A stretch of DNA of 64,000 nt, from contig JALWTX010000022.1 of assembly GCA_026993355.1 (NCBI GenBank), positions 1-64,000 of the forward strand. Direction: 5' to 3'. Each line of letters opens with the position of its first letter. Positions within the stretch are counted from its first letter, which is position 1. Position numbers and translations under genes: made by a program. The notes under the pieces were generated by a model. That model saw only the letters and a program-made list of their open reading frames with translations. It searched no databases and was not told the DNA's origin. Source of the DNA: Flavobacteriales bacterium (GTDB lineage: Bacteria; Bacteroidota; Bacteroidia; Flavobacteriales; Flavobacteriaceae). Shown piece after piece: positions 1 to 64,000 of this stretch.

Positions 1-60
1 TATTTATCTAAAGTTTGAGAATATAAAATGTAGCAGTAGAACATTTTTGTAAATATGAAA

Positions 61-90
61 AAAGCCGTAAGAAATCAATCCTACGGCTTT
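61..90 (-). terminator. Rho-independent terminator after tRNA-Val
   Basis: A 9-bp perfect stem (61-69 with 82-90) around a 12-nt loop. On the minus strand it is followed by a T run. It lies just downstream of the minus-strand tRNA-Val gene. Confidence 0.8.
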
Positions 91-94
91 TAGT

Positions 95-172
95 TGGTGG
101 GCGATACTGGATTCGAACCAGTGACCCCCTGCTTGTAAGGCAGGTGCTCTGAACCAACTGAGCTAATCGCCC
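95..172 (-). tRNA. tRNA-Val (anticodon UAC)
   Basis: The reverse complement folds as a complete tRNA. It has a 7-bp acceptor stem (GGGCGAT with ATCGCCC), a D arm, an anticodon arm with loop CTTACAA (anticodon TAC, reading GUA-type valine codons), a 5-nt variable region and a T arm with GGTTCGAATCC. The 3' CCA is encoded at 95-97. A consensus promoter lies upstream and a terminator downstream, so it looks like a single-gene unit. Confidence 0.97.
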
Positions 173-227
173 TTATGTTTGCAAGTTTAAAAACGTTTAT
201 CGTTTAATTCCTTTGCGTTTGCGAGTG

Positions 228-258
228 CAAATATACAGCAAGAAATTTAATCTCCAAA
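228..258 (-). promoter_or_regulatory. Bacteroidota-type promoter for tRNA-Val
   Basis: On the minus strand, TTTG (258-255), a 19-nt spacer, then TATATTTG (235-228). This matches the published Bacteroidota consensus TTTG-N19-TAnnTTTG exactly. The predicted start near 221 gives a leader of about 50 nt before the tRNA. Confidence 0.8.
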
Positions 259-316
259 TTTTTTTTTCTGTTTTTTTGGTCAATTTTTCTAATAAATTGA
301 TATTCTGTTTAATAAA

Positions 317-589
317 TTATAATTTTTTTTCTTTCAAAGTTTCGTATAGCCAAGTTAAAGTAAAAGTTGGCACAAAATCCAATCCGGGGACAGCTTCTTC
401 AATAAAATTAATGACGCCACTGACCTGCCCTGTTTTTCCCGGGTACATTTTGGTCATGATCCAATAGGAAAGCGGTGCCCATATTACATCCGAAAATTCA
501 CCAATACCAGGTATAACAAATGAAACCATGCCAATAGCATCAAAAAATAAACTAAGCATTAGTTTGGTCAAATTAATTTTCCTACTCAT
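317..589 (-). CDS. Small conserved-looking membrane protein, function unknown
   Basis: A 90-residue protein with hydrophobic stretches around residues 8-30 and 35-47 and a Gly/Pro-rich segment (VIPGIGEFSD). I do not recognise a family; it resembles unnamed small membrane proteins of flavobacteria. Its ATG overlaps the end of msrA by 8 nt (ATGAGTAG), which implies one transcript and translational coupling. Whether it helps methionine-sulfoxide repair is unknown. No terminator is evident just after it. Confidence 0.6.
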   Translation of the reverse strand: MSRKINLTKLMLSLFFDAIGMVSFVIPGIGEFSDVIWAPLSYWIMTKMYPGKTGQVSGVINFIEEAVPGLDFVPTFTLTWLYETLKEKKL

Positions 590-1130
590 CTTTTAACTTA
601 TTTTTAAAATGTTTTCTGAATTTTTCCAATTTAGGTAACACTACATATTGGCAGTAAGGATTTTCCGGATGCTTAGCCAAATAGTTTTTATGATAATCTT
701 CTGCTTCATAAAACTCAGTAGCCGGAACCACTTCTGTCACAATGTATTGATCAAAAACATCCGACTCATTTAAAAATTTTATATAAGCCTTGGCGAGTTC
801 TTTTTGTTTTTCATTGGTGTAAAAAATTGCCGAACGGTATTGCGTTCCTACATCATTACCTTGCCGGTTTAATGTCGTAGGATCATGTGTAGCAAAAAAT
901 ACTTGTAATAATTCTTCATAGCTTACTTCAGAAGGGTCGTAAATTATTTTGACAGCTTCTGCATGTCCGGTAGCTCCGGTTGATACTTGTTCATACGTCG
1001 GGTTAGGCCGTTTGCCACCGGTATAGCCGGGGACCACGCTTTTAACACCTTTCATTTCTTTAAAAATGGCTTCGGTACACCAAAAACATCCACCGGCAAA
1101 AATGGCTGTTTCTTGAGAAGTTTGATTCAT
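582..1130 (-). CDS. msrA: Peptide-methionine (S)-S-oxide reductase MsrA
   Basis: Reduces the S epimer of methionine sulfoxide in proteins and free methionine, using thioredoxin-type electrons. The GCFWC active-site motif sits at residues 14-18, with nucleophile Cys15. The family segments for glycine-rich binding (VVPGYTGG) and HDPT (ATHDPTTLNRQG) are intact, and the length of about 182 aa is normal. An in-frame ATG lies 14 codons upstream at 1172. However, a near-consensus promoter (1177-1208) would start transcription at about 1170, so I chose the ATG at 1130. No MsrB domain is fused. The downstream small membrane gene overlaps its stop codon. Confidence 0.95.
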   Translation of the reverse strand: MNQTSQETAIFAGGCFWCTEAIFKEMKGVKSVVPGYTGGKRPNPTYEQVSTGATGHAEAVKIIYDPSEVSYEELLQVFFATHDPTTLNRQGNDVGTQYRSAIFYTNEKQKELAKAYIKFLNESDVFDQYIVTEVVPATEFYEAEDYHKNYLAKHPENPYCQYVVLPKLEKFRKHFKNKLKDE

Positions 1131-1176
1131 AAAAGTGAAATTTAAAATAATTGAAATAAATAAAATTTTCATAAAG

Positions 1177-1208
1177 CAAAATTAGCAACAATAATGCCAG
1201 TAAACAAA
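1177..1208 (-). promoter_or_regulatory. Bacteroidota-type promoter for msrA
   Basis: Minus strand: TTTG (1208-1205), a 20-nt spacer, TAATTTTG (1184-1177). The predicted start near 1170 leaves a leader of about 40 nt before the ATG at 1130 and argues against the upstream in-frame ATG. Confidence 0.6.
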
Positions 1209-1410
1209 GATTAAAGGGGACGATATGAAAAAAAATGCTTTTAAAATTCATTATTAATAAAACAGGAGACCTAATCCAATAAGTTTCATCTAAGGTTTTT
1301 GCTCCTAATATTAATGTGCAAGATAAAGAACAAATAACAGGTCTTAATTGTTTTATTTTTGTTATTTTTGAAGCATTCCAAAAACATTAACTTTATCAAA
1401 TTTTAAATAT

Positions 1411-3639
1411 ATGAGTGATAAAAAACAAACTATAATATGGACTAAAGTAGATGAAGCACCTGCTTTAGCTACGTATTCGTTATTGCCGATTGTCAAAGCT
1501 TTTGTCAAAGCTGCCGGTGTCAATGTTGATACGAAAGATATTTCATTGGCGGGTCGAACTTTGGCAAATTTCCCCGACTATCTAAAAAAGGAGCAACAAA
1601 AGCCGGATGATTTGGCTTATTTAGGTAAGCTAACCCAAAGTCCCGATGCTAATATTATCAAATTACCCAATATTAGCGCCTCTATTCCGCAGTTACAAGC
1701 GGCTATAAAAGAATTGCAAGAGAAGGGTTATAACTTACCCGATTTTCCTGAAGAACCAAAAACTGAAGAAGAAAAGGCTTTGCGTCAACGTTTTGCCAAA
1801 TTATTAGGAAGTGCGGTCAATCCTGTTTTACGACAAGGAAATTCTGACCGGCGTGCGGCTGAAAGTGTGAAAAAATTTGCCCAAAAAAATCCGCATAAAA
1901 TGATGAAACCTTGGCCAAAAGATTCTAAAACACATGTCGCACATATGCAAGCGGATGATTTTTACGGTAATGAAAAATCAGTGGTTGTTCCGGCGGAAAC
2001 CGATTTCAAAATCGTTTTAAAAACGCCCAATGGCGAAGTGGTCCTTAAAGATGATTTGCATGCACAAAAAGATGAAGTATTGGATATGACTTTTATGAAT
2101 ACCCAAGCTTTGCAAGATTTTTATAAAGAACAAATCAAAGATGCTAAAGACAAAGACGTTTTATTTTCATTACATCTGAAAGCTACCATGATGAAGGTTT
2201 CCGACCCCATTATGTTTGGTTATGCCGTTAAAGAATACTATAAAGACGTTTTAGAAAAATACGCCGATGTTTTAGATAAAATTGGTTTTAATCCGAATAA
2301 TGGACTGGCGGATTTATACAAGCGTATTCAAAAACTTCCGGAAGCAGAACGTAAAGCTATTGAAGCAGACATTCAAAAAGTTTATGAAAAGCAAGCAGCT
2401 TTAGCCATGGTCGATTCTGATAAAGGAATTACCAATTTACACTTGCCAAACAAAGTTATTATTGATGCTTCCATGCCGGTGGTAATCAGAGATGGTGGGC
2501 GCATGTGGAATACCAAAGGCGAATTGCAAGATACCAAAGCTGTCATTCCGGACCGTGCTTATGCCGGTTTTTATCAAGTTGTGATTGAAGATGCACAAAA
2601 ACATGGTGCTTTTGACCCTGCTACCATGGGAACCGTGCAAAATGTTGGGCTGATGGCACAAAAAGCCGAAGAATACGGCTCGCATCCGACAACTTTTGAA
2701 ATTCCTGAAAGCGGCACAGTTGAAGTTATTGATGCACAAGGCAATGTTTTAAGCCAACATGAAGTGCAAAAAGGTGATATTTGGCGTATGGCACGCACCA
2801 AGGATATTCCCATTCAAGATTGGGTCAAACTAGTCGTTAATCGTGCTAGGGCCACCGGTTATCCTGCGGTATTCTGGCTAGATAAAAACCGTGCTCATGA
2901 TGCACAATTGATTAAAAAAGTAGAAAAATACTTAAAAAATCATGATACGAATGGATTGGAAATACATATTATGTCACCCGAAGAGGCCATGCGTTTTACT
3001 TTAGATAGAGTTAGAAAAGGAGAAAATACCATTTCAGTAACAGGAAATGTTTTACGGGATTACCTTACAGATCTCTTTCCTATTTTAGAACTGGGTACCA
3101 GTGCCCGTATGTTGTCTATAGTTCCTCTATTAGCCGGCGGTGGCTTATTTGAAACCGGTGCTGGTGGTTCTGCACCTAAACATGTTCAACAATTTTTAGA
3201 AGAAGGACACTTGCGTTGGGATTCATTGGGCGAATTTTTAGCTTTGATGTCCTCATTAGAATTTTTAGGTAATAAATATAATAATCAAAAAGCCAAAGTA
3301 ATGTCAAAAGCTTTGGATAAAGCCATTGGCGACTATCTGGAAAACAAACGATCTCCCGGACGTAAAGTTGGTCAACTGGATAACCGTGGTTCGCATTTTT
3401 ATCTGGCACAATATTGGGCAAAAGCTTTGGCTGACCAAAATGACGACCAAGAACTTAAAGAAAAATTTACACCGGTTGCCAAAGCTTTATTTGATAATGA
3501 AGACAAAATTTTGAAAGAGATTGCTGCCGCCGAAGGTAAGCCGACAGATATTGGTGGATATTACTTGCCGGATGATAAAAAAGCAGAAGCAGCTATGCGT
3601 CCCAGTGCTACTTTTAATAAAATAATTAATACACTATAA
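1411..3639 (+). CDS. icd: NADP-dependent isocitrate dehydrogenase, monomeric type
   Basis: Oxidative decarboxylation of isocitrate to 2-oxoglutarate in the TCA cycle, producing NADPH. The 742-aa length and sequence are those of the monomeric IDH family rather than the dimeric one. Recognisable family segments are the N-terminal [20 protein letters not shown], the substrate-site region [14 protein letters not shown] (about residue 135) and the C-terminal [18 protein letters not shown]. The gene stands alone. Two overlapping -7-like TATTTTTG sites (1354-1361 and 1363-1370) lie upstream and a hairpin terminator follows. No sign of transfer or damage. Confidence 0.97.
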
Positions 3640-3666
3640 TTATTTCATGACTTTATAATAAAAATG

Positions 3667-3688
3667 AGGCGACCGAATCAGGTCGCCT
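3667..3688. terminator. Bidirectional terminator between icd and the YeiH-type gene
   Basis: An 8-bp perfect stem (AGGCGACC with GGTCGCCT) around a 6-nt loop, with a T-rich stretch on the right and an A-rich stretch on the left. It lies between convergent genes and can serve both. Confidence 0.8.
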
Positions 3689-3718
3689 ATTTTATTACAT
3701 TATAATTTTTAAATATCT

Positions 3719-5224
3719 TTACTTCGTAACCGGTGGTAGCATACCGTGATGGAACAAATAAGCTACTGCATAAGCCAAAGGGGCTATTATAGCAAACAAT
3801 GCCAAAGCATACAATATGGCCAAACGTCCCATGCCTTTCAATTTGCTGAAATCAGTGATAACACCTATGCTTAAAAAGGTGAGCATAAACATTAGTTTTC
3901 TATAAGGCCCTTGTACAATGTGTCCACCAAATTTGGCACTTGGTACAACCTCAGGAAAGAAATACATAATGGCTAAATAAATCAACCAAACCAACATATA
4001 AGCCATTACAAATTTAGGCAAGCGGAACCAAATTTCAGATTTAGGGATTTTTTCTTGATCTTTTTTCCGGTCAACATTTCTAACCCAAATGATAGCTAAT
4101 ACAAAAGACCAAATGCCGATAAAAATATCGATCCAAATTTTAGTTAAAAGAGCGGCACTTAAAATCCAACCTTCTTCCCACTGTTCTCCGGTTTGTTTCA
4201 GGTGTTTAGAAATCATCAATTGATCTAAAATAGCGCCGGCTGCAGCATCGGCACCATCCGTTTTTACGGTCATCCCCATGGCTGCTCCATTTACAATAGG
4301 TTCATTTGGTGACAGATGTGTAAGTGCAGGTGGAAGGGCAACCAGTTCGAGCATGGCAAAAATTAATATGAGGGATGAAACAGCAATAGGAATAATTGGT
4401 TTAGCCTTTATAGCACCTGCTGTAGCAATGGAGGCAGAGACCCCACAAATAGAAATGCCGGATGATAATACGGCCGCTGAAGAACGGTTCAATTTAAAAT
4501 ATTTTCGTCCTATATAATACACAATAGGCCAAAATAAAAGATAGGCCACAAAGGCAGCCGCTGCACCGGCAAGGGCCAGCTCGTAAGTAAAGCCGGCAGC
4601 TTTCATGGTCATCATGCCCAATTTTATACCTAAAAGAACAATACCTGTTTTGATAAACCACTCGGGCTTAGCAGCTTCTTTTATTTTTGAGGCAAAATTT
4701 TTCATGAAATTACCGATAACCAAACCAATAATTAAAGCCAACAGATAGGAGGCGCCGCCACCTAGTTGTAATCCCCAGCTCAGGTTGTACTCTTTAAAAT
4801 AATTATGTTTTTTTACCATGGCATTAATGGCGGATAGATGTGCTTCATGTCCGGCAATCCATGCCAACCATGTAAGAAAGAAAATAATAGTGAAGCCATA
4901 TAAGTATTTCCGTACATTTAGTTTTTGAAAGTAGGCCCCCAAACCTGTCAGAAAAGCGAAAACGAGATAAGTAATAAATAAGGATAAGAGGGGATGTAAT
5001 GAATGATAATGGGTAGAGGAAGTTTTAAGTAATTTATGCCAAGAAAAATCTTGCATTAAATTAGTCCATTCCCATGTTTTTGGTTTAGCAATCCAGCCAA
5101 CGATATCTAAACCCCAGATACTGAGTAAGCCTAAACCAAAGAAAAAAAGGCCGAGCCAGGCCGACCACCAATCTTCTGTTGAAAACATTCCTTGCGTCCA
5201 TTTTTTGTTTAATTGTTGTGTCAT
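3719..5224 (-). CDS. YeiH/UPF0324-type putative sulfate exporter
   Basis: A polytopic inner-membrane protein of 501 aa of the YeiH (Cons_hypoth698) family, which is annotated by analogy as a sulfate exporter; the substrate is unproven here. An N-terminal extension of about 150 residues with 3-4 hydrophobic segments precedes the usual core, which is longer than the common 330-350 aa form. The core shows the family signatures LGIKLGMMTMKAAG, SSGISICGVSASIATAGAI and VKTDGADAAAGAI. It is last in an apparent three-gene minus-strand operon with two small genes. Confidence 0.85.
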   Translation of the reverse strand: MTQQLNKKWTQGMFSTEDWWSAWLGLFFFGLGLLSIWGLDIVGWIAKPKTWEWTNLMQDFSWHKLLKTSSTHYHSLHPLLSLFITYLVFAFLTGLGAYFQKLNVRKYLYGFTIIFFLTWLAWIAGHEAHLSAINAMVKKHNYFKEYNLSWGLQLGGGASYLLALIIGLVIGNFMKNFASKIKEAAKPEWFIKTGIVLLGIKLGMMTMKAAGFTYELALAGAAAAFVAYLLFWPIVYYIGRKYFKLNRSSAAVLSSGISICGVSASIATAGAIKAKPIIPIAVSSLILIFAMLELVALPPALTHLSPNEPIVNGAAMGMTVKTDGADAAAGAILDQLMISKHLKQTGEQWEEGWILSAALLTKIWIDIFIGIWSFVLAIIWVRNVDRKKDQEKIPKSEIWFRLPKFVMAYMLVWLIYLAIMYFFPEVVPSAKFGGHIVQGPYRKLMFMLTFLSIGVITDFSKLKGMGRLAILYALALFAIIAPLAYAVAYLFHHGMLPPVTK

Positions 5225-5234
5225 AATAATTGGT

Positions 5235-5477
5235 TTATAAGGTAAAAATTAGTTGTTTGTTGAAGTAATGCGGCATATACTGTCGCATCCAATGAGGAAA
5301 ATTGTCAAAATCAAAATAGTAAGAGACTTTTATTTGCCCTTTGATATTTTGTTGTTGCAAATATTTTTTTATTTGCTCATCCAGTTCTTTGAGCTCAGAC
5401 GATTCAAATCTTACTTCTTTATTTTGTGCAATCCATTTCAAACCTTTGAAATATAAGGCAAGTTCAAAATTTCTCAT
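5235..5477 (-). CDS. Hypothetical 80-aa soluble protein in the YeiH operon
   Basis: A small protein with a charged helical middle (ELKELDEQIKKYLQQQ) and an aromatic C-terminal half. No signal peptide or membrane segment. I do not recognise a domain. Its ATG overlaps the stop of the upstream small membrane gene by 4 nt (ATGA type) and it ends 10 nt before the transporter start, so it probably belongs to the same transcript. An accessory role is only an inference. Confidence 0.6.
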   Translation of the reverse strand: MRNFELALYFKGLKWIAQNKEVRFESSELKELDEQIKKYLQQQNIKGQIKVSYYFDFDNFPHWMRQYMPHYFNKQLIFTL

Positions 5478-5632
5478 TTCAAAATAAAATTATTGATTAA
5501 AATGCCTAAAATGGTCAATCCTACGATTGCCAACAAAATACTGCCAATAATGAGTTTGCTTTCCCAATTTTCCCAGGGCTCAGGATGGGTAAATAATTCT
5601 TCAATTTCCGGATTTAATTTTGTTTGTTTCAT
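5474..5632 (-). CDS. Small single-pass membrane protein in the YeiH operon
   Basis: A 52-residue protein with a soluble acidic N-terminus (about 25 aa, ELFTHPEPWENWESK) followed by one membrane segment (LIIGSILLAIVGLTILGILI). An in-frame ATG 14 codons upstream would add a Lys/Phe-rich stretch; I prefer the ATG at 5632 because the remaining sequence is compact. It overlaps the next gene by 4 nt. Small membrane proteins encoded with transporters are often subunits or modulators, but nothing in the sequence shows this directly. Confidence 0.55.
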   Translation of the reverse strand: MKQTKLNPEIEELFTHPEPWENWESKLIIGSILLAIVGLTILGILINNFILK

Positions 5633-5845
5633 ACAATTTAATTTTGTCTTAAAAGTAAATTTTAAAAAACTCAATAAAACTGATAAAAATCACTAAATTG
5701 CGCTTAATTAAAAAATGCATTTTCATTTAACTTTTTGTAAAATCTTTATTTGGTTGATAATTAAGCGTTTAAAAGCGATCATTAGTTCTTATTTAGAAAC
5801 TATAAAAATTTAGTATTTTTGTCATGGGCATTCTAAATAATAATT

Positions 5846-6256
5846 ATGCAAAAAATAACCTATGATTTAAGAGAAATAGATCAGGCAGCTGACTTTTTAC
5901 TTCGACATACCAAAAATAAAATCATTTTATTTGATGCGCCTATGGGTAGTGGTAAAACTACACTTATAAAGGCGCTGGCCAAACAATTGGGGGCATTAGA
6001 CGAAGCAAATTCGCCGACCTTTTCTATTGTAAATGAATATAAATTACCCAACGGTAAAATTTATCATTTCGATTTATACCGGTTAAAAGATTTTTATGAA
6101 GCTTTGGATTTTGGCATTGAAGAATATTTAGATCAGCCTCAAGCTTATATTTTTATAGAATGGCCGGATATAATTGAAGAAATTTTGCCAACAGATTCCC
6201 AAAAAATTCGTATTATTGTTAATGAAAACGATTCCAGAGAATTGCAAATTTTATAA
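5846..6256 (+). CDS. tsaE: tRNA threonylcarbamoyladenosine biosynthesis ATPase TsaE
   Basis: The ATPase partner of TsaB and TsaD in making t6A37 in ANN-decoding tRNAs. The 136-aa length is typical. Walker A is at residues 31-41 (APMGSGKTTLI), the switch-like SPTFSIVNEY follows at about 57-66, then HFDLYRL and FIEWPD near the C-terminus, all diagnostic of TsaE. A TATTTTTG -7-like element lies at 5814-5821. ald starts 2 nt after its stop, so tsaE is the first gene of a plus-strand operon. Confidence 0.95.
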   Translation: MQKITYDLREIDQAADFLLRHTKNKIILFDAPMGSGKTTLIKALAKQLGALDEANSPTFSIVNEYKLPNGKIYHFDLYRLKDFYEALDFGIEEYLDQPQAYIFIEWPDIIEEILPTDSQKIRIIVNENDSRELQIL

Positions 6257-6258
6257 GT

Positions 6259-7449
6259 ATGTTAAAACCCTATTCCAAAGATATTTTACTTCCACAAGAA
6301 GAACGATTAGCCATTCAATACAGAAAAAGTGAATTACAAATAGGGATACCGAAAGAAATAAGATTGCAAGAGAAACGTATCTGTTTAACGCCGGATGCCG
6401 TTGGAACCTTGGTGGCGCATGGTCATAAAATTATTATGGAAAGCGGTGCCGGTGAAGGGGCCAATTTTTCTGATCAGGATTATGCCGAAATGGGTGCGCG
6501 TATTACCTATGATACCGAGGAAGTTTTTAAAAGTCAAATTGTTTTAAAAGTCGAACCGCCTGATATGAAGGAGGTTGGGTATTTGCAACCCGAATCGATT
6601 ATTATTTCGGCATTACAAATAAAAACACAACGTAAGGAACTCCTACAAAAATTATTTGAAAAAAAAATAACTGCTATTGCTTATGAATTTTTAAAAGATG
6701 AGCAAGGTTCCTTTCCTATTGTCCGTGCACAAAGTGAAATTGCCGGCACGGCTTCTATCTTAATAGCTGCCGAATTATTGACCAAAGCCTTGGTGGGCAA
6801 AAATCTTTTATTGGGTAATATCAGCGGGGTTGCACCTGCAAATGTGGTTATACTAGGTGCAGGAACAGTTGGAGAATTTGCCACAAAAACAGCCTTAGGA
6901 TTGGGAGCTTCCGTCAAGGTATTTGACAATTCGGTTACACGCTTAAGACGCCTTAAAACACTTTTAAGTAATCAAGTTTATACCTCAACTATTAATCCCA
7001 ATGTTATTTTAGATGCCTTACAACGGGCTGATGTGGTTATTGGTGCAATCAGAGGAAAATCGCGGACGCCAATTGTCATCACCGAACCTATGATACAAAT
7101 GATGCAAGAGGGGTCGGTTTTTATTGATGTCAGCATTGACCGTGGCGGTGTCAGTGAAACCTCTGAGGTTACGACACATTCTAATCCGATTGTGGTCAAA
7201 CATGGTGTGGTCCATTACGGTGTTCCTAATATTCCGGCCCGGTATGCAAGAACTGCCAGTTTGTCGTTGAGTAATATTTTTTTACATTACTTATTAGATA
7301 TTGGCGAAAAAGGTGGTATTGATGATGCCGCCCGTTTTAACAGAGGATTGCGTAACGGCATCTATATTTATAAAGGCATTTTAACCAATAAAACAGTGGG
7401 TGAGTGGTTTGGGTTAAGTTTTAAAGATATAAATCTTTTCTTTATTTAG
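6259..7449 (+). CDS. ald: Alanine dehydrogenase
   Basis: NAD-dependent interconversion of alanine with pyruvate and ammonia. The N-terminal AlaDh/PNT domain (IGIPKEIRLQEKRICLTP, about residues 27-45) is followed by the NAD-binding Rossmann core VVILGAGTVGEFA around residues 196-208 and the C-terminal VPNIPARYARTASLSLSN. The 396-aa length fits alanine dehydrogenase rather than a transhydrogenase alpha subunit, and no beta-subunit gene is nearby. It sits 2 nt after tsaE and 8 nt before the SpoIIM-family gene. Confidence 0.93.
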   Translation: MLKPYSKDILLPQEERLAIQYRKSELQIGIPKEIRLQEKRICLTPDAVGTLVAHGHKIIMESGAGEGANFSDQDYAEMGARITYDTEEVFKSQIVLKVEPPDMKEVGYLQPESIIISALQIKTQRKELLQKLFEKKITAIAYEFLKDEQGSFPIVRAQSEIAGTASILIAAELLTKALVGKNLLLGNISGVAPANVVILGAGTVGEFATKTALGLGASVKVFDNSVTRLRRLKTLLSNQVYTSTINPNVILDALQRADVVIGAIRGKSRTPIVITEPMIQMMQEGSVFIDVSIDRGGVSETSEVTTHSNPIVVKHGVVHYGVPNIPARYARTASLSLSNIFLHYLLDIGEKGGIDDAARFNRGLRNGIYIYKGILTNKTVGEWFGLSFKDINLFFI

Positions 7450-7457
7450 CAACGGCG

Positions 7458-8438
7458 ATGCGGGAAGTTATTTTCATAAAAAAAAATAAAGAAAAGTGGG
7501 CAGAATATGAAAGATTTTTGCAACAACCACAGCCGGTAGATCCCATGGATCTGACCCATATTTATTTAGATTTGACTGATGATTTATCTTATGCCAAAAC
7601 CTATTATCCGCAAAGTCAGCTTATACCATATTTGAATGATTTATCCGGATTAGCGCATCGAAAAATTTATAAAACCAAAAAAGAAAGCGGCAGTGCCATC
7701 AAAAGGTTTTATCTGCACGATTTTCCGTTGATGTTTTATCAGTACCGTTCTTATTTATTAATTGCATTTTTACTTTTTATGCTTTTTGCTCTCATTGGCT
7801 GGTTTTCGACCGGACAGAATTCAGATTTTGCCCGCTTAATTTTGGGTGATGCCTATATGGATATGACTTTGGACAATATTCAAAAGGGTGACCCGTTGGC
7901 CGTTTATAAACAAGCCAACGAAGCCGATATGTTTTTAGGGATAACTATCAACAATATAAAGGTGGCGTTGTATACTTTTATGATGGGCTTGCTTTTCGGT
8001 ATTGGGACGCTTTATTATTTAATGCAAAATGCCATTATGTTAGGCGCTTTTCAACGATTTTTTTTTGATAAAAACTTAGGGTGGACCTCTGTCAAAACAA
8101 TATGGTTGCACGGGACTATTGAAATATCAGTGATTATTGTTGCCGCTGCCGCCGGATTTATTTTAGCAAGTGGTATTTTGATGCCTGGCACTTATACTCG
8201 CCTACAATCTTTCAGGCAAAAAGCCCGTGATGGCCTTAAAGTGATGATTAGTACCATTCCTTTTTTTATCATCGCCGGTTTTTTAGAAGGATTTATAACA
8301 CGCCATACCGACATGCCAGATTGGTTGGCAGTATTTATTATTATTAGTTCTTTAAGTCTTATAATTTTTTATTACTTGATTTTACCGGTAAAAATTCATC
8401 AGCAAAAAATACAACAAAAATTAGCAAATTATGATTAA
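7458..8438 (+). CDS. SpoIIM/DUF95-family integral membrane protein
   Basis: A 326-aa polytopic membrane protein. A soluble N-terminus of about 95 residues precedes several membrane helices. Family features include NNIKVALYTFMMGLLFGIGT and LHGTIEISVIIVAAAAGF (the conserved HG-x-x-E motif). In non-sporulating Bacteroidota this family is usually encoded with DUF4129 and MoxR/DUF58 genes; its function there is unknown. It overlaps the next gene by 8 nt. Confidence 0.85.
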   Translation: MREVIFIKKNKEKWAEYERFLQQPQPVDPMDLTHIYLDLTDDLSYAKTYYPQSQLIPYLNDLSGLAHRKIYKTKKESGSAIKRFYLHDFPLMFYQYRSYLLIAFLLFMLFALIGWFSTGQNSDFARLILGDAYMDMTLDNIQKGDPLAVYKQANEADMFLGITINNIKVALYTFMMGLLFGIGTLYYLMQNAIMLGAFQRFFFDKNLGWTSVKTIWLHGTIEISVIIVAAAAGFILASGILMPGTYTRLQSFRQKARDGLKVMISTIPFFIIAGFLEGFITRHTDMPDWLAVFIIISSLSLIIFYYLILPVKIHQQKIQQKLANYD

Positions 8439-9390
8439 AATTAATAAACAACGAAATTTAGATACTATAATTGAAGATAGCTTCAAATTTTTTAAAGAAA
8501 ATGTCAAAGAATTAATCAAAATTATTTGGACACAAAATAGCTTAATTATCTTAGGTTTACTGATTAGTTATTTTTTGTATTATTACTATTATTTTGGTTC
8601 CTTTAATCAAATGATAAATTTTGAATCGGGCACTGCTAAAATGAATTTTGAATTAATGTCAGTTAAGTTCTTGCTTGTATTTTCAGCCATGTTATTGTTT
8701 TCATTTATTTTTTTTCCCCGGTTTATAGCAGCCGTTGCAGCTTATATGCAACTTTATGATCAGAATAATGGCCAAGTTGATCCGGATGCAGTCAAAAAAT
8801 TTGTCAACCAAAAATTTTGGGGACTTATAGCCCTAAGCCTTCTTTTGGCTATTTCATTATTTATTTTAGTTTTATTCATTGTATTGGTAGCAGTCGGTTT
8901 GGTTAAATTGGGTTCTGCCGGCATATTCTTGATTTTTGCCATGGTTCTTCCTTTAATACTTTACCTGATTGTCTATCTTTCTCTGGTTTATTATGTTTAT
9001 ATTTTTGAAAATAAAGGTTTTATCGATACTTTTAAAGCAACTTACCATTATTTAAAACATCGTTTTTGGTTTAGTTTTGGCGTTATTTTTATTATGGGAC
9101 TTATTGTTTCATTGATTGGTGCTGTACTAAATGCACCAATTAGTATTTATATTATGATTAAAACCATGGGAATTATTCAAAAATCCGGAACAATGACCGC
9201 AGTTTCTGCTCAAAGTGATATGGTTGTTGCTTTTTTAGGGCTGCTGTCATTTGCCGCTCAGTTGATATTACGGATATTAACGGTTATTTCGATGGTCTTT
9301 TTGTATTATAGTTTAAGAGAGTATCATACCGGCGAAAGTTTGTATGAAGAAATAGACCAAATAGGTAGGCATGAAGATAATCATAATTAA
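8431..9390 (+). CDS. Hypothetical polytopic membrane protein in the SpoIIM operon
   Basis: 319 aa, with about six hydrophobic segments after an amphipathic N-terminus (RNLDTIIEDSFKFFKENVKELIK). The arrangement resembles glycerophosphodiesterase-type membrane-domain proteins, but I see no catalytic motif. It overlaps both neighbours (8 nt upstream, 20 nt downstream), so it is almost certainly co-translated with the SpoIIM and DUF4129 proteins and may form a membrane complex with them. Confidence 0.7.
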   Translation: MIKINKQRNLDTIIEDSFKFFKENVKELIKIIWTQNSLIILGLLISYFLYYYYYFGSFNQMINFESGTAKMNFELMSVKFLLVFSAMLLFSFIFFPRFIAAVAAYMQLYDQNNGQVDPDAVKKFVNQKFWGLIALSLLLAISLFILVLFIVLVAVGLVKLGSAGIFLIFAMVLPLILYLIVYLSLVYYVYIFENKGFIDTFKATYHYLKHRFWFSFGVIFIMGLIVSLIGAVLNAPISIYIMIKTMGIIQKSGTMTAVSAQSDMVVAFLGLLSFAAQLILRILTVISMVFLYYSLREYHTGESLYEEIDQIGRHEDNHN

Positions 9391-10108
9391 GTTTATTGTT
9401 TTATTTTTTATCAGTAATATAACTGCTGCACAAGTTATTCCGGTCGACACAATGCCTGTTCAGCCTGTATCTATTTCTAAACAAGATATAGAAAAATACC
9501 GGCAACAAAAAATTTTTGACTATCATCTTAAACAAGAATCAGATAATTTTATTGTGCGGACAGTCAAGTGGTTTAAACAAAAAATTATTTGGCTGCTTTT
9601 GAAATTTTTCAATTGGTTATTGGGTGCAAAAACCGCGGCCAAATGGCTTCAATATATTCTTAAAAGTTTACCATATGTCGCGATAATCTTATTTAGTTAC
9701 CTGTTGTTTAGATTTTTAATAGGCGCCGAATTAATTAAAACCGCTAACCGGCCGGCGCAAAAAAAAGCCGAAGTTAGATTTGCAACAGACGATGAAAACC
9801 TTATCAAAGACGCTAATTTATTGGACTTAATTCAACAAGCTGAACAAAGTGAGGATTACAGGTTAGCTTTAAGATACTTTTATCTAAAAATTTTAAAAGA
9901 ATTAACGCAAAAAAAAATTATCAATTGGCATCCGGATAAGACCAATAATGACTATGCTAAAGAAATAGCTGACAAAGATTTAAAAAATTCATTTAAAGCT
10001 CTGTCATATATTTATGATTATGTATGGTATGGTAAATATTATCCTGCTGAAAAAGACTACAAAAATTTGAAAAAAAAATTTTTAATTTTTATTGAAAAAC
10101 TTAAATAA
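9371..10108 (+). CDS. DUF4129 domain-containing protein
   Basis: 245 aa: an N-terminal signal peptide (IIIKFIVLFFISNITAAQ), a periplasmic stretch, a membrane helix near residues 96-120 (LPYVAIILFSYLLFRFLIG), and a cytoplasmic DUF4129 domain (LIQQAEQSEDYRLALRYFYL through YDYVWYGKYYP). DUF4129 proteins commonly accompany MoxR ATPase/DUF58 clusters. No MoxR or DUF58 gene follows here; grpE comes next behind its own promoter. Its start lies 20 nt inside the preceding gene. Confidence 0.82.
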   Translation: MKIIIIKFIVLFFISNITAAQVIPVDTMPVQPVSISKQDIEKYRQQKIFDYHLKQESDNFIVRTVKWFKQKIIWLLLKFFNWLLGAKTAAKWLQYILKSLPYVAIILFSYLLFRFLIGAELIKTANRPAQKKAEVRFATDDENLIKDANLLDLIQQAEQSEDYRLALRYFYLKILKELTQKKIINWHPDKTNNDYAKEIADKDLKNSFKALSYIYDYVWYGKYYPAEKDYKNLKKKFLIFIEKLK

Positions 10109-10119
10109 ACAAATGTCAA

Positions 10120-10151
10120 TTTGTCAGATTGCATAATTGGCAATATATTTG
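10120..10151 (+). promoter_or_regulatory. Bacteroidota-type promoter for grpE-dnaJ
   Basis: TTTG (10120-10123), a 20-nt spacer, TATATTTG (10144-10151). Transcription would start near 10158, about 36 nt before the grpE ATG. I see no CIRCE or other heat-shock operator. Confidence 0.75.
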
Positions 10152-10193
10152 CAAGTTGCTTCATAAATTAATTGATTAAAAAAAATTAATGCT

Positions 10194-10775
10194 ATGAGTA
10201 AGCAAGCCAAAAAGCACACTAAGAAAAAAACTGTAGAAGAAAATATAAAGAATACACAGCATCAAGCTGAAAAAGACTTAAAAGAACCAAAAGAACAAAC
10301 AAAAGATATGTCTAAAAAAGAAAGCCCGTCGCAAGCTGAATTAGAGCAAATGATTAAGGAAGAAAAAGATAAATACCTTCGGTTGTACGCTGATTTTGAA
10401 AATTATAGAAAGCGAACAGCCAAAGAAAAGTTAGAAATGTTTGAAACAGCAGCCGAGGGTGTCATTAAAAATTTGTTGCCTGTTTTGGATGATTTTGAAC
10501 GCGCTATAACCGAAATGTCGAAAAATGGTGAAAATGAGATGCTGAAAGGGGTACAACTCATTTATGATAAACTTAAAAAAACCTTGGAAAAAGAAGGGTT
10601 AAAACATATAGAAGTTAATAAAGGAGATCAATTTGACCCTGAAAAACATGAAGCTATTGCGCAAATGCCGGTTGAGGATGATAAAATGAAGAACAGAGTA
10701 GTAGATGTAGTTGAAAAAGGTTATCAATTAGGATCTAAAAACATACGTTATCCAAAAGTTGTAACTGGTAAGTAG
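10194..10775 (+). CDS. grpE: Nucleotide exchange factor GrpE
   Basis: Releases ADP from DnaK in the Hsp70 cycle. 193 aa: a highly charged N-terminal region of about 60 residues, then the long coiled coil (KYLRLYADFENYRKRTAKEK), then the beta domain (GDQFDPEKHEAIAQMPV ... VVDVVEKGYQLG). Length and motifs are standard. It is followed by dnaJ after 87 nt containing a hairpin. The order grpE-dnaJ without dnaK is common in Bacteroidota. Confidence 0.97.
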   Translation: MSKQAKKHTKKKTVEENIKNTQHQAEKDLKEPKEQTKDMSKKESPSQAELEQMIKEEKDKYLRLYADFENYRKRTAKEKLEMFETAAEGVIKNLLPVLDDFERAITEMSKNGENEMLKGVQLIYDKLKKTLEKEGLKHIEVNKGDQFDPEKHEAIAQMPVEDDKMKNRVVDVVEKGYQLGSKNIRYPKVVTGK

Positions 10776-10798
10776 TCAGTTATTTAAATAAATTAATC

Positions 10799-10837
10799 AA
10801 GCTGTCATTATTTCTGGCACAGACTTAATGGCAGTTT
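10799..10837 (+). terminator. Hairpin between grpE and dnaJ (attenuator or processing site)
   Basis: A stem of about 12 bp (10799-10810 with 10826-10837, including two G-T pairs) around a 15-nt loop. It runs into a short T stretch and then TTTTG. The short U run suggests partial termination or an mRNA processing and stability element rather than a full stop before dnaJ. Confidence 0.45.
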
Positions 10838-10862
10838 TGTTGTAATAAAACCCAAGTTAAAT

Positions 10863-11987
10863 ATGAAAAGAGATTATTACGAAATATTAGGGATTAGCCG
10901 AAGTGCGACTGCTGCGGAAATTAAAAGAGCTTATCGCAAAAAAGCCATAGAATTTCATCCTGATAAAAATCCGGGTGATAAAGAAGCCGAAGAAAAATTT
11001 AAAGAAGCGGCAGAGGCATATGAAATACTTTCTGATCCTGACAAAAAGGCACGTTATGACCAATATGGACATCAAGCCTTTGAAGGTCCCGGTGGTTATG
11101 GTGGTGCGCATCATATGGATATGGAAGATATTTTTGCCCAATTTGGTGATATCTTCGGTGATATATTTGGTGGTAGTTTCCGGTCTCAAAATCATTCCCG
11201 CTCCGGTAGGGGACAAATAATTCGCGGAACAGATTTACGGGTTAGACTTAAAATAACGCTGGAGGATATTATTAAAGGAGGTGAAAAGAAAATAAAAATT
11301 AAACGGAAAGTAAAAGCACCAGGAACCACTTATCAAACATGTCATCAGTGTGGCGGTTCCGGCCGTGTAGCCAGGGTTACGAATACTATTTTTGGTAGAA
11401 TGCAAACAACCGGAACCTGTAATGTGTGTGGTGGAACCGGGCAAGTTTTACAAAGTAGGGGCAAAGGTAGCGATGCCAATGGTATGATTGTAAAAGAAGA
11501 TATTGTTTCTATTAATTTGCCCAAAGGTGTACGTAATGGCGTCCAATTAAGAGTCGGAGGAAAGGGTAATGAAGCTCCCGGACAAAATGGTATTCCTGGT
11601 GACTTGATTGTCCAATTAGAGGAGTTGAGTGATGATAAATTCAAACGTGAAGGTAACAATTTACATCATGACTTATATATCAGCATTCCCGAAGCAGTTT
11701 TAGGGGTCGATAAAATATTAGAAACACCACATGGTAAAATTAAACTGCATTTGCCCGAAGGCACACAGTCCGGCAAAATTTTAAGACTTAAAAACAAAGG
11801 TGTGCCCGATTTAGATGGTTATGGTTATGGTGATATGCTGATTAATATTAATATTTGGGTGCCTAAAAAATTGGATAAAGAGCAACGTGAATTTTTTGAA
11901 AAGAATTTGAATCATCCCAATTTTCAACCCAATCCGGGCAAGTCAGAAAAATCGTTTTTTGAAAAAATTCATGATATGTTTTCATAA
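10863..11987 (+). CDS. dnaJ: Chaperone DnaJ with a reduced zinc finger
   Basis: Hsp40 co-chaperone that stimulates DnaK ATPase and delivers substrates. 374 aa: J domain with HPD at residues 32-34, a Gly/Phe-rich linker (about 75-125), a zinc-finger region, and two C-terminal beta-sandwich domains. Only two CxxCxGxG repeats are present (Cys160/163 and Cys186/189), where classical DnaJ has four. By alignment in mind with E. coli these are repeats 2 and 3, so the second zinc site is kept and the first is lost. The substrate-binding part otherwise looks intact. A strong terminator follows. Confidence 0.95.
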
Positions 11988-12003
11988 ACCTTAAACAATA
12001 AAC

Positions 12004-12035
12004 AAAAAGCAACTTCAAATTGAAAGTTGCTTTTT
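12004..12035 (+). terminator. Terminator after dnaJ
   Basis: A perfect 12-bp stem (AAAAAGCAACTT with AAGTTGCTTTTT) and an 8-nt loop, ending in a T run, 17 nt after the dnaJ stop. Confidence 0.88.
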
Positions 12036-12076
12036 TGTTTTTAAAATACTTATATTTGTCAAATAACCTGTTAATA

Positions 12077-13243
12077 ATGAAAAAAATTTTAATAATAGAA
12101 GATGAAGAATCTATTCGTAGAGTATTAAAACGTATTTTGCTGCAAATGGATTCAACTTATCAGATTGATGAAGCGGCAGATGGTGCTGAAGCTATCAAAA
12201 AAATTAAAGAAAATGATTTTGATTTAGCTTTATGTGATATAAAAATGCCTAAAAAAGATGGGTTGGAAGTTCTTGAAGAAAGTAAAAAAACAAAACCGGA
12301 AACGGCTTTTGTCATGATTTCAGGTCATGGCACCTTAGATACCGCCGTTAGAAGTATGCAATTGGGCGCGTTTGATTATATTGAAAAACCGCCGGATTTA
12401 AACCGTTTAATGACGACGGTTAAAAATGCACTTGAACATAAAGAACTGGTCGTTGAAAACACGAAACTCAAAAAGAAAGTCAGTAAAAAATATGAAATGA
12501 TTGGTGAATCTGAAAAGATTCGACAAATCAAAGAAATAATAGAAAAAGTTGCTCCTACGGATGCCCGTGTTTTAATAACCGGTAGTAATGGTAGTGGCAA
12601 AGAATTGGTGGCCCATTGGATTCACCAAAAAAGTCAACGCCGTAAAGGTCCAATGGTAGAGGTAAATTGTGCAGCTATTCCTTCCGAGTTAATTGAGAGT
12701 GTTTTATTTGGTCATGTAAAAGGTTCGTTTACAGGTGCTTATAAGGATAAAAAAGGAAAATTTGAACAAGCCAATGGCGGCACCTTATTTTTAGATGAAG
12801 TAGGAGATATGAGTTTGTCTGCACAAGCGAAAGTTTTGCGTGCGTTACAAGAAAATAAAATTAGCAGGGTTGGCAGTGATAAGGACATCAAAGTGGATGT
12901 GCGCGTAATAGCCGCCACCAATAAAAATCTTAAAAAAGAAATAGAAGAAGGTCGTTTTAGAGAAGATTTATACCACCGTTTGGCAGTTATTCCTATAGAA
13001 GTACCTTCTTTAAATGAACGTCGAGAAGACATTCCCTTATTAATAGATTACTTTTCAAAAAAAATTGCAACCGAGCAAGGGATGCCTTTAAAAAAGTTTA
13101 CCGATAAAGCTATAAAGCGTTTGCAAGCGTATGACTGGACCGGAAATATTAGAGAACTACGTAATGTTGTAGAACGTTTGCTGATTTTGGGAGGAAAAGA
13201 GATCACTGAAAAAGATGTCGAAACCTTTGCTCATAAAAATTAA
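12077..13243 (+). CDS. Sigma-54-type response regulator without DNA-binding domain
   Basis: 388 aa: an N-terminal receiver domain (acidic pocket EDE at 8-10, phospho-acceptor Asp54 in CDIKMP) and an NtrC-type AAA+ domain with Walker A GSNGSGKE (about 170-177), GSFTGA in place of GAFTGA (216-221), GGTLFLDEVGD and the arginine-finger region FREDLYHRL. The protein ends just after WTGNIRELRNVVERL plus about 20 residues, so the usual C-terminal Fis-type helix-turn-helix is absent. Start: the frame stays open upstream to 12020, but that lies inside the dnaJ terminator; the ATG at 12077 begins the canonical receiver sequence. A TATATTTG element is at 12051-12058. No histidine kinase gene is adjacent. 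Confidence 0.9.
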   Translation: MKKILIIEDEESIRRVLKRILLQMDSTYQIDEAADGAEAIKKIKENDFDLALCDIKMPKKDGLEVLEESKKTKPETAFVMISGHGTLDTAVRSMQLGAFDYIEKPPDLNRLMTTVKNALEHKELVVENTKLKKKVSKKYEMIGESEKIRQIKEIIEKVAPTDARVLITGSNGSGKELVAHWIHQKSQRRKGPMVEVNCAAIPSELIESVLFGHVKGSFTGAYKDKKGKFEQANGGTLFLDEVGDMSLSAQAKVLRALQENKISRVGSDKDIKVDVRVIAATNKNLKKEIEEGRFREDLYHRLAVIPIEVPSLNERREDIPLLIDYFSKKIATEQGMPLKKFTDKAIKRLQAYDWTGNIRELRNVVERLLILGGKEITEKDVETFAHKN

Positions 13244-13281
13244 TTGAAGATTGTATTTCAATTTTTTTAAAATAATTGTTC

Positions 13282-13383
13282 ATGCTAACAAAATTGCATT
13301 TTTGGCTCTTATTGTTTATTATATTTGATATAAGGGCGCAAGTAAATTCACATTCGAATGAGATTAAAGAGGTGTCTGTTTAA
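13282..13383 (+). pseudogene. Signal-peptide exon cut off by in-frame TAA (5' part of the YwqK-like gene)
   Basis: ATG at 13282 opens a 33-codon frame encoding a good signal peptide (MLTKLHFWLLLFIIFDIRAQ) plus a short linker. It ends at TAA 13381-13383. The next codon, in the same frame, is the ATG of the downstream repeat protein. The simplest reading is one exported protein of about 307 aa broken by a nonsense mutation (or a sequencing error) at codon 34. The alternative is a tiny coupled leader ORF. Confidence 0.6.
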
Positions 13384-14205
13384 ATGCTTAGGACTGACAT
13401 TGGTGAAAAAAATGAGAAAGTTAATCTGACCAAACAAATTGGAAAAATAAAGCATGGAAAAAAAAACGGTGTTTGGCAAACATTTTATAATAATGGCCAA
13501 CTTAAAAGTATTGGAAAATATAAGAATGGAAAAAAAGAAGGCCTATGGAAAACATTTTACGTGAGTGGAGGCATTAAAAGTGTTGGTAACTATATTGACG
13601 GGAAAAAAGATGGGGTATGGAAAACTTATTTTGTGAATGGGGAAATTTCGCGTATTGAAGAATTTGAAAATTTTGCTATTAAAAAGGAAGTAAAATATGC
13701 GGGGTCCTATGGGGTGCATTATATATCTTATGTAGATTACCATAAATATGAAGGAAACAAGCATTTAATTTTAAGATCGTTTAATGAGGGCAAAAATATT
13801 TCGGAAATTAAGGTGTTTTTGAATGCGAAGTTGGTTTTAAAAAAAGAATTTTATTATAAAACACATCAATTATCTTCGGAAACTGCATATGCAGATGAAA
13901 AAAAGAGCCATTTAAAAAAATATTGGAAAAATGGGAATCTTAAAGAAATAGCTAAATTTGACAGAGGAAGATTAATATTTTCAAGCTACTATTATGAAAA
14001 TGGCCAATTAAAAGAAAGTGATGAATGGAGGTATGGCCGGTTATTTAATATTAAGGAAAGTTTTGATCCAAATGGGAAAAAATTACCAAAAGGCAATTTT
14101 AAAAATGGGAATGGTGTTCATTTAGCTTACGATTCAAAAGGAAGATTGGCTTATAAAGCTGTGTATAAAGAGGGGAAACTAATTAAGATAGATAGATTAG
14201 ATTAA
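13384..14205 (+). CDS. MORN-variant/YwqK-like repeat protein, probably missing its signal peptide
   Basis: 273 aa with at least three clear N-terminal repeats of the form G-K-x-G-x-W-x-x-F/Y-x-x-G-x-x-x-S-x-G-x-Y (residues about 20-95) and weaker copies further on (YYENGQLKES, WKNGNLKEI). This is the pattern of MORN-variant proteins annotated as YwqK-family antitoxins. In Bacteroidota such proteins are usually exported or lipoproteins. The matching signal peptide lies immediately upstream in the same frame behind a stop codon, so the called protein would stay in the cytoplasm or be non-functional. No toxin gene is adjacent. Base composition is slightly more A-rich than the neighbours. Confidence 0.7.
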   Translation: MLRTDIGEKNEKVNLTKQIGKIKHGKKNGVWQTFYNNGQLKSIGKYKNGKKEGLWKTFYVSGGIKSVGNYIDGKKDGVWKTYFVNGEISRIEEFENFAIKKEVKYAGSYGVHYISYVDYHKYEGNKHLILRSFNEGKNISEIKVFLNAKLVLKKEFYYKTHQLSSETAYADEKKSHLKKYWKNGNLKEIAKFDRGRLIFSSYYYENGQLKESDEWRYGRLFNIKESFDPNGKKLPKGNFKNGNGVHLAYDSKGRLAYKAVYKEGKLIKIDRLD

Positions 14206-14277
14206 AGATATTTTATTTTAAAATATTTAATTATATAAAAGCATAAGATTTCCAAATAAATATATTTTGCCGCATAA

Positions 14278-14304
14278 AAAACCCTTCCAATCTGAAAGGG
14301 TTTT
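14278..14304. terminator. Bidirectional terminator between the YwqK-like gene and ilvE
   Basis: A 9-bp stem AAAACCCTT with AAGGGTTTT and a 9-nt loop, flanked by A and T runs, between convergent genes. A second AT-only hairpin lies just after the YwqK-like stop (about 14208-14226). Confidence 0.8.
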
Positions 14305-14325
14305 ATTTTAAAGTATTTTATTAAT

Positions 14326-15405
14326 TTAGTCAACTTTGACACGCCAGCCGTAAGGATCTTCACTCCGGTTGTACTGAATATCCATCAGTAGGTTTTTAAA
14401 TTTGTCGGCATAACTGACTTCAACTTTTGGTAAGTCAGCTTCATAATCCTTATACTTCAAACCTACAATAGGTAAAACAGTGGCTGCAGTGCCGGCACCG
14501 AAAATTTCTTTAAGTTCACCTTTTTTAGATGCTTCTATGACTTCAACTATTTCAATTGGACGTACCTCAACATCGATCCCTTGGTCTTTGGCTAATTGCA
14601 ATATAGAACGTCTTGTTACACCGGGTAAAATACGTGTGCTTTCCGGTATAGTAGGGGCTGTAAGTAATTTGTCTCCGATACGGAAAAAAATATTCATGGT
14701 ACCGGCTTCTTCTAAATATTTATGCTGTGCAGAATCAGTCCAAATAATTTGTTGAAAACCTTCGGCCTTGGCTTTTTCGGTCGGATAAAACTGTGCAGCA
14801 TAATTACCGGCAGCTTTAGCATAGCCCACACCACCATCGCATGCACGACTGTACTTATCTTCTATTTTAACTTTAACATCACCCGAATAATATTTTCCTG
14901 CAGGTGAAGTCATAACCATAAATCTATAAGAATCTGAAGGTGAAGCTGCCACGGCATTTTCTGTTGCAATATAAACAGGCCGGATATATAAAGATTCTCC
15001 ATTACCAGTCGGTATCCAATCTTTGTCTAATTTAACCAATTGTTTAATACCTTCCATAAAATATTCCTTTGGTATAGGCGGCATACCCAGGCGCTGAGCC
15101 GATTGATTCATCCGTTCGTAATTATCTTCGGGTCTAAAAAGAAAAACATTTCCATCCTTATCTTTATAAGCTTTCATTCCTTCAAAAACAGCTTGACCAT
15201 AATGAAAAACTTTGGCAGAGGGTTCGTAAGGCAAAGCTTGGTAAGGCATAATTTTTGGTGTTTGCCATTGACCATCGATATAATCAGCTACCAGCATATG
15301 ATCAGAGAACTTTTTACCAAAAACCAAGTTAGAGAAATCAGTGTCAGAAAGTTTAGATTTGTTCGTTTTTTCAATAATAAATTTGTTTGTAATGTTCGCT
15401 GTCAT
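14326..15405 (-). CDS. ilvE: Branched-chain amino acid aminotransferase
   Basis: A class IV PLP-dependent transaminase for the last step of Val, Leu and Ile synthesis and the first step of their breakdown. 359 aa, matching the longer BCAT form found in Bacteroidota. The PLP lysine is K197 in GYAKAAGNYAA. The conserved PYEPSAKVFHYGQAVFEG lies near residue 60, and EEAGTMNIFF and GVTRRSIL lie in the C-terminal half. The gene stands alone. A TAAATTTG -7-like element on the minus strand (15436-15429) precedes the start. Confidence 0.95.
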   Translation of the reverse strand: MTANITNKFIIEKTNKSKLSDTDFSNLVFGKKFSDHMLVADYIDGQWQTPKIMPYQALPYEPSAKVFHYGQAVFEGMKAYKDKDGNVFLFRPEDNYERMNQSAQRLGMPPIPKEYFMEGIKQLVKLDKDWIPTGNGESLYIRPVYIATENAVAASPSDSYRFMVMTSPAGKYYSGDVKVKIEDKYSRACDGGVGYAKAAGNYAAQFYPTEKAKAEGFQQIIWTDSAQHKYLEEAGTMNIFFRIGDKLLTAPTIPESTRILPGVTRRSILQLAKDQGIDVEVRPIEIVEVIEASKKGELKEIFGAGTAATVLPIVGLKYKDYEADLPKVEVSYADKFKNLLMDIQYNRSEDPYGWRVKVD

Positions 15406-15592
15406 GGTCGTTGTATATTAAGTTCTTACAAATTTACAAAAAATTAATCAAAAAAACTAAGAATATTGCAATAAAAATGTCTAATTTTGATAAATTAATA
15501 CAGATATGAAATTAGGTTTATAATCTTTAATCTTTTTGTGTTATCCTTAACAAATTATTAAAATTTAACTTAAATATTTTTAAAATCAATTA

Positions 15593-16252
15593 ATGGATAT
15601 AAAAGTAATTACGACCAATGATGGTTCTAAAAGTCTTTTTTTGCCCGGAATGAACGAAACTTATCATTCTAAATTTGGGGCAATAACTGAGTCGGAACAT
15701 GTGTATATCAAATCCGGATTAGCCCAACTTAATATAAATAAAATCAATATTTTAGAAATAGGTTTCGGTACGGGCTTAAATGTATTGTTGAGTTGGATGG
15801 CAGTTCAAGACAAGCCGGTCGAAATTTATTATGAGAGCCTTGAAAAATATCCTTTATCTTTAAAATTAATTCCGGAACTTAATTTTTTTCCTGACCCTGA
15901 TCAGCGTTCTTTATTTGAGAAAATACATCACGTACCATGGCAAAAAGTAACTGCGTTAACCCCCCGGTTCAGGTTGTTAAAAAATCAAGTTGATTTATCT
16001 CTTTACCATACCAATCAGAAATTTGACTTGGTTTATTTTGATGGTTTTGCGCCTGATAAACAGCCAGAACTATGGACAAGTCAAATTTTTGAAAAGATTT
16101 TTGGGCTGATGAACCCCTCAGGTATTTTAGTTACCTATTCGGCCAAAGGACGTGTAAGGCGGACGATGCAAGCCGTCGGTTTTAAGGTTGAAAGGCTGCC
16201 CGGGCCACCGGGTAAACGTGAAATGCTCAGAGCCATTAAGCCACTGACCTAA
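15593..16252 (+). CDS. mnmD: tRNA U34 methyltransferase MnmD
   Basis: An S-adenosylmethionine-dependent enzyme that completes mnm5(s2)U at the wobble position. It corresponds to the N-terminal domain of bifunctional MnmC. The 219-aa length lacks the FAD oxidase domain, as in stand-alone MnmD. The SAM motif is LEIGFGTGLNVL (about residues 54-65), and the family segment YFDGFAPDKQPELW and C-terminal LPGPPGKREML are present. The S9 peptidase follows after a short gap that contains its own leader. Confidence 0.9.
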   Translation: MDIKVITTNDGSKSLFLPGMNETYHSKFGAITESEHVYIKSGLAQLNINKINILEIGFGTGLNVLLSWMAVQDKPVEIYYESLEKYPLSLKLIPELNFFPDPDQRSLFEKIHHVPWQKVTALTPRFRLLKNQVDLSLYHTNQKFDLVYFDGFAPDKQPELWTSQIFEKIFGLMNPSGILVTYSAKGRVRRTMQAVGFKVERLPGPPGKREMLRAIKPLT

Positions 16253-16319
16253 ATTTTTGTTAAGAGGTATTTTTTTAAGAAAAAATAAATTAATTTCGTA
16301 TAAATTAAAAATCTTAAAG

Positions 16320-18446
16320 ATGAAAAAATTATTTTATATTTTACTTTTTTTATTGGCCGGTAATATTCAGGCGCAACAAAAAAATATTAGTCTGCGCGAT
16401 GCAGTTTTAGGTTACTACAAAGGTCTTTATCCCAAAACTTTGCGTAATTTACAATGGTTGAAACGTAGCAACGATTTTATGTATCAGGATAGGCATAAAA
16501 TTGTGATAAAAAATGCAGACGATGGCAGTGAAAAGAAGATAACATTAGCCGATTTGTCTAAAGCAGTACCCGGCCTCAAATATTTGCCTTATATAGAAAT
16601 GGCAACAGACCAACATTTGATTTTTAACCATCATCATGCCAAAATTTTGTATGATTACAACACCGGGCAAGTTGCTAAAATTGCTTATCCGGAAAATGCC
16701 AAAAACTTTGATTACAATTTTATTAATAAACATTTGGCATATACAATTGATAATAATCTTTACTTGGCCAATTTGGATGCTAAGCAAATGCCCGTTGCAG
16801 TTAACAAAAACAAAAATATTGTAAGTGGACAAGCGATAGCCCGTAGTGAATTTGGTATAACTAAAGGAACTTTTTGGTCACCAAAAGCCCATAAATTAGC
16901 CTTTTATCAAAAAGATGAAACCAATGTCGATAATTATCCTTTGGTGGATATAACCGTTACACCGGCTAAACTACATAATATTAAATACCCTATGAACGGT
17001 CGTGGCAGCGAAGAGCCCGGGGTGGGTGTATATGACTTGAGTCAAAAGAAAACAATTTATCTGAAATTGTTTAAAGGCGCCGGTAAAGAGCATTATGTAA
17101 CCAATTTGACTTGGGGACCCAATGAAAAATATATTTATTTGGCCGAAATTAATCGCGATCAAAATCATATGTGGTTTAACAAATATGATGTGAAGACCGG
17201 CAAATTTGTGAAAACATTATTTGAAGAAACCAACGACAAATGGGTTGAACCGGAACATCCGGCCTTTTTTATTCCAAATGGTAAAAATCAATTTGTTTGG
17301 CTGAGCGAACGAGATGGTTTTATGAACTTATATAAATATAATGCCGAAGGTAAATTAATTAAACAATTGACCCATAATAAGTGGGTAACCAATGATGTTT
17401 TGGGTTTTTCTAACAAAGGTAAATATGTTTATACCATCGGGACCGGCCAAGATCCGCGAGATAGGAAACTATTCAGAGTTAATACACGAAATGGTAAGAC
17501 GAAGGAACTAACACCTCAAACAGGTCGTCATGAAATAGCACTTAATACAAAAGCAGGTTATTATATAGACAATTTTAGTCATGTTAATTTACCCCGTGAA
17601 ATTGATCTAAAAGACCTGAAAGGGAAGAAAAAAACTTTGTTGCTGAAAGCCAAAAACCCTTTAAGAAACACCAATATCAATATCAAACCCCAAATGTTTA
17701 GTATTAAGGGCGAATATGGCGATAAATTATACGCTCGCATGTTTAAACCGGCTAATTTTGATCCACACAAAAAATACCCCGTTTTGGTCTACGTATATGG
17801 TGGGCCACATGCCCAACTGGTCACTAATTCGTGGCTTGGAGGCGCTTCTCTTTGGATGCCATGGTTGGCTGCACAAGGTTATATTGTTTTTACGGTAGAT
17901 GGCCATGGTTCTGATAACCGGGGATTCGGTTTTGAAAGTGTTATTCACCGGCATTTGGGGCGTGTAGAAATGAAAGACCAACTGCATGGCGTTGATTATT
18001 TAAAATCATTAGCTTACGTTGATCCTAATCGTTTGGCTGTTCATGGATGGAGTTTTGGCGGTTTTATGACCTCATCATTAATGACGACATATCCGGATGT
18101 ATTTACCACTGGGGTTGCCGGTGGTCCGGTAACCGATTGGAAATGGTATGAAGTTATGTATGGTGAACGTTATATGGACCGCTTTCAAGAAAATCCCGAG
18201 GGATTTAAGGAATCGAGTGTCGTCAATAAAATAGATCATTTAAAAGGGCATTTAATGACCATTCACGGTTACCAAGATGATGTGGTGGTGCCGCAACATG
18301 ATTTGGCCTTACATCGCCAAGCCATCAAAAAAAATATTCAAATGGATTTTTATCTTTATCCAACTGCTAAACATAATGTCCGTGGAATAGACCGGGCTCA
18401 TTTAATGAAAAAAATTCTGGATTACATCATAAAAAATAATCGTTAA
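16320..18446 (+). CDS. S9 family peptidase (dipeptidyl peptidase IV type), exported
   Basis: A serine exopeptidase that removes N-terminal dipeptides, normally in the periplasm. 708 aa: a signal peptide (MKKLFYILLFLLAGNIQAQ), a beta-propeller domain (about 30-450) and an alpha/beta-hydrolase domain. The catalytic triad is readable: Ser578 in GWSFGG, the Asp pair at 653-654 in GYQDDVV, and His685 in TAKHNVRG. The frame extends upstream to a TTG at 16257, but the ATG at 16320 directly begins the signal peptide. The propeller carries the SxxKW-like family region and EEPGVGVYD. It lies 67 nt after mnmD. Confidence 0.92.
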   Translation: MKKLFYILLFLLAGNIQAQQKNISLRDAVLGYYKGLYPKTLRNLQWLKRSNDFMYQDRHKIVIKNADDGSEKKITLADLSKAVPGLKYLPYIEMATDQHLIFNHHHAKILYDYNTGQVAKIAYPENAKNFDYNFINKHLAYTIDNNLYLANLDAKQMPVAVNKNKNIVSGQAIARSEFGITKGTFWSPKAHKLAFYQKDETNVDNYPLVDITVTPAKLHNIKYPMNGRGSEEPGVGVYDLSQKKTIYLKLFKGAGKEHYVTNLTWGPNEKYIYLAEINRDQNHMWFNKYDVKTGKFVKTLFEETNDKWVEPEHPAFFIPNGKNQFVWLSERDGFMNLYKYNAEGKLIKQLTHNKWVTNDVLGFSNKGKYVYTIGTGQDPRDRKLFRVNTRNGKTKELTPQTGRHEIALNTKAGYYIDNFSHVNLPREIDLKDLKGKKKTLLLKAKNPLRNTNINIKPQMFSIKGEYGDKLYARMFKPANFDPHKKYPVLVYVYGGPHAQLVTNSWLGGASLWMPWLAAQGYIVFTVDGHGSDNRGFGFESVIHRHLGRVEMKDQLHGVDYLKSLAYVDPNRLAVHGWSFGGFMTSSLMTTYPDVFTTGVAGGPVTDWKWYEVMYGERYMDRFQENPEGFKESSVVNKIDHLKGHLMTIHGYQDDVVVPQHDLALHRQAIKKNIQMDFYLYPTAKHNVRGIDRAHLMKKILDYIIKNNR

Positions 18447-18505
18447 GACTTGACTTTTTCGTTAATTTTTCGTAAATTGGTAATAAAATAATATTAAAAT
18501 AACAA

Positions 18506-19225
18506 ATGGAAAAACAATTTAAAACATTAAAAGAACATAAAGCAGCCGGAAGCAAAGCAGAATTTGATAAGGTGTTGATGAAAATGATGCCGCGTTTAGA
18601 AAAATATATAACGCATCGTATTAAAGTGTATGAAGCAAAAGGCTGGTTGCCCAAAAATTTTTATTCGCCTGCGGATGTTTTGGCAGATGTATATGTCAAT
18701 GCATACAAAGAATTTGAGCGTATTAAGAATCCTAAAGATTTAAAAGTCCGTTTATTTTCTTGGGCTGATCAAATTATTGGTGATTATGCCGCGAAAGAAA
18801 ATAAAATACCCAAATCGAAAAAATTACCGGTCGATAAGTTGGTAAAAGAAGAACTCAAATTTATGTATGAGGACTTAACCGTTGATGCCGATGGCGAATT
18901 ATTATTGGTGCATGATTTAAAAGATGAAGACATCGAATATCAACAAGATGACTTTAAACCGAAAGTTTATGTGTTTGATTTTGACAGTCAAAATGCATTT
19001 GCACAAAGTTTGGGCTTGACAGCCGATGATTTTAGAGATGAAAAATTACGCAGTATTTTCGGTAGTATTTATAGTCAATTGCCCGAAACTGTTCGCCGGG
19101 TATTGGATTTGAATGCATTAGGTGGTTTGTCTTACGGTGAAATTGCTGAAATAGTTGGCATAACGCCCGAAGAAGTTGAAAAAATCATTGTCGCTATTCA
19201 AGATAAAGTAAAAAGCAACCGATAA
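18506..19225 (+). CDS. Sigma-70-like factor with a long insert
   Basis: 239 aa. The N-terminal part (residues 20-100) resembles sigma region 2 (YSPADVLADVYVNAYKEFERI, LFSWADQIIGDY). The C-terminal 60 residues form a region 4-type helix-turn-helix (LPETVRRVLDLNALGGLSYGEIAEIVGITPEEVEKI). About 85 residues of acidic, low-similarity sequence separate them, longer than in ordinary ECF sigma factors. No anti-sigma gene is adjacent. It may be a divergent sigma factor; targets are unknown. A terminator follows. Confidence 0.7.
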   Translation: MEKQFKTLKEHKAAGSKAEFDKVLMKMMPRLEKYITHRIKVYEAKGWLPKNFYSPADVLADVYVNAYKEFERIKNPKDLKVRLFSWADQIIGDYAAKENKIPKSKKLPVDKLVKEELKFMYEDLTVDADGELLLVHDLKDEDIEYQQDDFKPKVYVFDFDSQNAFAQSLGLTADDFRDEKLRSIFGSIYSQLPETVRRVLDLNALGGLSYGEIAEIVGITPEEVEKIIVAIQDKVKSNR

Positions 19226-19246
19226 TTTTACTTACTTAGCATGATG

Positions 19247-19277
19247 AAACAGCCCGGACTTTGTTAACGGGCTGTTT
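19247..19277 (+). terminator. Terminator after the sigma-like gene
   Basis: A 10-bp stem AAACAGCCCG with CGGGCTGTTT and an 11-nt loop, ending in a T run. Confidence 0.88.
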
Positions 19278-19345
19278 TTTATTGTCAAATTGAATCTATA
19301 TCTTTGCAAGTATTGTTTTAAATTTATCCATGAATTTATATACTT

Positions 19346-19825
19346 ATGTCACAAAAGAAAAAAGAGTTTAAAAATAATATCAACATAAAGAATAAACGGG
19401 CCCGGTTTGATTACGAAATACTGGATAAATATATAGCCGGTATTCAGTTGGCCGGAACGGAAATTAAAGCCATTCGTGAAGGTAAAGCCAGTTTGGCCGA
19501 TAGTTTTTGTGAATTTAATGACCGTGGTGAACTTTTTGTGGTCAATATGTATATTAACGAATACAGCCACGGCACACATTATAATCATTTGCCAAAACGT
19601 GAACGTAAATTACTCCTTAACAAAAAAGAATTAAAAAAACTTCAAAGAGAAGTTGATCGCAATGGTATGACCATTGTGCCTTTACGCTTATTTATTAACG
19701 AGAAAGGTTGGGCTAAATTGGAAATAGGTTTGGCGCGTGGTCGTAAAAACTATGACAAACGTCATTTATTAAAAGAAAGAGATATTAAACGGCAATTAGA
19801 CCAAGTGCGAAAAGATTACCGTTAA
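19346..19825 (+). CDS. smpB: SsrA-binding protein SmpB
   Basis: Binds tmRNA and brings it to stalled ribosomes for trans-translation. 159 aa, the usual length. Family features are [19 protein letters not shown] (about residues 36-54), the central [20 protein letters not shown] and the basic C-terminal tail [15 protein letters not shown]. The tmRNA gene itself is not in this window. A TATCTTTG -7-like element lies at 19299-19306. Its stop is 3 nt from the stop of the convergent TonB-dependent receptor gene. Confidence 0.96.
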
Positions 19826-19828
19826 GCT

Positions 19829-22270
19829 TTAAATTTTCAAATTTAGTTTAACATTAACAATACGTCCGGTTAAGTAGTTTTTAATGCGGTACATGTGTTT
19901 GCTGTAAATGTCTCTAATCCAAATATTTGAAATGCTGTTTTGCGCATCAAAAAGGTTTAATATTTCAATACCGGCACTTAAATATTTTATTTTTTTGCGC
20001 CAATTGGGGGCGGTTTTACTTTCCGTAAACACATAAAAAAGCCCTAAATCCGTTCTGAAATAACTGTCGGTTCTAAATTGATATTTGTAAGGGTCGGCAT
20101 AGGAGGGAGAGCCTGTAGGAATACCACCATTGACAACCAAATTCAAATACATTTTCATTTTCGGCATTTTAGGAACATAATCTTGAAACAACATGGCAAA
20201 TTTGTAGCGTTGATCGGTAGGACGGTATATATAACCACGGTGCGCAATATTTTCCATGGTCTTCATCAAGGCTAAGCTAAACCATGACTCTACACCGGGA
20301 ATAAATTCGCCATTTAAACGGCTTTCAAATCCGTAAGCAAAAGCAGTTGCTTTATTATTCGCAAAGTAACGTATGCGGATATTTTCTAAGGTATATGGAT
20401 TAACGTCCCAAAGATATTTGTAATAAACTTCGGAGGTTAATTTAAAGGGGCGCTTCCATAGTTTGAAAAACCAATCGTTGGCCAAAGAAAGGACAAAAGA
20501 TTTTTGGGGTTTTACATGGATATTTAAACGGCCATCCCGCCGACGAAATTCTTTATAAAAAGGCGCTTGCTGATAAATGCCCGTCGCCAAACGGAACTGC
20601 ATATCAGGCTGCCAATCGGGTTTGTAACCGACTATTAAACGGGGACTGATCAGATAGTTATTGGCATGGTCGTTATTTTTTAGATTTAACACCGTATAAA
20701 TTTGACTTCGCAAACCCAAATTAGCCCAAAGTTGGTGCTGGTTTATCTCAAATTGATGTCGCCACAGAACAAAACCGGTATGACGGGTAATACGGACATG
20801 GTTAAAGCCTTTGGTTTTTTGGTAAGGATAAATAGGAAGTGTATCCGTGTCGTAAGGTTCTTCGCCATGTTGAATATTTGGTGGGTATAAACTGAAGCCC
20901 GCCGAATCGATGACTTGCCATTCATTTATGCGGTCTTTGATATCCTCGATTTGTAGTTTATAGCCACCTGAAAATTGATTTTTGTCCGATATTTTCCGGG
21001 AAAAATTAACGGCTATATTACCAATTAAAGCATCTAAATCATTTCTGGCATGGTCAATTTCGCTGCCTAAACTTTCCAAGTTTTCAGGATTGCCAAAATC
21101 ACTGCTGCCCAAATCGGCATTTGGTTCACCTATATTATATTGTCCGGCTATATCATAATATTCTTCCTCTTGCGTGTTATACAATGAGCCAATAAGGTGA
21201 TATTGGGTGTTTTTGGCAGGGATGTAAGTCGTTTTTAAAGCGGCAAAATAGGTCCGGTAATTGTCTTTTTCTTGCCCTTCATAATTGATAACAACCACCT
21301 TTGCATCTTGAAATGACCCGAATTTGGTCACTTTAACCAAGGGTTTATAATCATATAAATTGAAAGACAGGTTACCTAAAAATTCAGTATGCCATTTGGA
21401 TGAAAAATCGTAGCGCAAAAGGGTTTGTGCATCTATAAAACGTGGATGATAATCTACTTGAACGTCTTTACTGTGTACCAGTAAAGCGTTATCGCGATAG
21501 CGAATGCCTGTTAAACTGCCAAATTTTCCTTTTTTAAATTCGTTTGCCAAACTGCCACCTAACAGGCTCAGACTTAATTTGGTCTGGTTTGACGTTGGTT
21601 TTATGTAAGTGATATCTAAAACTGACGATAATTTATCTCCTTTGTCAGCAGCAAAACCACCGGGATAAAAATAAATATTTTGAACCAAATCTGAATTCAC
21701 AAAACTCAAGCCCTCTTGCTGACCACTGCGTATCAAAAAAGGGCGGTATATTTCAATCCCGTTGATATAAACTTGATTCTCGTCAAAATTGCCGCCACGT
21801 ACCATGTATTGCGAACTCATTTCGTCGTAACCGCTTGCCGAAGGGAGGGATTTTAATAAATTTTCAACACCTGCTTGTGCGCCGGGTGTTACTTCTATAT
21901 TATTTTGACTTATTTTAATGCCCCCTTCTTTGCTTTGTCTTTTGGCACTTTTAATGACAATTTCAGTTATTTGTTCTGTTTTCGGTTTTAAGACAACTTT
22001 AATTTTTTTTATCTCATTTGGGTTTAACAAGAGTTTAATGATGCGTTGTTGATAATTAAGATGCGAAAAAATAACGACTATTTTTTTATTCGCCGGCAAT
22101 TTTAAAATAAATGTGCCTTCGGCATTGGTGGTAGTGCCTTTTTGCTGATATTGTATATTGACTTGCGAAAGCGGCTGGCCTAATGTATCAGTTACTTGTC
22201 CTTTGAGATATGCTTGTGAAAAACTTTGGTAAATAACTCCTGCAAAGAAAAGTACAAATATCTTTTTCAA
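19829..22270 (-). CDS. TonB-dependent outer-membrane receptor
   Basis: About 813 aa: a signal peptide (LKKIFVLFFAGVIYQSFSQ), a carboxypeptidase-regulatory-like beta-sandwich domain (about 20-105, GQVTDTLGQPLSQVNIQY), a plug domain (GVENLLKSLPSASG, YMVRGGNFDENQVYINGIEI, VRS-like YFYPGGFAADKG) and a long beta-barrel. Uptake substrate unknown; no SusD partner is adjacent, so it is not a Sus-type glycan system. Start: the frame stays open 12 codons upstream to a TTG at 22306, but a TATCTTTA promoter-like element (22303-22296) overlaps that stretch. I therefore chose the TTG at 22270, which opens directly onto the signal peptide. Confidence 0.88.
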   Translation of the reverse strand: MKKIFVLFFAGVIYQSFSQAYLKGQVTDTLGQPLSQVNIQYQQKGTTTNAEGTFILKLPANKKIVVIFSHLNYQQRIIKLLLNPNEIKKIKVVLKPKTEQITEIVIKSAKRQSKEGGIKISQNNIEVTPGAQAGVENLLKSLPSASGYDEMSSQYMVRGGNFDENQVYINGIEIYRPFLIRSGQQEGLSFVNSDLVQNIYFYPGGFAADKGDKLSSVLDITYIKPTSNQTKLSLSLLGGSLANEFKKGKFGSLTGIRYRDNALLVHSKDVQVDYHPRFIDAQTLLRYDFSSKWHTEFLGNLSFNLYDYKPLVKVTKFGSFQDAKVVVINYEGQEKDNYRTYFAALKTTYIPAKNTQYHLIGSLYNTQEEEYYDIAGQYNIGEPNADLGSSDFGNPENLESLGSEIDHARNDLDALIGNIAVNFSRKISDKNQFSGGYKLQIEDIKDRINEWQVIDSAGFSLYPPNIQHGEEPYDTDTLPIYPYQKTKGFNHVRITRHTGFVLWRHQFEINQHQLWANLGLRSQIYTVLNLKNNDHANNYLISPRLIVGYKPDWQPDMQFRLATGIYQQAPFYKEFRRRDGRLNIHVKPQKSFVLSLANDWFFKLWKRPFKLTSEVYYKYLWDVNPYTLENIRIRYFANNKATAFAYGFESRLNGEFIPGVESWFSLALMKTMENIAHRGYIYRPTDQRYKFAMLFQDYVPKMPKMKMYLNLVVNGGIPTGSPSYADPYKYQFRTDSYFRTDLGLFYVFTESKTAPNWRKKIKYLSAGIEILNLFDAQNSISNIWIRDIYSKHMYRIKNYLTGRIVNVKLNLKI

Positions 22271-22342
22271 TTGTTTTATTTTTACTTTCAAAACGTAAAG
22301 ATACAATTTATATTATAGCCCAGAAAAGTTATTGTGGTTATA

Positions 22343-22410
22343 AAAATAAAAGTGTCATGCAATATAGCGCAAACTCAATCATAAAGTTTTATACATGACA
22401 CTTTTATTTT
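22343..22410. repeat. 17-bp perfect inverted repeat with 34-nt loop
   Basis: AAAATAAAAGTGTCATG (22343-22359) is exactly complementary to 22394-22410. The right arm is followed within 3 nt by a run of T. The element sits in the 302-bp non-coding stretch between the divergent TonB receptor and porX genes. It could be a terminator for an unseen small transcript, a regulator-binding or stem-loop element, or a remnant of a small mobile element. Otherwise this stretch holds only promoter-like sites (TATCTTTG at 22532-22539 before porX). Confidence 0.75.
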
Positions 22411-22572
22411 CTATTTTTTTTAAATAATGCAGTCTTATTATTTCGTATTAATTTTTTTATAAAACTTTGACTTAAACAAACTTAATAAAAAAACAATTTT
22501 TGACAGCTTTATTTTTTCAATAATTTATACTTATCTTTGAATGAAATCGTTTTATTTAGAAAACAATTGTAT

Positions 22573-24114
22573 ATGGCAAAAAAAATTCTTTGGGTGGATG
22601 ATGAAATAGCTTTGTTAAAACCACATATTATATTTTTAGAATCAAAAGGTTATGAAGTAGTTCCCGTACAAAGCGGTTTGGAGGCACTGGACGAACTGTC
22701 GCAAAACCATTTTGATATTGTGTTTTTAGACGAACATATGCCCGGCTTGGATGGCTTGGAGACCTTAAAACGCTTAAAAGCTAAACATATGCAAATACCG
22801 GTGGTAATGATTACCAAAAGTGAAGAGGAAAACATTATGGAGGAGGCCATTGGCGAGCAAATTACCGATTACATTATCAAGCCGGTCAACCCGAAGCAGA
22901 TTTTGCTGAGTTTGAAAAAAATATTAAACAAAAAAGAATTGGTATCAGAAAAAACCAATTTATCTTATCAACAAGATTTTCAACGTATATCTATGGATAT
23001 CAATATGATACAATCACCTAATGAATGGATGGATATGTACCGCCGGTTGGTAAAATGGGCAATCAAGATGGATGATATCAAAGATACACAAATGCAAGAA
23101 ATTCTGAAAAGTCAATTTCAAGAAGCCAACCGCGCCTTTTTTAAATTTGTCAAAAATAATTATGAAGATTGGGTAAATGGCGGAGAGGACGCGCCGGTTT
23201 TGTCGCCAGATATTTTGAAAAATTTTGTATTCTCTAAAATAGATTCGCCTGTTTTATTGGTAGTGATTGACAATTTGCGATATGACCAGTGGCTCACTAT
23301 TGCGCCGGTTATCAATGAATACTATCGCATAGCGCAAGAAGAAATGTATTATGCTATTTTGCCGACGGCTACACAATATGCACGAAACAGTATATTTAGC
23401 GGGTTGATGCCTTCAGATATAAAAAAATATTATCCGCAATGGTGGAAAGATGATCCGGAAGAGGGGGGAAAGAACTTGTTTGAAAAAGATTTACTGACAG
23501 CGCAATTAAAACGTTTAAATTTACCTTATAAATTAAATTATATCAAAATTTTAAATTATCATTTTGGTCAAAAGATTATTAGTCAATTCGGACGCTTTAA
23601 AAATTATGATTTAAATGTAGTCGTTTACAATTTTGTCGATATGTTGTCGCATGCTAAAACAGATTTGGATTTGATTAAAGAATTGGCGCCGGATGACAAA
23701 GCTTACCGTTCATTAACCCGCTCTTGGTTTGAAAATTCACCTCTCTTGGAATTGATAAAATTGGCTGCTCAAAACGGCATGAAACTGATGATTACCACCG
23801 ATCATGGTGCTATTAATGTGAAGAAACCGACAAAAGTTATTGGGCAGAAAGACACGAGTTTAAATCTGCGTTACAAAACCGGACGCAGTTTAACCTACGA
23901 GAAAAAGGATGTTTATGCCGTAAAACAGCCCGGAAATATAAAATTGCCGAGTGTCGGTATTAACAGTCCTTATATTTTTGCCAAAGAAGATTACTTTTTT
24001 GTTTATCCCAATGACTATAATAAATATGTTGAATATTTTACGGATACCCTGCAACATGGCGGCATTTCTATGCAAGAAATGTTGGTGCCATTTGTTTATT
24101 TAACGCCACGGTAA
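22573..24114 (+). CDS. porX: T9SS response regulator PorX (receiver plus PglZ/alkaline-phosphatase-like domain)
   Basis: 514 codons including stop. The N-terminal receiver domain has phospho-acceptor Asp53 in VFLDEHMPG, the acidic pair VDDE at 8-11 and the switch Lys in IIKPVNP. It is followed by a helical linker and a PglZ domain of the alkaline-phosphatase superfamily (VVIDNLRYDQW, LPTATQYARNS, VDMLSHAKTD, MITTDHGAINV). In Porphyromonas and Flavobacterium this architecture is PorX, which works with kinase PorY to control type IX secretion. Start: an upstream in-frame ATG at 22537 overlaps a TATCTTTG promoter-like element, so the ATG at 22573 (MAKKILWVDD) is preferred. No PorY is adjacent. 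Confidence 0.93.
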   Translation: MAKKILWVDDEIALLKPHIIFLESKGYEVVPVQSGLEALDELSQNHFDIVFLDEHMPGLDGLETLKRLKAKHMQIPVVMITKSEEENIMEEAIGEQITDYIIKPVNPKQILLSLKKILNKKELVSEKTNLSYQQDFQRISMDINMIQSPNEWMDMYRRLVKWAIKMDDIKDTQMQEILKSQFQEANRAFFKFVKNNYEDWVNGGEDAPVLSPDILKNFVFSKIDSPVLLVVIDNLRYDQWLTIAPVINEYYRIAQEEMYYAILPTATQYARNSIFSGLMPSDIKKYYPQWWKDDPEEGGKNLFEKDLLTAQLKRLNLPYKLNYIKILNYHFGQKIISQFGRFKNYDLNVVVYNFVDMLSHAKTDLDLIKELAPDDKAYRSLTRSWFENSPLLELIKLAAQNGMKLMITTDHGAINVKKPTKVIGQKDTSLNLRYKTGRSLTYEKKDVYAVKQPGNIKLPSVGINSPYIFAKEDYFFVYPNDYNKYVEYFTDTLQHGGISMQEMLVPFVYLTPR

Positions 24115-24120
24115 TTTTAA

Positions 24121-24155
24121 AAAAGCGGCTTATTCAATAAGATTAAGCCGCTTTT
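24121..24155. terminator. Bidirectional terminator after porX
   Basis: A perfect 12-bp stem AAAAGCGGCTTA with TAAGCCGCTTTT and an 11-nt loop, with A and T runs on the two sides, between convergent genes. Confidence 0.9.
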
Positions 24156-24172
24156 TTAGGAGGTTAAAACTA

Positions 24173-24892
24173 TCATTGAACAATGATTTTACGGAAAGTT
24201 TTTTTATCTTCTCTATTTTTCATAATTAAAAAATAGATACCGGATTTTAAATTGTTCAATTTTAGTTGATGCTTTCCTTTTGTTAACCATCCTTTTTGGT
24301 TTGTTTTGCCCAAAAAATCTATGATTCTGAAAGACAAATCTTGTTGACTATCCACTGTTATAAGATGGTTTTTTACAAGGGTCGGAAATATTTTTACACC
24401 CGGGAGCACATCCATTTTTATAGCAGCCGTTTGATCATAGCGGTAAGTAATGGTTACAGGTGTGCCTATTTGATGCCCCGCATTATCTACTTGGGTGAAT
24501 TTAAGCACATAGTCTAAAACGAGATTTCCGTTAGTCGCAGTGTTTAAAAAGTGATTGCCATGCGGTTCGGAAGATGAGTTAGCTGCCAAATGATATGGAC
24601 TGTCCGAAGGGTAATGGCTGCGTGGGCTAACACCCGAATAACAATTGCCAAAACATAATTCAAAACCACTACCATCGGTATTGGTGATAGATTCGACATA
24701 AATGACAATATCCATATCTTGGTTAGTCGGGTTGGTTACGACAAATTCTAAGCTGTTATCAGGATAGGTCGTTGTCCCAAAAATAAAAACATCACCGTCA
24801 TTAATAGGTGTACCATCTGATTTGGACACGGTAAATTGGGCAAAGTTTAAAGAGGCTATGAGGAGTGCTGAAATTATAAAAAGTTTTTTCAT
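24173..24892 (-). CDS. T9SS type A sorting-domain protein, small secreted cargo
   Basis: 239 aa: a signal peptide (MKKLFIISALLIASLNFAQ), a beta-rich middle with a cysteine pair (CFGNC), and a C-terminal sorting domain (VKIFPTLVKNHLITV ... LNNLKSGIYFLIMKNREDKKTFRKIIVQ). It is expected to be exported by Sec and then secreted or anchored by the type IX system. The middle has no recognised enzymatic motif. An open frame upstream to 24952 is rejected because it lacks a signal peptide at the true N-terminus. It lies 104 nt after the Omp28 gene. Confidence 0.82.
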   Translation of the reverse strand: MKKLFIISALLIASLNFAQFTVSKSDGTPINDGDVFIFGTTTYPDNSLEFVVTNPTNQDMDIVIYVESITNTDGSGFELCFGNCYSGVSPRSHYPSDSPYHLAANSSSEPHGNHFLNTATNGNLVLDYVLKFTQVDNAGHQIGTPVTITYRYDQTAAIKMDVLPGVKIFPTLVKNHLITVDSQQDLSFRIIDFLGKTNQKGWLTKGKHQLKLNNLKSGIYFLIMKNREDKKTFRKIIVQ

Positions 24893-24996
24893 CTGTTTAT
24901 TTTTTATTTTAACTTCATTGGAGTTGGAACCTTTGAGGATTAAAATAATCATTTCTTTGTGTGTTTAATCATTATTTTAATCCTCTCGGTTTTATC

Positions 24997-26754
24997 TTAT
25001 TTATTTAAAATTATTTTTTTGATTCCAAAGCGTTTGCCGTCATTTATTTTAATCAAATAAAGAGCATTGGTTAAATGGGATAAATCTAATTGACCATTTT
25101 GATTAAATTCTTTTTCCGGAATGACGAGGTTTCCTAACATATCGGTTACGCTTACTTTAATATTTTGTCGTGTGTTTATCTTTAAAATGCCTTTGTTTGG
25201 ATTGGGATAAATGGAAACATGTTCAAAAATAGTATTGTCAATACTTTGCGGACTTTGGGTTGACAAATATTTGGCTTGCATAACTTGTTTGTTATCATTG
25301 TATTGAATAAAAATAACGACTGCCAAATCATTCATTTCTTCGACATGTGTTTGACTCATATCATAACTAAATGATTGTGTAAAAGCTTGATTAGCCGTAA
25401 AATTATGACTGGTTCCATGGGCGTCAGGAAGCATTTTCATCATCACATGTTTAAATTCTGTTTCGCCATTTGAGCTTGCATTTTGTGTGGTTGTTTTTTC
25501 TATGACTACGGTATGGACAACAAAATTACCTGTAACATAAGGCATGATATTTTCATTGACAAAAATGGTATTACCCGAAATAGAATATTCTGCATCAATG
25601 GTAAAATAACCGGACTTGGCATTTTCGGTACTTAAACCGGCATTTAATCCGGATGTAGAAGCCGGATACTCCTTGCCGCCTACGCGTAATGAGGGAACGC
25701 CGCTTACACTATAATAGCTGCGTCTAACACCGCCTTCGGGGGTATAATAAGGATCGCCGTTGCCGGGCCAATTCATTTGGTATTTGACTACGGCAATATC
25801 ATCGGGGTGATTGGTCATAAATGGGCCCATGGCGGAGCTGTTAAAACTGGCACAGGGATTACAAGTGGAGCTGGTAAATTCTTCAAACAACGGAAAATTT
25901 GTAACAGTTTGGGTAGCAATATTCACATTTTTTGTTAAAATATTATTATTGGCATCATCATCATTGCCGGCTCCATTGACATTAGAAATAGTAACTGTAA
26001 CTTCATGATTGCCTGATCCGGTAGCATGCCATGCTTGGTTAAAAGTATAATCGTAGGTATTGGTAGAGCTAATCATAATGCCATTGACATTTTCTGTGAC
26101 GGCATTGCCGCCATCAATGCTATAAGTTATGTCAAAAGAGGTAATGGTGTTTATCCCCAAATTTTTTACCGTACAAGCAATTGTGTTATTTCCCTGCACT
26201 AAAAAATCATTAACATTTACTGAACGCACTGCCAAATCGGTCTGGTGGGCTTGGGCAAGCAAAATATCATCAATATGCCAATAATTGATATTGAAACTGT
26301 CTCCCGAAAAATAGAGACAAAATTGGAAATCGGCATTGTTAGTGTCAGCATTGTTAATTAAAATTGATTTTTCTTCCACAACATTTGTTCCGTTTGTAGA
26401 CCAGACTGTATGCCAAGGACCACCGCTTGTACGGGTGGCTACCCCGAGGGTATAATTGCCATTGTAATCGTTTATTTTTTGTTTAAAAGTCAGTAATACA
26501 TCATGTATACCTGTCAAATCAATATTGGGGGATATTAATCTGGTTGTTCCATTAAATTGCGGATCCCAACTCATGACGGCTTCTGGTGCCGTGCCGCCTG
26601 CCTGATTGCTGTTACTTTGGTGCCAATTAGTTGTGTGTGCATCTATGGTCCAGCCATTTGCCGGCACACCGGCATTAAAGTCTTCTGTTAGTAATTGCGC
26701 CTTACCCCAAAAAGGAGAAAGCAGGATTAATAATAATAGATATTTTTTTTTCAT
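24997..26754 (-). CDS. Omp28-like secreted protein with T9SS type A sorting domain
   Basis: 585 aa: a signal peptide (MKKKYLLLLILLSPFWGKAQ), a choice-of-anchor/cleaved-adhesin-like domain (residues about 22-170, NIDLTGIHDVLLTFKQKIND), an Ig-like CARDB region (about 175-285), an Omp28-type thioredoxin-fold domain (FEEFTSSTCNPCASFN with Cys298/Cys301) and a C-terminal sorting domain (VSIYPNPNKGILKI ... IKKIILNK). The CxxC in a thioredoxin-like setting suggests redox or thiol chemistry at the cell surface; this is inferred. A TAATTTTG -7-like element on the minus strand (26791-26784) suggests its own promoter. Confidence 0.85.
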   Translation of the reverse strand: MKKKYLLLLILLSPFWGKAQLLTEDFNAGVPANGWTIDAHTTNWHQSNSNQAGGTAPEAVMSWDPQFNGTTRLISPNIDLTGIHDVLLTFKQKINDYNGNYTLGVATRTSGGPWHTVWSTNGTNVVEEKSILINNADTNNADFQFCLYFSGDSFNINYWHIDDILLAQAHQTDLAVRSVNVNDFLVQGNNTIACTVKNLGINTITSFDITYSIDGGNAVTENVNGIMISSTNTYDYTFNQAWHATGSGNHEVTVTISNVNGAGNDDDANNNILTKNVNIATQTVTNFPLFEEFTSSTCNPCASFNSSAMGPFMTNHPDDIAVVKYQMNWPGNGDPYYTPEGGVRRSYYSVSGVPSLRVGGKEYPASTSGLNAGLSTENAKSGYFTIDAEYSISGNTIFVNENIMPYVTGNFVVHTVVIEKTTTQNASSNGETEFKHVMMKMLPDAHGTSHNFTANQAFTQSFSYDMSQTHVEEMNDLAVVIFIQYNDNKQVMQAKYLSTQSPQSIDNTIFEHVSIYPNPNKGILKINTRQNIKVSVTDMLGNLVIPEKEFNQNGQLDLSHLTNALYLIKINDGKRFGIKKIILNK

Positions 26755-26814
26755 ATTATAAATTTTTTATGTCGAATATCTTGCAAAATTAATTAAAAAA
26801 TCCTTAATTTTTTA

Positions 26815-28476
26815 TTAAAAAGAAATGTTGGCTGAAAAAGTAAAGCCTGTAGCTGCAGATACTACACGGCAAACACCGCCAACACACAATAAGCCTTCAC
26901 GTTGTCTGCCATAACTTACGGCATACCTGTTGCCGTTTTTAGTATAGCTTCCTCCAAAATTATAATAGTGATTTTGATGATTTTCATCCGGATTACCATA
27001 ATTGTACATATCCCCCATAAAAATACCCAAATGCGTGTTGAAATTGAATTCTGCCAAAGCTGCAGCCCAATTGCCTTTGTCCTCTTTCGTCCATAAATGT
27101 TGGAGTTCTGCCCGCATGGATTTATAGCCGGTAAATTTGTGGCTCCATTCGGCAGCTACAACATTGGATTTCACTTCGCCCTGTGTTTCTTCTACCATTG
27201 CTTTATTATAATAAGAATGAATAAAAGTATATATCATTTTATTATTTTTATTCAATTTTTTTCTTACTTCAAGGGTAAAATCTTTAAAATAAGCTTTGCC
27301 AAAAGTCAAAAATTTGGTGTTTATTCTTTTATAAGGCGTCAAAAAATCGGCAGCAAGTCCATACCAATTTGAGATATTCAAAGCTACCATAGTTCCATAT
27401 TTGCCACCTAAAAAAGTTTTTTTGGGTATTTTGTAATATATATCTGTTTGGTAACCTATTTCGCCTGCTTTGTTTAAAGGATTAAAAGATAATTTGGCTT
27501 GGGCACTATAAACATAAATGTTTGCTAAACTATAATCTTGTTGTCTGGTAAGTGCCGGCAGATAATTTATGATTAGTTCGTTGTAAGTATTGCCATTGGC
27601 TTGTCTGTCAGCATAAAAAGTCATGTTTTCGAGACGTCTGAAAGTGGTTGTAAAACCAAATCCTTTTTTTGAATAGCCTGCTTCTAATTGTAAGGCATTG
27701 CCATAAAAGGCTTTGTTGCCGATAATATTTCCCAATTCTACCAGATTATCTTTGGATTTCCATACACCTTCCAAGTTGGCATAAATATGTCCTTGGGCTA
27801 TATTGATACGGCCTGAAATAGCACTGGTTAACGGATTAAAATCCCGGTTATGGTCAGCATCAATAGTGTAGAGGGGTTTGAAATTTTGATAACGGCCTAC
27901 ATAACTTAAACCCATTAATAAAGATATTTGTTCACTTGAAGCATCAAAATTGGTATCAAAACCAAAAATTTGTCCTTCAGAAACCTTAAAACCCACCCGT
28001 TGTTGACCATACAAAATTGTAAAATTTAACTTATTTGTTGGATAATATTTGAGCCTGATTCCTCTTAAAGCATTGTTGATGCCTAATTGTCTGTCTTCCC
28101 AACTGCGTAAAATGAGTCCACTGCCAAATTGTTCGTAGTAATAGCCCAAAGTTACTGCCAGTTTTTTGTTTTTATAAGCGGCATAATAGGTGCCAATACC
28201 TATTTTTTTATCCAAATGAGGCGAATAGTTTAATAATGCTTGTGAATAATAACTTTCGAGTTGTAAGCCGAATGAAAATTTAGAGACATTATAATCAAAT
28301 TTAAAGTAATTGTTAGATCTAAACCGGTTAGTCCCGTTAAAATTGCCCGTTACGGGATCATCGACATAATATTGCATAATAGTTTCAAGGCCAATGTTTA
28401 ATTTTTGACTGCTTTGTGAATAAACATAAAAGGACACAAGAAATAAAATTGTGAAAATATATTTTTTAAAATGCAT
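26815..28476 (-). CDS. DUF6029 family predicted outer-membrane protein
   Basis: 553 aa with a signal peptide (KKYIFTILFLVSFYVYSQ) and a body of alternating aromatic/polar beta strands ending in an aromatic residue (GFTFSANISF), typical of an outer-membrane barrel. Near the C-terminus there is a cysteine pair CVGGVC. Function unknown. It starts 21 nt after the tlpA-like gene and lies upstream of the Omp28 gene, so at least the first two are one operon. Confidence 0.78.
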   Translation of the reverse strand: MHFKKYIFTILFLVSFYVYSQSSQKLNIGLETIMQYYVDDPVTGNFNGTNRFRSNNYFKFDYNVSKFSFGLQLESYYSQALLNYSPHLDKKIGIGTYYAAYKNKKLAVTLGYYYEQFGSGLILRSWEDRQLGINNALRGIRLKYYPTNKLNFTILYGQQRVGFKVSEGQIFGFDTNFDASSEQISLLMGLSYVGRYQNFKPLYTIDADHNRDFNPLTSAISGRINIAQGHIYANLEGVWKSKDNLVELGNIIGNKAFYGNALQLEAGYSKKGFGFTTTFRRLENMTFYADRQANGNTYNELIINYLPALTRQQDYSLANIYVYSAQAKLSFNPLNKAGEIGYQTDIYYKIPKKTFLGGKYGTMVALNISNWYGLAADFLTPYKRINTKFLTFGKAYFKDFTLEVRKKLNKNNKMIYTFIHSYYNKAMVEETQGEVKSNVVAAEWSHKFTGYKSMRAELQHLWTKEDKGNWAAALAEFNFNTHLGIFMGDMYNYGNPDENHQNHYYNFGGSYTKNGNRYAVSYGRQREGLLCVGGVCRVVSAATGFTFSANISF

Positions 28477-28497
28477 GGAATCAATAACTTAATAACA

Positions 28498-28968
28498 TTA
28501 TTTTAATTGTTTAAACTTTTCGATGATTTCTTCTTCACTTCCCGGATTATAACCCGAGTGTGTATAGACGATTTCTCCGTTTTTAACAATCAAAACATAA
28601 GGAATATTAGCAAAATTCAAATGACGTTTTAAGGATTGATTGGGATCTAATAAAATAGTGTAGGGCCAATCTTTGCCATTGACCAAGGCTTTGACTCTTG
28701 ATTTGGTACGACTATCGTCCATAGAAATGGCGATTAATTCAAAACCATTGTCTTGCAAATCTTCATATTGATCAGCTATAGCATCCAATTCGTTCACACA
28801 AGGTCCACACCAGGTGGCCCAAAAACTCAAGACAAGTGTTTTATTTTTTGTAAAATTATACAATGATTCAGGTTTGCCATTTATATCTTGTAATTTAAGA
28901 TTGGGAAGTTTTTTTTGACCAAATGTTATACTGGTAGTCAATAATATCAGAATTACTATTTTCTTCAT
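28498..28968 (-). CDS. TlpA-family periplasmic thiol-disulfide oxidoreductase
   Basis: 156 aa: a signal peptide (MKKIVILILLTTSITFGQ) followed by one thioredoxin fold of the TlpA/ResA type, with the active site WATWCGPC (Cys54/Cys57) and the cis-proline region ANIPYVLIVKNGEIV. It would act in the periplasm as a reductant or maturation factor. It is the first gene of the minus-strand run leading into DUF6029 and the Omp28 protein, which suggests it acts on their cysteine pairs (inference). Confidence 0.92.
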   Translation of the reverse strand: MKKIVILILLTTSITFGQKKLPNLKLQDINGKPESLYNFTKNKTLVLSFWATWCGPCVNELDAIADQYEDLQDNGFELIAISMDDSRTKSRVKALVNGKDWPYTILLDPNQSLKRHLNFANIPYVLIVKNGEIVYTHSGYNPGSEEEIIEKFKQLK

Positions 28969-29067
28969 TTGTTTTTATTTTTTGTTATTGTTGAGTTTAA
29001 ATTATAATCAAATAAATTTTATCTTTGCAAGAATAATAAATATTTAGCAATTTTTATACCGGTATTC

Positions 29068-30099
29068 ATGAAAAAAAATATTTCCTTAGTTTTTACCCTC
29101 ATCTTTTTAGTTTTAAATGTGGCTTGCAATAAAGATGATTTAAGTAAAATAACAGACATTGTCATAAAAGCATCCAAAAAAAATGTGTTGGTTGATGAGC
29201 CCATCCGGTTTATTGCTATGGGTGATAATGGGCGGGATGTGACCAATGAAACGGTTTTTTATGTCAATGACGAAAAAATTGAAGGCCATGTTTTTAGTCC
29301 GTCTCAGGCGGGAATTATTAAAGTAAAAGGTATATACAAAGGAGTTGAAAGTAATGTTTTACAAATTAGCGTCAAGACGCCGACCGGTTATACACAAAAA
29401 GTTTTAGTTGAAGATTATACCGGTGTTTGGTGTGGCTATTGTCCGCGGGTAGCTTATGCAATAGAACAAATAAAAGCCAATCCTGATTTTGGAGAGAAAA
29501 TGATACCGGTAGCCATACATTTATTTAGTCATAACGATCCTTTTACCTGTGCCGATGGAACAGCCTTAAAAGATGCTTTTAATATAAATGGACTGCCACA
29601 AGGGCGTATTAATAAAACAAATGTTTGGACTGCCCCACAACCGGATCATCTTGATGATGTTTATAATTTTATTGGCGGAGATGCCCCCCTGGGAATAGCC
29701 ATTAACTCAGCTGTTACAGATGGAAATATTGATGTATCGGTAAGAGTCGGTTTCGCACAAGATTTTAATCATCTGGGCCTTGTAATTTATCTTTTGGAAG
29801 ATGGATTGATACATGACCAAACTAATTACACCAGTTATTTTGGTGGCGCCTATACGCTTCAAAATTTTGAACACAATGATGTGCTTAGAAAGGTTTATAC
29901 CGATATCCTCGGCGATCCGATACCTGCCAGTCAATCTGTAGCCAACCATATTTATACCTTTACATTAAATGCACCTTTGCCAACGAATGTTGTTCATACT
30001 GACCGGCTCAAATTAGTGGTCTTTGTCGTAGATAAAACCACCAATGAAGCTATAAATGTTCAAAGTGTGCATTTGGGTGAAAATCAGTCTTTTGATTAA
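29068..30099 (+). CDS. Omp28-family lipoprotein with CxxC
   Basis: 343 aa: a lipoprotein signal with lipobox VLNVAC (Cys20), an Ig-like domain (about 30-110), then an Omp28/thioredoxin-like domain whose motif VWCGYC (Cys122/Cys125) follows VLVEDYTG, as is typical of the family. Predicted to be anchored in the outer membrane. It is transcribed divergently from the tlpA-like gene across 99 nt and has a TATCTTTG -7-like element at 29030-29037. It has the same thioredoxin-like domain as the T9SS-sorted Omp28 protein but no sorting domain. Confidence 0.85.
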   Translation: MKKNISLVFTLIFLVLNVACNKDDLSKITDIVIKASKKNVLVDEPIRFIAMGDNGRDVTNETVFYVNDEKIEGHVFSPSQAGIIKVKGIYKGVESNVLQISVKTPTGYTQKVLVEDYTGVWCGYCPRVAYAIEQIKANPDFGEKMIPVAIHLFSHNDPFTCADGTALKDAFNINGLPQGRINKTNVWTAPQPDHLDDVYNFIGGDAPLGIAINSAVTDGNIDVSVRVGFAQDFNHLGLVIYLLEDGLIHDQTNYTSYFGGAYTLQNFEHNDVLRKVYTDILGDPIPASQSVANHIYTFTLNAPLPTNVVHTDRLKLVVFVVDKTTNEAINVQSVHLGENQSFD

Positions 30100-30175
30100 A
30101 ATTTTAGAGAGAAAAGGTCTTAATTGTTTCTAAGCAGTCTTTCAAGTTTTATGGATAAAGCCAAAAATCTGCGAA

Positions 30176-31234
30176 TTAATTGACGGATTCTTTTACGTAA
30201 AATAAATTTTGAAAAATGTGAGGTTTAAGTGATTGCAAATCACCTTTAAGGCTGTGTATATTGCCTTTAAAAGTATATTTTTTGCCATTTAAATAAACAT
30301 TAATACCAATTTTTTTGAGTTTTCCGGCTGTTTTTCTTTCAAATATTTCATATTTAACGCCTTTGTTTTTAAAAAATAATTGCTGTTTGTTTTTGGTGAG
30401 ATTAAATTTATTAGGCTCACTATATGCATCGAAAGGAAATGAAAATTCAATTGTGCCATCTTTTTTTAATAAGGCATAATTCAGTGTGCCATCCGTTTCA
30501 AAAACTAAAACTTTTTTATGATTTTTTTGTAACTCAAAAGATAAAAGGGGCTTTATATCCTCTTTTTCATTAGAAAATGTTTTGATGGTTTTTACATATT
30601 TTTGCCCATTTTTCCATTGGGTTAAATGCGATATAAAATAAGGAAAATGGGTTACATCTTCTTCTTCAATTGAAACCGGTTTAGGGACTGTATCTACCAC
30701 TTTAAAAGTTGTAAACTGATGCCAACAACAACCACTTTTAGTCATAGTGTACAATTGCTGGGTTTCATGGTCAGTTTGAAACATGCCACAATAGTTTTGT
30801 GCCAAATCGGTAAAAGCTTGACTGTATTTTAACCCCTTTGAAGTTTGTAAATAAATTTTATAGGAAGGACCGTGATAACAACTATGTTGTCCATCCATGA
30901 TGGCTAAATCAGGTTGCCCATCAAAATTGACATCTTCATAAATTAATAAACTTTGCGTCCCATAGGGCAATTCCTTTATATTGGTCTCTATTTGATTGTT
31001 TTCATCTAAATCAAAAGTTAATTCATTAGACTTGACTTCAATAACAGGTTTGTTTTTTTGTAAATCAAAAATTTGAACGCTTCCTTTTTTAAATACATCA
31101 TCTTTACTTTCTGGATCAATCCATACTGTCGCTTTGTATTTTCCGGGTGCAAAATCCTTGATTTCATATTTTATCTGACTTCTTAAATTTTGGGCTATCA
31201 GAAACCCAATGAGTAGAATGATATATCGATACAT
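30176..31234 (-). CDS. XAC2610-related exported protein
   Basis: 352 aa with a signal peptide (MYRYIILLIGFLIAQNLRSQ) and a core resembling XAC2610-type proteins: YEDVNFDGQPDLAIMDG, YKIYLQTSKG, and a cysteine-rich loop KSGCCWHQF. Function unknown. The C-terminal 100 residues are Lys-rich beta-type sequence without recognised motif. It starts 17 nt after ligA and probably shares its transcript. Convergent with the Omp28 lipoprotein gene. Confidence 0.65.
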   Translation of the reverse strand: MYRYIILLIGFLIAQNLRSQIKYEIKDFAPGKYKATVWIDPESKDDVFKKGSVQIFDLQKNKPVIEVKSNELTFDLDENNQIETNIKELPYGTQSLLIYEDVNFDGQPDLAIMDGQHSCYHGPSYKIYLQTSKGLKYSQAFTDLAQNYCGMFQTDHETQQLYTMTKSGCCWHQFTTFKVVDTVPKPVSIEEEDVTHFPYFISHLTQWKNGQKYVKTIKTFSNEKEDIKPLLSFELQKNHKKVLVFETDGTLNYALLKKDGTIEFSFPFDAYSEPNKFNLTKNKQQLFFKNKGVKYEIFERKTAGKLKKIGINVYLNGKKYTFKGNIHSLKGDLQSLKPHIFQNLFYVKESVN

Positions 31235-31250
31235 AGATGTTATTTATATT

Positions 31251-33714
<2,464 letters not shown>

Positions 33715-33813
33715 CGCCTTAAGGGTAAATAATTATTTTATAAAAATACAAAAAAAATTATGTTTCGCCGAATAATCTGCTAAATTTGCATTCTTGTTTA
33801 TAAATAAGCACAA

Positions 33814-34746
33814 TTGAAAATTTTAAAATCATTAAAAGATTATGCCGGTAAATCGGCGACTGCTGTCACCATTGGCTCATTTGACGGGGTGCATTTAGGT
33901 CACCGAAAAGTTATCGGGGATTTAAAAAAAATAGCCCAAAAAAATCATGAAAAAACAGTGGTGATTAGTTTTGACCCGCACCCGCGCCTTTTTTTTAATC
34001 CGGAAGCCGACCTGAAATTGTTGACAACCAATGAAGAAAAAGCCCGTTTACTGGCAGATTTAGGTGTTGATTATCTAATTTTGCAAAAATTTGACCGCCA
34101 ATTTGCCAACCAATCTCCTGAAAACTTTGTCGGTCAATTGGTCGAGGCTTTAAATATGAAAGATTTGTTAATTGGCTATGATCATCATTTTGGCAAAGAC
34201 CGGCAAGGCGATTTTAACTTTATTCGTTCTTTAGAGCCGAAGTATTTATTTAAAACGCACAAAATAGAACCGGTCATAATAGATGGGATTAAGGTGAGTT
34301 CGACCAAAATACGGGAGGCTTTAAAATCAGGTGATATTTCGCTGGCAAATAAGCTTTTGGGGTATCCGTATCAACTGAGCGGTAAAGTTGTATCCGGCAA
34401 CCGGATCGGTCGTCAATTGGGTTTTCCAACGGCCAATATTCAACCTGATCAATCCCGAAAATTGTTGCCCAAGCAAGGTGTTTATCTGGTTAAATCTGTT
34501 ATTGAAAATCAACCTGTTTATGGTATGATGAATTTAGGTATGCGACCGACTATTGACGGACATAAACTCATTATGGAAATTCATTTTTTTGATTTTAATA
34601 GAGATATTTACGGGCAAAGGATCCCAATTTATTTTTTAGACAGGCTGCGCAGTGAGCAAAAATTTGAAAGTCTGGAAGCCTTAAAAGAACAACTGCAAAA
34701 AGATGCTCAAAAATCCAAAGAGAAAATAAAAAAAATGCAACCTTAA
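33814..34746 (+). CDS. ribF: Bifunctional riboflavin kinase/FAD synthetase RibF
   Basis: Makes FMN from riboflavin and FAD from FMN. 310 aa: the N-terminal nucleotidyltransferase (GSFDGVHLGHRKVI, residues about 22-35; GYDHHFGKDRQGD) and the C-terminal riboflavin kinase (GRQLGFPTANI, GMMNLGMRPT). It starts with TTG at 33814; no ATG lies nearby that would keep the conserved N-terminus. TAAATTTG at 33781-33788 is a likely -7 element. No FMN riboswitch is visible in the short leader. The stop codon lies in the loop of the terminator hairpin. Confidence 0.95.
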   Translation: MKILKSLKDYAGKSATAVTIGSFDGVHLGHRKVIGDLKKIAQKNHEKTVVISFDPHPRLFFNPEADLKLLTTNEEKARLLADLGVDYLILQKFDRQFANQSPENFVGQLVEALNMKDLLIGYDHHFGKDRQGDFNFIRSLEPKYLFKTHKIEPVIIDGIKVSSTKIREALKSGDISLANKLLGYPYQLSGKVVSGNRIGRQLGFPTANIQPDQSRKLLPKQGVYLVKSVIENQPVYGMMNLGMRPTIDGHKLIMEIHFFDFNRDIYGQRIPIYFLDRLRSEQKFESLEALKEQLQKDAQKSKEKIKKMQP

Positions 34747-34762
34747 TACGGGTTGCATTTTT
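34731..34762. terminator. Bidirectional terminator between ribF and the LigD-type gene
   Basis: A perfect 12-bp stem AAAAATGCAACC with GGTTGCATTTTT and an 8-nt loop that contains the ribF stop codon. T runs on both strands; the convergent gene ends 3 nt beyond. Confidence 0.9.
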
Positions 34763-34765
34763 ATT

Positions 34766-35680
34766 TTATAGTGGGGGTAAGTCTTGTTTTAAATTCAGGA
34801 CATCTTTAAACAAATCCCCCTTTTGTTTTACTCTTTCAGGCACTGTTTTAAGGTTAAAATCTTGCGGTTTAAAAGATTTTTCTTTTACTTCTTCCCAACT
34901 AACAGGTGTTGATACAGGTGCGCCGGGCTTAGCTCTGACCGTATAAACACTGGCCGTATTGCGGGTAATAACATTTTGCATGTAATCAATTACGACCTGA
35001 TCACTGTCATGCGTACGATTTCGTTTTTTGGGTAAAGTGAATAATTCTGGATATTGGGTTTGCAATTGTTCGCCCACTTTTTTAACCCAGTCTTTCACCT
35101 CAGAAAATGTATATTGGGTTTTAATTGGGACGTAAACATGCATACCCGAACCCCCGGAGGTTTTGGCAAATGATTCAATACCTTTTTCGGCTAAAAAATC
35201 ATGTAATTTAAGCGCCGCTTCCAAAATCATCGGAAAATCTTCTCTGGTTGGAATGTCAAGGTCAAAAACAGCCCAAGTCGGGTGAAAAATGTCCGTAATA
35301 AGCGAAGCCCATGTATGAAATTCGATGCAACCTTTTGAAGCTAAATAGACAATACCCGCACGGCTGGCTACTACCGGCACATTTATGGTTTTATTTTGAC
35401 TGATTTCTTCATAAGGATAGGTGTCGATAAGCCCGGGAATCGGTGCGCTGTAATCGCGCTTATAAAATGATATTTTATGTATGCCGCGTGGAAAATAACG
35501 TAAGGTTACCGGTCTTTTTTCCAAATAGGGCATCATGGTCGCGGCTATATCTCTGTAATAAGTAACCAACTCTAATTTGGTGATTTTTTCATCGGGCCAA
35601 TACAGTTTTCCGGGGTATTTTATTTCAATATCAAAACCGTCTATTTGCCAATGAATCGGCAAGCCTTCATTTGGGTCCAT
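34766..35680 (-). CDS. Stand-alone LigD-type primase-polymerase (AEP) domain protein
   Basis: 304 aa matching the polymerase domain of bacterial LigD, an archaeo-eukaryotic primase fold used in end joining and repair synthesis. Catalytic motifs are visible: FDLDIP (Asp140/Asp142), SGGSGMH (175-181) and VVIDYMQN (Asp232). It begins with the family segment KYPGKLYWPD ... VTYYRDIA. No ligase or phosphoesterase domain is attached and no ku gene is in the window. It starts 2 nt before the end of the upstream unknown gene's trailing sequence, so the two are co-transcribed. Confidence 0.9.
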   Translation of the reverse strand: MDPNEGLPIHWQIDGFDIEIKYPGKLYWPDEKITKLELVTYYRDIAATMMPYLEKRPVTLRYFPRGIHKISFYKRDYSAPIPGLIDTYPYEEISQNKTINVPVVASRAGIVYLASKGCIEFHTWASLITDIFHPTWAVFDLDIPTREDFPMILEAALKLHDFLAEKGIESFAKTSGGSGMHVYVPIKTQYTFSEVKDWVKKVGEQLQTQYPELFTLPKKRNRTHDSDQVVIDYMQNVITRNTASVYTVRAKPGAPVSTPVSWEEVKEKSFKPQDFNLKTVPERVKQKGDLFKDVLNLKQDLPPL

Positions 35681-35681
35681 T

Positions 35682-36389
35682 TTATAAGTTTTTTATAGCT
35701 TGTTCATATTTGTTCTTAATTTCTTTAAGTAAATCTAAAGACATATTGGGTTTAAAAAGGCGAATAATATCTTTTACGGTATTGTCTTTATAAAAAATAC
35801 CTTTCGCAACATCGAAGTTGTTATTAGAGACATTATTTTTTATATGTTCGGTTATTTGTCTAAAGTTTTTCCAAGACAAATATTGCGGTATTTCAATATA
35901 ATACATATTTTCAATACATTTATCGGCATATATTTCCTTGTCCAAAGCTTTGATATGAAAAAATTTGCTGATTTTTATAGAAACAGGGCGGTCTGTTTTT
36001 ATATTTTTATTTTTAAGTAATTGAAAACCGGCTTTTTCCAGATCTTTTTGCAATTCCGGAATCTGATTATAGTTGTTCAAACCTTTTATTCTGATGCCAT
36101 AATAAACTGTTTTTCCAACCATTAGTTTGGCAAAAGAGGCATTTATTTTTACTTCTTTGCTTTGGTTAACAGTCGATTGCCAACGTAAAATTTTTGCCCA
36201 TGAATATAATTGAGCTGTTAAAATAATAATAGAACGGGGTTTGGCTGTTAAATCAAAATCCCATCCATGAAAACCGGGAAAAGGATGATCGATATTTACG
36301 ACCAATGTTTGCGGTAAAATTTGATGTTTTAGTAAACTTATTTTTTCTTCTTTGATAATATGACCGACAACTTCTTTGTAATTTTCCAT
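35682..36389 (-). CDS. Unknown 235-aa protein co-transcribed with the LigD-type polymerase
   Basis: I do not recognise a family. It has no signal peptide or membrane helix; it looks cytoplasmic and basic. Visible features are NIDHPFPGFHGWDFDLTAKP (about 32-51), a middle with repeated Lys/Asn-rich strands, and a helical C-terminus (MSLDLLKEIKNKYEQAIK). Its stop is directly followed by the start of the LigD-type gene, implying one operon. A role with the polymerase is a guess from position only. Divergent from rnpB. Confidence 0.6.
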   Translation of the reverse strand: MENYKEVVGHIIKEEKISLLKHQILPQTLVVNIDHPFPGFHGWDFDLTAKPRSIIILTAQLYSWAKILRWQSTVNQSKEVKINASFAKLMVGKTVYYGIRIKGLNNYNQIPELQKDLEKAGFQLLKNKNIKTDRPVSIKISKFFHIKALDKEIYADKCIENMYYIEIPQYLSWKNFRQITEHIKNNVSNNNFDVAKGIFYKDNTVKDIIRLFKPNMSLDLLKEIKNKYEQAIKNL

Positions 36390-36457
36390 AGGACGTAATT
36401 TTTTTTCCTAAAATTATTGAAATATTTTGAATAATCAAATATTTGACTTAAAAAATA

Positions 36458-36488
36458 TTGCTTAAGGCTTTTATAAATCGTATTTTTG
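36458..36488 (+). promoter_or_regulatory. Bacteroidota-type promoter for rnpB
   Basis: TTG (36458-36460), a 20-nt spacer, TATTTTTG (36481-36488). The predicted start near 36494 agrees with the 5' end of the RNase P RNA deduced from its closing stem. Confidence 0.75.
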
Positions 36489-36492
36489 CCTT

Positions 36493-36795
36493 AAGAAATT
36501 GAGTAAACCATCTTGTCGCGCCGGTTTTTGCCGGTGAGGAAAGTCCGGACACCATAGAGCAGCATAGCGGATAACATCCGTCCGCCGTAAGGTGAGGACC
36601 AGTGGCACAGAAACCAAGTACAGTACGGCTGTAGTGAAAAGGCTAAACTCTATGCGGTGCAATGCCAAATAAACCTGCGTTTGAGGCTTGCTCGGCCAAG
36701 CAGGAGGGTAGGCAGCTTAAGGTAATTGGTAACAATTATCTCAGATAAATGACAAGACATGACAGAATCCGGCTTACCGGTTTACTCAATTTCTT
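36493..36795 (+). ncRNA. rnpB: RNase P RNA (RnpB)
   Basis: Catalytic RNA that trims tRNA 5' leaders. Bacterial type A signatures are present: GAGGAAAGTCCGGACACC near the 5' end and ACAGAATCCGGCTTA near the 3' end, with the P4-forming parts in both. The 5' and 3' ends pair over 17 nt (36493-36509 with 36779-36795) as an extended P1 stem, followed by a T-rich tract that also serves as terminator. Length about 303 nt. Confidence 0.95.
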
Positions 36796-36850
36796 ATTTT
36801 TTTGTTCAATCGTGCTAAAAAGCTTATTTTTGTTTTTTGCATCGATTGAA

Positions 36851-37144
36851 ATGGATAAAGAAATTTTTTTAAAATTAGATAAATTAGAACTGAAGATTAA
36901 AAATTTAGTTGCTGAAAATTTTGATTACAAGCAAAAAATAGCTAATTTTGAATTATTATTAAAAGAACAAGCCGATTTACTGGTGTCGAAAGATCAGGAA
37001 ATACAAGCAATGAAAGAAACCATTAGAGGCTTAAAACTGGGAAAAGCTTTTGCAGGCAAAGACGAGAATAACCTGGAAGCCAAACAAAAAATTGACAGCT
37101 TGATCAAAGAAATTAATCTTTGTATAAACGCTTTAAAGGATTAA
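36851..37144 (+). CDS. Coiled-coil protein upstream of zapA
   Basis: 97 aa, mostly helical with heptad-like leucines (KLDKLELKIKNLVAENFDYKQK ...), no signal peptide. The frame is open upstream to 36749 but that part is rnpB sequence, so the ATG at 36851 is used. The stop overlaps the zapA start (TAATG), so the two are translationally coupled. Small coiled-coil genes next to zapA are usual in Bacteroidota and may act in division, but the sequence gives no direct proof. Confidence 0.72.
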   Translation: MDKEIFLKLDKLELKIKNLVAENFDYKQKIANFELLLKEQADLLVSKDQEIQAMKETIRGLKLGKAFAGKDENNLEAKQKIDSLIKEINLCINALKD

Positions 37145-37419
37145 TGTTAGAAGATAAAGTAAAAATTAAAGTTTCAATTGCAGGGCGAACTTATCCTTTA
37201 AATGTGACGGAAAAGGAAGAAGAACATGTGCGAAGGGCTGTTAAATTTATTGAGGAACGAATCAAAATCATGAAAGAAAAATATGATATTAAAGATATAC
37301 AAGATATTCAAGCTTTGATGTTATTGGAATTGGCTTCTGAATTGGATTATTTGAAAAGGAAAGAAGAAAATGATCGACTGTTATTGAAAAATAAACTCGA
37401 TCAATTATTAAAAATTTAA
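37144..37419 (+). CDS. zapA: Cell division protein ZapA
   Basis: Bundles and stabilises FtsZ filaments at the Z ring. 91 aa: an N-terminal ZapA fold (KVKIKVSIAGRTYPLNVTEKEEEHVRRAVKFIEER) and a C-terminal coiled coil. An in-frame ATG 8 codons upstream lies in the preceding gene; the ATG at 37144 overlaps its stop. A 6S-like RNA follows 27 nt downstream, as in several bacteria where zapA and the 6S RNA gene are neighbours. Confidence 0.9.
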   Translation: MLEDKVKIKVSIAGRTYPLNVTEKEEEHVRRAVKFIEERIKIMKEKYDIKDIQDIQALMLLELASELDYLKRKEENDRLLLKNKLDQLLKI

Positions 37420-37446
37420 AAGAAATAGATCATCAATTTATAAATT

Positions 37447-37635
37447 GCCTGCACTTATTTGACATTTGTTAAACTCAACACAAATGCATTAAAAAGGGTG
37501 AGTCGTTATTGTAAAAACAGGCCACACTATCCGTTTGGATAGGCTTTTTGCCGGTGGAAGTTTGAGCAATTCGTTAGCCCTAAACCTGTCTTATCGGGGT
37601 TTAATCAAAATTCATAAATAAGTGCAGGCTTTTTT
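37447..37635 (+). ncRNA. ssrS: 6S-like RNA (6S-Flavo type), RNA polymerase regulator
   Basis: About 183 nt closed by a perfect 14-bp stem (37447-37460 with 37616-37629) and followed by TTTTTT. Inside are a hairpin near the 5' end (CATTTGT with ACAAATG), a mid-stem pairing (AACAGG with CCTGT) and a terminal hairpin CTATCC-GTTT-GGATAG (37527-37542). A long rod with an open middle is the 6S architecture. The position after zapA, with no ORF, supports this. The Rfam family most likely to match is 6S-Flavo; I could not run the search. Confidence 0.72.
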
Positions 37636-37663
37636 ATTACTAATATAAAACAATAGATACAAC

Positions 37664-39262
37664 ATGGAAACGATACTTTACATACTCATAGGTCTTGCTA
37701 TAGGCATGCTGCTTACATATTTGCTTAAAGGAGCAATGGATAAAAAACGTGCCGGTAGCATTTTGAACAAAGCTTATAAGAAAGCAGATGAAATTTTATT
37801 AAAGGCACAAAATGATGCTGCGCAAATTAAAAAAATAGCCGACAAAGAAGGAGAGGCCATAAAAAAAGAAAAAATACTTCAAGCCAAAGAAAAATTTTTA
37901 GAGCTTAAAGAGAAGCATGAAAAGCATATTATTGAAAGAGAAAAAAAGGTTTCGGAGTTAGAGAAAAAAGCCAAAGAAAAGGAATCATTATTGGCTATGG
38001 AACTGGCGAATAGTAAAAAATTAAGTAATGAACTGGCCGAGAAAGAAAAAAATTATGAAGAACGTTTAAATTTTTTAAACAAAAAAACCGAGGAAATAAA
38101 AAGAACCCATGAGCGTCAACTTGAATTGTTGGAGCAAATAGCCGGTTACTCTGCAGAAGAAGCCAAAAACGAACTCATAGAAACCTTAAAGGAAGATGCC
38201 AAAATTGAAGCCATGCGCTATGTGCAAGAGACCATAGAAGAGGCTAAAATGACAGCACAAAAAGAAGCAAAAAAAATTGTTATAAGTACCATCCAACGCA
38301 TTGGAACAGAAGAAGCCATTGAAAATACGGTAACGACTTTTCATTTGGAATCTGATGAAGTAAAAGGTCGTATTATTGGCCGTGAAGGCCGGAATATCAG
38401 GGCTTTGGAAGCAGCTACCGGTGTCGAAATTATAGTCGATGATACCCCTGAAAGTATTTTATTATCCGGCTTTGATCCTATCCGACGTGAAATAGCACGC
38501 TTATCATTACATAAACTGGTTACGGACGGACGTATTCACCCGGCAAGAATAGAAGAAGTCGTACGCAAGACCAAAAAACAACTCGATGAAGAGATCATCG
38601 AAATCGGTAAACGGACGATTATCGATTTAGGGATTCATTCGTTACATCCCGAATTGGTCAAAACAGTTGGGCGTATGAAATATCGCTCCTCTTATGGTCA
38701 AAACTTGTTGCAACACTCGCGTGAAGTAGCCAAAATTTGCGGAATTATGGCTTCGGAATTAGGACTTAATCCCAAAATTGCCAAGCGGGCAGGGCTTTTA
38801 CACGACATAGGTAAGGTGCCCACTGACGAAACCGAAATGCCTCATGCTTTGCTGGGTATGCAATGGGCCGAAAAATATGGAGAAAACCCCGATGTGGTTA
38901 ATGCTATTGGTGCTCATCATGATGAAATTGAAATGACATCCTTATACGCACCTATTGTGCAAGTAGCTGATGCTATTTCGGGTGCGCGACCCGGTGCACG
39001 CCGTCAAATTTTAGAATCGTATTTAAAACGTTTGAAAGAGTTGGAACAAGTGGCATTTGGCTTTCCGGGAGTACAAAAAGCCTATGCTATCCAAGCCGGT
39101 AGAGAATTGCGGGTAATAGTTGAAAGTGAAAAAGTCGATGATGAAAGAGCCAAGCAATTATCATTTGAGATTATGCAAAAAATACAAACTGAAATGACCT
39201 ATCCGGGACAAGTAAAAGTAACTGTTATACGGGAGACCAGAGCAGTAAATATTGCCCGTTAA
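37664..39262 (+). CDS. rny: Ribonuclease Y
   Basis: An endoribonuclease that starts mRNA decay, tethered to the membrane. 532 aa: an N-terminal membrane helix ([18 protein letters not shown]), a long charged coiled coil (about 25-220), a KH domain ([30 protein letters not shown]) and an HD domain ([12 protein letters not shown] with the His-Asp pair, then IGAHHDEIE). Length and order are standard. It follows the 6S-like RNA, and a terminator ends it. Confidence 0.97.
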
Positions 39263-39285
39263 TAAAAAACATGAATTTCTGTTTT

Positions 39286-39309
39286 AAAGCCTTTCTGTCG
39301 AAGGGCTTT
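39286..39309 (+). terminator. Terminator after rny
   Basis: A 9-bp stem (one G-T pair) AAAGCCTTT with AAGGGCTTT, a 6-nt loop, then a T run. Confidence 0.8.
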
Positions 39310-39444
39310 TTGTTTTATTATTTTGCTGATTTTGAAATTATAAATGATAACTTTTTATATTTATGTTATTAACTGGAGAAAATTATCAAACCATAAAATA
39401 TTTTTTATATATTTGTTAAGTTTTTCAATAAACTATTCAACAAC

Positions 39445-42400
39445 ATGAACAAACTGCTTCAACTTCTTTTTATATTCTTACTTTTCTTTAGTTTGAATAG
39501 TCATGCCCAAACCATACAAAATAGATCATTCCGGGCCATTCCGGCAGATTACGATAATGATGGCATTGATAATACAGTCGATATAGACGATGATAATGAC
39601 GGTATTCCGGATAAAATAGAATCCGGTGGTATTGATCCATTGACAGATGCCGACCACGATGGTGTCCCCGTCTATTTAGATGATGATGACAACGATTTTA
39701 ATGTAGGTGATGCCAATGCGGCCATTGAACCCGGATTTGATTTCGATGAAGATGGTGTCCCAAATTTTTTAGATTTAGATTCAGACAATGATGGTTTATG
39801 GGATGCTGCCGAATCAGGTCGTATTGCCGGCGATGATGCCAATTTTGATGGTATGCTTGATAATCCGGTAGGTGCCAATGGTTTGGTCGATATACTTGAA
39901 ACTATCCCGGATAGCGGTAATCTAACCTATACCATTCAAAATAATGATGGTGCTTTTCCTATATCCGATACCAATCCTGATTTTATCGATAAAGATGATG
40001 ATAATGATAATGTATTAACAATCAATGAACACCCTGATGATAATGCAAATGGTTATCCCGATGATGCCCTGGATACCGACGGCGGTGGGTCGGGTAACTA
40101 TTTAGACCCTGATGATGATGGTGATGGTATAGATACTATTTGGGAAGATGTAGCATTGCCCAATAATTACCCACAAGATGGTAATCCTATGAACGATGAT
40201 ACTGACCTTGATGGCATTCCTAATTATTTAGATGTCGATGATGATAATGATGGGACTCTAACGGCTGATGAACACCCTGATGATAATAATAATGGAATCC
40301 CGGATGATGCTCTTGATGGTGATGGTGATGGTACGCCCGATTATTTAGATCCTATTAATGATCCATTTGACCATGATAATGATGGTATTCAAGACAATGT
40401 CGATTTAGATGATGATAATGACGGCATTCCTGATTTGGCTGAACTCAATGGTTCAGACCCTTTAGCCGACGCTGACAATGACGGTGTTCCGGCTTATTTG
40501 GATGATAACGACAATGACAATACGGTAGGAGATGCCAATAACCATGTGCAACCTGCCTATGATACGGATTTTGATAACATTCCCAATCATTTTGATTTGG
40601 ACTCAGATAATGACGGCCTGTTTGATTTTGCCGAATCGGGACAAACCACCGGACAAGATACCAATCATGATGGGATGGTGGATGGCGCTGTTGGCGCCAA
40701 TGGTTTGCCCGATATAATAGAAACAAGTACCGACAGTGGGGTGATTAATTATACTATTCAAGATACAGACACTGATACTATTTTTGATTTTTTAGATACC
40801 GATGACGATAATGATCATGTACTGACGACCGCTGAATACCCCGATTTTAACAATAATCATTATCCCGATGATGCCATGGATACAGATTTGGATGGGATTC
40901 CTAATTATTTAGATAAAGATGATGACGGTGACGGCCTTTACACCATCTTTGAAGATGTGCAATTGCCAAACAATTATCCACAAGATGGTGACCCGACCAA
41001 TGATGATACCGATGGCGATGGTATTCCTAATTATTTGGATAGTGATGATGATAATGATGGCTTACTTACTATAAATGAACAAGCTGATAACAATGGCAAT
41101 CATGAACCTGATGATGCTGTTGATACCGATGGCGATGGTATTCCAAATTACTTAGATGATTATGAAAATGCAGCCGATCATGACAACGATCATATTGATG
41201 ATGATGTCGATATAGATGATGACAATGATGGGATACCGGATATTGCAGAATATAATGGTACAAACCCCGAAACGGATGCTGACAATGATGGCGTACCGGC
41301 TTATTTAGATGATGACGATAATGATAACACCTTGGGAGACGCCAATAATCATGTCGAACCTCAATTTGATTTGGATAACGATGGGATTCCTAATCATTTC
41401 GATTTAGATAGTGATGGTGATGGGCTTTTCGACCTTGCCGAATCGGGTGCTACCGGTTATACTGATACCAATATGGATGGTCGCGTCGATGATGCCGTGG
41501 GCGCCAATGGCTTGGCTGACATATTAGAAACTTCTGCTGATAGTGGTAACATTAATTATAGCCTAAAGGATACCGATAGCGATACTTCTAAAGATTTTCT
41601 GGATTTTGATGATGACAATGACCATGTTTTAACCATCAATGAACATGCCGATGATAATGCTAACGGTTATCCTGACGATGCTTTGCATACCGATTTTGAT
41701 GGCATCCCTAATTATTTAGACCGTGATGATGACGGCGATGGTTTATATACGGATTTTGAAGATGTACAATTGCCCCATAATTATCCACAAAATGGCAATC
41801 CTATGGATGATGATACCGATGGCGATGGGGTCCCTAATTATTTAGATAATGATGATGACGATGATGGCATATTAACCATTGATGAACATGCCGATAACAA
41901 TGGCAACCACGAACCGGAAGATGCCATTGATACCGATGGTGATTTAATTCCGGATTATCTGGACTGTTGTACCTTACAAGATGACCATGATAATGATGGG
42001 ATAACCGACGATATAGATATTGATGATGACAATGATGGGATTCCTGATTTATTAGAATATAACGGACAAAATCCGGATGATGATGCCGACAATGACGGCG
42101 TGCCGCTTTACTTAGATGATAATGACAATGACAATACCATAGGAGATGTTAATAATGCAGTTGAACCGGCTTTTGATTTAGATGGTGACGGTATTCCAAA
42201 CCATTTTGATATTGATTCGGATGGCGACGGTTTGGGCGATGCAGCAGAATCTGGGCGATTATCTGTTCCGGTGGGTACCGATGTCCAGCCCGATGGTATT
42301 TTAGAAGGAAATGTCGGGGTAAATGGTTTAGTTGACGATTTGGAAACGACGCCTGATACAGGCACAATTAATTATCCTTTGCAAGACACTGATAATGATG

Positions 42401-45400
42401 GTCAATTTGACTTTTTAGATAAAGATGATGAAAATGATCATGTGCCTACGGCCCTTGAATACCCCGATTTTAATAACAACCGTTACCCTGATGATGCCAT
42501 GGATACGGATTTGGATGGCATTCCTAATTATTTAGACCGCGATGATGATGGCGATGGCATATATACAGTCTTTGAAGATGTTGCCTTACCTAATAATTAT
42601 CCGCAAGATGGCGACCCGACCAATGATGATACCGATGCGGACGGCATTCCCAATTATTTAGATGTAGATGATGATGGCGATGGGATTTTAACCATCAACG
42701 AACACCCTGACGATAATGGCAACCATGAACCTGAAGATGCGCTTGATTCTGATTTAGACGGCATTCCCGACTATTTGGACAATTATGACCACCCTAACGA
42801 TGCTGATAATGATCATGTCGATGATGATGTCGATTTAGATGATGACAATGACGGCATACCGGATATTTCCGAATATAATGGCACAGACCCCTTGACAGAT
42901 GCAGACAACGATGGTGTGCCGGCTTATTTGGATGATAATGATAATGATAATACGGTTGGTGATAATAACAATGCTGTTGAACCGGCATTTGACTTAGATG
43001 GCGATGGTATTGCCAATCATTTCGATTTAGATAGCGATGGCGATGGCATTTATGATATGGTTGAATCCGGTGCCACCGGATACACCGATACCAATTTAGA
43101 TGGTCGTGTCGATGATCCTGTCGGATCCAATGGTTTGGCAGATGTGTTGGAGACGACAGCAGACAGTGGCAATATCAATTACACTTTACAAGATACAGAC
43201 AACGATTCTACATTTGACTTTTTAGATGTCGATGATGATAATGACCATGTTAATACAGCGAATGAAACCCCTGATGTCAATGGTGACCATTATCCGGATG
43301 ATGCCATGGATACCGACAATGATGGAACACCCAACTATTTAGATCGTGACGATGATGGGGATGGTATATATACTGACTTTGAAGATATTGCCTTACCAAA
43401 TAATTATCCGCAAGATGGTGACCCGACCAATGATGATACCGATGGCGATGGTATTCCAAACTATTTGGATGTAGATGATGATAATGACGGCATTTTAACT
43501 GTCAACGAACATCCGGATGACAATGGTAATCATGAACCCGAAGATGCGCTTGATTCTGATAATGACGGTATTCCGGATTATTTAGATAACATTGATAATA
43601 ACCATGATTTTGATGCAGATGGCATAACCAACGATAATGATATAGATGACGATAATGACGGTATTCCGGATTTGGATGAATATATTGGTCTCAATCCTTT
43701 TGAAGATGCCGATAATGACGGGGTTCCTGCTTATTTGGATGATAATGATAACGATAGCAATATAGGAGATGATAATAATGCTGTAGAAGCTGCTTATGAC
43801 ACTGATGGCGATGGCGCAGCCAATCATTTGGATGTTAGCAGTGACATGGATAATCTTTATGACCATATTGAATCCGGCCGTTTAAGTATCCCCATTGGAA
43901 CAGATGCCAATAATGATGGTATGCTTGAAGGTAATGTCGGTAGTAACGGATTAATTGATGAATTAGAAACATCACCGGATAGTGGTGTCCTTCTTTATCC
44001 TCTACAAGATACTGATAATGATGGTATTATTAATGCCATTGATAATGATGATGATGGCGATCATGTCCGGAGTCAAGATGAGTTTCCGGATATTAATGGG
44101 GACCATTTACCTGATGATGCCATGGATACAGATTTAGATGGTATTCCCAATTATTTAGACCGTGATGATGACGGCGATGGTTTATATACGGATTATGAAG
44201 ATGTGGCATTACCAAATAATTATCCCCAAGATGGTGATCCGACCAATGATGATACCGACGGCGATGGTATTCCAAACTATTTGGATGTGGATGATGATAA
44301 TGACGGTATTTTAACTGTCAACGAACATCCGGATGACAATGGCAATCATGAACCCGAAGATGCTGTAGATACGGACCATAACACTATCCCCGATTATTTA
44401 GATGCCGGCGATTATGATGGTGACGGGGTGAATGATTTGGTGGATATAGATGACGATAATGACGGCATACCTGATAAAGATGAAAGTGGCGGTATTGATC
44501 CCATGACAGATGCAGACGGTGATGGATATCCCGTTTTTATAGATGATGATGATAATGATAACAGTATTGGCGATGCGAATGGACAAATAGAACCGGCTTA
44601 CGATATTGATGGAGACGGTATTCCTAATCATTTCGATTTAAAGTCTGATAATGATGCTTTATTTGATACAGCAGAATCCGGCCGTTTAAGTATTCCGGCA
44701 GGTACGGACACAAATCAAGATGGCATATTGGAAGGCAATGTCGGTAGCAATGGCTTAATGGACGATTTGGAAACAACACCGGACAGTGGTGTCTTATTAT
44801 ATAATGTATTAAATACGGACGGTGATGGGCAAATTAATGCCTTAGACGATGATGATGATAATGATTTGGTTATAACCAATGATGAACATCCGGATGATAA
44901 TGCAGACAGTTACCCCGATGATGCTTTAGATACGGATACTGATGCCACCCCTGATTATTTAGACCGCGATGATGATGGCGATGGCTTATACACTGATTAT
45001 GAAGATGTGGACCAATTCAACCATTATCCGCAAGATGGTAATCCAATGAATGATGACACCGATGGTGATGGTATCCCTAATTATTTAGACAATGATGATG
45101 ACGACGATGGTATTTTGACTTTTGACGAACATGCAGATGATAATGGAAACCATGAACCCGATGATGCTATTGATACAGACAATGACGGTATTCCTGATTA
45201 TTTAGATCCTAAAGATGACCGCGCTTTGGAAATATTTACTGCAATATCGCCTAACGGCAATGGTAAAAACGATTTTATGTTTATTAAAAATGTCAGTAAA
45301 TATCCTGAAAATAAAATGACTATTTTAAATCGTTGGCAAACCAAAGTTTGGGAAGGAAAAAATTACGATAATGTCAATATTCGGTTCGAAGGTCGTGATT

Positions 45401-45507
45401 TAAGTGGCAGGTTATTACCGACAGGAACCTATTTTTACGTTTTCGAATATAAAAATGAGGATGGAAAAACCAAAGTAAAAGCAGGCTATTTATATCTATT
45501 AAAATAA
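39445..45507 (+). CDS. Giant acidic Asp-repeat surface protein with T9SS type B (gliding-motility) sorting domain
   Basis: 2020 aa: a signal peptide (LLQLLFIFLLFFSLNSHAQ), seven tandem modules of about 270 residues (residues 45-1922) and a C-terminal gliding-motility-associated domain (about 1925-2020, TAISPNGNGKNDFMFIKNV ... GRLLPTGTYFYVF). The modules are built of DxDxDG-type calcium-binding loops like thrombospondin type 3 repeats (for example DADNDGVPAYLDDNDND, DTDGDGIPNYLD). The type B domain implies secretion by the type IX system with a PorP/SprF partner, which is the next gene (4 nt later). Likely a calcium-stiffened surface filament or adhesin; the ligand is unknown. A TATATTTG -7-like site lies at 39408-39415. 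Short frames on the other strand here are shadows of the biased codons. Confidence 0.9.
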   Translation: MNKLLQLLFIFLLFFSLNSHAQTIQNRSFRAIPADYDNDGIDNTVDIDDDNDGIPDKIESGGIDPLTDADHDGVPVYLDDDDNDFNVGDANAAIEPGFDFDEDGVPNFLDLDSDNDGLWDAAESGRIAGDDANFDGMLDNPVGANGLVDILETIPDSGNLTYTIQNNDGAFPISDTNPDFIDKDDDNDNVLTINEHPDDNANGYPDDALDTDGGGSGNYLDPDDDGDGIDTIWEDVALPNNYPQDGNPMNDDTDLDGIPNYLDVDDDNDGTLTADEHPDDNNNGIPDDALDGDGDGTPDYLDPINDPFDHDNDGIQDNVDLDDDNDGIPDLAELNGSDPLADADNDGVPAYLDDNDNDNTVGDANNHVQPAYDTDFDNIPNHFDLDSDNDGLFDFAESGQTTGQDTNHDGMVDGAVGANGLPDIIETSTDSGVINYTIQDTDTDTIFDFLDTDDDNDHVLTTAEYPDFNNNHYPDDAMDTDLDGIPNYLDKDDDGDGLYTIFEDVQLPNNYPQDGDPTNDDTDGDGIPNYLDSDDDNDGLLTINEQADNNGNHEPDDAVDTDGDGIPNYLDDYENAADHDNDHIDDDVDIDDDNDGIPDIAEYNGTNPETDADNDGVPAYLDDDDNDNTLGDANNHVEPQFDLDNDGIPNHFDLDSDGDGLFDLAESGATGYTDTNMDGRVDDAVGANGLADILETSADSGNINYSLKDTDSDTSKDFLDFDDDNDHVLTINEHADDNANGYPDDALHTDFDGIPNYLDRDDDGDGLYTDFEDVQLPHNYPQNGNPMDDDTDGDGVPNYLDNDDDDDGILTIDEHADNNGNHEPEDAIDTDGDLIPDYLDCCTLQDDHDNDGITDDIDIDDDNDGIPDLLEYNGQNPDDDADNDGVPLYLDDNDNDNTIGDVNNAVEPAFDLDGDGIPNHFDIDSDGDGLGDAAESGRLSVPVGTDVQPDGILEGNVGVNGLVDDLETTPDTGTINYPLQDTDNDGQFDFLDKDDENDHVPTALEYPDFNNNRYPDDAMDTDLDGIPNYLDRDDDGDGIYTVFEDVALPNNYPQDGDPTNDDTDADGIPNYLDVDDDGDGILTINEHPDDNGNHEPEDALDSDLDGIPDYLDNYDHPNDADNDHVDDDVDLDDDNDGIPDISEYNGTDPLTDADNDGVPAYLDDNDNDNTVGDNNNAVEPAFDLDGDGIANHFDLDSDGDGIYDMVESGATGYTDTNLDGRVDDPVGSNGLADVLETTADSGNINYTLQDTDNDSTFDFLDVDDDNDHVNTANETPDVNGDHYPDDAMDTDNDGTPNYLDRDDDGDGIYTDFEDIALPNNYPQDGDPTNDDTDGDGIPNYLDVDDDNDGILTVNEHPDDNGNHEPEDALDSDNDGIPDYLDNIDNNHDFDADGITNDNDIDDDNDGIPDLDEYIGLNPFEDADNDGVPAYLDDNDNDSNIGDDNNAVEAAYDTDGDGAANHLDVSSDMDNLYDHIESGRLSIPIGTDANNDGMLEGNVGSNGLIDELETSPDSGVLLYPLQDTDNDGIINAIDNDDDGDHVRSQDEFPDINGDHLPDDAMDTDLDGIPNYLDRDDDGDGLYTDYEDVALPNNYPQDGDPTNDDTDGDGIPNYLDVDDDNDGILTVNEHPDDNGNHEPEDAVDTDHNTIPDYLDAGDYDGDGVNDLVDIDDDNDGIPDKDESGGIDPMTDADGDGYPVFIDDDDNDNSIGDANGQIEPAYDIDGDGIPNHFDLKSDNDALFDTAESGRLSIPAGTDTNQDGILEGNVGSNGLMDDLETTPDSGVLLYNVLNTDGDGQINALDDDDDNDLVITNDEHPDDNADSYPDDALDTDTDATPDYLDRDDDGDGLYTDYEDVDQFNHYPQDGNPMNDDTDGDGIPNYLDNDDDDDGILTFDEHADDNGNHEPDDAIDTDNDGIPDYLDPKDDRALEIFTAISPNGNGKNDFMFIKNVSKYPENKMTILNRWQTKVWEGKNYDNVNIRFEGRDLSGRLLPTGTYFYVFEYKNEDGKTKVKAGYLYLLK
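39577..45210 (+). repeat. Seven tandem modules of about 810 nt inside the giant surface-protein gene
   Basis: Each module starts at the DxDDDNDGIPD block. Module starts in the protein are residues 45, 319, 588, 857, 1129, 1398 and 1666, so periods are 274, 269, 269, 272, 269 and 268 residues, with a last module of about 256. Each contains a fixed order of sub-blocks: EYNG/ESGG, DADNDGVPAYLDD, ESG-, NGL-D-LET, YPDDA-DTD, RDDDGDG-YT-EDV, LPNNYPQDGDPTNDD, and EHPDDNGNHEPEDA. Confidence 0.93.
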
Positions 45508-45511
45508 CAAC

Positions 45512-46426
45512 ATGAAAAATATATTTGTAATATTAATTTTTATAAGTTTGTGGCAGACACGTGAAATCACTGCTCAAGATTTTCCATTACATACGCAATA
45601 CATGTATAATAAAGCAACTATAAACCCGGGAGCATTAGGCGTCAGTGGAAAAATAAGCATATTATTAATGCATCGTTCACAATGGGTAAATGTAGAAGGT
45701 GCGCCTAATTCCAGTGATTTGGCTTTTCAATATCCCTTTGAAAAAACAGCTTTTGGTGCCGGTGTTAATTATGACCAACTTGGTCCGGTAAGTCAAATTA
45801 CCGGTAATTTTCAATTTTCTTATAATTTAGAATTGTCCTTTACGACATATCTCTCCTTAGGAATTAATGCCGGGGTTTATAGTAGGACGGTGGATATGAG
45901 TAAACTTAAAATACAAGATCCGACAGAAAGTATATTTAGTAAAAACCTAAAATCAACCGACTTCAATTTAGGGGTTGGGGCATTTGCTTACTCAGAAATA
46001 TGGTATTTTGGTGTTTCCATACCAAATTTGAATTTACAACGGCAATTTAATACTTTGCCCGTTTTTGATAAACACTTATTACAATCTTATGTCATGGGTG
46101 GCTATAATTTTGAAATCAATCGCGATATGACATTGCAACCCTCATTTATGGTGCGTTACATTCAAAACTTACCTCTATCGGCAGATTTAAGTATTAATAT
46201 GCAATGGAATGAATCCCTGACAACCGGTTTAGCTTACAGATTAAATGCGGCATACTCTTTGCTTGTTGGTTTTAATGTATCCCGGCAATTTCATGTAGGT
46301 TATGCTTTTGATTGGGATCAAAATCCCATTTATAAAGCTAATTACGGATCTCATGAAATATTTATGCGCTATAACTTAACCCGGGATGAAAATAGTTTGC
46401 GTTACCAATCGCCGAGATTCTTTTAA
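45512..46426 (+). CDS. PorP/SprF family T9SS outer-membrane protein
   Basis: 304 aa with a signal peptide (FVILIFISLWQTREITAQ) and a beta-barrel body that starts with the family block DFPLHTQYMYNKATINPGALG and continues with LMHRSQWVNVEGAPNSSDLAF. In Flavobacterium johnsoniae SprF is required for secretion of the adhesin SprB; PorP/SprF proteins are paired with type B-sorted cargo. Its position 4 nt after the giant protein says it is that protein's dedicated partner. Confidence 0.93.
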   Translation: MKNIFVILIFISLWQTREITAQDFPLHTQYMYNKATINPGALGVSGKISILLMHRSQWVNVEGAPNSSDLAFQYPFEKTAFGAGVNYDQLGPVSQITGNFQFSYNLELSFTTYLSLGINAGVYSRTVDMSKLKIQDPTESIFSKNLKSTDFNLGVGAFAYSEIWYFGVSIPNLNLQRQFNTLPVFDKHLLQSYVMGGYNFEINRDMTLQPSFMVRYIQNLPLSADLSINMQWNESLTTGLAYRLNAAYSLLVGFNVSRQFHVGYAFDWDQNPIYKANYGSHEIFMRYNLTRDENSLRYQSPRFF

Positions 46427-46436
46427 TGAATAAATT

Positions 46437-48179
46437 ATGAAAATAAAATTAATTTATATTACGCTATTTTTATTGAGTCTGTCAAATTTGCAGGCACAGG
46501 TTGAAGAAGCCGGTGTCAAAAAAGCAGACCAATTATATAATGGCTATGAATACCTCAAAGCAAGGGATATTTATTTAAAAGTAGCTAATCGCGGGTATGT
46601 ATCTGCCTATTTATATAAGAAATTAGGTGATTCTTATTTTAAAACGGCAGAATATAAAGAAGCCGTCAAATGGTATGAAAAACTATTTAAGTTGGGTGTC
46701 GATCCCGAGCCGGAATATTATTTTAGATATGCTCAATGTTTAAAAGCCAGTGGACGCCGTGAGGAAGGCGATAAATATCTTCAAAAATACTATTCATTGG
46801 TTGACGATAAATTTAGAAATAATACCATCCGGAAAAAATCTTATATTCTTTATGACAATGATATTCCACTGGAATATAGTAGTTACAAAATTGATAGCCT
46901 CTCTATAAATACTGAGTTTTCGGACTTTGCACCGGTTATTTTGAAAGATAAATTGATTTTTGCTTCTGCTGGTTATCATCCGGTTGGATATAAAAAGAAA
47001 TGGCAAAACGGGCAACCTTATTTTGATTTGTACGAAGCTAAAATAAATGCCCCCAATGACGTTTCGGGTGTTAGACCTTTACCAGGAGACATAAATACCG
47101 AATATCATGAATCATCAGCCACATTTACGCCAGATGGCAAAACGATGTATTTTTCGCGTAATAGTTTTAAACCGGGAGAAAAGGGTTCGAATTTAAGCAA
47201 ATTGAAAATTTACCGTGCTGAAAAAATTAATGGTGAATGGAAAACCGTAGAAGAATTACCGTTTAACAGCGAAAACTTTACCTATACACATCCTGCTTTA
47301 AGTCCGGATGGTAAGCGTCTATACTTTTCATCAGATATGCCAGGGAGTTTTGGTAGTTCCGATATTTGGTATGTCGAAATATATGAGGATAATTCTTATA
47401 GCTATCCCCAAAATCTCGGACCTAAAGTTAATACGACTGAGCGAGAGAATTTTCCTTATATCAGTAAGGATAATAAATTATATTTTGCTTCTGATGGCCA
47501 ACTGGGGTATGGCGGTTTAGATATTTTTGTAGCAGATATTGACAAAAACGGTATGATTGGCGATATACTGAATTTAGGAAAACCAATCAATTCTCCGCAA
47601 GATGATTTTTCATTTACCATTGACACCAAACATAATTACGGCTATTTTGCTTCAAGTCGCAATAATGCCAAGATGCGCGATAATATTTATGTTTTTTATA
47701 AATCCAATGAAATCAAAAAAGGAGATGCCAAAGACTTATTCTCCAAAATGAAAGATTCTATTAAAGTCGCAATTCCAAAACAAGAATCCATTGTTAAAGG
47801 TAAGGATTTAGGTAAACTCTTAGATTTAAAACCCATTTATTTTGAATATGGACATTATGATATAGGGCCACGCGCCGCTATAGAATTGGAAAAAGTGATT
47901 GCTGTTCTAAGAAAATATCCCGATGTTAAATTAGAAATTAGATCCCATACCGACTCCAGAAGCAGTGCGGCATTTAATATGAAATTATCGCAAAAAAGAG
48001 CCGATGCCACACGGCAATATCTTATTGATAGTGGCATAGATCCTTCTCGAATTACAGCCAAAGGTTATGGCGAAACCCAATTAGTAAACCGCTGTAAGGA
48101 TGGCGTAAAATGTACCGAAATGGAGCATAGACAAAACAGACGTTCTGAATTTATTATTATACAAGAAGAGAAAAAATAG
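46437..48179 (+). CDS. OmpA-family T9SS-associated protein (PorE/SprE-like) with beta-propeller
   Basis: 580 aa: a signal peptide (MKIKLIYITLFLLSLSNLQAQ), a TPR-like region (about 25-130), PD40/WD40-like propeller strands (HPALSPDGKRLYFSSD, NFPYISKDNKLYFASDG) and a C-terminal peptidoglycan-binding OmpA domain (PIYFEYGHYDIGPRAAIELEKV ... SQKRADATRQYLIDSGI ... NRRSEFIII). This order resembles PorE. It starts 10 nt after the PorP/SprF gene, so giant protein, porP/sprF and this gene form one locus. It would anchor the secretion partner to the cell wall. Confidence 0.9.
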   Translation: MKIKLIYITLFLLSLSNLQAQVEEAGVKKADQLYNGYEYLKARDIYLKVANRGYVSAYLYKKLGDSYFKTAEYKEAVKWYEKLFKLGVDPEPEYYFRYAQCLKASGRREEGDKYLQKYYSLVDDKFRNNTIRKKSYILYDNDIPLEYSSYKIDSLSINTEFSDFAPVILKDKLIFASAGYHPVGYKKKWQNGQPYFDLYEAKINAPNDVSGVRPLPGDINTEYHESSATFTPDGKTMYFSRNSFKPGEKGSNLSKLKIYRAEKINGEWKTVEELPFNSENFTYTHPALSPDGKRLYFSSDMPGSFGSSDIWYVEIYEDNSYSYPQNLGPKVNTTERENFPYISKDNKLYFASDGQLGYGGLDIFVADIDKNGMIGDILNLGKPINSPQDDFSFTIDTKHNYGYFASSRNNAKMRDNIYVFYKSNEIKKGDAKDLFSKMKDSIKVAIPKQESIVKGKDLGKLLDLKPIYFEYGHYDIGPRAAIELEKVIAVLRKYPDVKLEIRSHTDSRSSAAFNMKLSQKRADATRQYLIDSGIDPSRITAKGYGETQLVNRCKDGVKCTEMEHRQNRRSEFIIIQEEKK

Positions 48180-48182
48180 CTT

Positions 48183-48983
48183 TTATAAAATTAATATTTT
48201 AAGTATTAACCAAAATATAGGGAGGGCTTCAATCCAAAAAGCCGTGTAAAAAAAGTTTCGTTTATAATTTGAATTGAAACATAAGAAAGCGGACAAGAGG
48301 AGAATTATTTCATTTAAGATAAAGATTTTGTCTGAAAACAGATGATGATTAATAAAAGTCAAAATAATAATAATCAATAGATAAATCATATAAATTTTTG
48401 TCTTAAAAAGCCTTGGAAATGTATTTAATTTTTTTTGGTCAATAAAAATGTCACGTTGGTCAAAAGCAAGTGTTAATAATATAATATAGAGGAAAACATA
48501 TAGAGCCTCAAACGAAATGTCTTCATTTAAATGTTGGTGCATAGGTACAATAATGATTAAGCCTGACCAAACAAATGCAACTATTAATATCTTGAGCAAG
48601 CCATAATCTCTTAATTTTGGAAGGGATTTATAATCGAAATTATACAAGAAAGTAATTATAAAGAAGGGGACTAAAAGCAACTGGATATCAAGTGGTAATA
48701 AAATATAAAAATATAAACTCAGAAAGGCAGAAATAGTTAAAATGGTTAGCAATAATTTTTTATGTTGTATAAAATAACGTTTAATAAAAAAACGGTTGCC
48801 ACTAAAACTCAACAAACGTAAGACAGTATAAGAAAAAACCGTCGAAAAAAAAAGAAAGCCTAAATAATCATAATTGATAATTGTCGATTGATTGAATATT
48901 AAGTATAAGGCTACCACTGACAAAGCCACATGGAAATTGAAAAGAATATAAGGGTAAAAAAAAGATTTAAATAAAGCGTTCAA
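48183..48983 (-). CDS. Polytopic membrane protein, UbiA-prenyltransferase-like
   Basis: 266 aa with about eight membrane helices. The segment AFDQRDIFIDQKKLNTFPRLF resembles the second aspartate-rich motif of UbiA-family prenyltransferases (DxRDxxxDxxxGxxTLP). The first motif (usually NxxxDxxxD) is weak here: FLYNFDYKSLPKLRD. So it is either a divergent UbiA relative or a degenerate one; substrate unknown. It converges on the OmpA-type gene with 3 nt between stops and is divergent from the rRNA methyltransferase gene by 41 nt. Confidence 0.6.
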   Translation of the reverse strand: MNALFKSFFYPYILFNFHVALSVVALYLIFNQSTIINYDYLGFLFFSTVFSYTVLRLLSFSGNRFFIKRYFIQHKKLLLTILTISAFLSLYFYILLPLDIQLLLVPFFIITFLYNFDYKSLPKLRDYGLLKILIVAFVWSGLIIIVPMHQHLNEDISFEALYVFLYIILLTLAFDQRDIFIDQKKLNTFPRLFKTKIYMIYLLIIIILTFINHHLFSDKIFILNEIILLLSAFLCFNSNYKRNFFYTAFWIEALPIFWLILKILIL

Positions 48984-49024
48984 ATATCTTACTTTTGGCC
49001 TACAAATTTATAGTAATTTTTTAA

Positions 49025-50227
49025 ATGAAATGGTATCCGAATATTGCACAGGTAGTTATAAAAGCCTTAAATGAAATTTTTAACCAGCATAAACAAGGTG
49101 ATAAAGTTATCAATAGCTTACTTAAATCCCAAAAAAAATGGGGAAGTCGTGACCGGAAATTTGTCGCCAAGGTCCTGTATGACATAATCCGTTGGAAGCG
49201 TTATTATGAATATTTGGCAGGCGATGACATTATCTCAGAAACAGGAAAATGGAAAATTTTAGGAGTTTGGTCTATTTTAAATGGGATAGATTTGCCTGAT
49301 TGGCCGGAATTCAGCACTATAAATAAGCAAGAAGTATTACAGAGAAAAGAAACCATAACAGATGAAAAAATAAAACAGTCTGTGCCGGATTGGTTGCATA
49401 ATAAAGGACAACAAGAATTGGGTGATAAATGGTTGAGTGAACTAACTGCTTTAAACAAAGAAGCTGAGGTTGTCATACGGGTAAATACCTTGAAAACGAC
49501 ACCGGAACAATTGAAAAAAACACTTCAACATGAAGGTATTGATACCTTTAATTTAGCTGAATTTCCTGAAGCTTTATTCTTAAACAAACATCAAAAGCTT
49601 ACCCATTTGAAATCTTTTAAACAAGGCCTTTTTGAAGTGCAAGATGCTTCATCGCAATTAGTAGCTCCTTTTAGTGGGGTCAAACCCGGTGATAAAGTAA
49701 TTGATGCCTGTGCAGGAGCCGGTGGCAAAACCTTGCATATGGCAGCTTTAATGAAAAACAAGGGAAGCATACAAGCCTATGATATTTTTCCTTCTAAAAT
49801 TAAAGAATTAAAAAGGAGAGCACAACGTAATGGCGTGAAAATTTTAAAGGAAGCATCTTTAATTGACGAAAAAATTATTCAAAAAAACAAAGAAAAAGCT
49901 GATATTTTACTAATAGATGCCCCCTGTAGCAGTCTGGGCACACTAAGACGAAAACCGGATTTGAAATGGAAACTAAATCCTGAAAAATTAAGACAAATTA
50001 CAACGACCCAACGAAATATATTAGAAAATTATGCCGAAATGTTACGTCCCGGTGGTGTGTTAATTTATATCACTTGTTCGATTTTGCCCAGCGAAAATGA
50101 AGAAATAGTAAATAATTTTCTTAAAAAGCATAAAAATTTTATATTTGTTGACCAAAAAACAATTCTGCCATCAAGCTCTAGGGGAGACGGGTTTTATATG
50201 GCGAAACTTAAAAAACTAACACAATGA
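49025..50227 (+). CDS. rsmB: RsmB/NOL1-NOP2-type 16S rRNA cytosine-5 methyltransferase
   Basis: 400 aa: an N-terminal NusB-like helical part, then a SAM-binding methyltransferase domain. Motif I is DACAGAGGKTLHMAALM, the catalytic cysteines are Cys301 in DAPCSSLG and Cys351 in ITCSILPSENE, and RRKPDLKW is present. Two cysteines are the hallmark of RNA m5C enzymes. The exact target (C967 in E. coli RsmB) is assumed. A TACTTTTG -7-like site lies at 48990-48997. Its stop overlaps the next gene by 4 nt (ATGA), so the endonuclease is co-translated. Confidence 0.88.
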   Translation: MKWYPNIAQVVIKALNEIFNQHKQGDKVINSLLKSQKKWGSRDRKFVAKVLYDIIRWKRYYEYLAGDDIISETGKWKILGVWSILNGIDLPDWPEFSTINKQEVLQRKETITDEKIKQSVPDWLHNKGQQELGDKWLSELTALNKEAEVVIRVNTLKTTPEQLKKTLQHEGIDTFNLAEFPEALFLNKHQKLTHLKSFKQGLFEVQDASSQLVAPFSGVKPGDKVIDACAGAGGKTLHMAALMKNKGSIQAYDIFPSKIKELKRRAQRNGVKILKEASLIDEKIIQKNKEKADILLIDAPCSSLGTLRRKPDLKWKLNPEKLRQITTTQRNILENYAEMLRPGGVLIYITCSILPSENEEIVNNFLKKHKNFIFVDQKTILPSSSRGDGFYMAKLKKLTQ

Positions 50228-52071
50228 ACAAACAACTTACTTTTTTATTCTTATGGATAAGTGGCTTTTTATTTGCCCAAATCCCGGCTGGTTATTATGA
50301 CAGTGCTCAAGGTTTGACCGGCTATCAGCTTAAAAGTGCCTTAAAAAGCATTATTACTAATGGTCATGTTGCCCACACTTATAATGAATTATATACGGCT
50401 TATGAAACAACGGATACTGATAATTATTATGAAAATGATGGTTCGGTTTTAGATATGTATTCAGAAAATCCTAATGGACCGGATCCTTATAATTTTCAAC
50501 ATAATCAAGATAAATGTGGCAATTATTCATCAGAAGGCGATTGTTATAATCGGGAACATTTAATGCCGCAAAGTATTTTTGGCTCAGCGAGTCCAATGAA
50601 AAGCGATGCACATTTTGTTGTTCCCAGTGATGGTAAAGTTAATGGAATGCGAAGCAATCATCCTTTTGGTGAAGTAACTAATCCTACTTGGACCTCTCTA
50701 AATGGTTCTAAATTAGGGCCAAATTCAACTACTGGTTATTCAGGAACCGTCTTTGAACCAATTGATGAATTTAAAGGTGATATTGCCCGAATGTTATTTT
50801 ATGTAGCAACACGTTATGAAGATCAAATTGCCGGCTGGGGACAATCTGATATGTTAGATGGAAGCAGTGATAAAGTTTTTACCGATTGGTTTTTACATAT
50901 TTTACTCAATTGGGCAAGTCAAGACCCGGTTAGCCAAAGAGAAATTGACCGGAACAATGCCGTTTATAATTATCAAGGCAATCGTAACCCATTCATTGAT
51001 CATCCGGAATGGGTCAATGCCATTTGGAATGCCACACAGGATACAACTGCACCATCTGTCCCTGCTAACTTGAGTATATCAATGGTAACTGATACCGAAA
51101 TCACTATTGTTTGGGATGCCGCAACTGATGCCAGTGGAATTGCCCGATATGATATATATGTTGATGGTAATCTGACCGTTTCATCTACAAGTACGACATT
51201 TATTATTACCAATTTGTCAGCCAATACTACTTATAATATTTGTGTTAAGGCAGTTGATAATGCCGGAAATGTCTCTGCTTGCAGTAACAGCATTTCGGCA
51301 ACAACTACTCAAGCTGTTACATATCTTATCAATGAAAATTTTGACAATTGTCCGACTATGGCTTTTACAGCTGTCAATGAAGCCAGTGATAAAGATTGGC
51401 ATTGCATTACGCAATATGGTGAAAACAATTCACCTGCTATCCAAATCAATGGCTATCAAGAAAATGAACCGAGCAAAGATTGGTTAATTACAACCGCCCC
51501 TGTTAATATGGATTTATACACTAATGAAAAACTTTCAGCTTTTTTTGCTTATGCCTATGGAACAACTCCTTTAGTATTGGTCTATTCTGCTGATTATGAT
51601 GGCAATGGTTCACCTAAAAACTTTACATGGACACCTGTTCCTAATGTCAGTTTACCTGTTCCGGCTGGTAGCTCTACACCCACAGAATATGTTTTGGCCA
51701 ATGCCGATATCAGTAGTATTAATGGCAGTGTTTACTTTGCTTTTAAATATTATTCTAATGGCAGTCCAACCCGTTGGACGGTGGACAGTGTTAAATTATC
51801 GGCTGATACGGCAAATGGTATTGAGGCATATGTTAACAGTCATATAAAATTATATCCTAATCCGGTTCATAAAGGCACAGTATTATATTTAAAGGTGTCT
51901 GACATAGATTTGCAAACAATAGATATTTATGATATTTCAGGGAAGAAATTAGATCATTTAAAGGTCAATGGAAACTTATCTATTAATACTGCTAAGTATT
52001 CACGTGGGCTATACTTTATACATTTAAAAACGAATAAGGGAGAAATAACTAAAAAATTACTTATTCAATAA
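50224..52071 (+). CDS. Secreted endonuclease I-family protein with FN3 and T9SS type A sorting domain
   Basis: 615 aa: a signal peptide (NKQLTFLFLWISGFLFAQ), an endonuclease I domain (about 20-255; CGNYSSEGDCYNREHLMPQSIFG holds the conserved NREH metal-site region, then SDAHFVVPSDGKVNGMRSN), a fibronectin type III domain (about 278-365), a jelly-roll-like adhesin domain and a sorting domain (IKLYPNPVHKGTVL ... EITKKLLIQ). It would cut extracellular DNA or RNA, perhaps for nutrition or biofilm DNA. Its ATG lies within the rsmB stop. A terminator follows. Confidence 0.92.
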   Translation: MNKQLTFLFLWISGFLFAQIPAGYYDSAQGLTGYQLKSALKSIITNGHVAHTYNELYTAYETTDTDNYYENDGSVLDMYSENPNGPDPYNFQHNQDKCGNYSSEGDCYNREHLMPQSIFGSASPMKSDAHFVVPSDGKVNGMRSNHPFGEVTNPTWTSLNGSKLGPNSTTGYSGTVFEPIDEFKGDIARMLFYVATRYEDQIAGWGQSDMLDGSSDKVFTDWFLHILLNWASQDPVSQREIDRNNAVYNYQGNRNPFIDHPEWVNAIWNATQDTTAPSVPANLSISMVTDTEITIVWDAATDASGIARYDIYVDGNLTVSSTSTTFIITNLSANTTYNICVKAVDNAGNVSACSNSISATTTQAVTYLINENFDNCPTMAFTAVNEASDKDWHCITQYGENNSPAIQINGYQENEPSKDWLITTAPVNMDLYTNEKLSAFFAYAYGTTPLVLVYSADYDGNGSPKNFTWTPVPNVSLPVPAGSSTPTEYVLANADISSINGSVYFAFKYYSNGSPTRWTVDSVKLSADTANGIEAYVNSHIKLYPNPVHKGTVLYLKVSDIDLQTIDIYDISGKKLDHLKVNGNLSINTAKYSRGLYFIHLKTNKGEITKKLLIQ

Positions 52072-52093
52072 AATAATTATCATATCTCTATTT

Positions 52094-52125
52094 AACAAGC
52101 AATTGAAAAAAATCAATTGCTTGTT
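52094..52125 (+). terminator. Terminator after the endonuclease gene
   Basis: A perfect 12-bp stem AACAAGCAATTG with CAATTGCTTGTT and an 8-nt loop, then a long T run. Confidence 0.9.
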
Positions 52126-52279
52126 TTTTTTTGGGTTAAACCGGATTTGGATATGCTTTTTTGATAATGCAATGTTAAATAATTTTAAACTTCATAATAA
52201 GTTTCTAAAAATTAAAGTCCAATTTTATTGTGTCGTTTTTTTTTACTATTTTGCTAGACCAAAACCAAAATAATACACT

Positions 52280-54052
52280 ATGACGCCCAAAAGACTTTTT
52301 GACTTTTTACAATATCAATATGAAAAATATCCGCGTGAAGATGCTTTAGTAACCAAAGAAAACGGTATATGGGTAAAAACTTCTACGCAAGAGTTTGTTA
52401 ATAAAGCCGATCAATTTAGCCGTGGACTATTAAAATTAGGCATCCAGCCTAATGATAAAATAGCCCTTGTTTCGCATAATAATCAAACTAAATGGAATAT
52501 TTCCGATATTGGGATATTGCAAATAGGTGCACAAGATGTACCGGTGTATCCGACCATTTCTAAAGAAGATTATGAATATATTTTTAATCATGCTGAAGTA
52601 AAATACATTATAGCATCCAATAAAGAAATTTTTGATAAAATACAGAGCATTCGAGCCAATGTTCCCAGCTTAAAGGAAGTATTTACTTTTGACGAAATAG
52701 AAGGCGCACGTCCTTGGAAAGAAATTATGAAATTGGGTGAAGACAAAGATAATCAGGGGGAATTAGAGGCGAGAAAGGCGGCAGTAAAAGAAGATGATTT
52801 AGCAACTATTATTTACACTTCAGGTACAACCGGACGTCCAAAAGGGGTGATGTTAACCCATAAAAATATTGTATCTACAGATATATCATCCTCAAAAAGA
52901 GTTCCGGACTTGCCGCAAGGTGGCCGGACTATTAGTTTTTTGCCGGCTTGTCATATCTTTGAACGGATGATTCAATATCTCTATATTTACCGTGGATTTG
53001 GTATTTATTTTGCCGAATCTATCGATATGATCGGTGATAATATACGGGAAGTTAAGCCACATATGTTTACGGCCGTTCCACGTCTGATTGAAAAAGTTTA
53101 TGATAAAATTGTAGCCAAAGGGCAAGCTTTGACCGGAATAAAAAAAGCTTTGTTTTTCTGGGCTATTAAAGTAGGTGAAGAATTTGATTTTAGTAAAGAA
53201 CATAAATTTCCATATAGTTTAAAACTAAAGCTAGCCCGTAAACTCATTTTTAGCAAATGGCGTGAAGCATTAGGAGGCGAGCTTTTGTATATTGTATCAG
53301 GAAGTGCTGCCCTCCAACCACGTTTGCAACGGGTATTTGATGCGGCAACACTTTCTATATTAGAGGGATATGGCTTAACCGAAACATCGGGTGTTGTATC
53401 TGTTAATTCGCCTAAAGATTTATGGAAAATTGGTACCGTTGGCCGGCCTATTGATATTGTTGATGTTAAAATTGCCGAAGATGGCGAAATTTTAGTAAAA
53501 GGTCCCAACATAATGGTAGGGTATTATAAAGACCCTGAGAAAACAGCAGAAGTATTTACCGGCGACTATTTTCATACCGGTGATATTGGCGAACTGGATG
53601 AAGATGGTGTATTGAAAATTACCGATCGTAAAAAAGAAATGTTTAAAACTTCCGGCGGAAAATATGTTGCGCCTCAATTAATTGAAAATACCATGAAACA
53701 ATCGCCCTTTATTGAACAAATAATGGTGGTTGGCGAAGGTCAAAAACTGGTAGCTGCTTTGGTACAACCGGCTTTTGATTTTATTAAAGAATGGGGCAAA
53801 AGACATCAAATTGAGGTGGGAGAAACACTTAAAGAAATAGCTGAAAATCCTAAAGTGAAGGAACGGATTATGATGGAAATCGAAAAATATAATAAAGGAT
53901 TTGGTAAATGGGAAAAAATAAAAATTATAGAATTAACCCCGGAAGAGTGGTCTATAGAAGCAGGGCATTTAACCCCGACTTTAAAACTGAAACGGCGTGT
54001 TATTAAAGATATTTATAAAGATCTTTATAACAGAATTTATGACAATCTTTAA
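52280..54052 (+). CDS. fadD: Long-chain fatty acid-CoA ligase
   Basis: Activates fatty acids to acyl-CoA via acyl-AMP. 590 aa of the AMP-forming family: P-loop IIYTSGTTGRPKGVMLTHKN (about residues 177-196), LEGYGLTETSGV, FHTGDIGELDEDGVLKITDRKKE and the lysine region near KLKRRV at the C-terminus. The close match to the eukaryote-like long form (FACL) rather than short-chain acetyl-CoA synthetase is inferred from length and motif spacing. Single gene flanked by terminators. The 208 nt upstream hold the previous terminator and no clear promoter match. Confidence 0.92.
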   Translation: MTPKRLFDFLQYQYEKYPREDALVTKENGIWVKTSTQEFVNKADQFSRGLLKLGIQPNDKIALVSHNNQTKWNISDIGILQIGAQDVPVYPTISKEDYEYIFNHAEVKYIIASNKEIFDKIQSIRANVPSLKEVFTFDEIEGARPWKEIMKLGEDKDNQGELEARKAAVKEDDLATIIYTSGTTGRPKGVMLTHKNIVSTDISSSKRVPDLPQGGRTISFLPACHIFERMIQYLYIYRGFGIYFAESIDMIGDNIREVKPHMFTAVPRLIEKVYDKIVAKGQALTGIKKALFFWAIKVGEEFDFSKEHKFPYSLKLKLARKLIFSKWREALGGELLYIVSGSAALQPRLQRVFDAATLSILEGYGLTETSGVVSVNSPKDLWKIGTVGRPIDIVDVKIAEDGEILVKGPNIMVGYYKDPEKTAEVFTGDYFHTGDIGELDEDGVLKITDRKKEMFKTSGGKYVAPQLIENTMKQSPFIEQIMVVGEGQKLVAALVQPAFDFIKEWGKRHQIEVGETLKEIAENPKVKERIMMEIEKYNKGFGKWEKIKIIELTPEEWSIEAGHLTPTLKLKRRVIKDIYKDLYNRIYDNL

Positions 54053-54072
54053 ATAAAAATTTCTAAAAAAAT

Positions 54073-54102
54073 AAAAATCCTGCTTTTATGAGCGGGATTT
54101 TT
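54073..54102 (+). terminator. Terminator after fadD
   Basis: A 12-bp stem AAAAATCCTGCT with AGCGGGATTTTT (one G-T pair) and a 6-nt loop, then a T-rich tract. Confidence 0.82.
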
Positions 54103-54217
54103 ATATAATAAAACTGATCGTGTAAGTTATTGCCAAAAATTTGTTGATAACTATTCATATTTTAACATTATAAATAAAGGCTTTTATGTAATTTTGCTTA
54201 CATGAAATTTAAGACAT

Positions 54218-55453
54218 ATGCAGGGAGAATACCAAAACCATGATTTACTTTTGCGATTTGAAAATATGCTTCAAACCAATGAGCCGGTATTTTTTGATTT
54301 AGATGAATTTTTGGATATAATTGATGATTATATCAGTCTGGGCAATTTTAATATGGCACAAAAAGCCATAGATATTGCCTTGGGACAATATCCTGAAAAT
54401 TTAGATATTTTACTCTATCAAGCAGAATTGCTTTCTCTTAATGACCAATTGGAAAAGGCAGAAAATCTATTAAACCATTTGCGACAAATTGCGCCTGATC
54501 GATTAGAAGTGCCAATGCTTGAAGCAGAAATTTACTCGCGTAAACATATGCACTTAAAAGCCATTAATGCACTGGCAAAAGCTTTGAAAATACCTGATGC
54601 CGATAAAGCAGAAATCTATGAATTGATGACGGTCGAATATTTATATTTGGAAGATTACAAATCAGCCCTCGATGCTTCTCTTTTTGCTTTAAAACACGAC
54701 CCGGAAAGTTCTATGGCGCTTTACAATGCCATTACATGCTTTGATTTGCTCGATCAGTCCGAAAAAGCCATTCATTTTTTAGAAACACATGTTGCCCAAA
54801 ATCCTTTTAGTGAAGTCGGTTGGAGTTTGTTGGGGAAAAAATATATTGATAAAAAAGCATATAAAAAAGCCTTGGAAGCCTTAGATTATGCCATTGCCAT
54901 AGATGATAAATTTTTGGGCGCTTATTATGATAAAGCTTTTGCACATACCAAACTAAGAGAGTATGATAAGGCATTAGAATTTTATTTTCTGACATTGCGT
55001 ATAGCCGATCCTACCGCTTTTACTTATTATCATATTGCTCGTATTTATGAAGAAATGAAAGATTACGAAAGGGCTATTGACAATTATTTGAATGCCATTC
55101 ATGAAGACCCCGGTCATTATAAATCATGGATAAATTTAGTTCAAATCAAACTGTCTTTACAAGATATTGATGGTGCTTTAGAATTAAATAAACAGGCTTT
55201 GGATATTGTCAATAATCAAGAATTGTACGAACTCCTGTCTCAAATTTATCTTTTAAAAGATAATTTAAAAGAAGCCATAGTTGCTTTAGAAAAGAGTTTG
55301 AAGTTTGGTGAATATAAATTGCCTATTATTCTACAATTGGCTGATTTGTATAAACAAAATCAAGATATAGAAAAATTCCGGCAGGTTTTGTTAGAAGCTA
55401 AAAAGCAATTTCCTGATTCGAAAGAAATTCAAAAACGAATGTTAGGCCAATAA
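54218..55453 (+). CDS. Tetratricopeptide-repeat protein
   Basis: 411 aa of TPR helices (for example ALEALDYAIAIDDKFLGAYYDKAFAHTKLREYDKALEFYF, shown here only in part as the YDKALEFYF and KAYKKALEALDYAI elements). No signal peptide or membrane segment, so cytoplasmic. A protein-interaction scaffold of unknown partner. It starts a plus-strand run TPR, DUF368, aroE, DUF349 with 6-40 nt gaps, an order I recall as common in Flavobacteriales. A TAATTTTG -7-like site lies at 54189-54196. Confidence 0.85.
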   Translation: MQGEYQNHDLLLRFENMLQTNEPVFFDLDEFLDIIDDYISLGNFNMAQKAIDIALGQYPENLDILLYQAELLSLNDQLEKAENLLNHLRQIAPDRLEVPMLEAEIYSRKHMHLKAINALAKALKIPDADKAEIYELMTVEYLYLEDYKSALDASLFALKHDPESSMALYNAITCFDLLDQSEKAIHFLETHVAQNPFSEVGWSLLGKKYIDKKAYKKALEALDYAIAIDDKFLGAYYDKAFAHTKLREYDKALEFYFLTLRIADPTAFTYYHIARIYEEMKDYERAIDNYLNAIHEDPGHYKSWINLVQIKLSLQDIDGALELNKQALDIVNNQELYELLSQIYLLKDNLKEAIVALEKSLKFGEYKLPIILQLADLYKQNQDIEKFRQVLLEAKKQFPDSKEIQKRMLGQ

Positions 55454-55459
55454 TATCTC

Positions 55460-56386
55460 ATGACAAAGCATAAATTTAATTTGAGTCTTTTTTTTAAAGG
55501 AATGGCTATGGGGGCGGCTAATGTAATACCCGGTGTGTCAGGTGGTACCATAGCTTTGATAACGGGTATATACGAACGCCTTATAAATGCCATAAAGTCA
55601 TTTGATATGCATGCTTTGAAACTTTTAAAAAAAAAGCAGTGGCAATCATTTGTACAATATACAGATTTAAATTTTCTTGTTCCCGTAATACTGGGACTTA
55701 TCACTGCTATTTTATCATTGGCTAAATTATTGTCTTTTCTTTTTATACATTATCCTGTATATATTTGGGCATATTTTTTTGGTTTGGTTTTAGCTTCGGT
55801 ATATTATGTCGGTAAAACTATTGAACAATGGAACTGGTCAGCAATAGTTTCTTTTCTCGTAGGTGTGGTGATAGCTGTTTCTATTACCGTCTTGCATCCG
55901 GCAGTTGAAAACGCAAATCCTTGGTATTTATTTCTCAATGGGATTATAGCTATTGTCAGTATGATTTTGCCCGGCTTATCCGGTTCGTTTGTATTAATTT
56001 TATTAGGGAACTATCAACTTGTGGCCATTAATGCCATCAATCATTTTAACCTTAAAATTTTAATTCCTTTTGCTTTGGGTGCAGCCTTAGGTTTACTGGT
56101 TTTTTCGCACCTTTTGTCATGGTTATTTAAACGTTTTCATAAACAGACCCTTGCGTTATTAACAGGTTTTATTTTAGGGTCGCTGAGTATTTTGTGGCCT
56201 TGGAAAAAAGCAGTTTATTTAACCCATGACCAACAAATTGTATATAGACATGGCAAAGCATTGGTGGCATATTACGAAAAATATTTTCCACAAGCATTCA
56301 ATAAAGAAGTCTTTTTAGCAGTACTTTTAATTTTATTAGGAATTTTGAGTATAGTATGGCTTGAAAGAGCTTCGCAACAGAAATAA
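55460..56386 (+). CDS. DUF368 family membrane protein (PopT-type polyprenyl-phosphate translocase)
   Basis: 308 aa with about eight membrane helices. The duplicated signature is clear: GMAMGAANVIPGVSGGTIALITG at the start and MILPGLSGSFVLILLGNY in the second half. DUF368 proteins such as PopT have been shown in other bacteria to return undecaprenyl phosphate across the inner membrane for cell-wall recycling; the role here is by family. Starts 6 nt after the TPR gene and ends 9 nt before aroE. Confidence 0.9.
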   Translation: MTKHKFNLSLFFKGMAMGAANVIPGVSGGTIALITGIYERLINAIKSFDMHALKLLKKKQWQSFVQYTDLNFLVPVILGLITAILSLAKLLSFLFIHYPVYIWAYFFGLVLASVYYVGKTIEQWNWSAIVSFLVGVVIAVSITVLHPAVENANPWYLFLNGIIAIVSMILPGLSGSFVLILLGNYQLVAINAINHFNLKILIPFALGAALGLLVFSHLLSWLFKRFHKQTLALLTGFILGSLSILWPWKKAVYLTHDQQIVYRHGKALVAYYEKYFPQAFNKEVFLAVLLILLGILSIVWLERASQQK

Positions 56387-56395
56387 TTTTGCTCC

Positions 56396-57169
56396 ATGAA
56401 AAAATATAAATTAGGCCTTATCGGTTATCCGTTAACGCATTCATTTTCAAAGAAATATTTTTCTGAAAAATTTGCCTGTGATCAGCTGTCTTTTATATCT
56501 TATCATAATTTTCCTATTGAGAACATACACCAATTTCCACAACTTTTAAAAAATAATCCGGATTTGATTGGTTTAAATGTCACAATTCCTTACAAGGAAA
56601 AAATTTTAGCTTATACCAATCGTCAATCCGATGATGTTAAAGCAATTGGTGCAGCTAATACATTAGTTATCACTGATAATGGAGAGGTGCATGCTTATAA
56701 TACAGATATTTATGGATTTAAAGAAAGTTTAAAACCTTATTTAAGGTCTTATCATAATAAGGCTTTAATATTAGGGACAGGTGGGGCAGCTAAGGCTGTT
56801 GCTTATGCTTTAAAGCAATTACAAATAGATTATTTAATGGTGTCGCGAACGCCAAAAAATGATCAAGAAATAGGGTATGAAGAGATAAATAAGGATTTGA
56901 TGAAAAGTTACTTGTTGGTTATCAATACAACGCCACTTGGTATGATGCCACAGGTCGATTTATCTCCTTCACTTCCTTATGATTTTATTACCGCGCAACA
57001 TTTATTTTACGATTTGATTTATAATCCACCGCTAACCAATTTTTTACGGCAAGCTTCAAATAAGGGAGCGACGGTGGTTAATGGGCTGAATATGTTGCAC
57101 TTACAAGCAGAAAAGTCATGGCAAATATGGCTAAAAAATTCCGCAATAAAATTCAAAAAAAATTGTTAA
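56396..57169 (+). CDS. aroE: Shikimate dehydrogenase
   Basis: NADPH-dependent reduction of 3-dehydroshikimate in aromatic amino-acid synthesis. 257 aa: the substrate domain has SHSFS-like THSFSKKYF, and NVTIPYKEK with catalytic Lys67. The cofactor domain has LILGTGGAAKAVAYAL, INTTPLGM and DLIYNPPLTNFL. Slightly shorter than E. coli AroE but complete, ending NGLNMLHLQAEKSWQIW. Confidence 0.95.
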   Translation: MKKYKLGLIGYPLTHSFSKKYFSEKFACDQLSFISYHNFPIENIHQFPQLLKNNPDLIGLNVTIPYKEKILAYTNRQSDDVKAIGAANTLVITDNGEVHAYNTDIYGFKESLKPYLRSYHNKALILGTGGAAKAVAYALKQLQIDYLMVSRTPKNDQEIGYEEINKDLMKSYLLVINTTPLGMMPQVDLSPSLPYDFITAQHLFYDLIYNPPLTNFLRQASNKGATVVNGLNMLHLQAEKSWQIWLKNSAIKFKKNC

Positions 57170-57206
57170 ATTTCGCTTCAAAATATTAATTGGTAAATTT
57201 ACTATT

Positions 57207-59201
57207 ATGGTAGAAGACAGAAACGAAAACCTGCAAGCCGCAGATGGAAAGAAGGACACATCCGACAAACTGCAAAATTCAGATCAGCAACAGGAGGTTG
57301 ATCAATTAAAACTATTGGCTTCAAATTCAACAAATGATGCACAGATAGAAGAAGAAGTTCAAAAATTAACCGAAGAAAAAACTGTGGATCAAGTGGTTAA
57401 TGAAATTGAACTAAATGTTGCCTCCGAATCCGAAGATCATAAAGAAGCTCATAATGAAGCAGAGCAGGAAAATGAGCAGCATATTCCGCTATTGTCCTAT
57501 AAAGAATTTGACATATCAGCATTAGTCGCTGAGGCTAAACAATTATTATCCCGTTATCCGGTCCAAAAATTAAAAAAACATTTTGACGAGATAAAAAGTG
57601 CCTTTGATGAAAAAGTTGAAGCCTTAATTGAAAAATATAAGGAAGAACACCCGGATGCCGAAGAAGTCAAATTAAATTTACCTGAAATAGATGAATTTCG
57701 CTATATATGGAAAGATTATAAACAAAAATTAAATGCCTATCGCAAGGAAATTCAAGACAAATTAGAGGCAAATTTAAAAAGACGCCAAGATTTGATTGAA
57801 GAATTGAAAAAAATAATTGATTCGACCGAATACACTTTTGAAGAACGGATTAAGCATTTTAAAGACATACAAAAACAATGGCGTAATGCCGGCAGTATTC
57901 CTCGTGCCAAATACACGGATATATGGCAAACATTTAAACATCACGAAGAACGTTTTTATGATTTGCTCGATTTGGATCGTGACTACCGTGATAAAGTATT
58001 TAAAGCCAATTTGGAAGCCAAACAAGCCATAATAAAAAGTGCTAAAGAATTGTTGGCGCAAGATGATATTCATCAAATTTTTAAAGAATTGCAAATGCTT
58101 CACAAAAAATGGAAAGAGGAAACAGGACCTGTGGCGCGTGAGTATCGTGAGAAAATTTGGGAAGAATTTAAAGAAGTAACCAAGCAAATTCATGATAAAA
58201 GAAGAGACTTTTATAAAAAATTAAAGGAGCAATTCAATGAAAATTTAGAGAAAAAAAGAGAAATAATTGCGCAACTGAAAGCTTTAACGGCTGAGATTCC
58301 TGAGAGTCATAAAGAATGGCAAAAGAAAATAAAAGAAGTAGAAAAATTGCGTGAAGCTTTTTACCAAATTGGTTACGTGCCTAAAAAATATCGTGAAGAA
58401 ATCTGGGAAGAATTTAAATCGACCATTAAAGAATTTAATAAGCATAAAAATAATTTTTATAAATCATTAAAAGAGCTTCAAAAAGAGAATTTAGAAAAAA
58501 AATTAAATCTTATTGAAATTGCCGAATCATTAAAAGAAAGTGAAGATTGGCAAAATGCCACGCAAAAATACAAGGAAATACAAGAAGAATGGAAAAAAAT
58601 TGGTCATGTACCAAGAAAATATTCTGAAAAAATTTGGCAACAATTCCGTGAAGCTTGTAACTACTATTTCGACCGCTATTATGCACATGTCCGTTCGGAA
58701 AAAAATGTAGAACACAATAATTTTCTTAAAAAGAAAGCATACTTAGCTCAATTAAAAGAACAATTTAAAGACGTGGATGATAATGTATCCTATGGCATTG
58801 AAGATATTAAAAAAATAATAGCCGAATGGAAGGAGTTGGGCTATGTGCCTGAAAATAAACATTATATCAATGTTAAGTTCAATAAATTTATCAATTCACT
58901 TTATGATAAATTAAATATTGATAAAAGAGAATTATCATTTTTGAAATTTAAAAATACCATTGATCAATACATGGCTGACGAGAATTATCGTAAAATTGAT
59001 GCAGAAAAGCGTTATGTGCGCCAAAAAATTGAAGGTATTTTAAAAGAAATTGAACAACTGGAAAATAATATGATGTTTATTAAATCATCTGACCAAAATA
59101 ATCCGTTCAAAAAAGAAGCAGAGAAAAATGTTGCCAAAAATTTAGAGATATTGGCTTTTTGGAAGAAAAAACAACAATATTTAGATAATTTAAAATACTA
59201 A
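57207..59201 (+). CDS. DUF349 repeat protein
   Basis: 664 aa. An acidic, low-complexity N-terminus of about 90 residues is followed by about five to six DUF349 repeats of 70-80 residues (each with an E-x-W-K/R-x-x-G-x-V/I-P-R/K-x-x-x-x-x-I/L-W-x-x-F core, such as KQWRNAGSIPRAKYTDIWQ and EEWKKIGHVPRKYSEKIWQ). Long charged helices, cytoplasmic. Function not established; similar proteins are widespread in Bacteroidota next to aroE. A TTG-started exported protein follows 2 nt after the stop. Confidence 0.88.
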   Translation: MVEDRNENLQAADGKKDTSDKLQNSDQQQEVDQLKLLASNSTNDAQIEEEVQKLTEEKTVDQVVNEIELNVASESEDHKEAHNEAEQENEQHIPLLSYKEFDISALVAEAKQLLSRYPVQKLKKHFDEIKSAFDEKVEALIEKYKEEHPDAEEVKLNLPEIDEFRYIWKDYKQKLNAYRKEIQDKLEANLKRRQDLIEELKKIIDSTEYTFEERIKHFKDIQKQWRNAGSIPRAKYTDIWQTFKHHEERFYDLLDLDRDYRDKVFKANLEAKQAIIKSAKELLAQDDIHQIFKELQMLHKKWKEETGPVAREYREKIWEEFKEVTKQIHDKRRDFYKKLKEQFNENLEKKREIIAQLKALTAEIPESHKEWQKKIKEVEKLREAFYQIGYVPKKYREEIWEEFKSTIKEFNKHKNNFYKSLKELQKENLEKKLNLIEIAESLKESEDWQNATQKYKEIQEEWKKIGHVPRKYSEKIWQQFREACNYYFDRYYAHVRSEKNVEHNNFLKKKAYLAQLKEQFKDVDDNVSYGIEDIKKIIAEWKELGYVPENKHYINVKFNKFINSLYDKLNIDKRELSFLKFKNTIDQYMADENYRKIDAEKRYVRQKIEGILKEIEQLENNMMFIKSSDQNNPFKKEAEKNVAKNLEILAFWKKKQQYLDNLKY

Positions 59202-59203
59202 TT

Positions 59204-59764
59204 TTGAAAAATTTAATTTTAGTTTTTTTATTATTTTTTACTTTGCTGTCTTCGGCACAAGATTTGGATATTTATAAACACCAAAAAAATTCCAATTTTG
59301 TTTTACCGGTTATCCCACCGGAGATGACTTATACCGAATTTAAAATACTGAGCACCGATTTGCGTATGCAAGATATGCTTATCGCCATGATTTTGCCCGG
59401 ACATGTTCATTTTAAAATAGATGAAAAACGCACGGGCTATTATCTATTGGGGGCTCGTAGTTTGGGCTATGCAGGGTGGTTTTACCTTTCTGCCAAAAAC
59501 AATTCACTTATAAAAATTTTGTTACTGGATAATGCCGGTTTGAATGGCAATTTGTCCACCGGCGATTTGGTCGTGGCATATGGCTCTTTGGGTCTTATAA
59601 TAGGCAGTTATTTATATGATTGGATACATGGCAGGTATGTTTTAGAGGACAAACAAAACAGAATCCGGTATAAATACGCAAAGCAAAAAATAAAATTAAG
59701 CTTAAATCCGGTAAAAGGAAAATACAAAACGTATATGGGATTGTCAATAGCTTATAAATTTTAA
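59204..59764 (+). CDS. Small exported/membrane protein of unknown function (TTG start)
   Basis: 186 aa with an N-terminal signal peptide (KNLILVFLLFFTLLSSAQ). It may have one or two further hydrophobic segments (LVVAYGSLGLIIGSYLYDW near residue 125). The start is TTG at 59204, 2 nt after the DUF349 stop; no ATG lies at the signal peptide. No family recognised. It ends the DUF349 run, and secDF starts 100 nt later behind its own promoter. Confidence 0.65.
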   Translation: MKNLILVFLLFFTLLSSAQDLDIYKHQKNSNFVLPVIPPEMTYTEFKILSTDLRMQDMLIAMILPGHVHFKIDEKRTGYYLLGARSLGYAGWFYLSAKNNSLIKILLLDNAGLNGNLSTGDLVVAYGSLGLIIGSYLYDWIHGRYVLEDKQNRIRYKYAKQKIKLSLNPVKGKYKTYMGLSIAYKF

Positions 59765-59793
59765 CACAATAATATAATAATAGGGTCAAAAAG

Positions 59794-59824
59794 TTTGAAT
59801 TTACATTGTAAAAATTTATCTTTG
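59794..59824 (+). promoter_or_regulatory. Bacteroidota-type promoter for secDF
   Basis: TTTG (59794-59797), a 19-nt spacer, TATCTTTG (59817-59824): an exact match to TTTG-N19-TAnnTTTG. Predicted start near 59831, about 34 nt before the secDF ATG. Confidence 0.8.
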
Positions 59825-59864
59825 CCCGTCAAATTGAATAACGAACTGAAAAAAACAGAAGAGA

Positions 59865-62786
59865 ATGCGAAATAAAGGACTCGTAATAGTATTTGCTACT
59901 ATTTTAGGATTGATAAGTATTTATACTTTATCATTTACATTTAAAAGTAACCAAATCAGAAAAGAAGCCAAGGAATATGCCAAAGGCGATTACCAAAAAG
60001 AAAAACATTATTTAGATTCATTAAATCAAAAGCCTGTTTTTAGCATTTTAGGATCAGATTTTACCTACAATGACATTAAAAACCGTGAGATGAATCTTGG
60101 TCTTGACTTACGTGGTGGAATTAATGTGATTCTGCAAGTATCAGTCAAAGACATCTTGAAAAACTTGGCCAATAATACCAAAAATGTCACTTTTAATAAG
60201 GCTTTGGAAGAAGCCAGCAAAATGCAAAAAAACAGTGATAAACCATATTTGGATTTGTTTTTTGAAGCATTTGACAAAATAAATAGTCAATCGGACCATC
60301 CGGTAAAATTAAGTTCCCCTGAAATTTTCGGTAACCGCAATTTATCAGATGAAATTAAATTTAACATGCCTGACAGTGAAGTTAAGAAAATCATCCGCAA
60401 AAAAGTGGATGATGCCATGGTCAGTGCATTTGAAGTATTACGTAAGCGTATAGATAAATTTGGGGTAACACAACCCAATATTCAACGCTTGGGCAAATCC
60501 GGACGTATTTTGGTCGAATTAGCGGGTGCCAAAGATATCGAACGCGTTAAAAAATTATTACAAAGTACAGCCCAATTAGAGTTTTGGCATGCTTATAATG
60601 CACAAGATGTGATGCCTTACTTGCAACAGCTCGATGCATACTATGCCCAACAATCAGTCACTCAAAAAGATTCTACGGCCAAAGATGCTGATAGCTTATT
60701 GGTAGACGAAAAAGCCAAAGAATCTCTTTTTAAATATATGCAGCCCGGTAATTTTTCGCGCATTGGCTTAGTTAAAATCAAGGATAAGGATAAAGTTATG
60801 AAAATGTTAACCAGTCCTGAAGCCAAAAAAATGTTACCGGCTCAACTTAAAGATGTCAAATTTTTGTGGGGTAAACCTGCAAAAAACAGCGATGTTGTTT
60901 ATTTATATGCCATAAAAGGAAATCGTGAAAATGTCCCACCAATCAGTGGTGATGTAATTGTTGATGCCCAATCGTCTTACGACCAATTTGGCAATCCGGC
61001 TGTAACCATGCAAATGAATGGTGCGGGTGCCAAAAAGTGGAAAGAAATGACCACCCAAGCCTTTAATGACAAAACGGGTATTGCTATTGTTTTAGACAAT
61101 ACGGTATATTCAGCTCCGGGTGTAACCAGTGGACCTATTACCGGTGGCCGTTCAGAAATTACCGGGAACTTTTCATTAGCGGAAGCAAAAGATTTGGCTA
61201 ACGTTTTGCGCGCCGGTAAATTACCTGCCAAAGCAGACATCGTTCAATCAGAAATAGTGGGTCCATCATTAGGACACAAAGCTATTGAAGGTGGTAAACT
61301 TTCCTTTATTTTTGCCTTTATCTTGATTTTTATCTGGATGTTTGGTTATTATGGTAAGGCTGGTTTATTTGCCGACATTGCCTTGCTTTTCAATATATTA
61401 TTTATTTTTGGAATCTTAGCCAGTTTAAATGCTGTTTTGACTTTACCCGGGCTGGCCGGTATCGTTTTAACAATAGGTATGGCAGTCGATGCCAACGTGT
61501 TGATCTTTGAACGAATTCGCGAAGAAATGCGTCGCGGTAAATCGCTGCGTGATGCTGTTGACGATGGATTTAGTAATGCGTTGTCATCTATTATTGATGC
61601 AAATATTACCACAGCATTAACCGGTTTAATTTTGTTAATATTCGGTACAGGCCCTATTAAAGGTTTTGCAACTACTTTATTAATCGGTATCGGTACATCT
61701 TTATTTACAGCTATATTTATTACGCGTTTGTTGATTGATTGGTATTTATCAAAAGGTAAAAATTTAACATTTGATACCAAAATATCTCGTAATTGGTTTG
61801 CAAATGTCCGTTTCGATTTCTTAGGAAAACGTAAAATAGCTTATACCATTTCAAGTGTAATTATTGGTATCGGATTAATTTCGATTTTCACCAATGGATT
61901 AAATCCAGGTGTTGATTTTGTCGGCGGAAGAACTTATATCGTTTCATTTGATAAAAATGTAAATGCTGAAGAAATAAGAAATGCCTTAGCCGATAAATTT
62001 GTGGATAAAAGTGGGCATAAATATATGCCGGATGTAAAAAAATATGGTGGAGATAATCAATTAAAAATAACGACCAAGTTTTTAATTGATAAAGAAGGTG
62101 AGCAAATTGATAACGAAGTTCAAAAGCGCTTATTTGAAGGATTAAAATCATATTTCCCTAAAAATTATACTTATCAAGATTTTATAAGCAGCGCTGATAA
62201 TAAGAAAATAGGTCGAATGCAATCTATTAAAGTTGGGCCTACTATTGCCGATGATATTAAAAAAGGTTCGGTTTATGCAGTGTTAGGTTCCTTGTTCGTC
62301 GTTTTCTTATATATTTTATTCAGATTTAAAAAATGGCAATTTAGTGCCGGTGCGGTCATTGCCGTCTTCCACGATGTTTTGGTAGTGTTGGGTATTTTCT
62401 CTTTGATGTGGCGATTTGCCCCATTCAATATGGAAATCGATCAAGCCTTTATTGCAGCAATCTTGACGGTTATTGGTTATTCGTTAAACGATACCGTGGT
62501 TATTTTTGATCGTATTCGTGAATTTATGAAAGAGCACCCGCGCTGGCCTTTAGCTAAAAAAATTAATGAGGCTTTAGATAGTACCCTGTCACGTACCTTA
62601 AATACCTCACTTACAACTTTATTAACTTTGATTGCCATCTTTATTTTTGGCGGTGAAAGTATTCGAGGCTTTGTATTTGCCTTAATTATAGGGGTTATAG
62701 TCGGTACCTATTCCTCATTATTTATTGCCACACCTATTATGTACGATTTGGCAAAGAAAGAAGAAGAAGCTAAACGTCAAAAATAA
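59865..62786 (+). CDS. secDF: Fused protein translocase subunit SecDF
   Basis: A proton-driven partner of SecYEG that helps pull proteins into the periplasm. 973 aa with SecD and SecF in one chain. SecD part: GLDLRGGINVILQV near residue 80, a large periplasmic domain and membrane helices with MAVDANVLIFERIREEMRRG. SecF part: GVDFVGGRTYIVSF, then LNDTVVIFDRIREFM. Both RND-like helix sets are complete. The fusion is usual for Bacteroidota. A strong terminator follows. Confidence 0.97.
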   Translation: MRNKGLVIVFATILGLISIYTLSFTFKSNQIRKEAKEYAKGDYQKEKHYLDSLNQKPVFSILGSDFTYNDIKNREMNLGLDLRGGINVILQVSVKDILKNLANNTKNVTFNKALEEASKMQKNSDKPYLDLFFEAFDKINSQSDHPVKLSSPEIFGNRNLSDEIKFNMPDSEVKKIIRKKVDDAMVSAFEVLRKRIDKFGVTQPNIQRLGKSGRILVELAGAKDIERVKKLLQSTAQLEFWHAYNAQDVMPYLQQLDAYYAQQSVTQKDSTAKDADSLLVDEKAKESLFKYMQPGNFSRIGLVKIKDKDKVMKMLTSPEAKKMLPAQLKDVKFLWGKPAKNSDVVYLYAIKGNRENVPPISGDVIVDAQSSYDQFGNPAVTMQMNGAGAKKWKEMTTQAFNDKTGIAIVLDNTVYSAPGVTSGPITGGRSEITGNFSLAEAKDLANVLRAGKLPAKADIVQSEIVGPSLGHKAIEGGKLSFIFAFILIFIWMFGYYGKAGLFADIALLFNILFIFGILASLNAVLTLPGLAGIVLTIGMAVDANVLIFERIREEMRRGKSLRDAVDDGFSNALSSIIDANITTALTGLILLIFGTGPIKGFATTLLIGIGTSLFTAIFITRLLIDWYLSKGKNLTFDTKISRNWFANVRFDFLGKRKIAYTISSVIIGIGLISIFTNGLNPGVDFVGGRTYIVSFDKNVNAEEIRNALADKFVDKSGHKYMPDVKKYGGDNQLKITTKFLIDKEGEQIDNEVQKRLFEGLKSYFPKNYTYQDFISSADNKKIGRMQSIKVGPTIADDIKKGSVYAVLGSLFVVFLYILFRFKKWQFSAGAVIAVFHDVLVVLGIFSLMWRFAPFNMEIDQAFIAAILTVIGYSLNDTVVIFDRIREFMKEHPRWPLAKKINEALDSTLSRTLNTSLTTLLTLIAIFIFGGESIRGFVFALIIGVIVGTYSSLFIATPIMYDLAKKEEEAKRQK

Positions 62787-62804
62787 AATAAATTTCTTCA
62801 ACAA

Positions 62805-62831
62805 AAAAAGCCGCTTCCAAAGCGGCTTTTT
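62805..62831. terminator. Bidirectional terminator between secDF and pcm
   Basis: A 12-bp perfect stem AAAAAGCCGCTT with AAGCGGCTTTTT and a CCA loop, flanked by A and T runs; serves the two convergent genes. Confidence 0.92.
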
Positions 62832-62857
62832 CATTTAAGGAAAGAGAATGCTACGAT

Positions 62858-63499
62858 TTAAGCCTTATTTTTAAGCATTGGCACAAATTTAAACATGCCA
62901 TGTGTTGTTTCTATAATTTCGCCCGAACTAGTTTTTTCTATTAATTTCATTTCTTGAGACCCTTGACCTACGGGAATAACCATTCGTCCTCCCGGATTAA
63001 GTTGATCTATTAGGCTCTCCGGCACGTAGGGTGCTGCTGCGGTTACAATAATTTTGTCAAATGGGGCATACAGCGGTAAGCCTTTATAGCCATCCCCATA
63101 TCCCATATATTTTAGTCGGACATTAATTTTTTCTAAATTTTTTTTCGCTTTTAAATAAAGTTCTTTAATACGTTCAATAGTATAGACTTTAGCACCTAAA
63201 TGGTATAAAATAGCAGCTTGATAACCGGATCCGGTGCCAATTTCCAATATTTTATCGCCTTTTTTTACTGCTAATAAATCCGTTTGAAAAGCCACGGTGT
63301 AAGGTTGCGATATGGTTTGTCCGGCTGCAATTGGGAAAGCTTTGTCTTGATAAGCATGTGGTTCAAAAGCCGATTCGAGTAATAAATGCCGCGGAACACT
63401 TGCAATAGCTGATAAAACTTTTGGGTCGGTAATACCTTTATTTTTCAACTCCGCCACTAATTTGTTTCTTAATCCTTGGTGTCTGGGTGTATCTGTCAT
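62858..63499 (-). CDS. pcm: Protein-L-isoaspartate O-methyltransferase
   Basis: Methylates L-isoaspartyl residues in aged proteins so they can be repaired. 213 aa, standard length. Motifs: RHLFV-like RHLLLESAF, GQTISQPYTVA (about residues 60-70), the SAM site LEIGTGSGYQAAIL and KIIVTAAAPYVPESLIDQL, then GGRMVIPVG. Single gene. The 111-nt divergent gap to the next gene holds promoter-like AT-rich sequence. Confidence 0.95.
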   Translation of the reverse strand: MTDTPRHQGLRNKLVAELKNKGITDPKVLSAIASVPRHLLLESAFEPHAYQDKAFPIAAGQTISQPYTVAFQTDLLAVKKGDKILEIGTGSGYQAAILYHLGAKVYTIERIKELYLKAKKNLEKINVRLKYMGYGDGYKGLPLYAPFDKIIVTAAAPYVPESLIDQLNPGGRMVIPVGQGSQEMKLIEKTSSGEIIETTHGMFKFVPMLKNKA

Positions 63500-63610
63500 T
63501 GCCTGTTTCTTTTGGGTCGAAATTACATAAATTCATAGGAAAAATGACCAAAAAATATTAAATTTGTTTTTATTTGTAAACTAATTGTAAATCAATAAAA
63601 TATTTATTAT

Positions 63611-64000
63611 ATGAAAAAGATAGCCGTAATAGGTGCCGGTACTATGGGCAATGGTATTGCTCATGTTTTTGCTCAATCGGGTTTTGAAGTGCATTTAATC
63701 GATGTGTCAAAATCTGCTTTAGATAGAGCCATTGATACAATCACCAAGAATTTAATGCGTTTGCTTGCCAAAGATAAAATTGATGAGCAAACCAAAGAGA
63801 AAACACTACAAAATATTCAGATTTTTGAGAGTTTGTCAGAAGGTGTCAAAGATGTTGATTTGGTGGTGGAAGCAGCCACAGAAAACATCGATTTAAAATT
63901 AAAAATTTTTAAAGATTTAAGCGAACTCACTCCCCAAGATGTGATTTTAGCCTCTAATACCTCATCTATTTCTATAACCACAATAGCTTCGGTTACAAAC
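63611..64000 (+). CDS. 3-hydroxyacyl-CoA (3-hydroxybutyryl-CoA) dehydrogenase, 5' part cut by window end
   Basis: 130 codons are open from ATG 63611 to the window edge with no stop. The N-terminal Rossmann fold shows GAGTMGNGIA (residues 8-17), HLIDVSKSALDRAI, DLVVEAATENIDLKLKIF and LASNTSSISITTIA, matching single-domain 3-hydroxybutyryl-CoA dehydrogenases (Hbd/PaaH type). Family length is about 280-300 aa, so over half is missing. Whether it is the single-domain or fused form cannot be told here. A TAAATTTG -7-like site lies at 63559-63566. Confidence 0.9.
   Translation, partial: MKKIAVIGAGTMGNGIAHVFAQSGFEVHLIDVSKSALDRAIDTITKNLMRLLAKDKIDEQTKEKTLQNIQIFESLSEGVKDVDLVVEAATENIDLKLKIFKDLSELTPQDVILASNTSSISITTIASVTN

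Follow-up and report, generated by a model that had tools for sequence, protein, structure and literature searches.

A seven-module, aspartate-rich repeat protein encoded with a PorP/SprF-type shuttle and a PorE-like protein: a probable static type B cargo of the T9SS in a Flavobacteriales bacterium

Main finding

The window (64,000 nucleotides of contig JALWTX010000022.1, assembly GCA_026993355.1) contains a 2020-residue protein of seven modules that is probably a type B surface protein of the type IX secretion system (T9SS): a static, acidic rod, stiffened by calcium and anchored to the cell wall through its shuttle and a PorE-like protein. We put the probability of this reading at roughly 0.7. 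The anchoring and sorting of type B cargo is a recent and still open field of study (PMC9143113 and PMC12618676, both in excerpt), for which the locus provides a compact, testable case: an operon of cargo, shuttle and wall anchor in which the shuttle is without the tail cysteines that tie SprF to the gliding track. The same genome also carries tail-cysteine shuttles. The array itself is of interest as a giant repeat protein that retains the identity of most of its repeats and yet varies in length by whole modules.

The gene and its export operon

The features of the locus are as follows.

39286..39309, + strand: predicted terminator-like hairpin 3′ of the RNase Y gene (pattern scan)
39408..39415, + strand: TATATTTG, candidate promoter element (pattern match to TAnnTTTG, the Bacteroidota -7 promoter consensus)
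39445..45507, + strand: cargo ORF, seven-module T9SS type B, 2020 aa
39445..39510, + strand: putative signal peptide-like N terminus (judged by eye from the sequence)
45229..45498, + strand: CHU_C / type B sorting domain (Pfam PF13585, 70.4 bits, cut-off 27)
45512..46426, + strand: PorP/SprF-type shuttle barrel, no cysteine (TIGR03519, 218.8 bits, cut-off 90.55; PF11751)
46437..48179, + strand: PorE-like protein with a TPR-like stretch (below Pfam cut-offs), PD40 repeats and an OmpA domain

A preliminary description had read the ORF at 39445-45507 as an acidic repeat protein of seven modules, and this holds to the exact coordinates and copy number. Asp makes up 26.5% of residues, Lys and Arg together 2%, and cysteine occurs twice; the pattern D-x-[DN]-x-[DN]-G is matched 84 times, overlapping matches counted, and each module has 9-13 candidate loops. 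With the first 22 residues removed, the calculated pI is 4.05 and the mass 217 kDa. Judged by its CHU_C tail the protein is a T9SS type B substrate, a further representative of a known protein type rather than a new kind, and its export via the shuttle is predicted. The family model TIGR04131 scores 32 bits against a cut-off of 35 with hmmscan, and 37.9 bits, above the cut-off, in the scan of the genome.

The shuttle gene starts 4 nt past the cargo stop, immediately 3′ of it as is common for the PorP/SprF partners of type B cargo. No cysteine is found in its product or in five orthologues (that of G001 being read without its first residues), and the C-tail Cys-Xaa-Cys of an SprB-type shuttle is absent. 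The third gene encodes a protein that reaches 300.4 bits against NF052230, short of the strict cut-off of 600. No lipobox cysteine lies near the end of its signal peptide (the first Cys is residue 101), and having neither that score nor the lipoprotein character of PorE proper it is called PorE-like here. The order cargo, PorP/SprF, PorE-like is kept in all five same-genus genomes that hold the 3′ end of the gene.

Presence of a PorE-like neighbour and absence of tail cysteine go together within the bacterium's own genome, on a sample of five shuttles: the three followed by a PorE-like gene all lack Cys in their last 50 residues, and each of the other two has one or more in that stretch. Neither of the two Cys-bearing tails holds a true Cys-Xaa-Cys; one has a single Cys, the other a pair nine residues apart.

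A possible calcium-type fold

The modules are Asp-rich and resemble thrombospondin type 3 (TSP3) repeats, their nearest solved relatives by sequence being the calcium domain of BamM and COMP. Module profiles match BamM (9n2d_D) at E 1.9e-4 and 1.3e-5 and COMP (3fby_A) at E 3.2e-4. Module 4 alone matches BamM only (E 7.9e-5); its shuffled letters gave no match up to E 1, which is a control on the single sequence and not on the profiles. Module 4 has 14.8 bits against the Pfam TSP_3 gathering score of 25, and among 32 aligned members TSP_3 was found in six and TSP3_bac in five at E ≤ 0.01. Blastp of module 4 against itself reported no pair. No phage record matched module 4 at E 1e-5, and its plasmid matches were three haloarchaeal records at 37-39% identity.

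The AF2 model of module 4 (one module, 32 rows) is nearly without secondary structure over residues 1-150, where ten-residue means are 85-96 (66 at residues 91-100); past residue 160 the means are 48-67, leaving only the front half usable. A two-module model (8 rows) has a mean pLDDT of 42.8. When the module 4 model was submitted to Foldseek the best three matches were COMP, TSP-1 and TSP-2, with E 1.7e-5 but TM-scores (on the query) of 0.14-0.19 and probabilities of 0.38-0.47. Among the 10 chains compared with VIA-align, BamM (3.5) and a Bap B domain (2.0) had Z of at least 2; Foldseek's thrombospondin chains were not listed at that level. For comparison, the C-terminal domain of BamM is described as lacking well-defined secondary structure and as holding seven metal ions, which were taken to be Ca (PMC12611786, in excerpt). 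Literature searches linking thrombospondin type 3 with T9SS, or TSP3 with Bacteroidetes calcium-binding, returned nothing, and a search for a thrombospondin type 3 repeat in a Flavobacteri adhesin matched one paper, on an ice-binding protein.

Module layout and history

Each of the seven modules measures 268-274 aa (residues 36-309, 310-578, 579-847, 848-1119, 1120-1388, 1389-1656 and 1657 to ~1925). At the DNA level the seven copies are spaced 804-822 nt apart and are 62-80% identical to reference copies (ungapped); pairwise protein identity is 62-77%. The front class letters below are labels coined in the present analysis.

39550..40371, + strand: module 1, front class C, ESGRIA-GDD
40372..41178, + strand: module 2, front class D, ESGQTT-GQD
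41179..41985, + strand: module 3, front class A, ESGATGYTDTN at ~41440-41493
41986..42801, + strand: module 4, front class B, ESGRLSVPVGTD...LEGNVG at ~42247-42318
42802..43608, + strand: module 5, front class A, ESGATGYTDTN at ~43063-43116
43609..44412, + strand: module 6, front class B
44413..45219, + strand: module 7, front class B

The shared blocks that the preliminary description had pointed out are all present: ESGATGYTDTN(M/L)DGRVDD in modules 3 and 5, ESGRLS(V/I)P(V/I/A)GTD...LEGNVG in modules 4, 6 and 7, and ESGGIDP in modules 1 and 7. Modules 1 and 7 are also the most divergent, with end branches of 0.67 and 0.54 in the window-only tree (0.49 for module 6). Their proposed role as conserved caps fares less well. 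ESGGIDP occurs in inner modules of relatives (module 2 of G002, module 3 of G003) and is absent from the end modules G002_1, G009_1, G011_1, G003_10 and G012_4; as an end marker it was therefore dropped. A 1+7 grouping is rejected over alignment columns 1-165 (p-AU 0.019), but all 1s join all 7s in a quick tree limited to columns 1-90 (SH-aLRT 91).

Across the genus modules cluster by position at six of seven positions, which indicates that the module pattern is older than the species. Two independent relatives, G009 (87%) and G007 (78%), have seven modules each, and these group with those of the window by position in 7 of 7 and 6 of 7 cases (the exception being module 5 of G007). Array length changes in steps of a whole module or block, and most positions retain their own front-half sequence: G003 has 10 modules, with the block 3-4-5 duplicated, and one relative is without a 5-type module.

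These comparisons bear on two other accounts of the array. One is that it is an artefact of assembly, a repeat collapsed or falsely expanded; the contig ends inside the gene in five relatives (G001, G002, G006, G011 and G012) and just upstream of it in G009. It is nonetheless barely credible, since the modules of the window are 23-38% apart in protein and almost saturated at synonymous sites, as assembly copies would not be, and the seven modules of G009 and G007, in the window's order except for module 5 of G007 in the tree, speak against it. The other is that the alternation of module types is the trace of tandem copying of a two-module unit, 3-4 to 5-6, as had first been proposed. Modules 3 and 5 do group, both in the window-only tree (92/93, not starred) and in the front half (97/87, starred), where 4+6+7 also forms a clade (97/90, starred). 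Module 6, however, joins module 7 there (98/92, starred) and not module 4. In the window-only tree 4 and 6 are not joined, although forcing them together costs just 0.16 lnL (p-AU 0.476); in the front half the cost is 8.1 lnL (p-AU 0.064), weak and short of rejection. The likeness of modules 3 and 5, moreover, ends mid-module: their front dN of 0.132 is the lowest among all module pairs, and their back dN of 0.200 the second highest among pairs without module 1. Alternating order is weak evidence by itself, as 24 of the 420 orders of the same classes give ABAB and 42 give ABAB or BABA. Tandem copying of this unit seems unlikely. A recent two-module duplication is ruled out by positional orthology across the genus and by synonymous sites near saturation for these module pairs and even between species, so that any such copying must be old; an ancient version is possible, as is an old AB duplication after which module 6 was copied to module 7. 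As for internal recombination in general, blockwise change is evident in the differing affinities of the two halves and in the three-module duplication of G003; a simple 3-4 copy is not.

The halves were divided at alignment column 165; this break and the groups {2,4,5,6} and {3,7} were picked after inspecting the data, and their p-values are post hoc. Back halves group otherwise than front halves: positions 1 and 3 are clades, and the other five position clades are not rejected (p-AU 0.37-0.53). Strong gene conversion among back halves is only weakly supported. The longest exact inter-module matches, set against 200 synonymous shuffles per array, are 47 bp in the window (reached by 1 of 200 shuffles), 56 bp in G007 (0 of 200), 41 bp in G003 (3 of 200) and 35 bp in G009 (22 of 200). 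Of the matches of at least 26 bp, those located in the back half number 6 of 6 in the window, 2 of 2 in G007 but only 1 of 4 in G009. The signal had looked stronger in a smaller test with 20 shuffles. In the back half, 74% of codons are identical between modules 5 and 6 of the window (mean 61%), which is not exceptional given that non-orthologous pairs between the window and G009 reach 73%. Between the window and G009 back dN is below front dN in all seven modules; the back half evolves more slowly, and its uniformity is partly a matter of constraint. A tentative view, to which we give rather low odds, is that each module consists of two units, a position-locked front half and a more exchangeable back half that serves as a common calcium-stiffened linker, making the rod an ordered, addressable filament and not a string of equal beads. 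On this view the front-half class, kept per position across the genus, would probably make a contact specific to its position, such as a ligand site or the packing of rods side by side.

Discussion

From homology and the literature a route for the protein can be proposed. The cargo would leave the cytoplasm by Sec and then pass the T9SS translocon; its CHU_C tail would be handed to the PorP/SprF-like barrel encoded next to it, which would remain bound, and the PorE-like OmpA protein would fasten the barrel to peptidoglycan. Each of the seven modules would fold by taking up calcium in TSP3-type Asp loops, together giving a long, strongly acidic, static rod that might serve in adhesion or as a surface coating, with no gliding motion. 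Adhesion as its end use is conjecture.

Two other roles deserve consideration. Asp-rich rods could bind divalent ions at the surface or act as a buffer for them, so that the protein would be a calcium or metal sink, or a mineral-binding coat, and not an adhesin. The composition and the abundance of the D-x-[DN]-x-[DN]-G motif would suit such a sink; TSP3-type spacing and position-conserved non-Asp blocks suggest a folded structure instead, and we regard the sink as improbable. Also improbable, and slightly the less plausible to us, is an SprB-like mobile adhesin for gliding, moved on the GldJKN track by its SprF-like partner. The cargo is long, repetitive and type B, with an SprF-like gene directly 3′, and gliding by this organism is possible, given that its genome encodes GldJ (772 bits) as well as a GldK-like protein in which residue 342 of the frame read is a Cys. 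Against this, SprF is reported to be disulfide-bonded to GldK through its tail CxC for gliding and to require that motif for sustained movement (PMC12635249, in excerpt), and the window shuttle and its orthologues have no cysteine. The PorE-like neighbour is a mark of static cargo in F. johnsoniae, on one case: the operon of Fjoh_3952, the sole cargo seen to be static, includes a PorE-like gene and those of the moving cargos do not (PMC12618676, in excerpt). A better SprB candidate, moreover, is a 5380-aa cargo frame on contig C6 of the same genome, whose shuttle has tail Cys and which has no PorE-like match on its contig. The static, wall-anchored rod is the preferred reading.

Its parts have counterparts in known systems. 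The C-terminal domain of BamM in the F. johnsoniae BAM complex (9n2d chain D), an Asp-loop calcium fold, is the best PDB sequence match to the modules; BamM itself, a lipoprotein of the cell surface, includes a PPI domain (PMC12611786, in excerpt), and the window protein is not BamM (155.8 bits against 315 for NF053691, in eight stretches, the best of 38 residues). With the signature domains of COMP, TSP-1 and TSP-2 the modules share DxDxDG loops; the window protein differs in being nearly without cysteine, in falling below the TSP_3 cut-off and in its 270-aa higher-order module. SprB/SprF is alike in a repetitive type B cargo with an SprF-type shuttle downstream, and unlike in its tail Cys motif and in the PorE-like gene that adjoins the window shuttle. 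A complex of type B cargo, PorP and PorE has been published, and PG1035-PorP-PorE of Porphyromonas gingivalis combines, as in the window, a type B cargo, a PorP-type barrel and a PorE-type OmpA protein (PMC9143113, in excerpt), a likeness by description, the window's PorE-like protein being below the PorE cut-off and without the lipobox Cys. Closest in arrangement is Fjoh_3952-3951-3950 of F. johnsoniae (PMC12618676, in excerpt). Gene order links it to the seven-module TSP3-like cargo of the window: type B cargo, SprF-like shuttle and PorE-like protein follow one another in both, and the logic would be the same, shuttle and PorE-like wall anchor together keeping a static cargo in place.

Organization of the cargo protein and its repeats

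The seven-module T9SS type B protein (the cargo) is encoded near two further genes of interest:

39445-45507 (+): cargo, 2020 aa; a signal-peptide-like start (judged by eye) is followed by seven modules, each 268-274 aa long, and by a C-terminal CHU_C tail
46437-48179 (+): PorE-like protein, third gene of the cargo operon
50224-52071 (+): Endonuclease I carrying a fibronectin III domain and a type A T9SS tail, another secreted protein near the array

At the DNA level the repeat register is 804-822 nt, and protein identity between modules is 62-77%. Each module also contains two copies, 243 nt apart, of a smaller repeat of ∼103 nt, which makes 14 copies in all. The blocks that the preliminary description named as common to modules are all found in the sequence as described; below, modules 3 and 5 are front class A and modules 4, 6 and 7 front class B.

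History of the modules

The type B array frames in the window and in eight genomes of the same genus yielded 52 modules, of which the 46 complete ones were aligned; six partial modules at contig ends and three small type A proteins were set aside. In the full-length tree modules 1, 2, 3, 4, 6 and 7 each form a starred clade (copies in the relative G003 being assigned by origin), and this grouping by position indicates that the array and its pattern predate the split of these species. Fifth modules form no clade: those of the window and of the relative G009 lie beside the third modules (91/90), while those of G007/G001 and of G003 are placed elsewhere. The G003 array comprises ten modules, in which the pairs 3/6 (94/90), 4/7 and 5/8 (both 100/99, starred) show duplication of a three-module block; the G012 array, missing its 5′ end, finishes with modules of 4-, 6- and 7-type in that order, and thus lacks a 5-type module there.

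Half-module trees were built from 31 modules of four complete arrays (window, G009, G007, G003). Alignment columns 1-165 (the front half) recover 3+5 (97/87), 4+6+7 (97/90) and 6+7 (98/92), all starred. Columns 166-283 (the back half) instead give the group {2,4,5,6} (87/90, not starred), with 3+5 worse by 22.5 lnL (p-AU 0.139) and 4+6+7 by 22.7 lnL (p-AU 0.174), neither being rejected. The front half rejects {2,4,5,6} (p-AU 0.0086) and {3,7} (p-AU 0.00026), although these groups, like the half-module break, were chosen post hoc, after block comparisons had been seen. What deserves to be kept from these trees is that front halves are locked to their positions whereas back halves are more uniform.

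It had been proposed that a two-module unit, 3-4, was copied to 5-6 between conserved caps at modules 1 and 7. The front-half clades 3+5 and 4+6+7 favor such a copy, but module 6 pairs with 7, and forcing 4+6 costs 8.1 lnL (p-AU 0.064). The alternating order is by itself weak evidence (ABAB arises in 24 of 420 permutations), and signals of local exchange between modules are weak and mixed. For the proposed caps, a 1+7 grouping is rejected in columns 1-165 (p-AU 0.019). Overall, the simple duplication account holds only in part.

Between orthologous modules of the window and G009, dN is 0.02-0.11 with synonymous differences near saturation, a combination that a recent two-module copy does not fit. 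In these orthologous modules the same codon is used at identical residues with a frequency of 0.47-0.64, and non-orthologous modules average 0.56 (front) and 0.58 (back). Together these values show an old array under strong purifying selection. Upon this old shared class, a 3-to-5 sequence transfer in the window/G009 lineage would fit the front-half data, where a single clade of position-5 modules is rejected (p-AU 0.029) and module 5 of both genomes groups with its own module 3 (88/90).

Distribution of the array and its operon

The second gene encodes a PorP/SprF barrel (TIGR03519, 218.8 bits), the shuttle; the third combines an OmpA domain, PD40 repeats and a TPR-like stretch. The order cargo–shuttle–PorE-like is kept in all five relatives holding the cargo 3′ end (tblastn identity 87-94% for PorE-like, 67-80% for the shuttle). 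The array was found in 9 of 13 genus genomes, own included, and the PorE-like gene (E ≤ 1e-100) in six of 13. No array was found in G004, G005, G008 and G010, where absence is uncertain because the assemblies are in 140-400 contigs. Contigs C151 of G009 and C188 of G004 both end ∼172-175 bp past RNase Y, C188 at ∼175 bp, the place where the gene would start in the window order; gene absence in such broken MAGs is therefore hard to judge.

Against 199 family genomes the module profile matched nine (E ≤ 1e-30): full modules (>370 bits) occur only in the two of these nine that belong to this genus, the other seven matches reaching ≤149 bits. The closest named loci (best 5 of 79) are from MAGs labelled Flavobacteriales or Flavobacteriaceae. 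Two loci of uncultured Flavobacteriaceae (L054, L055) have large frames of a different architecture, containing TSP3-like stretches and, judged by eye, a terminus resembling CHU_C.

Three small proteins ending in a type A sorting domain (L045:2-2203 (-) in G006, L044:44-1819 (-) in G012, L046:2240-4000 (-) in G007) carry the first ∼180-190 module positions and further TSP3-like stretches, with a B-type front block in L045 and L044, the two read. The module is thus portable between both kinds of T9SS tail.

Predicted fold and calcium binding

Searched against PDB, the window-module profile matched only BamM (E 1.9e-4; limit 0.01). With relatives added (32 rows), its only matches up to 0.1 were BamM (1.3e-5) and COMP (3.2e-4). 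Module 4 alone matched BamM (7.9e-5), and its shuffled letters gave no match up to E 1. In the AF2 model, residues 1-150 have almost no helix or strand; their averages over ten residues run from 85 to 96, apart from the class-specific block at 91-100, where the value is 66. Past residue 160 the model is poor (48-67). In its scant secondary structure the model resembles the BamM C-terminal domain, described as without well-defined secondary structure and with seven metal ions assigned as calcium (PMC12611786). The best Foldseek matches were COMP, TSP-1 and TSP-2 (E 1.7e-5 to 2.8e-4; TM and probability low). Together this makes calcium binding by the modules likely.

A static or a mobile cargo

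In published work, SprF-driven gliding is linked to a CxC motif in the tail, which is bonded to GldK (PMC12635249), and PorE-like neighbors to static cargo, through one static case (PMC12618676) and as a proposal (PMC9143113). The own genome encodes GldJ (772 bits) as well as a protein resembling GldK, and has six type B tails and five shuttles. All three shuttles adjoining a PorE-like gene (on contigs C3, C16 and, in the window, C22) lack Cys in their last 50 residues; among those without such a neighbor, the C6 shuttle has one and the orphan C8 shuttle two, neither forming Cys-Xaa-Cys. Over the stretch read, no Cys occurs in the window shuttle or its five orthologues (the G001 reading lacking the first residues). 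With the published SprF and PorE work, this pattern leads us to predict a static, wall-anchored rod, a prediction we also count worth keeping.

Contig C6 holds, at locus L004 (G000:C6:47875-48147), a 5380-aa type B cargo frame whose shuttle (L129) has the single tail Cys; no PorE-like match was found on that contig. Within the own genome, this frame is the strongest gliding-adhesin candidate.

The start of the window PorE-like protein resembles a signal peptide and has no lipobox Cys; P. gingivalis PorE is termed a lipoprotein (PMC9143113). On contig C8 the orphan shuttle, which is of PorP/SprF type and has two cysteines in its tail (L132, G000:C8:8611-9531), lies away from two type B cargo that have no adjoining shuttle, a set resembling the orphan sets of F. 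johnsoniae (PMC12618676).
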